A model generated the notes under the pieces. The model was not told the DNA's origin. It saw nothing but the letters and a program-made list of their open reading frames with translations, and searched no databases. A program made the translations under genes and the position numbers. Source: Corylus avellana (Eukaryota; Streptophyta; Magnoliopsida; Fagales; Betulaceae). Taken from it: 64,000 nucleotides of DNA. Shown in pieces: positions 1-64,000 of the stretch (within the stretch, counting starts at the first letter, position 1; each line of letters starts with the position of its first letter). The DNA is taken from the NCBI RefSeq assembly GCF_901000735.1, contig NC_081547.1, positions 4,092,001 to 4,156,000 of the forward strand. Direction: 5' to 3'.

Positions 1-892
1 ACGTGTTTAGTAAAAAAAACTTGAAAGCGCTTTTAAATGTCCAAAAAGCCTAAAAATTGTCAAAACACACTTTTAGCAACAACTTAAAAATATAGCCCTT
101 TTTTTTTCTTTTTTTTTATTTATTTATTTTTTTTACTTAAAATCTCTATTTTTCAAATACAATCCAAAATATGCTCTTAAAACTCAGAACTATCTTTATA
201 AACCACAAACTCTATGTGATGGCTATACTCCTCATTTCCTAATATAAGACGGGAGTGTTACAGAGGAGAGAGGGAATATCTCTTCCACAATGACCTTGAC
301 GAGGCCATTGGTGCCAATATCTCCTAATGTCACAAATAATGCTATTAATTACAATTTTATTTACTACTGTCAAACCATAAGTGGTATTGCTTGTGTTTTT
401 CAATGAATATTCTTATACGCATTAACAACCAACGAAACCAATCTTACTTGCTCTAATAGAATAATGCTATAAATTACTCTTATGTCTTTTTTGTGTCACT
501 CTAAAAATGATGTAGCTTCTAAAATCATCACTGAGCTTATGATTGATCATTATTGAATTTTAATTAAATTGTGATTTTAAAAGACACCTCATTCCTGAAG
601 TGACACAAGAAGAACTTCTAGAATTACTCGCACTACTACCAATGTTGATGAATTGTAGGCTACTAATCCAGAACACACATATTCCACATTCTAATTAGTC
701 TCAAATTTTGCACACATTTTTGTGTTATGCACAAGCCCCAGCCTTTTTCAAATGTTGAAAACGTTATTCCATTGTTACAATGTGTAGTGAAATGCAGTGA
801 GATATATGAAGGAACATCGTTTCAAGCTGAGAAAGATTATTACAAATTTCATGTCATGCATAGCATCAGCTCCTCCTCCTCAAATGATGATA

Positions 893-910
893 TCATGGGA
901 TGTAAAACAT
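893..910 (-). pseudogene. Fossil 3' end of a PCNA-like exon 4
   Basis: On the minus strand these 18 bases read MFYIP plus stop. This is the terminal peptide of copies C and D, not of copy A, whose own end is at 1483. The bases around it (a run of TCC followed by an AAATGATGATATCA motif) also match the 3' flank of copy C at 10050-10080. It is read as the remnant of an older C/D-type copy. The equivalent spot in the next unit (near 5611-5631) is further eroded. Confidence 0.55.
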
Positions 911-1142
911 GATAATTGATGAAAGAAATAAAAAACTATTTAGTGAAATATATTCGACCAATTTAGAGAAACCATCTATTATGCCCTCCCCCTTGGTGCT
1001 TAGGCTTGAGTGAGCCTCAATCCAAGCTTAAAGCCTCTTTGATTCTTATATGAGTTGAACCCTCATTTGCACCCCAAGTCATGTGAGCTTTTTTTTATGA
1101 GAAAATACATATTATTCATTTTAAAATTTAGTTTGTAACTAA

Positions 1143-1330
1143 AACTTTTATAATTATCAAATTTCAAGTCTAAAATCAACATCTCTAGCTAATAACTATT
1201 CTTGTAACCCTTTCCCCATTTTATTTATTAAAAAAAAAACTTTTACAATTATCAAATTTCAAGTCTAAAATCAACATCTCTAGCTAATAACTATTCTTGT
1301 AACCCTTTCCCCATTTTATTTATTAAAAAT
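1143..1330. repeat. 95-bp tandem duplication
   Basis: Two nearly identical head-to-tail copies start at about 1143 and 1238. The second unit has a single copy at about 5878-5970, so this duplication came after the unit duplication. Confidence 0.75.
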
Positions 1331-1482
1331 AAAAAAAAATAAAAAAAAACCACTTATATTATGTTACATCATGAATTAAATTTCAAGTACTCTGTATTGC
1401 ATTACTCGCTCCTAGCAATATTATTCAGATACAATGAGAGATAAGAAGGAACATTGTTTTTTGTTGTTCTATAAAATGATGA

Positions 1483-3798
1483 TTATATGAAGTAAAACAT
1501 GATGTTACCCATTGCTCCAACAAGGAAATTTAATTGGAGATGAGCAATCGAATCATCAGAATGGAGTATCCAGACCCTGTTTGATAGAAGTGACGCATTC
1601 ATCAAAGGTTTGATGTGCTTGATCTTAAAGCTCAATTGAACAGGACGATCCCCAGCAGAACCCCCAATTATACATTCTGAAAGCTGTAGACAGACAACAC
1701 CAAGGGCAAAGTAAGTGTTTGATACAAGTATCCTCTTCTATCAATCACAGCATGCAAAGATCATCATATATACAGAGGGATAATTAGACCTTCGTGAAGA
1801 AAATGTACCATATATAGTATATAGTATTAACAGATTCTTGAACTTCACTTGTTTATCAGTTAAGAATCAAAAGTGAAAGCAAAAACTGGTAGGGAAGGAG
1901 GAATTTGATTCATGGTGCTCGGCATACCTCTTTCTTAAGGACAATTTCCGCATTCATTGCAGAGAACTTCACTTGTTTATCCGTTATAGCTATAAAAACT
2001 GAGGCGACAAGAATGTGTTAGTCAAATGAAACATGCAAATCTTAATATCTAAAAGCGGGACAAAATGAACTTTTGCAAGCAACAAGAAGCCTCTGAGATG
2101 TCTAACATGATTTAAGAATTGTCTTTTAAGAGTTAGATCATTCACTCACGGTACAGTAAGCTACAAGCCAATGAAATATTAGTTGTGAGTCGCAAGGTGA
2201 ATTATATCCATCTTTAGGGATGTTCTGTAGTATATAACTAATTCTTATCATGTATCAAGAAATACTGTTCTGATTTCAAGCGTCCCCCATGAGTTAAATG
2301 CAATCTTAATTTGTGTATATAAGTTTTTTGACATTTTTTTCGATGTAAGCCGACTTTTAAAGGTACTTTCTCTATCCAAAATTTGTATCATTTGATATCA
2401 TAGCCAACCAACCATGTCTTTATAACCACTCACTCTATGTAGGCTACTTATTTTTCTTAGACATGACCAGAATGTTAATTTGTAATAACTTAAGAAAAAC
2501 GCTAGCCACATATGCGCTATTACCTTAAAAAAACTAGCTAATTTAAAACTTCATAAAATCACTTATAGAGCCTAATTTCATCTAATAAGTAAATAGTGTG
2601 AAACTTAGCACTCATAAGCATTTCTTATAAACCACTCATAATTTTTTATGAGGGCAATGAGACTTGTTTCCAAAACACCAAGAGTGTGCAAGAGACTTAT
2701 GAGGAAGGGTAAATGAGAACCTCAAAGAAACAGAACATAAAAATGGTGAACAAAACAACATTTGCTTCTGAATTTCTGCCATTTATAATTGTTTATAAGA
2801 GTAATACTAACATCGGTAGATGAAAAACCACTTAAAATACACAACGTTACTGGTGTGAAATGAGTTTGAAGAGTAGCATTACTCGTCTATAAAAAATCTC
2901 CCGGTATAGTTAAAATACACAATTAAACTGCTTTACCCAATTCTTTTAACATCCCCAAAAAAAAAGAGAAAAATTAAACTGGATCATCCAACTGAAATTT
3001 GAATGGAAAATGCCAAAAAGAGGAGTACCTTGGTGCCCAAAGAAAGACAGATGCTTGAGAATACACCTAAACTCCTCTGAAGGTATCGCAGCAACCATAT
3101 TGTATTCTGTTTTTGACTCATCCGGTAGAACTTCATCGGGGTCCATTTCAATCAATTCAAGTTCACGGTAGCGCTCTTTGAGAGTTCCTGATCCAATTCA
3201 CAATTAGACAAGTTTAAGCCAATGAGAATTAACCCAGAGCTAGCAATTGTTCAAATGATCAATCTGTCATGTCCAAGATCGAAAGAAAATTCAAGAAATA
3301 ACAAGAAACAATCACAAAAGATTTTGCTCAAGAAATCTACACGAGCTGGGTGAAAAAGTTCCAAGAAATGTTTTCTAAGTGCCAAATGCCAAGAAATAAA
3401 TTGAGTGAGAGGTACTTACTGCGATTCTTAAACACAAATTGGAGCACGGGGCCCCCAATCTCATTATTAATGGTGGCCGAACCGTAGTTCTCGTCATCCA
3501 CGATGGACAGGCCATAATTAATGGTGGCCGTGCAGTACTCCTCGTCATCCACAATGGACAGGTTCTGGTACAAGTCATGGAGGTTGACCCAACTGATCCC
3601 TTCGGTATCGCAGAAAAAGGGCTTGAATCCTAATGATCGGAATTTCAGAACCCCCATGATGCTGTCAGTTTTCAGGGCTATCAGCTCTATCCCTTCCGAT
3701 GAGCACTTGATAATGGCTTTCCCATCAATCTCAGTGAGCGGCGCCAAGGCCTTCCGAAGAGACAGAATCAAACCTTGGTTTGCCGTGATCTCTAGCAT
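1483..3798 (-). CDS. PCNA-like sliding clamp, copy A
   Basis: Divergent homologue of proliferating cell nuclear antigen, the trimeric ring that holds polymerases on DNA. Exons (minus): 3798-3420, 3187-3029, 1998-1928, 1683-1483; 269 codons before the stop, against about 264 for plant PCNA. An acceptor 9 bases further in (exon 3 starting at 1989) would also stay in frame, giving 266. Family matches: MLE start; CSSEGIELIAL and LKFRSLGF in the first domain; a TEYN..IPSEEFRCILKHLS block like the second-domain start of PCNA; ITDKQVKFSA in exon 3; a NIMFY end. Odd features: residues 80-96 are repeated as 97-113; D replaces the K164 equivalent; the protein stops before the usual APKIE tail. Intron 2 is about 1 kb. 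I infer a working frame; whether it forms rings is unknown. Confidence 0.82.
3460..3561 (-). repeat. 51-bp internal coding duplication in copy A
   Basis: Two head-to-tail 51-bp units (3561-3511 and 3510-3460) encode LSIVDDEEYCTATINYG followed by LSIVDDENYGSATINNE. In PCNA this place corresponds to the strand region around residues 78-95, near the subunit interface. The same duplication is in copy B but not in C or D. Confidence 0.85.
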
Positions 3799-3818
3799 CG
3801 TGGAGAGAGAGAAACGGG

Positions 3819-3830
3819 TTGGCGGGAAAG
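3819..3830 (-). promoter_or_regulatory. E2F-type site, copy A
   Basis: Gene-strand sequence CTTTCCCGCCAA matches the E2F/DP consensus. It lies 20 bases upstream of the ATG. A conserved block, GGTTAACCCG, follows at 3867-3876. Known PCNA promoters are E2F targets, so this fits S-phase expression (inference). Confidence 0.75.
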
Positions 3831-3899
3831 CTATGGAGCTCTCGGGATTTCAATTGATTAAAAGTTGGTTAACCCGACGGTTATTAACTGGTTTTTGGT

Positions 3900-4770
3900 T
3901 TATTACACTCTAGAAAAAGTTAATAGCTCGTCTGCCCATATATATATATATATACCACGCTAAAAGCCTAAAACGACATCATTTGACCAACTGTGTCACT
4001 CCAGATTTTAACTCCATAAGATAAAGAAATTTTGGTTTTTGAAAATAAGAGAAATCTATGATATTTTATGGTTAGAAACTTAGAATGTTAGTTTTCGGAA
4101 AATATTATTTTAAAGCTTTTAACTTTTAATATCAAGGATCTTTGGTTGAATTATGGTATTATTTTTTTTAAAAAAAAATGGATCAAATAACTTATTTTAG
4201 GCTTAAAAGTGTTAAGGGATTTTTGTTGGACTACGGAAAAAAATTTGGAAGCTAATTTTAGATTGTAGATGAGATAATAAATAAATATGTGGTAATAAGT
4301 ATAGAAAGAAAAAAAATAAAAAAAATGCATAACAAAATGAAATAAGAAAGAGGGGAGCGGGGTGCATCTCGGTTGAGTGACCTCAAATTCGATGGGTTTC
4401 TAGATAGTTGCTCAAGCGGGCTTATGGAAACTTTCCCACCAAATGTGCACAAACACACACGCATAGAGAGGAGGAGGGCTTCTGCTGGCCACTACACAAT
4501 TGTTTTCAACTTCTCGGTTCCATCCATGGCGATTGCGTACGGTTGTCATCCTAAGAGGGGCAGGGAGATGTAACAACTAGAGAAAAAGTGCTAGGCTTAT
4601 ATGCGATATCATTCCAAAATGACTAATCAATTTGAAATTTTCTAACAATTTTTTATAAAGCTCAAATTTACCCAGTAACTAGGCAATTTGGGACTTATGA
4701 TCTATTTGGATGTGCGTTTGAGGTCTTAAAAGTGCGTTTAACACTCAAAAAGTTCGTTTAAAGAAAAAAA
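3900..4770. repeat. Spacer between copies A and B
   Basis: Array spacer without a convincing gene. It includes a (TA)n stretch at about 3938-3953 and a block at about 4340-4573 that recurs at 8930-9178 and 12100-12344. Short frames exist on both strands of that block but they are not conserved between copies. Confidence 0.6.
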
Positions 4771-6106
4771 AAAACGTATTTGGTAAAAAAATTGGAAGTG
4801 CTTTTAAAGGTCCAAAAAGCCTAAAAATGGTCAAAATACACTTTTGGCAAAAACTTATAATTAGAGCATTTTTTTACTTAAAAATCTCTACTTTTCATAC
4901 ACAATTCGATACATGCTCTTAACACTCATATCTATCTTTATTAACCACAAACTTTATGTGATGGAGATACTCCTCATTTCCCAATATAGGACGGGAGTAT
5001 TACAGAGGAGGGATGGAATATCTCCTCCGCAATGACCTTGACGAGGCCATTGGTGCCAATATCTCCTAATGTCTCAAATAATGCTACAAATTACAATTTT
5101 ATCTTACTACTGTCAAACCCTAAGTGGTATTGCTTGAGTTTCTTAATGAATATTCTTATAAGCATTAACAACCAACGAAACCAATCTTAGTTGCTTTAAT
5201 AGAGTAATGTTAGAAATCACTCTTATGTCCCTTTTGTGTCACTCCAAAAATGATGTGGCTTCTAAAATCATCATTGAGCTTATGATTGATCATTATTGAA
5301 TTTTGATCAAACTGTAATTTTAAAAGCTACCTCATTACTGGAGTGACACAAGAAGGACTTATAAAATTACTCACACTAATACCAATGTTGACCGGTTGTA
5401 GGCTACTAAACCAAAACACACATATTCCACATTCTAATTAGTCTCAAATTTTTCACACATTTTTGTGTTATGCACAAGCCCCAGCCTTATTCAAATGTTA
5501 TTCCATTGTTACAATGTGTAGTGAAATGCAGTGAGATATAAGAAGGAACATCGTTTCAAGCGGAGAAAGATTATTACAAATTTCATGTCATGCATAGCAT
5601 CAGCTCCTCCTCCTCAAATGATGTAAAACATGATAATTGATGAAAGAAATAAAAAAACTATTTAGTGAAATATATTCGACCAATTTAGAGAAACCATCGA
5701 TCTATTATGCCCTCCCCCTTGGTGCTTAGGCTCGAGTAAGCCTCAATCCAAGCTTAAAGCCTCTTTGATTCTTATAAAAGTTGAACTATCACTTGCACCC
5801 TAAGTCATGTGAGTTTTTTTTTTTTTTTTAATGGGAAAATACATATTATTCATTTTAAAATTTGGTTTGTAACTAAAACTTTTGCCATTATCAAATTTCA
5901 AGTCTAAAATCAACATCTCTAGCTAATAACTATTCTTGTAACCCTTTCCCCATTTTATTTATTAAAAAAAAAATCCATTATATTATGTTACATCACGAAT
6001 TAAATTTCAAGTATTTTGTATAGCATTACTCGCTCCAAGCAATATTATTCAGATATAGTGAGAGATAAGAAGAAACATTGTTTTTTGTTGTTCTATAAAA
6101 TGATGA
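4771..6106. repeat. Spacer downstream of copy B
   Basis: Homologous to 1-1482, with small gaps. No gene is seen. It holds a single copy of the 95-bp segment that is doubled in the first unit. Confidence 0.7.
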
Positions 6107-8411
6107 TTATATGAAGTAAAACATGATGTTACCCAGTGCTCCAACAGGAAAATTTAATTGGAGAAGCGTAAACGACTCATCAGAATGGAGTATCCAGACT
6201 CTGTTTGATAGAAGTGACGCATTTATTAAGGGTCTAATGTGCTCCATCTCAAAGCTCAATTGAACAGTAAGATCCTCAGCATAACCCCCAATTATGCATT
6301 CTGAAAGCTGTAGACAGACAACACCAAGGGCAAGGTAAGTGTTTGATACAAGTATCCTCTTCTATCAATCACAGCATGCAAAGATCATCATATATACAGA
6401 GGGATAATTAGACCTTCGTGAAGAAAATGTGCCATATATAGTATTAACAGATTCTTGAACGTCACTTGTTTATCAGTGAAGAATCAAAAGTGAAAGCAAA
6501 AACTGGCAGGGAAGTGAGGGTGGGGAAGGAGGAATTTGATTAATGGTTTTCGGCATACCTCTTTCTTAAGGACAATTTCCGCATTCAATGCAGAGAACGT
6601 CACTTGTTTATCCGTTATAGCTATAAAAACTGAGGCGACAAGAATGTGTTAGTCAAATGAAACATGCAAATCTTAATATCTAAAAGCGGGACAAAATGAA
6701 CTTTTGCAAGCAACAAGAAGCCTCTGAGATGTCTAACATGATTTAAGAATTGTCTTTTAAGAGTTAGATCATTCACTCACGGTACAGTAAGCTACAAGCC
6801 AATGAAATATTAGTTCTGAGTAGCAAGGTGAATTATATCCATCTTTAGGGATGTTCTGTAGTATATAACTAATTCTTATCATGTATCAAGAAATACTGTT
6901 CTGATTTCAAGCATCCCCATGAGTTAAATGCAATCTTAATTTGTGTATATAAGTTTTTTGACACTTTTTCGATGTAAGCCGACTTTTAAAGGTACTTTTT
7001 CTACTCAAAATTTGTATCATTTGATATCATAGCCAATAAGCCATATCTTTATAACCACACACTCTAGGTGCGCTATTCATCTTTCCTATACATGACTAGA
7101 ATGTTAATTTGTAATGACTTAAGAAAAACGCTAGTTACATTTATGCTATTACCTTAAAAAGACTAGCTAATTTAAAACTTCCATAGAATCACTTATAGAG
7201 CCCAATTTCATCTAATAAGTAAATAATGTGAAACTTAGCACCCATAAGCATTTCTTATAAACCACCTTTTTTTTTTTTTGTGCAGGCTATGAGACTTGTT
7301 TCCGAAACACCAAGTGTGTGCAAGAGACTTATGAGGAAGTGTAAATGAGAACTTCAAAGAAACATAACATAAAAGTGGAGAACAAAACAACAGTTGCTTC
7401 TAAATTTCTGTCATTTATGACTGTTTATGAGAGTAATACTAATATCAGTAGTTGAAAAGCCACTTAAAATACACAACGTTACGGGTGTGAAATGGATTTG
7501 AAGAGTAGCATTACTCGTCTATAAAGAATCTCTCAGTATAGTTAAAATACACAATTAAACTGCTTTACCCAATTCTTTTAACATCCCCAAAAAAAAAAAG
7601 AGAAAAATTAAACTGGATCATCCAACTGAAATTTGAATGGAAAATGCCAAAAAGATGAGTACCTTGGGGCCCAAAGAAAGACAGATGCTTGAGAATGCAC
7701 CTAAACTCCTCTGAAGGTATCGCAGCAACCAGATTGTATTCTGTTTTTGACTCATCCGGTACAATTTCATCAGGGTCCATTTCAGTCAATTCAATTCGAC
7801 AGAAGAGCTTATTGAGAGTTCCTGATCCAATTCACAATTAGACAAGTTTAAGCCAATGAGAATTAACCCAGAGCTAGCAATTGTTCAAATGATCAATCTG
7901 TCATGTCCAAGATCGAAGCGGCCTTCAAAGAAAATTCAAGAAATAACAAGAAACAACCACAAAAGATTTTGCTCAAGAAATCTACACGAGCTGGGAGAAA
8001 AATTTCCAAGAAATTGAGTGAGAGGTACTTACTGCAATTCTTAAACACAAATTGGAGCTCGGGGTCCCCAATCTCATAATTAATGGTGGCCGAGCCGTAC
8101 TCCTCGTCATCCACGTTGGACAGGCCATAATTTGTGGTGGCCGTGCAGTACTCCTCGTCATCCACGATGGACAGGGTCTGGTACAAGTCATAGAGGTTGA
8201 CCCAACTGATCCATTCGGTATCGCAGACGAAGCGCTGGAAGTCTAATGATCGGAATTTCAGAACCCCCATGATGCTGTCAGTTTTCAGTGCCATCAGCTC
8301 TATCCCTTCCGATGAGCACTTGATAATGGCTTTCACAGAAATGTCAGTGAGCGGCGCCAAGGCCTTCCGAAGAGACAGAATCAAACCTTGGTTTGCCGTG
8401 ATCTCTAGCAT
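6107..8411 (-). CDS. PCNA-like sliding clamp, copy B
   Basis: Nearest paralogue of copy A. Exons (minus): 8411-8033, 7821-7663, 6629-6559, 6307-6107; exon lengths 379, 159, 71 and 201 are the same as in copy A, giving 269 codons. Splice junctions are in the same places and phases. It keeps the 17-residue duplication (second unit LSNVDDEEYGSATINYE), the IPSEEFRCILKHLSFFG block and the NIMFYFI end. At the K164 position it has D, and the later conserved lysine of VKF is T (QVTFSA). Intron 2 is about 1 kb, as in A. The intact frame despite many substitutions suggests selection, but this was not measured. Confidence 0.82.
8073..8174 (-). repeat. 51-bp internal coding duplication in copy B
   Basis: Units at 8174-8124 and 8123-8073, at the same residues (80-96 and 97-113) as in copy A. 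The duplication therefore came before the A/B split. Confidence 0.85.
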
Positions 8412-8431
8412 CGTGGAGAGAGAGAAACGGG

Positions 8432-8443
8432 TTGGCGGGAAAG
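8432..8443 (-). promoter_or_regulatory. E2F-type site, copy B
   Basis: Same CTTTCCCGCCAA motif, 20 bases upstream of the ATG, followed by the GGTTAACCCGG block at 8480-8490. Confidence 0.75.
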
Positions 8444-8529
8444 CTATGGAGCTCTCGAGATTTCAATTGATTAAAAGTTGGTTAACCCGGCGGTTATTAA
8501 CTGGTTTTTGCTTTATTACACTCTAGAAA

Positions 8530-10077
8530 AAAGTTAATAGCTCGTCTGCCCATATCCATATATATATATATATATATACCACGCTAAAACAACATCATTT
8601 GACAAACTGTGTCACTCCAGATTTTAACTCCATAACATCAAGAAATTTTGGATTTTGAAAATAAGAGAAATCTATGATATTTTATGGTTAGAATGTTAAT
8701 TTTCAGAAAATATTATTTTAAAGCTTTTAACTTCTAATATCAAGGATCTTTGGTTGAATTATGGCATTATTTATTTATTTTTTTATTTTTTTAAAAAATT
8801 GATCAAATAATTTATTTTAGGCTTAAAAGTGTTAAGGGATTTTGTTTGGACTACGTAAAAAAATTTGTAAGCTAATTTTAGATTGTAGATGAGATAATAA
8901 ATAAATATGTGGTAAAAAAAAAAAGCATAACAAAATGAAATAAGAAAGAGGGGAGCGGAGTACATCTTGGTTGAGTGACCTAAAATTCGATGGGTTTCTC
9001 GACAGTGTTCAAGCGGGCCTATGGAAACTTTCCCACCAAATGTGCACACACACTGACACACACATAGAAAGGAATGGAGGGCCGCTGCTGACCATCACAC
9101 AATTGTCTTCAACTTCTCGGTTCCGTCCATGGCGATTGTGTATGGTTGTCATCCTAAGAGGGGGAGGGAGATGTAACGCCTCAAGAAAAGGCGCTAGACT
9201 TATATGCGCTATAATTCTAAAATGACTAATCAATTTGAACATTTCTTAGAATTTTTTATAAAGTTCAGTTTGAGACTGAGCTTTATAGGCAATTTGGGGC
9301 TTAGGGTCTGTTTGAGTTTACGTTTAAAGGCTTAAAAATGCGTTTAACACTCAAAAAGTTTGTTTGAATAAAAAAACATTTTTTTACTTAAAAGCTTTAT
9401 TTTTCAAACACAATCCAAAAGATGCTCTTTAAGACTTTAACACTCATAACTATCTTTATAAATAGCAAACTATATGTGATTAAGATGCTCCTCATTTCAC
9501 ACATATGGGATCAGAGTGTTACAGAGGCTCCGCAATGACCTGACGAGGCCATTGGTGCTAATATCTCCTAATGTCTAAGTAATATTATAAATTACACTTT
9601 TACCTTACTACTAACCAATCATAAGTGGTATTGCTTGTGTTTTTTAATGAATATTCTTATAAGCATTAACAACCAACAAAATCAATCTTAGTTGCTTTAA
9701 TAGAGTAATACTAAAAGTCACTTTTATGTTCCATTTGTGTCACTCTACAAATAATATGGCTTCTAAAATCACCATTGAGCTTATGATTGATCGTTATTAA
9801 ATTTTGATCAAGTTGTAATTTTAAAAGCCACCTCATTACTAGAGTAACATAAGAAGGACTTATAGAATTACTTGCTCTAATACCAATGTTGACCGGTTGT
9901 AAGCTACTAAACCAGAACACACATTTTTTGTGTTCTACACAAGCCGCAGCCTTTTTCAAATGTTGAAAACGTTACTTACTCCATTGTTACAATGAAATAC
10001 AGTGAGATATAAGAAGGAACATAATTTCATGTCATGCATGATGCATAGCATCATCTCCTCCTCCTCAAATGATGATA
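8530..10077. repeat. Spacer between copies B and C
   Basis: Array spacer. It has a (TA)n run near 8550-8577, the recurring block at 8930-9178, and a shortened version of the downstream-flank sequence from about 9300. No gene is seen. Confidence 0.6.
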
Positions 10078-11352
10078 TCATGGGATGTAAAACATTAAGT
10101 TACCAGCTGCTCCGACAGGGATATTAAATTGGTGAAGTGCCATCAGATCATCACAATGGAGTATCCAGACCGTGTTTGATAGATATGACGCAAGCATGAA
10201 GGGTCCGGCGTAATCGGTGTCCATGATCACCTGAACTGGATAATCCTCAACAGAAGTTGCCCCAATTATACACTCCGAAAACTGCTGACAACACCAAGTG
10301 CAAAGTAATTCGTTAAAGTGAAAGCAAGAAACAGAGAATTTGATCAATGGGTGCTCGGCCTTACCTCTTTCCGAAGGGTAACCCGTACATGCAATACCGA
10401 GAACACCACTTGTGTTTCTGTTATAGTTATAGTAACTGCAGCCACAACCATGTGTTAGTCAAATCAAACATGCAAAATTATGAAAGAAACAGAGTCTAAA
10501 ACAGAGGATCAAAATGAAGAACTAAACTTTTTCTGCCATGTATAAAGATTCCCTCACCACTGAAAAACTAAACTGCATACCCAATTATTTGAATGGAAAA
10601 TGCCAAAAAGATGAGTACCTTCGTCCCCAACATCAAACAGAAGCCTGAGAATGTATCTAAACTCCCATGAAGGTACGGCAGCAAACACACAGTATTCTCT
10701 TTGTGACTCATTCCTGTATCCTTCTTCAGCGGCAGGATCATCAGGTAATTGCAAACCAATTCCATGTGGATGATAGGTGTCAATTACTGATTCAATTCAC
10801 AATTAGACAATTATTACTCAAGAAAAACATACGTTTCAGTGGAAATTGAGCATACAAGATGTACAGAAGCTGGCAGAAAAAAAAAAAGTTCAAGAAATGT
10901 TTTTCTAAGTGCATAGTTTTTACAAGAGATCCGATTTCCTAGATTATTAAGTGCCAAGAAAGAGAATTTAGAAAGGAAAAACCGCAAGAAATTGAGTGAG
11001 AGATACGTCTTGAATTTATGAAGGTAATTTCGGTCCTCTGTTCGCAGTCTGGGGCTTGAAAGCAGATGAATTCCTCCCCCAAGTGGTCATATAAAGGATT
11101 TTGTGCAAGCATGCTCAGGATCTCGAATAAGCAATTGAGATCGACACCAGTGACCGCTTCGAAGTCGGAGGCAAAGTGTATGAAGTCTAGTGATCGGAAA
11201 CTCAGAACCGCAAAGAAATCGTAGTCGTCAGTGATCCGTGCTATCAGCTTTATCCATTCCAATGAGGCCACGACAGTGCCGTTATCAGCAATCCAAGTGA
11301 GCGGCTCCACGGCCCTCCGAAGCAAAACTTGGTCTACCACGAACTCTAGCAT
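10078..11352 (-). CDS. PCNA-like sliding clamp, copy C
   Basis: Exons (minus): 11352-11007, 10786-10619, 10435-10365, 10281-10078 (346, 168, 71, 204 bases); 262 codons, close to plant PCNA length. There is no internal duplication. Matches to the family include FFAVLSFRSLDFIHF, VPSWEFRYILRLL, and VTITITETQVVFS, which lines up with the VVIS..KEGVKFS strand of PCNA. E replaces the K164 equivalent, and the protein ends NLMFYIP without a PKIE tail. The exon 1 donor used by the other copies has lost its T; a GTATCT donor four bases further on restores the same phase. Introns are short (83-220 bases). The segment equivalent to the interdomain connector is longer and unlike PCNA. Confidence 0.78.
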
Positions 11353-11386
11353 GGTGGAGAGAGAGAGAGAGAGAGAGAGAAAAGGG

Positions 11387-11398
11387 TTGGCGGGAAAG
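11387..11398 (-). promoter_or_regulatory. E2F-type site, copy C
   Basis: Same motif as in A and B, 34 bases upstream of the ATG. The greater distance comes from a (GA)n run at about 11355-11381. A GTTAACCTGG block sits at 11447-11456. Confidence 0.75.
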
Positions 11399-11671
11399 CT
11401 ATGGAGCTCAACGGGATTTCAGTTTCAATATTATGTTAAAAAGTCAGTTAACCTGGGGGTTTACGGATTGGGTTTCTGTTATGGTTTTTGGTTTATCATT
11501 ATAATTTGTGCTGTTAATATCTAAAAAGGAAAAAAATTAAAATTATTCCTTGGAATTTTTTTTTAAAAATGATTTCAGTTTATTTATCACAAATTTAATA
11601 ATAATTTTAAAAGTCATATCAATTTTGAGGACATGTTTATTGAGGATTCAATGATAATGATTGGAATTGCA

Positions 11672-11836
11672 CAACCGATCCCTTCGGTATTGCAGACGAA
11701 TTGCTGGAAGTCTAATGATCGGAATTGCAGAACCCCCATGAGAATGCTGTCGGTGTTCAGGAGGCTATCAACTCTATCCCTTTCGATGAGTAGTTGAAAG
11801 AGGCTTCCTCAGCAATCTCAATGAGCGGCGCTGAGA
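11672..11836 (-). pseudogene. Relic of a fifth PCNA-like exon 1
   Basis: About 165 bases align with the middle of exon 1 of copies A and B (the segment encoding the RSLDF..DTE region and the CSSEGIEL region), with small indels. The first 20 or so codons including the ATG are deleted, yet the E2F motif and the GTTAACC block upstream remain (11849-11860 and about 11889-11900). No exons 2-4 accompany it. It is a broken A/B-type copy between C and D. Confidence 0.8.
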
Positions 11837-11848
11837 AAGAGAAACGGG

Positions 11849-11860
11849 TTGGCGGGAAAG
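11849..11860 (-). promoter_or_regulatory. Orphan E2F-type site of the relic copy
   Basis: Same motif as the four intact copies, now next to a coding relic without a start codon. Confidence 0.65.
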
Positions 11861-11929
11861 CTCTCGAGATTTCAATTGATTAAAAGTTGGTTAACCCGGT
11901 GGTTATTAACTGGTTTTTGGTTTATTACA

Positions 11930-13241
11930 GTTTGAAAAAAAAAAAAAAAAAAAAAAAAGGGATCAAATAACTTATTTTAGGCTTAAAAGTGTTAAGGGAT
12001 TTTGTTTGGACTACGGAAAAAAAATATGAAAGCTAATTTTAGATTGTAGATGAGATAATAAATAAATATGTGGTAATAAGGATAGAATAAAATAAAATGC
12101 ATAACAAAATGAAATAAGAAAGAGGGGAGCGGAGGGACATCTTGGTTGAGTGACCTCAAAATCAATGGGTTTTCTCGGCAGTTGCTCAAGCGGGCCTATG
12201 GGAACTTTCCCACCGAATGTGCACGCACACACATAGAGAGGAATGGAGGGCCGCTGCTGGCCACCACACAATGGTCTTCAATTTCTTGGTGCCGTCCATG
12301 GTGATTGTGTACTGGTGTCATCCTAAGAGAGGGAGGGAGATGTAACGACTCAAGAAAAAACGCTAGATTTATATGTGTTATTATTCCAAAAAGACTAATC
12401 AATTTGAAACTTTCTTAAAATTTTTTATAAAGCTCAGATTTACCCAGTAACTAGGCAATTTGAGACTTAGTGCCTATTTGGGTATGCATTTGAGGGCTTA
12501 AAAATGCGTTCAACACTTAAAAAGTTCATTTGAAAAAAAAAAAAGAAAAAAAAGTAAATGTTTGGTAAAAAAAATTGAAAGCACTTTTAAGGGTCCAAAA
12601 AACATAAAAATGGTCAAAACACATTTTTGGCAAAAACTTTAAAATGAAGCTTTTGCCAAAAAAAAAAAAAAAAAAAACGATTTTTTAACTTAAAAACTCT
12701 ATTTCTCAAACACAATTCAAAAAAATGCTCTTAACACTCATAACTATCTTTATAAACCACAAACTCTATGTGATTGAGATGCTCAAAATTTCTTAATATG
12801 GAACTAGAGCGTTACAGAGGAGGGGGTAATATCTCCTCCGCAATGACCTTGACGAGGCCATTGGTGCCAATATTTCCTAATGTCTCAAGTAATATTATAA
12901 ATTACACTTTTTATCTTACTACTAACCAATCATAAGTGGTATTGCACTTGTTTTTTTTAATGAATATTTTTATAATTAAGCATTAACAACCAACGAAATC
13001 AATCTAATACCAATAATGTTGAGGGGTTGTTGGCTACTAAAGCAAAAACACACACATTCCACATTCTAATTATTAGTCTCAAATTTGTCACACATTTCTG
13101 TGTTGTGCACAAGGCCTAGCCTTTTTAAAATGTTGAAATGCAGTGAGATATAAGAAGGAACATTGTTTTGAGCTGAGAAGATTAAAAACTTCATGTCATG
13201 CATTAGCATCAGCTCCTCCTCCTCAAATGATGATATTATCA
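11930..13241. repeat. Spacer between the relic and copy D
   Basis: Begins with a poly(A) run at about 11936-11958, then repeats the array spacer: the recurring block at 12100-12344 and the downstream-flank sequence from about 12480. No gene is seen. Confidence 0.6.
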
Positions 13242-14479
13242 TCATGGGGTGTAAAACATGAATTTACCAGTTGCTCCGAGAGGGATAATAAACTTGTGAA
13301 GCGCTATCGGATCAGCACAATGGAGTATCCAGACCATGTTTGATAGATATGACGCGTGCATGAAGGGTCTGGCGAAGTCTGTGTCTATGATCACCTGAGC
13401 TGGATAATCCTCAGCAGAAGTTGCCCCAATTATACACTCCAAACGCTGCTGACAACACCAAGTGCAAATTAGTAATCGTTAAAGTGAAAACAAGAAACAG
13501 AGAGTTTGATCAATGGGTGCTCGGCCTTACCTCTTTCCGAAGGGTAACCCGTATACGCAATACAGAGAACACCACTTTTGTTTGTGTTATAGTTATAGTA
13601 ACTGCAGTCAAATCAAACATGCAAAATTATGAAAGAAACAGAGGATAAAGAATCCTTCCCTTCCCTTCCCTGCCCTTCCCTTCCCCCACTACTGAAAAAC
13701 TAAATAAATTTGAATGGAAAATGCCAAAAATATGAGTACCGTTGTCCCCAAGATCAAACAGAAGCCTGTTAATGAATCTAAAAACCGTTGAAGGTACGGC
13801 AGCAACCACACAGTATTCTCTTTGTGACTCACGCAAGTATCTTTCTACAGCGGCATGATCAGGTGGATGCAAATCAATTTGTTGTGTAGGATAGACGTGA
13901 GGTCCTGATTCAATTCACAATTAATTAGACAATTATGACTCAAGAAAAACATACGTTTCAGTGGAAATTGAGCTTACAAGATGTACAGAAGCTGGCCGGC
14001 AGAAAAAAGTTGCAAGAAATGTTTTCTAAGTGCATATATAGTTTTTACAAAGAGCTAGACCTGATTTCATTGATGATTAAATGCCAAGAAAGAGAATTTA
14101 GAAAGAAATTGAGTGAGAGATACGTACTGTTATTTATGAAGGTAAGTCGGGCCGTTCGTTGGTAGTCTAGGGCATTAAACCATATGAATCCCTGCCCCTC
14201 CTGTTCATATAAAGCATCTCCTACTATCATGCCCAGGATCGCCATTAAGCACTCGAGATTGACACCAGTGACACTTCCGAAGGTGCAGTAAAAGTGTATG
14301 AAGTCTAGTGATGAGAGACTCAGAACCGCAAAGAAATCGTAGACGTAGTAGTCTTCAGGCCACCGGGCTATCAGCTTTACCCCTTCCTTTGAGGCCATGA
14401 CAGTGCCTTGTGTAGTAATCAAAGTGAGCGTCCGCACGGCCATTTGAAGCATAGTTTGGTCTACCACGAACGATAGCAT
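13242..14479 (-). CDS. PCNA-like sliding clamp, copy D
   Basis: Nearest paralogue of copy C. Exons (minus): 14479-14128, 13904-13740, 13601-13531, 13445-13242 (352, 165, 71, 204 bases); 263 codons. The exon 1 donor is GTACGT at the canonical place. Family blocks: FFAVLSLSSLDFIHF, VPSTVFRFINRLLFDLG, VTITITQTKVVFS, and a KFMFYTP end. Q is at the K164 position. The basic pair near residue 14 of PCNA (RK in A, RR in C) is absent here (MLQMAV), so the DNA-facing surface may be altered. Introns are short (85-223 bases). The frame is intact throughout. Confidence 0.78.
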
Positions 14480-14481
14480 GG

Positions 14482-14482
<1 letters not shown>

Positions 14483-14516
<34 letters not shown>

Positions 14517-14526
14517 AGAGAGAGAA
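14483..14526. repeat. (GA)n microsatellite in the copy D leader
   Basis: A GA run, with one interruption, lies between the ATG and the E2F motif. It is longer than the matching run in copy C and accounts for the greater distance of the E2F site in D. Confidence 0.85.
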
Positions 14527-14531
14527 AAGGG

Positions 14532-14543
14532 TTGGCGGGAAAG
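14532..14543 (-). promoter_or_regulatory. E2F-type site, copy D
   Basis: Same motif, 52 bases upstream of the ATG. A GTTAACCCGG block sits at 14589-14598. Confidence 0.75.
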
Positions 14544-14633
14544 CTATGGAGCTCAACGGGATTTCAGTTTCAATATGTTATAAAGTCAGTTAACCCGGGG
14601 GTTTATAGATTGGGTTTCTGTTATGGTTTTTGG

Positions 14634-15160
14634 GGTTAAATACTTTTTTGTCCAACGCCGTTTAAACAACTTTATTTTTTTGTTACTTCGGTTTTATTTT
14701 GTGTCACAGATAGTATCTCAATAATGGCAAAAAATGGTACCTTCGTCCCCAAGAAGTAGCTCAATCGGCTAGGACCACACTTTATGAAGTGGAGGTCACG
14801 AGTTCGAATCTCCATTCCCCCCTCTTGTGCGGACATGTCCAAAAAAAAAAAAAAATGGTACCTTCACGTAAATTTCGTCCAAAATTTGATGGAAAGCCAC
14901 GTCAGCACCATTAAAAAATCGACATGTGTTCATATATTAATTAAAAATACAAAATTAAAATTTTAAAATTAAAAATATTATTAAAAAATAAATAAATAAA
15001 AACAAGGGAAAGGGGTGGCTCGAGCCACTCCCAGGGGGCCCCTAGGGGTGGTTTGGCCACCCCCGTTTGGCCTAGGGTGGTTTAAGGCACCCCCAAGGGC
15101 TAACCCTAATTATTATTATTATTTTTTCAATTGGCCGTTGGGGGTAGCCGAACCACCTTT
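14634..15160. mobile_element. Insertion upstream of copy D, with a GC-rich core
   Basis: Sequence upstream of copies C and D is collinear up to 14633 and again from 15161, so about 527 bases were inserted in D. The insert carries a nested SINE (14745-14851) and a GGGGTGG/CCACCCC-rich core at 15016-15165. No reading frame for a transposase is seen. The class of the element is not clear. Confidence 0.65.
14745..14851 (+). mobile_element. tRNA-derived SINE, copy 1
   Basis: A box TAGCTCAATCGG at 14757-14768 and B box AGTTCGAATCTC at 14801-14812 form an RNA polymerase III internal promoter; a poly(A) tail follows. It is flanked by a direct repeat ending AATGGTACCTTC (about 14731-14744 and 14852-14865), a target-site duplication. 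No acceptor-stem pairing, so it is not a tRNA gene. Confidence 0.8.
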
Positions 15161-15460
15161 ATTATAATTTGTGCGGGTAATATCTAAAAAGGAAAAAAAT
15201 ATATAAAATTATTCCTTGGATTTTTTTTTTAAATGATTTCAATTTATTTTAACAATTACCACCTTGAGTTTTGCCTATCAATTATCACATATAAGATTAT
15301 TATTAGATTAAAATTCAATAATAATTTATAACAAATTTAATAGTAATTTTAAAAGTCATATTAATTTTGAGAGGACTTGTATCTTCCTTCTAGCATTACT
15401 CAATTGAAAGTCCTCGGTGGATGGCATATTTGTCGAGGATTCAACGATAATAAGTTTTTG

Positions 15461-16100
15461 TTGTCTAATTTGCAATCTCTGGTATGCCGAATTTGTATGG
15501 TTTTTAATGAAATTGGGTTGCATGAAAATTTAAATAAAAGTTTTTAGTGCAATAAAATACTTTAAGGCTAAAGGAATAGAGTGAGTCGTCATAGACATTG
15601 AATGTAGAGTGTAATGGCCATATGTCCCACGTGGCTTAAGGTTGAGTTCTACCTGAGATTTGTATCAAGTTTTCTCTTAAAGAAGTATTAAGTTTGCTAA
15701 AATTAAATTGCTAAATTGTCTATAAAATATGTTCTTTAGTACTTTAACAAATCTCATCACAAAAGTTATCCAACAAAATTAATTGAAACAAAAAGTAAAT
15801 AGATATAATAAAACTTCCACAGGAATCAGGAGATTAGAGGCCATTAATAATTTCTTTCCCAACAAATCAATTGTTAAAAAAAAAAAAAAAAATGCATAAA
15901 TATATATATTGCTCCTTGCTTTGTTTGCTTCAAAGACATCAATATATAACTCCTTCTCAAATCAGCTTACAAACTCAAAATAATTTGTGAACAAGTTTGA
16001 CTAGAATTCAAAAATATGAGAGGGTCTGCACCCAATAAATTTTTTTTGATTAATTAATTAAGAACTCTGAAAGACAGGGAGGAACCATTCAAAGTGGCTT
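15461..16100. other. Spacer between clamp array and LIM gene
   Basis: AT-rich, with a poly(A) run near 15875-15892. It probably includes the 3' untranslated region of the LIM gene. No gene is seen. Confidence 0.5.
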
Positions 16101-17942
16101 CTAAGATTGCTCCTTTGTGTTGTCCTCGGCTTCCGGCTTTGGCTCCGGCTCTGCAGGTTCTGGCGGTGTCGAGGCACTCTTCTTGTTTGCAGCGGCAGCC
16201 TGGAGGACGTGGTGGTAGTTTCCTTTCTCCATGAAGAGCTGAGCAAAATGGTGCTTGCAGTAGAGGACTCCATCAAGAGCAGCATAGGAACAATGTGTAA
16301 GAGTGCACCCACCATGAGCACACCTGAAGCATGATTTGTGGTAACATTCTCCTTCCATAGTCATCTGCAAAGGTAAAGCAAAAAAGCTACATGGTTAACT
16401 CTATTCAACGTGTCAAATAACTGTTTGTCTTAAAAGATTGACGTGACAGAAAAAGATAGACTTATTCATTTAAATTAATATTCTAACAAAATGGGTTTAC
16501 ATTGACGGAGATATATAAGGTTCCCGTATTGGGCTAATATGATATTAAATAAGAGATCATGACTTCGAACGTGCGTTGTCTCCATCATTTATCTTCCATT
16601 TCAATTAAATATTTTACATGTTAACCATCACTTATTAAGGGGAAGTTTGAGCCCACGTACGAAAGAAATGATTAATTTCTTCCATTTATATCAACTTAAA
16701 ATTTTGAGACAAACGATGATTTAATACAAGAAAACATTACTAACACATTTCATTCATGGCCTTGTTTTCTTCAGCTTTTGGCACAAATTAAAGAGCTTGT
16801 TCACCATTGATTAAGATCACCAACCTTCTCCAGAGGATACACAGTTTTCGAGCAAGTGGTGCATTTGTCTAGGGTTCCACTGAACATGGAAGAGAGTTTG
16901 CTTGGAGCTCGAGCCTATAAAAAGATATCAAATTTCGATTGTTATTCTTAATGAAAAAAATAAAAATAAACAAATAGAAAAATGATCAATTTGTATATAG
17001 ATTTGGATGTCCCATGAGATTTTTTTAGCATTTAAAGGCATCATCCCCCAGAAAGGAAAACAAAAGATCAGCCTTTAGAGTCACAGGACATCCAAAAACG
17101 CTAAGTTCATAGAAGGATGAATATACCAGATCGCCATGCCTCTCAGAAGACTTTGCTGCATAATATTACAGCTTACCGTTAGCCACCCAGATACAAAATT
17201 CATTTATAATTTTTGTAAAAGTATCATAATATAATGGCCTGAAAGAAAAAAAAAAATCTTACGTGCATGAAAATTCTTGCTGAAATTGCCAGATTCCTTG
17301 AAAAGTTGCTCGAAATGAGGTTTGCAGTACAGGACTCCATCCATGGAGGAGTAGCTGCTCATCTGCAAATTATAGGCTGATTAGCACCTCTGATATGGAG
17401 AATTAATTTTTGAGACGAGTGATGATTTATATTGATATTAGAGCCGATTTTGAAATACCCATTTTAGTTAAATATTTGACCTATTATATCTCACTTGTTG
17501 AGATGAATTTGAGCCCATGCGTGTAAGAAGAGTGTTAAGGTTTAAATGATTAACCTTAAAACTCAATTGCATGGCTATTAGTTTTGATCTACCTCATAAA
17601 ACATGCATAATTACATACATAAATTATATTATTTATCACTATGTCAATTGCATTGGAATTGCACCTTCATCCCCTAATAATATAAAGATCAATATATTAA
17701 TTAAGAAAATTAAAAGAAGCTAAAGAAAAAAAAATATGGTTCAAAAAAAAAAGAAAAATAAAAGACATTATTGAAATATATATTGAGAGTTGATAAAAGA
17801 TAAATACCGAAAGAAATCCTTTGCAATGGCTGCATTTGAAGCAGGATTTATGATAAGGTAGCCCTTCAAGAGACATCATATCAACCACATAGACAGTTTT
17901 ATCACAAGCCTTGCATTTATCCAGAGTTCCTGTGAATGCCAT
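16101..17942 (-). CDS. PLIM2: Two-LIM-domain actin-bundling protein, PLIM2-like
   Basis: Plant CRP-like protein that binds and bundles actin filaments. Exons (minus): 17942-17808, 17362-17263, 17155-17127, 16914-16825, 16364-16101; 205 residues. LIM1 has zinc ligands C10, C13, H31, C34, C37, C40, C58 and H61; LIM2 begins C106, C109 and continues H127, C130, C133, C138. The domains are joined by a short linker that includes a 29-base micro-exon. The tail is acidic and proline-rich (PEPAEPEPKPE), which fits the pollen-type PLIM2 branch better than WLIM; that subgroup call is from memory of the family. All junctions keep frame. A (GAA)n run lies just upstream of the ATG on the gene strand. Confidence 0.92.
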
Positions 17943-19596
17943 TATCTTCTTCTTCTTCTTCTTCTTTTCTTTGTTTTTATGTTTTTGTTTTGTTTAAGGC
18001 TCTTGAAGATGAAGATGTATTATTTTTTGCTGTGGCTCAAGTTGTCTGAGGATCAAAGGGAAGCTCCTAAGAAGGCACCGAGGTTTTTACATGTACCTCA
18101 GACAAATAGGATTGAGCAAAGTCTTTGATTTGTGTGGGCAAAACCAATTTATATCAGATTAAGACGGATCTTTTCATGCTAGTAAATGGTGGACAAGTGA
18201 TTGGAGATCCCAATATTACGATGGAAAGATGGAAAACTAATGGTGTAATTGTAGATAATCCGAATGGATTGGAGTAAAAGAAGGCTGGTGCTCTGACCTT
18301 TTCAACAGTGGACATTTTTGGGATGAAAAATTAAAGCCAACTGGTTTTTGCTATTTGATGTCTTGGTAGTTATGTAGGTTAATTTTTTTTATTTATTTTT
18401 TTTTGGGGGGTGTTTGTGGTCCTAACTTTGATAGGAGATCAATAAAATTGGTGCTGATCAGGTGTGCTAAAGGCCCAATAGAATCTTTGAAGCTGGCTAA
18501 ATGTGGCTCATATATATTCTCTGCTACCACTCTAATCCTTGCTTTAATGGAGAATGTGGAGACAAGTTCTTCCAAATATGGTTTTTCTCAGTAGATTAAT
18601 GAAGGGTGTGGAGAGCTTGTTACCTGTACATAATCAAGAGTGCCACTGAGATAGTAGCATGTGGTTTTTCTCATTAACAAAAAGGTTTTTCCAACCAATT
18701 CCCCTAATAAAAATGATCATGCCACCCCTCAAGACTCTAGGGCCACCCACACACTTAAGAATTGAGAGGGGCCTTGAAGCTAAAGGCCTTTGTAGGTGGT
18801 CGGCTACCCCCTCAAGGCTTCTCAAAGATGGTTGTACTACCTCAAAAACTCTTAAGGGGGCGACCAACCACTTCCAATAGCCTTGAGCATTGGCTAACCA
18901 CCCTCCCAAAAGTCTTGAGGTGATGGTCAACTGCTCTTTTGGGGTGACCGACCATCCCACAAATTTTGAAGGGGGGTCCGGCCACCCTTTTTAGGTGATT
19001 GGCCAAATGAGTTTTTTTAGTTATTTTTTTAAACTCAAAATAAATGACATGACAAAAGCGTAATGGTTCATTTAATGTCCTAAGAAAAGATATCCTAAAT
19101 TCCTAATTGGTACAAGGACCTTTGTACAATTTTATACATGATAAAATAAAGTTATTTCACATATTGAAAGCCTGCACAAAAGAAATAAAAAAGAAGACAA
19201 GTACATTAATTGAAAGAAAATTAAGATTTTATTTATTTTATTCTAAGTACCTCTTCAGTTATCTTGCAGATAAGTTACTGAATTAGTCTAAAAAACCATA
19301 GTGTAAGAACATCCCACCTTTTTTTTTCTTCTGCTTTCTAAAAATTTGCTGCATAATTATTCATACTTTTATAAGAGGACAAAAATTAGAAGAGTTACTG
19401 AGACAAGTACGCACACATTCAAATGGTAGCTCCAAAGTTTCATCACACTTATTTGCAAGACAAAGTCTACCATTATAGATTGTATTTGTATATAACATAC
19501 TGACAATAAATAGGGGAAGGAAGCCAGGAAGGTAATACTGCAGATCAGGTGCACACCATAAGAGAAAACTGTGCTACATTTCCTTGAACCAGAGAA
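17943..19596. other. Intergenic region with a GC-rich repeat
   Basis: Contains the presumed LIM promoter (about 17943-18350). A degenerate GGTGG/CCACC-rich repeat lies at about 18719-19012. No gene is supported; short frames at 18390-18600 have no recognisable content. Confidence 0.5.
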
Positions 19597-22500
19597 TTAG
19601 GGAAGCAATATGACTCGCTGACACAATATGAGATCTGAGATGGTCTTACCATGCCTGTCAATTCTCCGAGAGCAGTTGACACCACCATCTAGAATGTTTC
19701 GCACCACAACATTCAAAGACTGTATTCCCTTAACTTCATATATTTCCACCTTGACATGTTCATCCACACATTTGTCCTTATCATTGCTATCTGAGTTGGG
19801 GAATGAAGAGGTACTTAGAAGAGTCGAGACCACTTCTTTTACCCATTGGGGTGTTATGATCAACTTGAGCCTCTCAATATCTGGAGCGAAATGTGGGATG
19901 ATGGAGAAGTTCAAGTCATTTCCTTTGTCACCAGCCCTGCTATGTGCTACATCATAGAGTGGAATCTTCTGGCCATATGGAGCAGGAGAGGGATCGATAT
20001 GGGGAGATGATAAATCGGTGCAGAAGTTATTGGCATCGGTGGGTGTCGTTGGTGGCAATTCCGATTCATGCAAAACACAGGTTTTTGTCGGATCTTCAGA
20101 GCCAATTCCTTGGTTATTGGATTCTACTACTGGGGTCTGTTTCACTCCAGTTCGCCATAGAACATGTTCGCGGTCAACCTGAAAGGCCAAACATTTAACC
20201 GAGAATTTCTTCATGTCAGAAAGTCTGAAGAATATTTTTGACCAATTGCTGAAAATAACTGACAAGCCAATCTGCTTAAAGTGAAGATTATCAAATGTTT
20301 TGGTTCGACCGAAATTGAAGGTTAACATAACAGGACTATGCAAAGAAATAATAAGGACCAAAAAACTAATTATTACTTCGCAAAAGGGCCATGAGATTAT
20401 AGCTTAATAATGAGTGAAGTTTCATGTTCTTCAAATGGGTGATTGGTTGGACCAATACTTTTTCCAGGCACTGATCCCAACTGTGGATAAAAGTAAAAGT
20501 AAGAGAGAGAGAGAGAGAGTACCAGTTGTTTCTCAAGAACAATCTCTTTCTTGTGCCCTGTGCTGCATTCAGTAAGAAAAGCAGAACAATCATGTACATG
20601 ATTGAATCTATCATTATTACGGGTAGCGAGGGCTCACAGTTTCTTAATTGACAAGCCCTAAACGTGAAAATGGTTGCACAAGTAGATAAGAAACTGACCT
20701 GATGCCACCACTACCGGCTGGTCCATTTGTATATAAAGCTGTAAACTCTCTAGCAAATTGGATAGCATGTTCCTTCAACTCAAATAAACCATCCATACGT
20801 AACCTAATATCTTCACCAGTTTCCCACCATGAAGCATTGTCATCAATGCTAGTTGCCTTCAGGCTATCAAGTCCAATTATATAAGAAAGTATACGGCAGC
20901 TAACACCAGGATAGACTTCATCCATCCATGACCTAACCTAACAAAATATGAAAGAAATATTACTTCTTAATAAAGGTATAAGCTAAACAAGTTTGATGTA
21001 CCAAGTAGTCCTCTTCAAACAGCAGAATCACTATAATGAGTGCAATTCTGAGAAGCCAGATTCAATTCAGTTCACACACTTAAAAATAGTAGCCAATATT
21101 ATTAGAATATGTCAATGTAGTAAGTTTATCTACCAGAAATTCAGCAGCTTTAGCACGTTTAACGCATCCAGATCCTCCATAGGATATCTCTCCCCATCCT
21201 TTCCATCCAGAGTCCTGAAAACTAAAAACGTTACAAAACTAGAGAAGACAGAAACAACTTACAAACAAAGGAAATAGGCATCACTCAAGTACACAGTATC
21301 ATTTAAGCCAGACAAGCTGTACATAAGCACCAGATCTTCCAAGTTGAACTTGGAAACTAAAAGCATGACAATCTTAAATATAGATCCTAACTTCTTCATT
21401 TATAACCAAAACCAAAATGAAACAATGCATACAAGAGTTACCTTTGGAACCAACTGCAGGAGTGTAATAGGCACTGATGCAGCAGCTGGCTTTACCCCAG
21501 CACAGAGTACCTTAGAGCTTGATAATGGGTGGAATGAAACATCCAGAACATCAATGATCTGTGTTCAGACGGACAAAATTTCACATTTCTTTCCATTTTT
21601 TCCCATTTATATATGCAATTATAAAATTGATTGTGTACACACATCTAACTTACCACATCAGGGGTGATATAAGCACCAGGATCACCAACCTCATAAAGAA
21701 GTTGTTCAGCACATGTACTGACATTTAATACCCCACCACTACCTTCTGCCTTTGCTACACACACATTTCCATTAAAACTGACTTCAGCATAAGGAAGTGA
21801 CAGATCTAAGAGCTGAGGGAAAGATATGTCACGATACTTGTCCCCTGCAACGGTAAAAATGAACAAAAAAATAAAAAAACATTACAACAATCAGATAAAA
21901 TTCACATATGAAAAAACTTATACCTTTATTACACATCAAGCTAAAAGAAAATGTCACCTGGATGCATGAAAAATCCCCCTGTGAGTTGACAGCCACACTC
22001 TAGAAGGTGGCCAGCCAGAGACCCCTGTGCTAACTGCTTTACGTCGTTCCAATTCCAACCTAGTTCATAAACCTAATTAAAAACCAGTGCAATCATTCAA
22101 CTCACTATCTGAAAGGAAATCAGAAAACAGCAAAGTTGACAAGATGAGAGGACTCAATTTATCCATAGTGTTAAAGAAACTTATAGACACATTAAATTAA
22201 GTAAATAAGTGCTACTCAACCAATTAAGTATAAAAGAAATACAGTAATCTGGTTCATTAAAAACAAATTTCATTTAATAATGTAGACAATCCAGTAACCA
22301 TTTTATTAATTTATTCAAGAAGAAGGTAAAGAAGAAGAATTGAACTGATAGGAAAAAATCAAATTTCATACCATTGGTGCTAAGAATAGGGCAGCATCTG
22401 CAACTCTTGATGTAATTATCACATTCGGCTGGTACTTTTCCAAACATTCCACTATAGGAGCTGCTCCCAGATATGTGCTAATACCCTACATAGATTAGAC

Positions 22501-24293
22501 AAAAAGATGGGATTCAGCTCTACAAGTAGTATTATCAAAGGGACGTGCTTGGGGGAACAGAAAAAGAAAACGGAATCAACTGCCATGCATCAAATTCTTC
22601 ATCTGAAGGAGAATTGAATAGACAGCTCATGAAAAATAGATTACATCCTTCACATACTTTGACAAGTATTCAAGCATTCACATGCTAATCAAAGGGTCCC
22701 TCAAATTATGTTGCTAGCATGTATTGGCAACAGAAGTTTGAAAAAAAAAAAAAAGTATTAAACAATTGCAGATATGAACATTGAATATTTAACAAAGAGT
22801 ACACACAAGACCAGATTCTTACACTTTCCATTAAATGTGTTTTGCCTGAACCTGAACACATAAACAATGAAAACAATTGAGTAGCAAGTTACAACCCTCC
22901 GCATCAAAAAATAAAGGAAAAAGAAGTATAAACGATACTCAATTCAATTACATAATTTATCCTGATTGATATGAAGATTGCATGATAGTGAATTTTAGTG
23001 ATTTGAAAACATTAATATGAATCTTTAGCATTCTCTTAAGTGACCGAGAATACCTGATGTTTTGACAACAATCTCATGAGCCACAGCAACAGAGACACTA
23101 AGCCTCAAGCTACTGGCTATTTCTAGAACCTTTTCTTGGGCACCACAGGGATCCACTTCCCAGGAAAATGATAGATAAAATTCAAAGAACAAAGAGTCAG
23201 ATCAAATAGACCAACTGTTAAAATAATTAAGAAGTGGTATGCAAATTGCATAATAAAGTGATATTAGTCTCTTACTTGCACCCATGTTTGTAATTATACA
23301 AACTCTTCTCTCCATAGCCAAAGGTAGGAGCAAACGCATCCATTCTGAAACTGCAAAATCATTGAAAAGTACTAGAGAATCAACACCAGAAAAAAAATAT
23401 CTAGAAAACATAGATCACAAAACTGGCCTGAAGAGATCAGCATAACAAAATCGAAACAGAAAAACAACTAGTAAAGGATCTAAAAATAATTAAGAAATTT
23501 TTTTAGGACAGCTGTTTATGACAAGTCTTTCTCATTTTGAAATTAAGAGTGAAATTGACTGTAAGAAACCAGGGTTTTCTGGATATATAAATTTCCCAGC
23601 TATAACCAACAACAGAAGATGGAGCCCCTTGGTGACTTCCTTTCTAAAGAAGTCTAGACATGTAGCAAATAGGTTCAAAGTCTGCTCAATAGATATACTG
23701 GGCAGTACATAAGGACCTCTTATCCAAAACTATTTAATATAGTGAGGTCATATTAAATGTTACTAAAATAAATTATTGTCAACAAAAGTAGTTTATTTTC
23801 TTGCCAAAATATAAAAGAGTATTTTATTTGGATGCTTCTAATCGATTGTAAATTGCATTCTAATCGTGATGGCAAGAACTCGCATAAATATCACAGTGGT
23901 ATGAAAAACTTTAAATTGGTAAAAGAAATGTAAACATACTCTGTGAATCATAACCATCACCACCAGAGACCATAACTTGATATCGTTCAGCAAGCGTACG
24001 TTCAGCTAGGCATTCCAGTACAAGATAGTTTAGATCTTTGACTCTCTTAAGCAACTTCAGAGCAGCCAATGGCCTGTCACCTCCAAATCCAGCTCCACAG
24101 CCAATGAAAACTTTTTCCCTTCGTTTTTGTGGATTCACTCGCTGCAGTTCAAAGGTCAACATACTTAGCTTTTCCTGTACTTCTCAGTGCCAGATGGCAG
24201 ACAATTGAGAATGAAAGAAACTGAAGGGTAAGGAAAGTAAACTACCAGCTTGATCACACAATTATGAATCTCATCTCTGTCATGGCTTTCCAT
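19597..24293 (-). CDS. AtuA (DUF1446) family protein
   Basis: Homologue of the bacterial acyclic terpene utilisation protein AtuA; the plant role is unknown. Exons (minus): 24293-24246, 24141-23940, 23350-23276, 23155-23054, 22845-22823, 22485-22372, 22072-21958, 21844-21654, 21558-21442, 21214-21134, 20937-20699, 20562-20523, 20178-19597; 642 residues. The phase agrees at every junction. The AtuA core covers about residues 18-460, with IGCGAGFGGDRP near residues 29-40, then LECLAERTLAE and SRVADAALFLAP. A separate C-terminal domain follows, with AHSRAGDKGNDLN at 527-539, linked by a low-complexity stretch (about 465-515). No transit peptide is obvious. One exon is only 23 bases. Confidence 0.9.
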
Positions 24294-25685
24294 TGTCACC
24301 TGAAGTCCCTAGAGCAAGGTGGTCCTGCTGGAAAATTAACAATCAGATATCATGCCTAAGTAACCATCTAATGCAACTTTATAGGAAAGACAGACACCTC
24401 TGGCTTGCTTTGCACAGACATGATACAAATCGATGTTTTTAGGCCCTATTTCTCCATGGAAAATGAAATCATGAAAGAAATCAATCCACACTGATGGGTG
24501 ATAACGTGATTGATTGCGATTGTAATTTGTAAAAGCTCTATAATTGGACAATTGGCACACATGAGATAACAATGATGTGCTGTCTGACCATTTCCTTTGC
24601 TTTCTATAATTAAAAGAACACAATTCCATCATTTCACATGTCATGCACTCACTTAAATAATTATCAACTACATATTTCAAGTGCTAGAAGCACAAGCCTA
24701 AAGGGTGTGTTCGAATTCCATATCAAGAAACTAGTTTTCCCAAACACCAAACACAGCCTTAAAAGCCCATTTGCCTTAATCATATACTAACTTGTAAAGG
24801 AAAACGTGTAAAATTATAAATAAAAACTTAAATTTTGGAAATATAGACTGAACTAGCCCTAAAGTATCTATGACCATGTGGCTACAACCACCAAAAACAC
24901 TGGACTTTTCAGTATCACTTTCAGGAAGCACCCACTTTTTACAAACACCCAAAGAAAGCTTTGAACTTGTACAAACCCATCACAGTCCAACTTACTTTTT
25001 AACATTTGAAAGCCTTTCCACCACCCACCACAAAAGCCCATAAGTTTTTTCACCATCAAAACATCACCAACAATTGCTCAATTTATCTATGTCAAACAAA
25101 CGCATCAATCACCTTTCGATTACAAGTCATAACACACACATTTCTTTCCACCAAATCAGCAATCAAATTTAATCAACTTTCTTTGTATACGCATTAGTTA
25201 TCTCTTAGTTAGAACGGAATAACAAAAAAGAATCCAAATTTATAGAAATATGTGCTTGAGAGAAAGAAAGACCGACTCACCACTAAAGCCTTGTGGAAGG
25301 TGAAGAAACAAGCAAACCTCTGCTGTAATGGGTTGCGTACAACAACTGGGAAGAAGTTCAAGTCAGTACTCGCTCACCCTATTGGCCTTAGTCAGCTGGA
25401 CCCACCTTCTCCTTCAATTACCATGATACCCTTAGAGAAAAGTGGGGAAGCTTTTAGTAATTGGGTAAATTTGGTGGATCCAAATTTAAATTTTTTATTT
25501 GGGTGGATGAAACTTCGGCTAGCCGTATCACTATCTTTAGACAGGAGAACAAAAACTGCACTGGTATAAGTTTGGTATCTATGATCGTAATTTCCGCAAG
25601 TAGCAGGTGGACATTGTCGTCATTTCGATGTTCTCTGCCTTCATTTGTTATTTGCCTGTGTGAGGAGCTCCTCTCTTCTCAGTGC
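24294..25685. other. Divergent promoter region between the AtuA gene and the CFIm25 exon
   Basis: The two flanking coding regions point away from each other. No other gene is seen. An open frame runs into the CFIm25 exon from 25461 but its upstream part has no recognisable content. Confidence 0.45.
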
Positions 25686-25798
25686 ATGGAGGCTTACAGA
25701 GAAACCTCGAGACTATCGAGCTACACCTTCGGTACCAAAGAGCCAAACATGGAGAAAGACACCTCAGTCGCCGATCGTCTCGCTCGCATGAAAGTCAA
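25686..25798 (+). pseudogene. Orphan first exon of CFIm25 (NUDT21-like)
   Basis: Encodes a 37-residue start with SSYTFGTKEP and MEKDTSVADRLARMKV. These are the hallmark N-terminal blocks of the 25-kDa subunit of cleavage factor Im, which selects poly(A) sites. It is followed by a usable GTACGC donor at 25799, in the phase expected for this family. I searched the next 1.9 kb by eye for the following exon (YMKEGMRTSVE block) and the Nudix core and found neither; the next gene begins at 27710. It is therefore read as a truncated gene copy whose promoter and first exon remain. Confidence 0.7.
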
Positions 25799-25859
25799 GT
25801 ACGCTACATCGTACAACGCTAACCCTCAGTTTGGTTCTCTAGAAAATGAAGGAAATAAA

Positions 25860-26519
25860 ATCTTTTATATGGGGTGGGGGGTAATATAGATTGGGAGTCG
25901 TTTTCCGAAACGAAAGCTTTTATGTTTGGTTGGCGAGAAAAAAGAAAGATTTTTGAAAATAAAATGCGAGTCGAATGGTTGCATTAAGCTCGGAGTCGGA
26001 GACTACTAGAAAATCTAGAATAAGCGCTGGCACCACGGTTTCTTTTAATGGATTCTGTAGTTTGAGTTTCTCTTCCGTGTGTGTGCGTGTATAAGAGTGC
26101 ATTGTGAGATTGCATTTTGCTACTCACAACCAACCGTGATGGAATTGTTTCTCCTGTTGCTCTGACATTGAAATGCTAACATATCTGAAGGACTGCCTAA
26201 TATAGACAGCTCTCATCTCCTTCATATTCGATAAAGGCTGAGAAAGTGCAGAAACATGCCTGTCAAACTAGGAGGCTTTATTAGATTTTGATGAACAAAA
26301 GGTCTTCGGTTTTGACTCCCATTGAATCAACGCGAGAACTTTATAATAAACTACGTGCAATTCATCAGTTCTTACACGTTACAAGTACACTTATTAACAC
26401 TCTAGACCTTAACAATTTTTCACTACACGATACAAACTCTTCTGCTTCAAGTAATTTCTATCTCAGTAACTCTCCATTATTATTGTAACTCTTATGACTT
26501 TTAATGTACCCTGTATTTG

Positions 26520-26558
<39 letters not shown>

Positions 26559-27709
26559 TATTTCTTGGTTCTTGTGGGAACGTGTAACTTATTGGGCATT
26601 TTGTCAAGTAAATGAGTCCCAAACACTCGTATGGTTTGCCCATCACTAGTCACCCCGGTAGTCCTTTTTGGAGGGCAAAATGAAAAAACCAGAGAACCAT
26701 AGACCTTTGTTAACCTCTAATTAATGCATTGCCATAGAATATGTAGGTTGAGCTCATATAAGAAGGGTATGTTTGATAATGATTTTGAAAAGTGTTTTAA
26801 TATGATATAAATGTAATAAGTGATTTTCGGTGAATTTATATTGGAAAAAGTGCGATAAGTGTTTTTAAAACTTTTATATTTTTTGTGTTTTCGTTGAAAA
26901 AGTATTTTAATGGGACTTAAAGCTAAAACCAATTTTGAGCCGTTTAATGAAAAGTATTTTAATGAAAAACGTAAAACCTTACCCCATACCATGATGGTCC
27001 TACTATCAATGGTGGGCTACTTTTATAGATGAGAGTCATCAGTTATCCCAAACTGTAATGACACGTGTATCTTCTGGATAAATGCATGTCAACACCCACG
27101 CCACTCACCCTTCACGCACGTGGCTCTCACTATCCAATAGCAGTTGGTCTGCACTGTATAGCTCTGCGCAAAACACAAAATGCTTTGTTTTGAAGGCAAC
27201 TCTCCCAAGCAATCGGAGTGAACCAGGAAATGCTGACAGTTTTTGTGCAGTAAAATACTACCCCAACTGTTGGGTCCTCAAACATCTTAGCCACAGTTTG
27301 CTTATTCATCTGAGATGTTATTGACTTATTGCTGAGCTTCTTCGCCTCTCCGGCAGCCTTCACTCCCGTATAGTAAAGGTATCCAATTAGCTTACTCTTC
27401 ACGCCAGCATAGTAAAGCCTCCTCAAACATTTTAAGCTATAATTCTCGTCTTTTACTACATTAAATTTTCCCAATGATCAACCATACCGTCACTTTCTTT
27501 CTTGCTTTGAAGTTTTCTCAAATTTCAGACTAGTTTAATATGCATGAAAAAATTGAGAATATGATTCTGGCTCCTAGCAGAGAGATTCTGAACTATAAAA
27601 AGAAAAAAGGAACTCATTTTTTGTAGGGATGTAATGGCAGGAATGCAGCCCAGGTGAAGAGGCATTTGTGTATTAACTCTGGTATCTGCACAGAGATTTC
27701 AATGTTGAA
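25860..27709. other. Intergenic region upstream of accA
   Basis: Contains a (TA)n run at about 26522-26555. A CACGTG core is near 27062 and a CACGCACGTGGC stretch near 27113, possibly part of the accA promoter. An unassigned minus-strand open frame spans 27130-27474 (114 codons) with two similar LYYAGVK/LYYTGVK segments; I do not recognise it and do not call it a gene. Confidence 0.4.
26522..26555. repeat. (TA)n microsatellite
   Basis: Uninterrupted TA dinucleotide run. Confidence 0.9.
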
Positions 27710-30700
27710 ATGGCTACCTTATCAATATTAACTGGAAAGTGTGGAGGACAAAGAGAAGGCAGAAATCAAGGCTTTGAATCCAGGTCACATCTGTATTTTG
27801 GCAAGGACTTTTTCGCTAGCTATTTATTCAAAACTTCATTTAGAGGAGAAAACAGAAATTGGTCAAAGGCTTTTGAAGGTTCTGTGATTAGAAGCAGAAA
27901 TGGGTTTTGTGTCATTGCAAAAGTCAGAAAGGGAAAGCAGCATGATTATCCATGGCCGGATGATATTGATCCAAATATCACCAGTGGTCACTTGACTTAC
28001 CTGTCTCACTTCAAGCCTTTAACTGAGAAACCAAAACCAGTCACACTTCCTTTCGAAAAGCCATTGGTTGATCTAGAGAAAAAGATTATTGAGGTAAGTT
28101 GCTCAGTTGGGGAACTTCATGTCAATAAGTTCTATGTTTTTTATTAAACAAGTTTACTAAAAATTACAACCGGCATTAGAGTTTAGAAAACATTTGATAA
28201 TTGAATAAGCATGAAGAGCCATTCAGTAATGCTATATCTTCTAGATGTTGCTGTTAAACATCACATTTTATTCTTAAGCTACCAACATGGACCTCAGATC
28301 TTTCATCCCCATCATATATCTACTGTTTAGTATTACTACTATCTTTCTTACAGGTACGTAGGATGGCTGATGAAACTGGTCTAGATTTTAGTGATCAAAT
28401 TGGTGCTTTGGAAAGCAAGTATCAACAGGTGAATTTCCAAAGTGTTTAGTTTCTATTGTCTGAATTTTCAAACACCAGTTCTATAGCTGCTGCCTTTTCC
28501 ATATTGGGTTGTAAGTTCAAGAAAATTTTATTTGATTATAACCAAATCTGAGATGGTCTTCTAGTTCTAAGCAATTTGTTTAACAAGGAAAAATTACAAA
28601 TAAATGATAACCCATTTTTATTTTTTTCTGTCTTTGCAAAAAATTTCAGTTTTAGCACCTATATTCCTATTTTCTTCTGGCATCTGCTTTGCCTGTTGTG
28701 AAGATTTTAACTAATTAAATTACATAAGCAACATCAACTGTGAAACCTTTACTTGTGGTAAAATCCTAACAGTCAGGTCATTACCGGGAGTAAATTTCTC
28801 CATGGGATAAATTGTATAAAGGTGTTTCGAGCATGAGTGGAAATAGCCAGAATAACGTGGTTAGAGAAAGTGAAACAAGATTTTTGGCTGTAATGTAAAA
28901 ATAGAAATGGGCATGTGAATCAGGGGATCTTGTTATGAACTATGATGAGCTTTACTGAGTTGGGTGGCGTGGAATCTTATCAATCTTATTGACAGATATT
29001 CAATTATTATTTTGCTTATTCTTGGTAAAGTTGCAATCCACATTGCTACTTCACTTTCTTTTTCTTTTATATATTCATGTAACCATCACTCTAGCTATTT
29101 CTCTACTTCAAGTTCAGGCTCTCAGAGACTTATATACACATTTGACACCCATCCAACGCCTAACTATTGCTCGACATCCCAACAGACCAACAGTTCTTGA
29201 CTATATATTGGATATCACAGAGAAGGTAGTTTGTCACTTGTAATACTCTTTTATATTTTATTGTAGCTCTATATAAAGTGCAATTTCTTACTTAAGATCC
29301 TCAATCTCATAGTGGGTGGAACTCCATGGAGACCGTGCAGGCTATGATGACCCTGCCATTGTGACTGGTATTGGCAGCATGGATGGTAAGAGCTACATGT
29401 TTATAGGCCACCAGAAAGGTAGGAACACAAAGGAGAACATTGCACGCAACTTTGCAATGCCAACTCCTCATGGGTATGTGTCAAGATCTTAATTAGATAG
29501 ATTATTAGCCTCTTTGAAGTATACAAGACTCCAAAATTTTTGAACCCATTTTCAAAAATTTGAGTTACAAATTTTATTATGTAATTCCTGAGGGGGCACA
29601 ATTGAGATGTGAAAGTGATGCGTAATTCTCAGCTTTGTGCATCTTTTTCATTTTTTAATAAATACTGATCGACTTCACTGAAACAAATGTCTGCAAACAG
29701 TTATCGGAAGGCTTTGCGTATGATGAAGTATGCTGATCATCATGGTTTTCCTATTGTAACATTTGTTGACACTCCTGGGGCCTTTGCTGATCTCAAATCT
29801 GAGGAACTTGGCCAAGTGTGTAGGCAACCATCTTCTCACCTTGCAAGTTCTGTCTTTGATGTACTTCTGTCATGCATAATTAAAGATGAATTGGTCTTTA
29901 TTTATCCAGGGCGAAGCAATAGCCCAGAACTTAAGGACAATGTTTGGCCTGAAAGTGCCCATAGTAACAGTTGTAACAGGTGAAGGTGGTTCAGGTGGAG
30001 CTCTTGCCATTGCTTGTGCCAATAAATTGTTTATGCTAGAGAACTCTGCTTTCTATGTTGCAAGGTGCTATTCTTATTCTTTCTTCTGTCTTTTAAGTAT
30101 TCCCTTCAAAAGCTATCAAAAGAAAGTACATCAGGATAGTTGAAGAATTTAAATCATGAAATTGGTACACATTAATTTACTATATAAAATTGAATCAATG
30201 AATTCTTAGTTCCACCTTAGTTGCCTGTGTTTATAGCTGCTCCTTAGCATTTCTCATAGTCTTGGTGGTTCTAATGTTTCTTTAACCAGTCCTGAAGCAT
30301 GTGCTGCAATATTATGGAAATCTTCCCAAGCAGCTCCTAAGGTAATCGGATGATATGGTGGTCTTAACTTGTGATTAATTGGAATGTGGGCCATTTTAAT
30401 TTATCAGGTGTAGTTTTAAATTAGTGCAGGCAGCTGAAAGACTGAGGATAACTGCCCAAGAACATTACAGGCTCAAAATTGCTGATGGTATAATTCCTGT
30501 AAGCACTTTGGTCCTGAGTACTACAACAATTTGGGCTGAAAATGAAAATTATAAGATTCCAAACTCTTTTGTATTTTGTTATTACTGATTGATGATCAAC
30601 TCAGGTGGTACGGATTTTGTCATTATTTACAGGAGCCTCTTGGTGGTGCACATAAAGATCCTCTTTGGACTTCCCAACAAATTAAGCTTGCAATCACCCA

Positions 30701-31911
30701 GGCCATGAAGGTATGTGATATTATCATTCTACACACACGGATAGGAAAATAAATTTATGCATTGAAGTTCTATTCCTAAACATATTTTCCAACCATTGCC
30801 TGATTTTTTAGGAAATAATAATGAAAGAACATTTTATCATTATAACTTTTCATTTTACTAGATATGTTTCTGGGGTGTCATTTATCTTACTTAAAATTCA
30901 TAGGAATTGGCAAATATGGATAAGAAAGAGTTGTTGAACCACCGTAGGCTCAAATTCCGGTCAATCGGAGGTTTCCAAGAAGGCATTCCTGTGGAGCCAG
31001 AGAGGAAACGCAACATGAAGCCATCAGACAACAGCATGCCAAAGACTGCTGATATGGTGTCAGAGCTTGACAATCTAAAGAAGATTCTTGAAGCAGGACC
31101 ATCCAATTCAACTGCCATTGAAGCAGTTGAAAAACTCAAGCAAGATGTAAACCAGGAGATTAGCAGAGCATTCATTTCAATGGGGTTGCAAGAAAAGTTT
31201 GAATCGACTAAGGCAGAGTTATCCAAAGCCCCAAATCCACCTGATCACCCCCCTGATGGTAATGTAAAGGAGGACATGTATGAAATAATGCAGGAATTTA
31301 AACAGAACTTGTTGCAGCCGGGGGCCTACCTTGGGTTAAAGTACAAGCTTGCAAAGTTAAGATTGGTTAGCAGGTTCATTGAGATTACAGAGAAAAGTAA
31401 GAAACTGAAGGCAGAGATTAATCAGAAAATACCACCTGATATCAAAGCAAAGATAGAAGTTCTGAAGAATGCTCAGGAAAAATCATCCAAAGGGGATTCC
31501 ATAAACAAAGATTTAGCAGAGGAAGTGGAGAGAGCAAGGAAAGAGCTAGAGGAGATTCTTAAGTCAGCTAACTTGGATATTGTTGGGGTGACTAAGAGAA
31601 AGGTGGCAACTTCAACTCCAGATTTAAGAAAGAAGATTGTGGAATTGAACAAAGAGATTCAAGAGGAGATTGAGAGGGTAATAGAAGAAGCAGGCCTTAG
31701 GAGCAAACTTAAGGAGTTGAAGGAGGAGATAGCAAAAGGCTCAACTTCAAAAGGTGTAGAAAAATTGCAAGCAGAGATAAAGGAGGGGATTCTTGCTGCT
31801 TTGGATGTCTCGGTCTTGAAGGAAAAGGTTGACAATCTGAGAGTGGAGTTGGCATCCTCCACAGGAAGAGCTTCTGAAGGTAAGGTTGGTGCTGAAAATG
31901 GCAGATGGTGA
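27710..31911 (+). CDS. accA: Acetyl-CoA carboxylase carboxyltransferase subunit alpha, chloroplastic
   Basis: Alpha subunit (CAC3 in Arabidopsis) of the plastid multi-subunit acetyl-CoA carboxylase; with the plastid-encoded AccD it moves the carboxyl group from biotin to acetyl-CoA, making malonyl-CoA for fatty acid synthesis. Exons: 27710-28093, 28354-28428, 29118-29225, 29313-29473, 29701-29815, 29910-30064, 30290-30341, 30430-30498, 30633-30710, 30904-31911; 734 residues. The N-terminus is rich in S, R and K with few acids, as for a transit peptide. The carboxyltransferase core covers about residues 85-400 ([53 protein letters not shown]). The last exon adds about 335 charged, heptad-rich residues likely to form coiled coils, a known plant extension. 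Confidence 0.95.
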
Positions 31912-33068
31912 AACAACTTGCTTTCCTTCAAAGAGATAGCTATAGGATATGATGATACATCTTGTTGTATTCAAATTATGTTTCCTTGTATTTATATTAT
32001 TATTATTTTTTTTATCCCAACGACCTCTGTTTCATGAAGCTTGGCCAGCCCAGTGTTATTTTCAAATACATTATTTTTTTAACCTTAAAGTGAAACATAT
32101 AGTATGGAGAATACATTCCTATTGCTGGTGCAGTCTCATTTCATAGATGACTAGGCATGATCAGACAACAAACATGAGAGTTTCTACGGAATCCATCTAC
32201 TTAAGCGTGTAGTGGGAAGACCAAAATTTGCTTGAGTAGGTAAGCTCTATATTAGTTATTTCATATTTACTATTCGAATTGCTAGCAATCCGTAGAATAA
32301 AATTGCTAAAGATCTCAATCTATCCGCATTAATTGAGGTTCGAGATTGTGACTTGCAACATAAGGTTTGGTATTGTATGTGGAATTTAAATGTTTATCCA
32401 CATCTCTTTCATGACTGTGTTAGGCAATGCATCAGATCCTCCATCATTTTCTCCTTTATTAGATATAATAAATCATAAGAGTAAAACAAAAAAGCAAAAA
32501 CATGATATGACCTACAGGGGAAAAAGAAGAAGGCACTTTGTAAAGATCCCATCATCTTTCCAGTTCCAACCACAAAAAGGAATGTCCCTTTCCATTACCA
32601 TTTCAATATTTCCTATTTTTCCTATTTTCCCCCCTGTTTTCTTATCCGTTTTTGAAGCTCAATAACGCTGACTATTTTTTTTTTTTTATTCAACGCCAAC
32701 AAATACTGCACAGCAAAAGCTGCAAACAGGGGCGGTCAAACACCTCGACACCGCATCTGATTGGTTCGTCTAATGTGTAAAGTGTCGATTGGATAAATTT
32801 AATAATATTTATAGTTAAAGACGTTAATATGTGCCAATAAATTTAATAACTTCTAATTTCCCAAACTAATAATAAAAACAAGTTAATTAAAAAATACATT
32901 CTTTGTTATAGACTGCTTGGGTGGATTTTAAAACCATTTTCTAGTGGTGCTAAATAGAAAATCTATGTTTTTGTTTTTTTTTTTTTTTTAGTGTTTTTTT
33001 TAAATTAAGATTTGTGATAAATTATTATTAAATTTAGATCTAATGATAATTTTTTTTTTTTTGGAAAA
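31912..33068. other. accA 3' region and AT-rich spacer
   Basis: No gene is seen. The sequence is AT-rich with poly(T) tracts. Confidence 0.4.
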
Positions 33069-33730
33069 ATTTCACATACACCCCTCAAACTACTACCAAA
33101 TTGATAATGTCTCATCCAAATTTTCAATTGATACAATATCTTTTCAAGCTACCAAAAATTGTCAATGTTCCATCAAATGACGAAACTAACCTTAATAATT
33201 TTTTTTTTTTTTTAAAAAAAAAAACACTAAAACTTCTAAAAAAAAATTCAAAGGGTGGCAAATTTTAAATTTTTTTTTTTAAAAAAAATCCTTTTTATAA
33301 GAAAAAAAAATATTAATTTTGTTTTTGGTTATAAAAATTGAAATTTTTTTGTTTTGTTTTATAACTTTTTTAAATAAAAGTTTCTGTTTTTTTTAAATTA
33401 ACAATTTCCGTTTAAGAAAATAAAAATTTTCGTTTTCTAAAACAATTTTTTTAAAAAATAAAAATTCTTTATTTTTTTAAATAAAAATTTCCATTTAAAA
33501 AAAAAAGAAAATTTTTTTATTTTAAAAAAATCGTTCTTTTTAAATTAAAATTTTTAATTTTTTTTTTTTAATTTATAGAGATATTTTTGTCTTATTGAGA
33601 AATATATAAGGGTATTTTTATCTTTTTGCTAATCTTAGAGAAACATTTGAGGATGATATTGTCACAATTGAAAGTTTAAGACATACATTATCAATTTAGT
33701 GGTAGTTTGAGGAGTATCTAAACTTCATCT
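33069..33730. mobile_element. Fold-back MITE with AT-rich centre
   Basis: Left arm (about 33069-33145) and right arm (about 33650-33730) are inverted copies: CCTCAAACTACTACCAAATT on the left matches CCTCAAACTACCACTAAATT on the complement of the right. The centre is A/T homopolymer-rich with no coding content. Confidence 0.75.
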
Positions 33731-34101
33731 TTTTCTTTTTTTTTCCTAAATTATTCCTTCTACTTTTATGTTTTAACTCATAGAGTGTTTTTGTTTGTTT
33801 TTAAAAAGAAGGATTTATTATACGGAGGAAAAAGGCGAAAACAAAAAAGCTAACCGAGTCGGTAGTTTAAACGAAAAAAACAAAGAAAGCGGGGCCGTTA
33901 AGCAAATTAGAAACAATCTCTCTTTTTTCTGACGATGCCCTAAGATGCTCACTTGCTCCTCAGCGCGGTGCGAGTTCGTCATTTCCTTCTTGTGTTTCCG
34001 CAACCATCAAACCCAACTGAGCCCTCCCATTTCTCTGGCTTTGCCAATTCAAAGACATCAGCCTCCTCTCGTTTCCGATCTTATAGATCTGTAAAAATCA
34101 C

Positions 34102-34529
34102 AACCCTAGGTCATTAATCGCTTCTCCTTTTTTTTTTCTTTTTTTTTTTCTTTGTTTCTCGAGCTTCTGTATTAAACCCTAATTTCTTTCACTGCTTCTT
34201 TCTTAGGCTTTGGAATTGAATCTTTACTCGTTCTAACCGTTTTTAAATTTGCTTTAATTTGCGATCCTGCCACCAGGAAACCCTAGCTGCGTAAGAAGGT
34301 TTTTTTTTTTCTTTCTATATTCGCCGATTGCAGACTCTTTGCTCTTGGTTCCGCTTTCAATTTGCGATCCTGCCATTTATAAACCCTAGCTTTAGAAATT
34401 ATTCTCTACTTAGGTTTTTATTCTCTGGAAAAATCTCCATCGAGCGCTAGAAGGGACACGGTTTTTGTTATAATTTAACGATCGCTACCAGCAGGAAACC
34501 CTAGAGTCGTGGTTCTCCAGCAAACCCTG
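34102..34529 (+). promoter_or_regulatory. Telo-box cluster in the helicase leader
   Basis: AAACCCTA occurs exactly at 34174, 34278, 34381 and 34496, with near matches at 34102 (AACCCTAG) and 34522 (AAACCCTG). Telo-boxes are common near transcription starts of plant translation and growth genes. Two of them sit in a direct repeat about 103 bp apart that shares AATTTGCGATCCTGCCA (34256 and 34359). Confidence 0.7.
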
Positions 34530-34570
34530 GTTTTCGACCTTTTGGGTGGGGTTTGATTCGAACCGGTTCG

Positions 34571-40165
<5,595 letters not shown>

Positions 40166-40203
40166 CTGGTGGTAGATACCTTGCTGTGTGCTCAACAACA
40201 ATG

Positions 40204-41280
40204 GTGAGTAAGCCATACCATGTCCCACTGCTGCGTCCTAAAATTTGCATTTCTTTTATTCTTATTTAGTTATAGAATGAGTGTCACAGTTTCTCTTCAT
40301 TTTGTTTTTTCAATTGAAAGTAATTATGATACCCAAAAGTCGACATAAGCTTGTTCCTCTCTTCTTTTTGTTCCCCCTAGCCCTCTTAAATGACAAGATT
40401 TCATTCTGTGTTTAGGCAGGAAAAGTGGTGATAAGGGAATGATGTATTTTATTGTGCAATACCTCTTCATATGATAATTCTTGATAAATTTTCCAATTAC
40501 AGCTTCAGGAGTATTTACTCCTTATTTAAGAATTAACAATAGGGAATGACTAGTTAAAGATGGAACCATTGATATACACATGCCTATCTGGTTAAGGTAT
40601 CTCTTGTCCACTGCAGTGAGAGAATATTACATGTATAATCGATATATACTAATTTAAACATATTACGAACCAGTGATCTTTAAATGCTATTCATGTACAC
40701 TTTCTGCCATACTGAGTCATGCACTAATGCATGCTCACCTTTTTTATGCTTCTATATTTACACGGTAAATACTCCAGAATATGTAAGTTAAAATATATTT
40801 AAGGAAATCATTAAGCAATTGATTAGAACCGTTAGGCTTTCAAGTATGGCAAGTCGAAACTCATTTAAGGAATTCATTTGTAACAGTTAAATGTGATTAA
40901 ATTTGCATAATTTCTTAAAATTTTGCAAAAAAAAATTGATTTCTAAATTAAATCTCACCTGTTCCTAATAAACACAGTTACTTCCTCAGGCACCTAGGGC
41001 CATACCTCATTTAAATGTAAAGGAAAAAAAGTTAATTGGTTTCGTTATTGGGTGCTACAACCTATAACCTTCCAATAAAATAAATAAATAAGGAACTCTA
41101 AAGGGCTCTCTCATGATCATACCTCATTCATTTTGCAACAACTAAAATTCATGATTGCGTTTGTCTCTCTACCCGTGTCTCCTCTTTGCCATATCCTGTC
41201 ATATACATGTTAGAAGCAATGAAATATTTTATGTGAGATAGCTTTGTGCTTGATTGTTAGTGCTTTTCTTTTACTTTCAG
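40204..41280 (+). other. Probable 3' untranslated intron of the helicase gene
   Basis: A strong donor (CAATG then GTGAGT) lies 38 bases after the stop codon, and TTTACTTTCAG at 41270-41280 is a good acceptor. The distance is below the roughly 50-base limit usually linked to nonsense-mediated decay. Transcript data would be needed to confirm. Confidence 0.45.
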
Positions 41281-43300
41281 AAGGATTTTACGATTATTTT
41301 TCTCCAATCCATTGTGGCTCGTTTATATAGAAGTGTTGAGGATTGTGTTGAATCTAGCACCACGTGGCTCTGTAGAAAAGAGATTCAAGTTCCTAGTCGC
41401 TAGACACTTTTTGGCATGAGATTTTTTTTTTATTTGATGCTAGATTGGCCTGCCAAATTAGGTTTCTTTAAGTGCAATGATTTTAGATTATTTTACCAGT
41501 AAATTGGAAATTTAATGTGTTTCATTTGTCTTTAAGGTGGATGATGTTGTCCAGTCAAGAAGGTATATCTTCATTATAGAGGACGCATTCCGGGATTCAT
41601 GTATCATGGTAAAAGTCTTTCCGTTGGTGTAGAGGGCATTTACCTTGGATTGCTTTTATTAGTTTCTGGATTTTCATAGCCCTGATACTTCCAAGAGGAC
41701 CGCAATGGGGTTTGAGATTGGCTTATAAATCCCAGATAGATGTTGGGTGGAGTACACCGTTGACTTAGATTTTGTTAAGACTGGTGTCGTACTATGTGCT
41801 CTTATTCTCGTTTGATCACTGTTCAACTGTTGAAGGGTCTACCTTGCGTAAGAAATCCATTACCCTTCTTTTTTTTTTTTTTTTTTTTTCCTAGCTATTT
41901 TTTGCTGCAAACTACAGGTCGTGGTCCAGTTATCCACAGACGGCCCAGTGCTGAGTTTAGCTTATCACTATACTCATGGGTAGATTATATAGCTAAACGG
42001 GAAATATGAAATGGGTCCAAGAAATGAGGCATGGGTGTGAACGAGGTGGCTCCTTGGGTCTAATCTATAATAATAAAAATTAATTAATTAAAGGGAGAAA
42101 AAAAAAAAGTGAAAATGTTCAAGAATAAGAACATATTGGTTTGAGGGTTTCCTGAGCTCAGTGGATAAAATGTCACAAACCAAGGACTGAGGTGAGCAAG
42201 GAAGATACCTGGTCTTTTTTTCTTTTTCTTTTCGATCTTGTCTTGTCTTTTTTGGGGTAGAGCACCTCGTTATGTCGTTGTTTGACTTGGAATATTGATT
42301 TGTCTCATTGAAATTGAGTTTAGAAGTTAAAATGGGATGAAGATTATCCATCGATAAGGTGAAAAAGTTTTTATTCTCCGTGCTAGCATTATACATGTAT
42401 ATATTATTCTTTCGAAGTAAAGCATTATATCATAAATATGTGTGTGTGTGTGTGTATATATATATATTCATTGCGGGAGAGTGGCTAACATAAATAATAT
42501 AATAACAAAGGGGTGGGGAATGGGGCATTAATTGTGGGATGGGGCATTAAGCACATCACAAATAAATCGAAGGTAAGGTAAACAACCGGGTGTAAGGTTG
42601 AGGAAGATCGCCTTCTAGCATGGCAGAAAAGGGTGGATACTGCCTGAGGCAGTTTGAACATCTTCAATGTTTCTGAATGTGGATGAAAATGGGTAGGATA
42701 AAGAAATTCTTGGGCAGTGTTTTCTATGCTTGAGAGAGGGAGGGGTCTGACGTGTTGCACTTCTAAGGGAACTGGCAAAGAAAACTAGGCTTGGTCTTCA
42801 CGACTGCGACGCCATCAATCGAGTTCACTTGAGGATATTGCTCGAGGTCGAGGGCCTATAGAGGTATTCTTTGGTATGTGTCGTACAAGTTAAGTTCAGA
42901 GTATTTGTGGACGCTGCAAAAGGGGTCAGTTTATGGGTGGAAAATGAGCGGGTGGATGGGCATGCTCATGGGCCGATTGATGTAGGGGCTTGTAAGCCAC
43001 ACGCGACACGCCCAGAAAGGGTGGAGGAGACCAAAGGGTTAAAATGGACGAACAAATAATGTGAGATGATGAACTCTTGTATGGGAGACGGGGAACTCTC
43101 ACGACGGAGATGGAGAACTCTTGGATGGTCGCCCGTGATTTATAGTTGATTAGTGTGTGTACTACTTGTATGAGTACTTAATTTGATTTTCATACAAAGC
43201 AAAGACAATCAATTATTAACCAGGAAAAAATAATGAATGATTTAGATTTAGTCAGAAAAGCAATATAACAATAATAAAAAGTTAAAATAAGCTAGTAGGT
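41281..43300. other. Helicase 3' end and spacer
   Basis: Presumed last untranslated exon, then spacer with a poly(T) run at about 41870-41890 and a (TG)n(TA)n microsatellite at about 42440-42468. No gene is supported; the open frame on the minus strand at 42485-42778 has no recognisable domain. Confidence 0.4.
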
Positions 43301-43309
43301 AGTTGAATC

Positions 43310-43620
43310 ACTCTTAAGGTGGTTGGCCAACCCCTCGTCCAGAAAAGGGGTGGTCGGCAACCAAGGGTGAAGATGGATAGGCTAACAACCCCCAATGGTG
43401 GGGGTTGGGTGGGCGGGCTAATCATCTCTAAAAATGTGGTTAACAACCCTACCTTTTGAAGGTAGTTCTTGGCCACCCCAAGATTGGTGTTACTATCCCC
43501 AAGGGCTTGGAGGGGTGGTCGCACCACACATTGGGAGGCTTGGGGCCATCACTTGAAAGTTTAAGGGTGATACGTCTTCTATCCCTAATGGCTCAAGAGG
43601 TGTGGTGTGATTATCTCTTG
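43310..43620. repeat. GC-rich GGTGG/CCACC repeat
   Basis: Dense GGTGGTTGGCCAACCCC-like words on both strands, clearly richer in G+C than the flanks. Related stretches are at 15016-15165, 18719-19012 and 44543-44745. Confidence 0.55.
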
Positions 43621-44116
43621 ATGACTCTGGATTAAGATCCTCTCCATTTTATTTGAAATTGAGATGAACTATTTCATTTTCTAAATTAAATTCTGTAGAT
43701 TAATTGTGCATATATTGTAATATAATTTTAAATTTTAAATAACATAACATCATGAACATTGTTAGATGTAATAAAATAAAAATTTAAATATAAAATAATT
43801 AATCTTCATTTCTCGTGAAATAGCGATGATCCTATTCTAACAACTATCGAGTGGTCTAAGCCGGCTTCTTCTTGGAATGGCAAACCTTGAAAGGTAAAAT
43901 AGTGAGCCACTCATTTTACTTATTTTGTTTTTTAAGGTTTCGTTGGGTTTGTGGAATAGATCTCTGGAATGGAATGACTATTCCTATGTTTGGTAGAGGA
44001 GGTATAGTTATTCATATGGGAATGATTAATCCCTTACATAGAGAAGTAGTTAGTCCTCTTAAAAACATGAGAAGATAGCTATTTCTTAAGGAATGAAATA
44101 CATTTTTTTTAAAATG

Positions 44117-44475
44117 AAAAAATGTAAAATTAGTCCTTGTGGTGTACCTGATTTACAATTAACTCCCTAAGGTATCAAAATGAACTCAAAAGTTCATGAG
44201 GTATGTCAAAAATATAATTTAGTCTCTACAGTCAAATTTCGTCCACTAATTTAACAAATTTCCTTAGTATGACGCTAACTTAAATAAGACAAGTATCACA
44301 ATTATATTGGCTTTAATGTTTTACGCTATTAGAATTTGTTAAGTCAGTGAACGAAATTTGACTGTAGGGATTAAATTATTTTTTTGGCATACCTTAGGAA
44401 CTTTTGAATTCATTTCGATACCACAAGAAGTTAATTGCAAATCAGGTAAACCATAAGGACTGGATTTACATTTTT
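44117..44475. mobile_element. Fold-back MITE with long inverted arms
   Basis: Arms of about 138 bases (44117-44254 and 44338-44475) are inverted copies with scattered mismatches; both start AAAAATGTAAA and share TACCTGATTT. The short centre has no coding content. A GC-rich repeat follows at 44543-44745. Confidence 0.85.
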
Positions 44476-44542
44476 CCCTTAAAAAAATACTCATATTGTT
44501 TTTTATTTGATTTTAAACTTAAAAATAAAAAATAAAAAATAA

Positions 44543-44745
44543 GGTAGGTGGCTGGCCACCCAAAGAAGAGGCCGGGAGTGGCCGCACCAGCCCTAAATGC
44601 CTATGAGGACCATTCCCGAGACGACTAAGAGTGGTGCGGCCACCCTAGATTTGCTTCAAGGGTGGTTGCAGCCACCCCAGTGCTCCTCTGAGGTGGTGCG
44701 GCCACCCTCGTTCATTTCTATGGGTGGTCGACCACCCACTTTATT
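44543..44745. repeat. GC-rich GGTGG/CCACC repeat
   Basis: Repeated GGTGGTGCGGCCACC-like palindromic words. No coding frame is seen. Confidence 0.55.
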
Positions 44746-44759
44746 TATTTTAATGTGAG

Positions 44760-46944
44760 TTGAGGAAAAAATAAATAAATTAATAGCATGAGATTTTTAG
44801 TAATTTTGACTAAATTTTAATTTTTGCATGTATTTTGTTATTAAATTAAAGAAAAAGAATAATAATTTTATTCCACTCTTTTTTATTTTTAATAATAACT
44901 ACTTCATTTTCTTAATAAAATACACATTACACGAACAAAACGAGCGTTTTAAGAATTTGTTTACAATTGAATACAAAGCGAATGGAGGGAGGGAGTGGAT
45001 GACAAGATGAAATGAGGAAAGTGCCCGAGATTCCTGCGAAAACAGGTAACTCATCTCAGCCATGGATCCATCATCCCCAGCATTAGTAATGTGATCTGTA
45101 CGTACGAGTTGCCGACAACATAAGCGAAGGAATCCTGAACCACACGAAACCTCCGCTGCATTAACAGCTGGGCCGGGTGGCCGGCGGGGTATTTTGCGGA
45201 TGGGGGACCCCCACCTCTTGTATGTATTAATTGTACTTGTAACTTCAAATCATCTCTGAACATACATACATACACACTCGTAATGAATGCCCATCATCTT
45301 TTGTGGCAAATCCTCTATATTCTATTTTTCTTTTCTTCAATTCTTTCACTATTTTTTTAGTTACTAGTTTCTTATGGAAATTTTATTTCAATTCATTTTC
45401 TCTTGTTTAATAAGTTTTTGGGATAATTATTTTTTACCTTCATAAATTACAGCGTTTGACATTTTTTCTTTATGAACTATTAATTATGATATCTGACCTC
45501 ATCAAACTACCATCTTATAAAAAAAATATCATTCTATCAGTTAAAAATATTAAAATTAACAGTGATCAATCATGTGTAAGTCATATACCATTTTAAATTC
45601 TTTTGATGTTATAAATTAATTTTTTTACCTAATTTGACTTGGGTGTTATATATATATTGTAATTTTTTCAATGTTATAATTTTTTTTTTTTTTTTTTTGA
45701 TTAGTTAAAAAAGAAGTTAAAATTGAACCTGAGTAATTGAAAACATCACACGTAGACAACAATTGTGAAATGTTACAAAATAAATAAAACTAGTGGGGCC
45801 TACTTACTTTCAATTGACCGCATTTATTAGGTAGGCGCGACAGCGTGGACTTGCCATCTTAACCATTTCGCGACATCTGTTCAGTTTGACAATCAAACAA
45901 ACTTACTTTCGACAACCAGTTCCATCGGCAGCCCGCGCGTGTTGGAAACATTCAACCACGCGCAACTGTACGGACATCTAACGCTGTCGTCCCTTCATTG
46001 GTTACGCGCCAGTTTCCCACCTTGTTCAAACATGCTGCTCGATCGCCAGAGCAATAACTCTCGCTCATGTTCTTTCAAATCCATGTAAGAGCCACCCCCC
46101 CCAGAATATATATTTTCTCACTCTGCAGTTCTTGTTTGACCAAATATTTTTACAGAATTTAGTTCAAAACAGCTCTTTTCTTTTCTTTTCCTTCGTTTTC
46201 TAACCAACCAAATAAGGAAAATTAAGCAAAGTGTCACCAAAAATATTTAGCAAAATTTTGTTGGGCAAGTAAAAAATATTTTAGAAGCAAGAAAGGTCAT
46301 TTCATGGAGTGTCCGTACTCTGCATGTCTTTGTCAGCAACATTAATGTCACTCTCTCTCTCTCTACACGAATCCTCTCTGTCTTCTGTGTTAGAATCCAC
46401 CATTAATGCTTTCACGATCATCTTTATTGCATCTTTCTCTCTCACAGCATATATAGGTACAATTGAAAATCTCAACAGAGAAACAACTCCATTAACTCTC
46501 CTTCGTTGTTTTGTTCAAGTTTTTTTTTTTTTTTCTTCTTCTCTCAATGATGATTCAATTTCTCTGTACTCAACATTTATTGCAAAAGCCAGCCTAAAAC
46601 TCGCTGATTATTGTCCTTGCAAGCCCACAACAATAATTATCACTTTCGAATTCCTCTAGAGGGCAATAAATGCCAAGTTTTAGCATTTATAGTCTCTCTA
46701 TCTCTGTCTCCCTCTCTCTTTGTGTAAGTTTTTTGGGTGAAGGCTTTCCTCGGAGCTTTTAGTGTTGGAATATTGGTGTTTTGTGGTGGTGGTGGACTAT
46801 AATAGTAAAGGGTTTTCTTGGATCTTTTAGCGTTATTGTTTTGTGGTGGTGGAGTTTGAAACAGTGGGGCTTTAAAGGGTTTTTTTTTTTTTTTGAGGGG
46901 GGGGTTCTTTTGGTGTGCGTGTTTGTGAAAATTAGGAGTGAGCT
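44760..46944. other. Spacer and MYB upstream region
   Basis: No gene is supported. Contains a (CT)n run at about 46347-46365 and pyrimidine-rich leader sequence before the MYB ATG. Two similar GTTTTGTGGTGGTGG segments sit at about 46778 and 46838. Confidence 0.4.
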
Positions 46945-49272
46945 ATGGGGAGAACACCCTGTTGTGACAAAAGGGGTTTGAAGAAGGGACCATGGACTCC
47001 TGAGGAGGATGAGATTCTTGTTGATTATATCAAGAAGAATGGTGGCCATGGGAGCTGGAGGTCTCTCCCTAAGCTTGCAGGTTTGAACTTTCTCATTTTA
47101 TAGCCGGGTGAAACTTGTGGAAACGCTTTTCTTGCTCTTGGAAGTAAAAGTTGATTTTGCATTTCTCACGGTGCTAACTTAGAAGAGACGGTTGCAATAT
47201 TAATTATGGGATGACCGCCATAGGTTTTGAAAACAGAAAGACATCATTTTTTTTTCCTGAGCAGAATCTGTGAACCGTTTGGTACTTTGCTGAATCTGTT
47301 TCTTAGCTTTCGCTTCTGATCTATATCTGTGTTGCCACTTGAGCAGTGTTTGTCTTTTTAGTGGTGTTTTCGACAATGTGAATCTTTGCATTGTTTCAAG
47401 TTTTTGTTTCTGTGGATGCTCCTTTAGGTGGAAATCTGTCTTTTAACACCCAGATCCTATTCAAAATTTTAAAATATGATCTCTAATTTCTCGCCACATT
47501 TTGGTATATTTCACATTTGGTGTTTTTGAGTAGAATATTCAATAGAGGGTGTAGGAACAAGTTCAGATTCTTGTTCTTTACATTAAGATTCTTGGTGGGT
47601 TTAATGCATGCCCACCTATACATAAGTTTGCTACAGTTTATTAATAGGTTTAATGCCCTGCTATCTTTTTGTTGAGAAAATTGAGGAACAGCAACAAAAC
47701 AAAACAGCAGTTTCAGTTCTCATCTCTTTATGTTGATTTGGTTTACAGAAATTGACAAAGTTCTCATGCCATAAGCGCCATCTTTAGTTGGTCATTTGTA
47801 AATGCATTCCTCTTTTCAATATATTACAAAGTGACTTTATAGTGAAAACTATTATACCCACTCTTATAAATGAATTTGTCTTTCAATTCTATATTGTTAC
47901 ATTATTGTTTCGGTAACTCTAAATGTGTTCTATTTATGTGTGTCACTAATTCTCCTGTATGTTTTATGAATATCCGAGGATAATGCCTCTCTGTGAAAGG
48001 GAACCTACAAAATTCAGGGGGGATAATTTCCTTGGCTGTTCAAAAAGCATTGGCAGCGTCCTTCCTATGTTTTATAGAGCATTGGTTTTCTCTTTTGAAT
48101 AGGTCTTCTTCGCTGTGGAAAGAGTTGCCGGCTTAGGTGGACAAATTATCTTCGACCAGACATTAAGCGTGGTCCATTTACTGTAGAGGAAGAGAAGCTT
48201 GTTATACAGCTTCACGGCATCCTCGGAAACCGGTACGGTTTGCTTGCATCCTTGGAGATTTGCTTTACAAAAATTAAAACAGGAGCCTACAAACCCTCAG
48301 CATGCATGAATAACTCATTATTCTGATTGATTCTGTTTGACTTCAGAGTTGCATATATTATTTATGAATAATCAAAACTTAAAATCAAACCAAATACTTC
48401 AACGGTATCTGGAAACAGTCTTGTTTCACAACACATACACATCCAAGAATCAAAACAAGCTGCTACAATGGTAATGTTATCTGCAGCTTACATATTAATC
48501 AGATTGGAACTATTATATGCAGTGAATTTGTTAGTACCTAATGTATAACACTTGTCCTGTACCTAATCCTCTTATGAGAATTTTCAGGTGGGCTGCTATT
48601 GCCACTCAACTAGCAGGGAGAACTGACAATGAGATCAAAAATTTATGGAACACCCACCTGAAGAAGCGCCTCATTTGCATGGGCCTTGACCCTCAAACAC
48701 ATGAGCCCTTTACCTCTTGCAGTACAACTATAACAGCACCTGCATCCCCTACCACTCGCCACATGGCACAATGGGAGAGTGCTAGGCTGGAAGCTGAGGC
48801 TCGGCTTTCAAGGGAGTCATCACTCTTCAATCCAATTCCTTCAGGAAGAACTGATTCGGACTATTATCTTCGCATGTGGAACTCGGAAGTTGGAGAATCG
48901 TTTCGGAAGTTCAGTAGGGTAGATAAAACTGCTTGCCAGAGCCCAGTTTCTCAGGCATCGTCATCGACTAAATGTGGATCACTTTCAGCTGTCTCAGCAG
49001 AGATTGGCCCCATTTTTGCAGGGTCCTCAACTGCAGGAAGCAATCAAAATGAAGATATGGAGTGCAAGAGTTGCAAATCCTACACTGAAGAAATGATGGC
49101 TGGGTCTGATTCCTCAAGCACCGAAGATTCAGAGGATTCATCAGATAATGCATTGCAGCTGCTGTTGGATTTCCCCATTAACAATGACATGAGCTTTTTG
49201 GAGGAAGACATGGATAAGTATGCAATGCCGTGTGCCATGTTGACAGAAAACTCCTTCATCTGCCACCTCTGA
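46945..49272 (+). CDS. MYB17: R2R3-MYB transcription factor, MYB17-like (subgroup 9)
   Basis: Nuclear DNA-binding regulator. Exons: 46945-47080, 48103-48232, 48588-49272; 316 residues. The two introns are at the standard R2R3-MYB positions. R2 starts at W17 (GPWTPEED), R3 follows LRPDIKRG, and [15 protein letters not shown] closes the DNA-binding domain. The C-terminal region has [23 protein letters not shown], described here as the [14 protein letters not shown] block typical of the MIXTA/MYB17 group, then [17 protein letters not shown] and an acidic serine-rich stretch. In Arabidopsis MYB17 acts in meristem identity, MYB16 and MYB106 in epidermal shape and cuticle; choosing MYB17 is from memory of the motif order. 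Odd: R2 has 20 rather than 19 residues between its first two tryptophans (extra glycine in KKNGGHGSW). Confidence 0.9.
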
Positions 49273-50810
49273 AGCATGCCTCAAGTGCTTGCTGTGTATT
49301 TTTGAAGCCTCTGCCGCATGAAGTTTGTGCCTTTTGTTTTGGTATTTAAGATTATGAAGGAATTGCGAGAGCAAAGAGTGGGGCTAAGCCCAAGTGTACT
49401 AGTCAGCTTCTTGACGGAGTGCAGTTAGAATGGTGCTTTACCATTTGCTAGGTTTTGTTTATTAGCTCAGTATATATAGGAGATACATATTCCTCTCTTC
49501 ATTTCAAAGCTTCAGTGGTAGATAAGCAGACTAGGTCTTTCTTGTACTTGAGTAGTGCAGGTGATGCTACTAATTAATATGAACTGTTTATTTTTATCAT
49601 TGTTATTCCAGCTATGCAGCTGTTCCACTACATTTTCTCTGGGTTTCTCACAACTCCTATCTATATGCTTGTTTATGTTATGGCTTACTTTGAAAATATT
49701 TTACAGATTTAGCTAGTTTGGATAAGATTAAGGCATAAGACCAGTTATGAACACTTGGGTAAAACTAAAATGGAGAATGAATGAATTGTTCAAATCTTAA
49801 GACGACAATGATGAAAAACACCAGTTACAAAAGATCAGATTACAAAGTGAAATTCAAATAACAGAACAACTCAAGATAATGTTCCTTGTATCATGCTGGT
49901 AGTTTCTGCCGTGTGGAAGGATAAGAAGTTGGAGTTTGAATTTGAGATGCTACATCATCTTTATCTCCAGTTGCTGCAACCATATTATGGTCTGTTGTGG
50001 TGTCTGATTTCAAATGTTCCAGGTTATCTGCATAATTAAAATACTCTACATCCACATTATCTGCATTAGTCGAATGGTTGGCTGCTGTTGCTGTCCAAGA
50101 TTGACTTGCTTACACTTCTTTATTCAAGGAGACCTATGTGCATTTCCTCTGTTCTGTAACTATAAGATACTATCTTGCAAATCGAAGCAAGCAATTGCTA
50201 CAGTAAGCTCCCATGTCCAGCAGACAAGGACAGGGACTTCTATAAAGACGAAGATCGTCCAGTTGTCTTGTTTGTGATTATGAAGAAGTAATCTTTTAAC
50301 GACGGGCAATCAATAATCGTTTTTTGCATTGTTGATACAGTTAACTGCAATTAATTTTGAGTTTTGGTAAAAGGAAGAAGGTGCATGAAGGATCATGGGC
50401 ACCTATGATTATAGGCCATCTCACTCTGGCTAAATGATAATTGAAATCTCACTCTAGTGAAATAAAGTTACAAATAATCAGCAATATCCAGACAATGTTT
50501 CTTAGAAAACACAAGCAAGTTCCAGTAAATGGAACGTAGAAATGCAAAAACCAAGAATGAATTAATCCCATTTAAAGGAAAGACTGCTCCTGAAATCTTT
50601 GTAGATATTTGTAAAAGATTCCTATCACGAGTGAAAAAATCAAACTCGTTCTTCAAATCAAACATGATATTTGTTACACACAGAATATCATACATTTGCT
50701 GATTTTCGAATCAGTTGAATACAAAAACAACACATAGTGAACAAACAAGAAAAATATACAGGTAAAACAGGGGAATTACATTTAATGCTTTATTCCAGCA
50801 CAGAAGTACC
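49273..50810. other. Spacer between MYB and remorin genes
   Basis: The MYB 3' region, then a minus-strand open frame at 49891-50109 (72 codons, no ATG at its start) with a protein-like composition (ends PSTRQKLPA). It could be the remnant of a last exon; I do not recognise the family. Confidence 0.35.
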
Positions 50811-53158
50811 TCAAAAGCAACCAAGGAGCTTCTTTGGAATGGACCCAGTGGCACGATATTTTGCACCCGTCTCCTCTACTTTGAGAATATCTTCCGCACG
50901 TTTCGCTTCAACCATTGCCCTCTCTTCTTCTGCTTGCTTATGAATCAAGGCAGCTTTGTTCTTCATTTTCTCTCCATAGTCTGCCCTCTTCTTCTCTAAT
51001 TGTTCCTGTTAATACCTTGAAGTTGTTAAAGTTCAATCTAAACTGTAAAAGGCTGAATATTCTCCTGCATAAGTGAATTCACATTTCATGCAGTGCTTTA
51101 TTTGTAAGTCTAGTTGGTTCCAGCATCATATGTATGTGTCCTGTCATTTCTCTAGAAAATCTCTATATTCTGTGAATTAAAGAGGATGATCCCCATTACC
51201 ATGCTGTAGTGCATACCAATCAAGTAAGCAAGGAACATCAAGAATATCATAGTCAGCAGCACCATGGGGGATCAGGGAGAGAAAAAAAATCAAGAAAACG
51301 AAGAAATCTAAAACTAAAAGAACAAGAGCAGAATTACCTCAATTTTTCTTAGTTTGGCCTCCACAGATGCTTTCTTGCTGTTTTCCCATGCAGCAACAGC
51401 AGAGAGCTTCTTTTGGGCCCTGTTTAACAGTTGCAGCAAGTTTAACCAAATTTTAAGCCGAAAGAGACTTATCCCGGAACCAACCAAAAAAGAAAAATAA
51501 CAAACATCGAGTTCTTTTTTGAACTACCAGATGAAATAATTGGCATCAATCAGAGCTTGTATTCAAGGAATAATATCAGAATTGGCCAGAAGAACATAAA
51601 AATCAGCAGCAAAAGCATTATTGAAGTAAGTAAAAGTTGAACATGATGCTGAGGATTATTTTGATGGTTGTATAACAATTTATCAAAACAGCCTAGTGCA
51701 ATTTTGCTCTATGCCAACCCCCACAAACACCTAAATGAAAGAGAAGTTTCGAGGAAGGCTTACTTGTTCTCTGCCTTACTTTTTTCACTTTCTTCCCATG
51801 CCATGATAAAAGACAACTTTTTTTCCTTTTCAACCTCTGCAAGAGCAATATCTGAAAAACATAAAGCAGAACATGGGTTATCAACTTCCCATGGAAATTA
51901 AACAGTCTGTCCTGGTTCACACAGGCATCTAGAAAGAGGGTTAATGGTGTAATATTGTTGCATCACCATTGACTGCCAAAGGAAAATGGAGGAAAAGGTC
52001 ATTTGAAATTCATTCCATGCTATTCAGGATAAAATGTCTTCATGAATTCCACATTATTTACAATACTAACAAAAGCACAATGGACTCATTTGAAATGCTT
52101 TGTAAATTGCAAAGCAGAATATATAGACTCAATTCAATTTCTGGGACACCGGCCATATGCAAATGCACCAAGTCTCTTTATTTTCACCAAGTTCTAGCAG
52201 ATAGAAAATACAAGAAGTTGAGAAGTACTTCCAACACTCACCTCTATCTGAAGCTTTCCTCAACACAGGTTCTGGAGCCTCTGTCACAGCAAAAAAAAAA
52301 AAAAATCAATTAAATGATGCTTATATGCTCGTTTAATGTCACCCACTTGACCCTCTCAAGATTTCAGGATTTCTTTCTTTCCTGATAACTAGGACTTGCA
52401 TTTCATTTTTTTCCTGATAATTATTTTTCTGAATTTTTTTTTTTTTCCAAGTTTTTAAAATTTGTTATCAGAGATTTTCTGGAAGTTTTCCACTTATTAA
52501 AATTTAAAAGAAAAAAGAAAAATAAAATAAAATAACAGAAAAAAAAACCAAAAAAAAATTCAGAAAAATTTGGAGAGTTCCAATGGTAGATAGTTTGTGG
52601 GAGATTTGAGGATGGTTGGCAGTTTTAGAGGCGTAAATGTACTTTCTCAAAAAACATAAACTGCTGGAGATACATGTGTGATGAAAAATCTCACATCGAT
52701 CGAGTGGAAACATCATCTTAAGTGATTTATATTTTATATAACTCCCATATAATATAATTAGATCCAAATCCATAGCATGTTATATCAAGACAGCAAGCAA
52801 TAATAAAAAAATATAAAAAAATGCTGAAGAAACCATAATTTGCAGGGATTTTCCGTACCAGATAAAAGTTAACTAGTTTTACATACATATACCATGTTTT
52901 AAACAAACAACAGGAAATTTCTTTCATCAAATGAAGCTTATAATATATATGGGTAAATAATAAAAAAAATAAAAAAAAATAAAAAAAAAAAGCCCAGAAG
53001 AAAATAGCACTGTGAGATCGCTTACTCTCAACTACAGCTAAAGCTTTGGGTTGAGCTTGAGCCGCAGCTTTCTCATCGGCAACGTCGTTGGACAGTTCAA
53101 GCGAAGCCAGATTCGGAATCGGCGGCGTTTCGGCTTCCACCTTCTTCACCTCCTCCAT
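50811..53158 (-). CDS. REM1: Remorin, group 1
   Basis: Plant-specific protein of plasma membrane nanodomains, involved in cell-to-cell movement control and signalling. Exons (minus): 53158-53026, 52280-52242, 51851-51764, 51419-51338, 51005-50811; 178 residues. The N-terminus is acidic and disordered with PPIPN; the C-terminal remorin domain (about 60-178) contains DIALAEVEKEKKLSFIMAWEE, a long coiled coil (KLRKIEEQLEKKRADYGEKM), and ends GSIPKKLLGCF. That last peptide is the membrane anchor, with a cysteine expected to be acylated. All phases agree. The N-terminal part is on the short side for group 1. A G-box (CACGTG) lies 139 bases upstream of the ATG. Confidence 0.95.
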
Positions 53159-53202
53159 TGTTGTTCTTCGAAGCGATCGATGTGGATAACATGGAAGAAC
53201 TC

Positions 53203-53302
53203 TCCAAATTTAATAAATAGCAAATCTTCCAGAATATCTTACGTGTTCTTTGTCCTGTGCTACGTGCTACAGTATACACGGAAATCGTTTCTACTACACG
53301 TG
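53203..53302 (-). promoter_or_regulatory. Remorin promoter elements
   Basis: On the gene strand there is a TATTTATTAAA box about 45-55 bases upstream of the ATG, and a GCCACGTGT G-box/ABRE-type word at about 53296-53304. Other ACGTG cores lie between 53240 and 53270. Response to abscisic acid is only an inference. Confidence 0.45.
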
Positions 53303-53678
53303 GCGTGAGAGCCGTTGTTGTAGATGTGGCAGTTTTCGGTGCAGCGATTTGCGTGATCCGACGGTGAAAATGCCGTGTGCTAATTGAGTATCCCGTGGGA
53401 CCGAAGCGTGTTGTAATTTCCCTTTGCCGACTGGTAAAACGGGTAGGATGTGATGTCGGGACGTGCATGAGACTGAGCGGCAGAGGCTGTCCACGTCGGC
53501 ACGCGGAATACGACGTAGTTTTACCGATATGATCAACTCTCTCTCAAACATGGCCTTTCGACGAATGGGGTGCATCGAACACTGATGGATAAATTAATTA
53601 AAGATGATTTTGTGTCAATTTTTGTGGGTCAACTTGTTTAGTTGGTGTTATATTTAATTTGGCTCACAATTGCTTTCG

Positions 53679-53942
53679 GATCCGAATCCCCTGGAATTTC
53701 AATTTCTTAGATTTTAAATTTAAGTCATTTATTTTTATTCAATAGCCATTATCCTGCCACGTGTCTCACTACTAATAAAATAATAAAATAATATTTAAAT
53801 TTTTAATGATATTAATAATCATCATTATTTTATTAGTAGTGGGACACGTGACAAGATAATGACTCTTTGATGAAAATGAATGGTTTGAATCTAAAATTTC
53901 AGAAATTATAATTATCTTATGAATTCCAGAGGATTCAAATCC
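53679..53942. mobile_element. Fold-back MITE carrying two G-boxes
   Basis: Inverted ends GGATCCGAATCC (53679) and the complement of GGATTCAAATCC (ending 53942); long imperfect arms meet near 53810. Each arm holds a CACGTG core (53758 and 53846) next to CACTACTAATAAAATAAT. Confidence 0.8.
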
Positions 53943-54011
53943 ATTGCTTTCACCATGATGATATGATTTTATATATATAAAGTTCATGTTAATAGGTTTA
54001 CATACACATAC

Positions 54012-54104
54012 TACAAAGGAATTTTTGACACATGTCAAATGTGATTGAAGCTATATTATCCAATCACATGATGACACGTGTCAAAAATTGTAAAAAATTT
54101 GTAA
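54012..54104. mobile_element. Small inverted-repeat element
   Basis: AATTTTTGACACATGTCA and its near complement (TGACACGTGTCAAAAATT) face each other across a short loop, with CAATCACAT nearest the centre. The length and structure fit a short MITE. Confidence 0.55.
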
Positions 54105-56215
54105 AGGAATTGCATGCCTAGCATTTTTTTTTTTCCTCATATAATATAAAGTTTTTAAATGCTATATATTCTTACTGACTATTCGATTTTTTATTGATTG
54201 CTTAAAATGAGATTGGATAGATAGATCCTTTAGTGGTAGTTACCATGAATCTTTTACTATTGATCTTTACTTGGATACAAAGCCACCAACCTAACAATAG
54301 ATTTAGAAGAAAATTCTAAGATTCATCTGAAATATAATTTTAATATTTTCTCTAAAAGCAAATATTAACAGAAGTTAATTATCACCTTATTGGTATGGGG
54401 TCAATGATTAAAGGTAGGGGCCAAACTACATGGAATCATAATTATCTTCTCTTTATTTTTTAAAAATACCCCTATAATCCCTTTAAAGTCAAATTTTTAC
54501 CTCTCCATCTTTTTTTTTTATAAAAAGTTTTACCCCCAAACCTAAAGATCAATTGGGTATATGTCTGATAAGATAGTTTTATGATATTTTATTTTTTTCC
54601 CAATTTTTTTTTTTTTTTAATTAGACAATATTCATATGAAGAAATAGAGCATGCCTTGTGTACATTAGAAAATGTAAAATGCAAGTAATTAATGGCCATC
54701 TCGTATCAAAGATATCTAGGCTGGTCACCAATCACCATGTGATGTGAGTGAGGGCCCAATGGGCATAATGGCATTCAAGCAGATGTGTGCTGGTGACTAA
54801 CTAGCAAATCGGTGGCAAATTGGCATGTTTGGTGGGCCAATGGGCTTTGAATTTTTCTGTGTTATCATAAAGATGGGTGCCTCCCAATAAAAGAATTAAT
54901 AAATAAATAAATAAATAAAGCTTCTTTTTAATCCACCTTGTACTAATCAATTATCAATCCAGCCTTTTCTTTTGACAAACCCACTTTTTGGTTCCTCCAA
55001 CCTTACTTTCAAGATTCTCATGAGATTGTTAATGAAATTGATAAAAGATTAATCGTATTTCAATTATCTTGTTACTTTGATACTAATAATAATACTATGC
55101 CCTAGTAATTTCCCTCTCTATAGGTGATTATACACTTTCATACTATACTATCATATGATTCATATCACTTTATTTTTTGGAAAAACCATTATTAAATTGG
55201 TTATTGTGATTTATCGTTTCTAAAAGTGTGGTTCAAAATTTATATAGGAGGTACTTCTATTTTTGCTCATTATTAATTAGGTCCTATACATACTTTATAA
55301 AGTTTTTGTAACAAAAGTTGTGTCGTTGAATCAAATGTAGACCCAACTTGACATGGCAAAAAAATAGATAGGACAAAAGGTGGGCCCTTTGCCACCACCC
55401 CCATCCGATAATCTTCCTTTGCATAGGGGAGGTACAAATAGTGTCATAAATCACTCATGTCTCACTTTAAAATTGATGTGTCGTGATCCTTTCAAATTAC
55501 ATCACCTTAACTTTTGAAGTGCTACAAAGGTGATACAATAAATAATATATAACATTATGCGGGGAGGTACTGTACATCTCCTCGCCTCACTCCGGAAAAG
55601 GAGAAAGGGTGGTATGAAGGCTCGGAGGGATGAGCCTTCACTCTCTCCCATTTTACGATGGTCAATCTCTCTCTACAAGGTAGACCACTAGAGAGGGATA
55701 GGCCTCCACCTTCTCCACGCCCTCTATATGGTTATGATTGCTAGAGGAGTGGGAAAAATATGCCATCCTCCTCCCTATCGAAAAAGATCGAAGAAATACC
55801 TTTTTTCATATAACGGAGGCCATTTCCTTCTCTTCTCCTTTGTTTTTGTTTTTTTTTTTTGTTTTTTTTTTTTTTTTGGGAACCTACAAATTTATCAAAA
55901 TCTTAAACGAACAAGAAAGAATCAATATCTTTCATTATTCATATGGTGTTCTACAATATACAAGTTCTTAGATTCCAACTATTGTAGTTATGGTTTTGCT
56001 ATATTAATCAATTTGATTAGAAAAAGAAAAAGAAAAGGTTTTGCTATATTAATATTTATCACTTTTAAAATATAATAAAATATGACCAATAATACTAAAA
56101 ATCTCACTCGTTAAATTTAAAATTAATGACTAATATCTTGAAAAAAAATTGAATATATAATAAAGTTCCATAAAAATTATAGAACATCTTGATCAACTAG
56201 AAAATAGAAATGATG
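54105..56215. other. Spacer between remorin and TAD1 genes
   Basis: AT-rich. A pocket of higher G+C at about 55558-55735 contains repeated CTCTC and AGGTAGACC words but no frame I recognise. No gene is seen. Confidence 0.4.
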
Positions 56216-56305
56216 TCCAAAGGGTAATTCAATCCGCTGTGAACCATGCCTCATGAAGTGGAGGTCATTAGTTCGAATCTCTACTCCCTATTTTCTTGTG
56301 TGGAC

Positions 56306-56346
<41 letters not shown>

Positions 56347-56353
56347 AAAGAAA
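56216..56353 (+). mobile_element. tRNA-derived SINE, copy 2
   Basis: Same family as 14745-14851: shares CATGAAGTGGAGGTCA, B box AGTTCGAATCTC (56270-56281) and a GTGTGGACATGT end before a long poly(A). A 10-base direct repeat AGAAATGATG (56206-56215 and 56354-56363) flanks it. The A box is degraded. Confidence 0.8.
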
Positions 56354-56495
56354 AGAAATGATGCTAGGGCTGCATTTAGGCAAACCCGGAAATGGGTGGA
56401 TCCTATTCCCTCAAACCCGGCCCAAAACGAAGTTGTTGTGGCCGATACCCGCCCATCGATTACTCTGACCCATTGACATCGTCACTGTTTCAAAC

Positions 56496-59400
56496 ATGGC
56501 AGGGAAGAGTTGGGGAGAGAAAGTCTCAGACAAGGTGTACTCTCTCTACAACTCTCTCCCGAAGAAAGGAAAACCTCAGGGCCGCGAAGTCACCGTCTTG
56601 GCCGCTTTTCTGCTCTCTTCTCCTTCCCAAGGTGGCCACTTTCTCAAATTACTAACTATACTTCTGTAGTTATGTTTGCTTTCCGATAATGTATCCAATT
56701 TCTGGGTTTTTTTTTTTGGGTGTGTGCATTTCAGACCTGGAAGTTGTGGCATTGGGAACTGGGACCAAGTGTCTTGGGCGCTCGCTCTTGAACCCGCGCG
56801 GCGACGCTGTCAATGACTCGCACGCTGAAATTATTGCACGGCGGGCTTTATTGAGGTTTTCTCTTTGTGCTCGCTTCGGTTTTATATGCTGATATAATGG
56901 TCTATGGCTTAGTATAACATGTAAAGCTGACATTTTTCTTCTTGGTATTTCAAAGTATTGTTATGGGTGTTTTGAGGATTTTAACTTTCTTATTTCTATG
57001 GCGCCAGGTTTTTCTATGCACAGATTCAATGTCTAACTCGTTTTTACAATAAGCAAAAGGATGTTGATGGAAGCAACGAGCTGCAAGGTGGTGATGTCAA
57101 CAACTTTCCCTTCCAACCAGACCCAGATAGTCTTGGGCAGGGAAAATATTCGATGAAACCCGGTTGGCAATTACATCTCTACATATCACAACTACCATGT
57201 AATTCTTTGTGATGATTTTCATTTCTCTTTGGTTATAGCATTGACTAAAACTTTTTATTGATCTTCCGACACGGTTCAATTGTGATTAAACTATTCGTCT
57301 TTTGTTTCTTGTAGGTGGGGAAGCTTCGCTGAGTTGTCCATTGTCTCCTCTTGAAAGTAATCTGCCAAGAGAAATGGATTCACGATCGCATATCGGCGAT
57401 GTTAACAGTTCCATGAGTGAACCTCCGGAGGCTTCGGTAGAGAATAATGGTAACATTAGATTTTGGTTATCTTCTCCCTTCTTCCTCTTCCTCATACTCT
57501 CCTCTTCTTAAATTACTTGGATGTTATCTATTGTCTGAGTTATTCACGCTACCTCACTTCTAGTTCTGCTGACGCTTGGCTTCTGCCTCTTCACATTCTA
57601 TTAATCTTTTTTTGGGTTGATGGTTTTCTGTTATAATGTAGTCATTGTGGTTCCAATCATGCTTAAGACTACCATTTTCATCCTGAATTATAACTTTTAT
57701 GTTACTTTAGTGAAGTACAGAGTACGGTTGGTGAGCCCCTAATATGTTGCAGATTTGTGATATTATATAGGAGAACTGCTACATATACTTTTAAGTGCTT
57801 ACTCTTTAATGTGGCAGTAAAAATCACCATTGGATTTTGGATGGATCACCATTAGATTTTGAATCCTATGATAATTTTCACTGTGTGGGTCAAGGAGTAA
57901 GCACTTGACCATCTAATTTTCACCATTAGATAGGCCTTGTTTGTTAAACCCCACCCCATCCCCCCACACTCCACCACACTATTCACTTCATTTTTTTTAA
58001 AAAAAACATTCTTACTTTTATATCAAATCATTTACTTTTTATATCACATCATTTACTTTTTATTACTATTCAAATAAAAAAATTACTATAAAACAAAATT
58101 TTTCACTTTCCAATACTACTTTTTTCATTTTCCCATATCAATCATTATTTTCTTTTTTCTTTTTTTTTACACATAAACAGTGCCGTGGTGGGGGGTGTTG
58201 TTTAACAAACACCCCCATATGTAACATTTCTCGTTTATGATTAAAACCTTGTATTGCTAGAGAGGTTAAAGGCAAACTTTGAGCAACATTGTCAGCTGAA
58301 TAATAGCTTTTGTCTACCCTCTATCTTGTGCTGTTTTGATTGCTGATTTATGTGATTATTACTTACTCTAAGTCACATGGTGTCCTTCTTTACCTTCTTG
58401 TGGTTGCTTCAATATTTTCATAATGGAATTCTGTTTTGTGCCGTACTAGTAGCAGTTGCGTCTTTCTTTTCTTTCTTTCTTTTCCTAAGAGAATTATTAT
58501 TTCTTTTAGAAGACTAACTATTTTGTCTAAATGAAGAGTCTATAAGTGGATTCTTTTTCAGATGATGCTTCACAACTCATTGGCTCGGTTCAGAGAAAGC
58601 CTGGTCGTGGTGATTCAACATTGTCAGTTAGCTGCTCTGACAAGATAGCTCGTTGGAATGTTGTAGGAGTTCAAGGTTTATCTTTTAAACAATCCCATGT
58701 TCTAGCCCAGATAATTACTGGTCTCCTTTAAACTTACTAATCTTATCTTGATACCATTTTGTTTTTAGATATTTACCTTGATACTGTTTTAAATATCATT
58801 AATCCTAACTATACTCATTAAATCTTGTCAACTAATTGAGACTGGAATTGGAAAAAGAGATACTAATGGAGAGGAATAACCAATTGATGAAGGAACATGA
58901 AACCATTCTGCTCAGTAAAGGTATGAGAAATGGTTAGGGGCGATGAAGTAGGTGAAAGTGGTTAGATTTTGTGGAGCTTCCAACCACCACTTCATGTGAT
59001 TCCAAGTGCCGAACAAGAATGAATACCATATAGAAGAGCATCACAACATTTTGCTATAGCCAATTAGAGGAATAATTGAACTACTGTATGGAGCTTCTTG
59101 GGAGCATTATTTATTATAAATTAATTTTCTAGCATTTGACACCGCGCCATTGAAGGATTTAGTGCACACTTGAAAAATAATTCGAAAGGTCGAGGGAATG
59201 CTTGGATAATTGATTAATATAAATTGTGTGGTTGTGTAGCTGATGTGTGTGTGTGGGCACAAGTGGACATGCTAATTTTAGAGTGGCATTATACTGGCAT
59301 GCATGTTTCTTTCATTTTTTTTTTCTTGGTTAGACACTTTGGCAATTGTTTACAGTTTTACTCAAAGTGCTTTGTAGATTGTAAGGCAGTATTATCATTT

Positions 59401-61210
59401 ATATCAAATGGAAAGGTCATTCATTCTCTTCTTTCAGGAGCTCTGCTTTCCTACTTCCTTCAACCTGTTTACCTTTCTTCTGTTACTGTTGGGAGATCCC
59501 CTAGCAGTCCTGAAACGTTTCTCTTAGAGGATTGCTTGAAAAGAGCTTTATATGATCGAATCCAACCATTGTTGAACAAGCTAATGAGTCCCTTTCAGGT
59601 GAACCAGGTCTGTAAAGTGTGTATTATCTCTGTAATAAGGAAACTTGGCAGATTTTTGACAACAGTACCCTAATTCCACTGGCAGCCAATATTCTCGGCT
59701 GCCCCAGTACCACCAAAAGAGTTCCAGCATGCTGAGTCAGCTTTGAGCACTTTGACATGCGGGTACGTCAATTAAATTTGATCAGTTCTAGTTCTACACC
59801 TTATCCTATAATTGTTTGATTGTTACATGTTTCCATGTACTTTATATATTAAAGAAAAAAACATGTTTCTGTATACTTTGATTGCCAGGTATTCAATATG
59901 TTGGAATAAGTCTGGCTTGCATGAAGTCATTCTTGGAACCACAGGAAGAAAGCAAGGCGCCTCCGCCAAAGGAGCACTTTATCCATCTACTGAGTCCTCT
60001 CTATGCAAGTAAGCTAACAAATATACTTAAAAAAATTTCACCTATAGAAGGCATAAATCACCATCATTATTATTGTGCAGAAAGCGGTTATTGGAGATTT
60101 TCTTGTCACTAGGACATGAATGCCAAATGAAATACCCATCCAATGAGATTTCTTATCGAGCACTCAAGGTAATATTTACTTTTCTGGGTGCTGATTTGCA
60201 GACTGTTGTCGATTGAATTTTATGTTAGCCTGATGATAACGTAATTTCAGGATTTTTTAAGGAAAAAAGTTGTGTTTGGTTCATCTGGCAAATTTGTGCA
60301 TTTGAATCCTAAGATAATGGATAGTTTCAGTGTGATTTTCACATGTTATGATAGGTAACCATGCACCAGCTTAGTCTCTGAAATGGTTTACAAATTGAGG
60401 CAGCATTTTGTGGTCATAGTGATTCACTTAAGTATTATATGACACCTAATGAAGTTTTGGTGTTCTTGGTGGTAGACTAGGATGACCTGTAATATTGTAT
60501 CTATAGGTGTCACCTTGTGCAAGATGGTCGAATTGTCAGTTGAAGCATTAAGGCTGTATCAATTGGGGATATGTATAAAAAGGAGTTTATTTTCAAAATT
60601 CGCCTGCAACAAGTGTAAGTTTATTTCAATAATTTTTTTCTCACTATTTTATCGCATATCCGGCATTTCTTTCTTGTAAGACTCAGACATTAATATTGTA
60701 AATTACTCTAGTTGTGACATAGAGTGAATGCCGATAACATTAATGATGCCACATTCATAAATGAATTGCCTAATTACCAAAAGATGTTTATTCAATGAAG
60801 AAACTATTGTTAATGAAAATCTAATAGTGAAACGAACGCGTGAACAAGAGACAAAAGCTGCAAGCGTGTATATCAGTTTTGTAATTTTTTGGTGAGTCCT
60901 GTTGAAGAGAGCATAAGCTGGCATCCTACATGAGATGTTAAATGTACAATCAAGCTAATGCACTTGTGCTGGTTTTAGCAATTGTATTGATCTCTGCCGT
61001 ATCTGAAAAGGCGAAAAAATGGATTTCACTTATCTGGTAGCAATGGCTGCGTATTACATTCCATCTTTTCACTGGTTTGACATAATAATTCCTCTGCAGG
61101 AAAGGGCTCAGGAATACATTTTTGCTTCAAAAATTTTCAAAGCAAGTCCACCTTTTAGCAATTGGCTATTGAAACCGGTAGACTACGAGGCCTTCTCCGT
61201 TTTCAGATAG
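56496..61210 (+). CDS. TAD1: tRNA-specific adenosine deaminase, TAD1/ADAT1
   Basis: Converts adenosine 37, next to the anticodon of tRNA-Ala, to inosine. Exons: 56496-56631, 56735-56855, 57008-57198, 57315-57449, 58562-58675, 59438-59607, 59686-59762, 59889-60008, 60081-60168, 61100-61210; 420 residues. The ADAR-type deaminase core has HAE at 75-77 (zinc ligand H75 and proton-shuttling E77), PCGEAS with C150 and SCSDKIARW with C219 as the other zinc ligands. The exon 3 donor must be the GT at 57199: this keeps QLPC and joins it to GEAS; an earlier GT at 57163 stays in frame but loses part of the motif. The C-terminal part ([20 protein letters not shown]) is typical of ADAT1. Intron 4 is about 1.1 kb and holds a MITE. 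Confidence 0.93.
57934..58214. mobile_element. Fold-back MITE in TAD1 intron 4
   Basis: Ends GTTTGTTAAACCCCACCCC and the complement of GGGGTGTTGTTTAACAAAC are inverted copies; the centre is AT-rich. Confidence 0.75.
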
Positions 61211-62663
61211 CAAGGTTAGAATGTGCTACTCTGTTCTTAATTCTATTAGCACATTACTGAGAGATGGTAAATTGTTCGACTTGAATTGCAGTCTTCCTCT
61301 AAAGTGAGTGATGGTAAATAGTTGTAGATGAACTGCTGATGCATAACCCAGTTTTCATAGAAAAAAAATACTACTTGGGTGAAACAGAGGTTTGCAGTAA
61401 CTTTACTTGTTTCTTTTATGCCATCCAGGTTAGATAAGGAAGCAGTAGTCTGGAGCTCCTTTGAAGGGCATGATGATTAAGCTGTTATTACTGCTCTTTA
61501 CGGCTTATTTGTTGCCATGATGGGGACCAGTCCTGCATATAGAAATCCTCATGGTGTAAATGTTCATCCATGCTGATATCTGTCATCTGCCCATGATGTG
61601 GACAAGTCCGAGGCATGTGTAAGATTTCAACAGGGCCTATTTTGGGAGGGGTCACCTTTAACAGGTTAAAAATATCAGAATTAGTTTGATTATTGGACAA
61701 TTTGACTGATTTTTGGAAGGGTTTTGGATATCTTACTAACAATATTACGCTGGACTTGGAGAAAAACCGCTTGAAATTTATGGGAGAGATTTCAAATGAA
61801 ATAGAGAGGAGCCATTTTACTTCCTACTATATTCGTCTAATCGTCTTCTTGTCTTCATTTTCTTCTATTTTGAAAACTAATTTCGTAAAATCTGTAGAGT
61901 GTTTTTTTTTTTTTTTATCAATTTAGCCCAATTTTTTTAATTGTTAAAAGATGGTAGTCAAAAAGAGAAATCATTGGTTTTCTTATGATAATTTTTTTCT
62001 TCTTTTTTAGGCAAATGTCTTGTCTTGACAATACAAAACCTACTTTCTAATAAGTAAAAGATTTGAAGCCCGTCGTGGATTTTTCTCCTAAGGTGAGGAG
62101 TAATGTGTCTTTCTCTTTGGGAAGGAGATTTTCAATAATTGGAGATCTTTGTTATTACTTGTTTGAACGGGTAAGCTTTTTATTCAATTAAGAGATTCTC
62201 TTTTACAACCCTTACAATTTTTTCATCCCCGATCATTTTATAGTTAATATTTTATTTTGCCTTTAACGGTTTATATAATGTTGCATCTTTTAAAATTTTT
62301 AATTGACATGACAATATATTCTCGGCCTCTCATTATGTGCATCATTAAATACATTAAAACAAAATTTTAAATATAAAATAACTAATTGAAATAGAGAGGA
62401 CCCAATTCCAACCGTAGTCGTCACTATTATAAGAAGTTAACATTTTTAACCCGTCAAACTCATCTTGCTTTAGGCAATGCATGTTCTTCCACATGGCAAT
62501 CTTATTGGACCCAATCCCATCCCCTAGTGCTACGTACGTACCTCCCTCAGTAGATAAGCTTAGACTTGGAATTAATAGATGACGTTAATTTGAACGTGGG
62601 GGATGGTTTGGATTTGCATTTTTTGTTTTTATTAATTAAAAAAAAATTTGACTCACAAGAATC
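61211..62663. other. TAD1 3' region and spacer
   Basis: Likely the TAD1 3' untranslated region to about 61500, then AT-rich spacer. No gene is seen. Confidence 0.4.
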
Positions 62664-63435
62664 AGATGCTACTTTTTTATTCGTTTCTTCAAGTCAGCTT
62701 ACCTACCGAAGGGTGACTGAGTTGATATTTTGTTAAAAGATTTACATAAGACCCATATTGATAGAATTAATATATATATATAGGCTCTTTATTTATACGA
62801 TCCTCAATTAGAATATTATTTTTATTTATAGGTAACATCATTGAAGACCCTTGAACTTCCACTCGGTTCGACAAATCCTCCATAAACTTCAAAATCTCTC
62901 AATTTAGTCCCCTGAACTTTCAATTGCTCTCAATTTGAACCTCTCCGTCAAATTTAACTGTTAGAAATACCAAAAAAGACCAAAATATCCCAAATTTTCA
63001 TTTTTAAAAATAAATAAAAAAAGGTTTTGGAATTAAGGGTAAAGTTGGAATTTTATAAAAAAGTCAAGGGTATAAACATCATTTAACGTTTAAAATCTGA
63101 CAGAGTGATCCAAATTGATTGCAATTGAAAGATTAAGTGACTAAATTGAGAGATTTCGAAGTTTGGGGGTGGGGGTTTGTTAAATCGAGTGAAAGTTCAG
63201 AGGTTTTCAATGAAGTTACCCCTTTTATTTATTCATCTCATTAAGAATATAACTATTCTAATTTAAATTTCACAAAATTTAAAGTAAATTACTAAATATC
63301 CTTAATTTGTGATTAAGTAAACGACACAAAATATATGTGACATAGGGGCACATTTTAATTTATTAGGAATTAATTTAAGACACCCTTTGGTAGTAGGTAA
63401 GCTGACTTGAAGAAACGAATAAAAAAGTAGCATCT
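62664..63435. mobile_element. Composite inverted-repeat element
   Basis: Near-perfect inverted arms of about 52-55 bases at 62664-62715 and 63381-63435 (both contain TTCTTCAAGTCAGCTTACCT in one orientation). A second fold-back element (62831-63220) sits inside. No transposase frame is seen. Confidence 0.7.
62831..63220. mobile_element. Fold-back MITE, nested
   Basis: Both ends read GGTAAC(A/T)TCATTGAA inward; the arms (about 62831-62962 and 63095-63220) share AAATCTCTCAATTTAGTC. The centre is AT-rich and non-coding. Confidence 0.8.
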
Positions 63436-64000
63436 TATTAGTTAATTAGCAATGATAACAAAAAACACTTTAATTAGTTAATTAGCAATGATAGTGATTT
63501 CATGAGTTGTTTTTCGTTGAACAGAAAAATAAGAGCACCATGTCTTTTTGTGTTGTGATTGTGGCCTAACATGAGACTTCCAATTTTGTCCCCATGTTAG
63601 GCCTGGACTTGAAAAGAGAGGCAGGAGAGTGTTGTATATTAATTAATTGTGAAAGCCTAGCATAGAATCAGGCAGCAAATTACGGACATGAAACGTGAAC
63701 TTACCTTCACTGTCAAGGAATCACAACTTTCATCACTTTCAACTTGAGATGTATCAACGTGAATATGCGTGAGAGAGAGGGAGAGTTTATGTGATGGAGT
63801 ACGTTCCAAGGACTCCAAACTCCAAAGTCCACGCCCGAAGGCTGACAATATATATATGATGAGGTCCAACAGTACTAGTAGATGTTGTGGGAATTAATTA
63901 AGGTGCATTTTGGTTTGAAGGGGTTAGAGATCGAAGATCAGCTGCAAAATTAAAGCAGTATGAAAAGGAGTAATGAGAAACAAGTTAATAAGTTATGGAG
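63436..64000. other. Terminal spacer
   Basis: Two direct copies of TTAGTTAATTAGCAATGATA at about 63440 and 63476 lie just outside the inverted-repeat element. A small minus-strand frame at 63657-63869 has no recognised content. No gene is supported. Confidence 0.4.

What the first reader, a model, noticed from the sequence alone, without database searches (positions are those of the whole stretch)
1483..14479. Tandem array of four intact, divergent PCNA-like clamp genes
Plants usually have one or two strongly conserved PCNA genes. Here four neighbouring copies differ greatly from PCNA and form two subtypes (A/B and C/D), yet each keeps four exons, matching intron phases, every splice junction, and an open frame of 262-269 codons. 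Decayed genes would rarely keep all of this. They may be specialised clamps, possibly mixing as hetero-trimers with each other or with PCNA (speculation).
Basis: partly seen in the sequence, partly recalled or inferred. Interest (0 to 1): 0.88.

Follow-up and report, generated by a model that had tools for sequence, protein, structure and literature searches.

The report
Fast-evolving PCNA-derived gene array in hazel
Hazel carries neighbouring copies of a gene derived from the nearly unchanging DNA-replication clamp PCNA; they keep an open reading frame and a cell-cycle switch sequence, but have lost most of the clamp's working surfaces, and two of them seem to change their protein faster than chance predicts, which suggests a new job.

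Summary
Confirmed: four spliced PCNA-like genes (A-D, minus strand, 1483-14479), open frames of 269/269/262/263 codons, intron phases 1-1-0, GT-AG ends. One correction: C lacks the first donor used by A, B and D and needs a weak in-phase GT 4 nt downstream. The window is Corylus avellana or very close (B equals LOC132186571 minus 18 aa); one relative is from Carpinus. A decayed fifth copy lies at 11668-11831 (34).

New: these do not look like working clamps. Of 13 basic DNA-facing or nearby positions A-D keep 5, 3, 3, 1 (59); most PIP-pocket positions, the C-terminal tail and K164 are lost. Frames stay open while C/D amino acids change faster than synonymous sites: omega 3.8 (2.1-7.8); all four 2.1; M2a/M1a 2dlnL 57.8 (null simulations at most 11.8 and 5.5, 57). 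A/B alone is neutral-like (1.2). All copies keep TTTCCCGCC, a plant E2F site, in a 26-bp block identical in A-D.

Best reading: a PCNA-derived family with a cell-cycle promoter element under diversifying selection, probably acting by protein binding (PCNA capping or decoy). Expression untested; no protein equal to A, C or D was returned.

The parts
1483..3798 (-). Copy A, 4 exons: 3798-3420, 3187-3029, 1998-1928, 1683-1483 (stop included); 269 aa; subtype AB
   Evidence: splicing; Pfam PCNA_N 31.0 and PCNA_C 45.6 bits
6107..8411 (-). Copy B, 4 exons: 8411-8033, 7821-7663, 6629-6559, 6307-6107; 269 aa; subtype AB; the same protein as C. avellana LOC132186571 apart from 18 extra aa in that model
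10078..11352 (-). Copy C, 4 exons: 11352-11007, 10786-10619, 10435-10365, 10281-10078; 262 aa; subtype CD; displaced weak first donor (GAC|GTATCT)
13242..14479 (-). Copy D, 4 exons: 14479-14128, 13904-13740, 13601-13531, 13445-13242; 263 aa; subtype CD
11668..11831 (-). Copy E: decayed AB-type fragment of exon 1 (start codon and first ~16 codons missing, 2-nt insertion breaks the frame, no trace of exons 2-4 found beside it)
3816..3841 (-). 26-bp block with E2F-type site TTTCCCGCC (3821-3829), site starting 31 nt before the ATG of A
8429..8454 (-). Same block at B (site 8434-8442, -31)
11384..11409 (-). Same block at C (site 11389-11397, -45)
14529..14554 (-). Same block at D (site 14534-14542, -63)
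11851..11859 (-). TTTCCCGCC also kept in front of the decayed copy E
3462..3562 (-). 51-nt in-frame internal duplication (17 codons) in exon 1 of A; the insertion is absent from the Carpinus relative and from P0003
8075..8175 (-). The same 51-nt duplication in exon 1 of B

Best explanation
A-D belong to a gene family (named relatives seen only in Corylus and Carpinus, in searches of limited reach) that arose by DNA-level duplication of a PCNA gene, with introns and a cell-cycle promoter element kept. Shown here by sequence: frames are kept open and nearly free of indels, C/D replacements accumulate faster than synonymous and intron changes, and most positions that serve a sliding clamp are altered. 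Inferred: the proteins are made in dividing cells under E2F control, fold as PCNA-like monomers, and act by protein-protein contact rather than by sliding on DNA. The fastest-changing stretch corresponds to PCNA's last N-domain strand (one trimer edge) plus the interdomain connecting loop (the client-binding stretch). The most likely mechanism is therefore a PCNA-fold competitor or decoy: a subunit that caps or poisons PCNA rings, or that binds a fast-changing partner (a regulator or pathogen protein that targets PCNA).
For: PCNA origin: Pfam PCNA_N/PCNA_C; best full-length PDB match of B is Arabidopsis PCNA1, 1.1e-11 (a yeast triple-fusion chain scores higher by adding three partial matches); intron 2 falls at the residue where PCNA models of Quercus (gap) and Triticum (insertion) look mis-spliced, and intron 3 near an insertion in a Brassica model. 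Maintained: A/B exons have 0 indels against 5-6 expected from introns and flanks (P 0.003-0.007); C/D exons have two in-frame indels plus the 1-nt change at C's donor against 14.7 expected (P 0.0003; 0.001 if a fourth gap that one search places in exon 4 is counted); neutral decay almost never keeps four frames; a Carpinus protein of 253 aa aligns over the whole length; a C/D-type exon 3-4 exists on another contig. Diversifying: C/D dN 0.251 vs dS 0.082, introns 12.9% different; omega 3.83, CI 2.12-7.77; all four 2.11, 2.28 after dropping codons near gaps; M2a vs M1a 2dlnL 57.8, above all null simulations (max 11.8 of 100 for M0; 5.5 of 40 for M2a); no GC-biased pattern (27 W>S vs 31 S>W on the C and D branches); 77 replacement to 7 synonymous polarised changes there, P 0.0004 against site numbers. 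Hot spot: 11 of 26 sites with posterior over 0.95 lie in A residues 126-148; within A/B, aligned without gaps, 11 of 25 residues there differ against 36 of 244 elsewhere, P 0.001; C/D P 0.019. Surfaces lost. Promoter: TTTCCCGCC occurs 5 times in 64 kb, each time in front of a copy (0.13 expected); 26 bp identical in A-D, chance about 2.5e-5 per position, about 0.01 over 400 starts.
Against: No expression data. No protein equal to A, C or D was returned, so public annotation gives no support for three of the four; the C/D search scored only the 7997 candidates sharing most words. A/B alone does not reject neutrality, and its replacements do not exceed its flanks (8.1% vs 6.6%, P 0.23). For C/D the neutral yardstick varies: introns 5-21%, 72 aligned nt upstream without a change, downstream flank badly alignable; taken as aligned, the C/D flanks (31%) differ more than the replacement sites (21%; P 0.0004). 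Against introns the excess is 1.84-fold in odds (P 0.0005) instead of 3.3-fold. The hot-spot region was chosen after the site scan, and is not significant for B/D (P 0.18). The five E2F sites descend from one, and the looser consensus TTTSSCGC is not in excess (5 found, 2.5 expected). C has a weak first donor. C does not prefer plant PCNA among solved chains. An AF2 model from family members alone failed (pLDDT 34); the good model (best of five 82, others 59-74) is led by true PCNAs. No partner or interface was tested.
Confidence: 0.45

Rival explanations
1. Non-functional tandem duplicates: a PCNA duplicate escaped selection long ago, the array grows and decays by unequal crossing-over, and the open frames are survivors.
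For: A/B omega about 1; a decayed copy E in the same array; C's lost donor; no public protein equal to A, C or D returned; most PCNA-invariant residues lost (42-56 of 184 kept).
Against: All-open frames 0 of 4000 per root over the whole tree, 1-2% for tips alone; exon indels strongly reduced; omega well above 1 in C/D with null simulations far below; conserved promoter block; a Carpinus protein alignable over the whole length.
Confidence: 0.25
2. Specialised sliding clamp that encircles DNA, alone or mixed with PCNA in hetero-trimers.
For: PCNA domains in Pfam for A and B and in part for C; alignment-led model of the Carpinus relative has the clamp fold; hydrophobic residues kept at positions 114, 116, 180, 182 of the two edge strands.
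Against: 1-5 of 13 basic DNA-facing or nearby positions kept, against 12-13 of 13 in ten plant PCNAs; net charge of the four inner helices -1 to +3 against +6; 2-3 of 17 PIP-pocket positions kept; 4-residue deletion beside the other edge strand.
Confidence: 0.12
3. The excess of replacements is an artefact of a depressed synonymous rate in C/D (gene conversion tracts, codon constraint) or of multi-nucleotide mutations, on top of relaxed constraint.
For: C/D dS (0.082) is below intron divergence (12.9%), introns vary 5-21% and the flanks as aligned reach 31%; 34 of 260 C/D codons carry 2 or 3 differences.
Against: Replacements also exceed introns (P 0.0005) and introns plus synonymous sites (P 2e-6); the M0 test on all four sequences survives gap filtering (M2a was run on the unfiltered alignment only).
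Confidence: 0.15

Closest known systems
Plant PCNA1/PCNA2 (replicative sliding clamp)
   Same: Pfam domains in A and B, length, intron 2 and probably intron 3 position, E2F-type promoter element, predicted fold of the Carpinus relative (TM 0.85 to solved PCNAs)
   Different: 22-31% identity to Arabidopsis PCNA1, against 92% between Arabidopsis and Fagus PCNA; most of the basic channel and PIP pocket, the tail and K164 lost; tandem array; replacements at (A/B) or above (C/D) the synonymous rate
9-1-1 clamp subunits (Rad9, Rad1, Hus1)
   Same: Divergent members of the same clamp fold, with loss of PCNA hallmarks (recalled)
   Different: No Pfam match to their families for A-D at E 0.001; A-C match PCNA families instead
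Archaeal hetero-trimeric PCNA1/2/3 (recalled)
   Same: Several divergent PCNA paralogues in one genome
   Different: Those remain working DNA clamps; here the DNA-facing charge is largely lost

Membership tests
PCNA (eukaryotic sliding clamp) | PCNA_N and PCNA_C sequence domains | tested here: inconclusive
   A and B both domains; C only PCNA_C just above the cut-off; D none
PCNA (eukaryotic sliding clamp) | Two-domain clamp fold | tested here: inconclusive
   Carpinus relative modelled with 33 PCNAs in the alignment, best pLDDT 82, TM 0.85; family-only alignment gave pLDDT 34. Spliced A-D were not modelled
PCNA (eukaryotic sliding clamp) | Basic DNA-facing residues | tested here: not met
   5, 3, 3, 1 of 13 in A-D; 12-13 of 13 in ten plant PCNAs (position list recalled from human PCNA)
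PCNA (eukaryotic sliding clamp) | PIP-box pocket (connecting loop, P234, C-terminal A252-I255 and neighbours) | tested here: not met
   2, 3, 2, 3 of 17 positions kept in A-D; Y133 and Y250 are kept in all four, I128, P129, P234 and residues 253-255 in none (position list recalled)
PCNA (eukaryotic sliding clamp) | K164 modification site | tested here: not met
   D, D, E, Q in A-D by alignment
PCNA (eukaryotic sliding clamp) | Homotrimeric ring around DNA | not testable with these tools
   No multimer prediction available; edge strands partly keep hydrophobic spacing
PCNA (eukaryotic sliding clamp) | E2F-controlled expression in dividing tissue | tested here: inconclusive
   Site present before all copies; no expression data
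9-1-1 clamp (Rad9/Rad1/Hus1) | Match to Rad9/Rad1/Hus1 families | tested here: not met
   no such family reported for A-D at E 0.001

The most novel reading that the evidence does not exclude
A tree lineage has turned its replication clamp into a diversifying, E2F-driven family of ring poisons or decoys: PCNA-fold proteins made in S phase whose client-binding face is in an arms race with a partner that targets PCNA, possibly a DNA virus replication protein or a genomic parasite.
Probability: 0.15. Interest if true: 0.88.

Novelty: new variant of a known kind. Interest (0 to 1): 0.62.

Why it matters
PCNA is among the most conserved proteins of eukaryotes (92% identical between Arabidopsis and a Fagus model). 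A descendant family whose frame is maintained, whose promoter element is kept, and whose protein sequence changes at or above the synonymous rate would be a striking case of a housekeeping protein turned to a new, probably antagonistic role. It also gives a natural set of PCNA-fold variants for asking which surfaces matter for ring closure and client binding. It is cheap to test: hazel RNA reads and resequencing data would settle expression and constraint.

Tried and rejected
Rejected: retrocopies (introns present in all four; positions shared with PCNA indirectly); GC-biased gene conversion as the cause of replacements; alignment error as the cause (omega 2.11, 2.16, 2.28 with increasing gap filtering); further PCNA-like copies elsewhere in the window (tblastn of 16 proteins at E 0.01 found only A-D and fragment E). 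Considered without support: a link to the hazel self-incompatibility locus. Passages of PMC8921776 place it on LG5 and list PIX7, MIK2 and other genes; the few neighbours that I named here are LIM, AtuA-like, DEAD-box and MYB genes (7 of the listed frames were scanned), so nothing ties the array to it.

Led nowhere: protein tree (root of the family unresolved, supports 46-48); family-only structure model; exon layout of Arabidopsis PCNA genes in print (PMC4550699, passages: exon counts only for cyclin genes in the passages shown). Literature on divergent or fast-evolving PCNA paralogues, or on PCNA in Corylus or Carpinus: in the listings I saw no title on this family (0 papers); those searches cover open-licence PMC papers only and list at most 20 each.
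Full report
WHAT IS THERE. Each copy sits in a larger repeated unit: A and B about 4.6 kb apart, C and D about 3.2 kb apart. A and B match both PCNA families of Pfam, C only the C-terminal one, D neither. D is tied to C (63% identity) and both to A/B (35-40%). Identity to Arabidopsis PCNA1 is 22-31%. One decayed copy, E, lies between C and D; it keeps part of exon 1, has no start codon and is frame-broken. C lacks the GT that A, B and D use as first donor and depends on GTATCT 4 nt downstream.

THE SPECIES. Protein search with A returned three proteins: P0001 (Corylus avellana LOC132186571), P0002 (Carpinus fangiana FH972_003957) and P0003 (another C. avellana protein, whose contig length equals that of P0001). 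P0001 equals B letter for letter once 18 residues, added by an upstream acceptor of exon 4, are left out. So the window is European hazel or an extremely close genome. No protein equal to A, C or D came back from the searches with A and with a C/D profile (where only the 7997 candidates sharing most words were scored); none of the 124 returned proteins holds a 30-residue stretch of A, C or D. The C/D search gave one hit, P0004, from an unnamed 6.8-kb contig; it appears to read through exon 3, intron 3 and exon 4 of a C/D-type copy. Absence from Betula, Alnus and other Fagales is not shown: the search needs shared 5-letter words.

ORIGIN. The copies come from a PCNA gene by DNA duplication. B's best full-length solved match is Arabidopsis PCNA1 (1.1e-11); C has no such plant preference. 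Intron 2 of the copies falls after the residue where a Quercus PCNA model has a gap and a Triticum model an insertion; a Brassica model has an insertion near intron 3. I read these as mis-spliced models, hence as indirect evidence for shared intron positions; I found no printed exon table.

THE PROMOTER. TTTCCCGCC occurs five times in the 64 kb, each time before the start of A, B, C, D or the fragment E; 0.13 are expected by shuffling. The five descend from one site, and the looser TTTSSCGC is not in excess (5 vs 2.5), so the telling point is conservation: in A-D the site starts 31, 31, 45 and 63 nt before the ATG inside a 26-bp block without a single difference, with a chance of about 2.5e-5 per position given the neutral tree length, about 0.01 over 400 starts. 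TTTCCCGCC is named as the conserved plant E2F element in passages of PMC8581614. [quoted passage not shown] Cell-cycle control is thus an inference from sequence.

SELECTION. A/B: dN 0.086, dS 0.083; exons 8.0% different, introns 5.1%, flanks 6.6%. C/D: dN 0.251, dS 0.082; exons 17.9%, introns 12.9%; flanks as aligned 31%, but 72 nt upstream without a change and a badly alignable downstream part. Own codon-model code gave omega 2.11 for all four (2dlnL 25.0 against 1), 1.21 (0.67-2.34) for A/B and 3.83 (2.12-7.77) for C/D; by branch class AB 1.19, CD 3.91, internal 1.83 (2dlnL 0.3, 24.7, 7.3 against 1). Site models favour a class with omega 4.7 (2dlnL 57.8). Simulations under omega 1 reached at most 11.8 in 100 runs for the first test and 5.5 in 40 for the second (one start per fit). 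Replacements against synonymous sites: A/B P 1.0, C/D P 6e-6; against introns: A/B P 0.012, C/D P 0.0005; against flanks: A/B P 0.23, and in C/D the flanks as aligned differ more than the replacement sites (P 0.0004). So the C/D case is strong within the exons, less so against noncoding yardsticks, and the A/B case is compatible with neutrality. Polarised changes on the C and D branches were 77 replacement to 7 synonymous (P 0.0004 against site numbers).

CONSTRAINT. At the same time the frames are guarded. A/B exons carry no indel where five to six are expected from the noncoding parts (P 0.003-0.007); C/D exons carry two in-frame indels plus the 1-nt change at C's donor where 14.7 are expected (P 0.0003; with a further 6-nt gap that the unit alignment places in exon 4, but the exon alignment does not, P 0.001). 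Neutral substitution alone would almost never leave four open frames (0 of 4000 per starting sequence; 1-2% if only tip branches were free). 32 positions are invariant in six family members (A-D, P0002, P0003) but differ from Arabidopsis PCNA1.

WHAT THE PROTEINS LACK. By alignment with ten plant PCNAs, A-D keep 5, 3, 3 and 1 of 13 basic DNA-facing or nearby positions and have net charge -1 to +3 on the four inner helices, against +6. Of 17 PIP-pocket positions they keep 2, 3, 2 and 3; Y133 and Y250 are kept in all four. K164 is D, D, E, Q, the residues after 252 are missing, and four residues are deleted beside an edge strand. The functional meaning of these positions is recalled from human PCNA; passages of PMC10548238 name K164 and K254 as sumoylation sites of tomato PCNA. 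A model of the Carpinus relative built with PCNAs in the alignment has the PCNA fold (best of five pLDDT 82, the others 59-74; pTM 0.78; TM 0.85 to solved PCNAs), but with three family members alone it failed (pLDDT 34), so the fold rests on homology.

WHERE IT CHANGES. Of 26 sites with posterior above 0.95, 11 fall in A residues 126-148, which align to the last N-domain strand and the connecting loop of PCNA. Within A/B, which align without gaps, 11 of 25 residues there differ against 36 of 244 elsewhere (P 0.001), with one synonymous difference; in C/D the excess is P 0.019, in A/C P 0.009, in B/D P 0.18. The region was drawn after the scan. In PCNA these parts carry one subunit edge and the client-binding loop (recalled).

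MECHANISM. The proteins are unlikely to slide on DNA; I infer protein binding. Ring capping or competition with PCNA for partners fits the fold, the inferred S-phase promoter and the hot spot. A pathogen-driven arms race is one possible cause: passages of PMC10548238 report that geminivirus Rep and REn bind plant PCNA and that PCNA down-regulates Rep. Nothing here shows such a virus in hazel. The main rival is a slowly decaying, unexpressed array: A/B neutrality, copy E, C's lost donor and the missing public proteins all speak for it.

VERDICT. Observation confirmed with corrections; interpretation partly supported; a new variant of a known kind (PCNA-derived, positively selected at least in C/D, clamp surfaces mostly lost), with function and expression open.

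Noticed in passing
1684-1737 and 6308-6361: Public hazel models of B and of P0003 carry 18 aa from an upstream acceptor of exon 4; the frame is open there in A as well, so the exon-3/4 junction of A/B is uncertain.
   Followed up: partly
P0004 (unnamed ENA contig): A C/D-type copy reads past the place of C's TGA stop (a Trp codon there, inferred from the protein) into what looks like the 3' flank.
   Followed up: partly
3462-3562 and 8075-8175: 51-nt in-frame tandem duplication in exon 1 of A and B; the insertion is absent from the Carpinus relative and P0003.
   Followed up: yes
14748-14822: tRNA-like stretch (box A and box B look-alikes by eye), perhaps a SINE; ARAGORN reports no tRNA in the window.
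   Followed up: no
1-1480: This stretch repeats the region 3' of B, so the window begins inside a further repeat unit and the array probably continues to the left; P0003 may lie there (inference).
   Followed up: no
16101-20403: Neighbours on the minus strand: a LIM-domain gene and an AtuA-like gene.
   Followed up: partly
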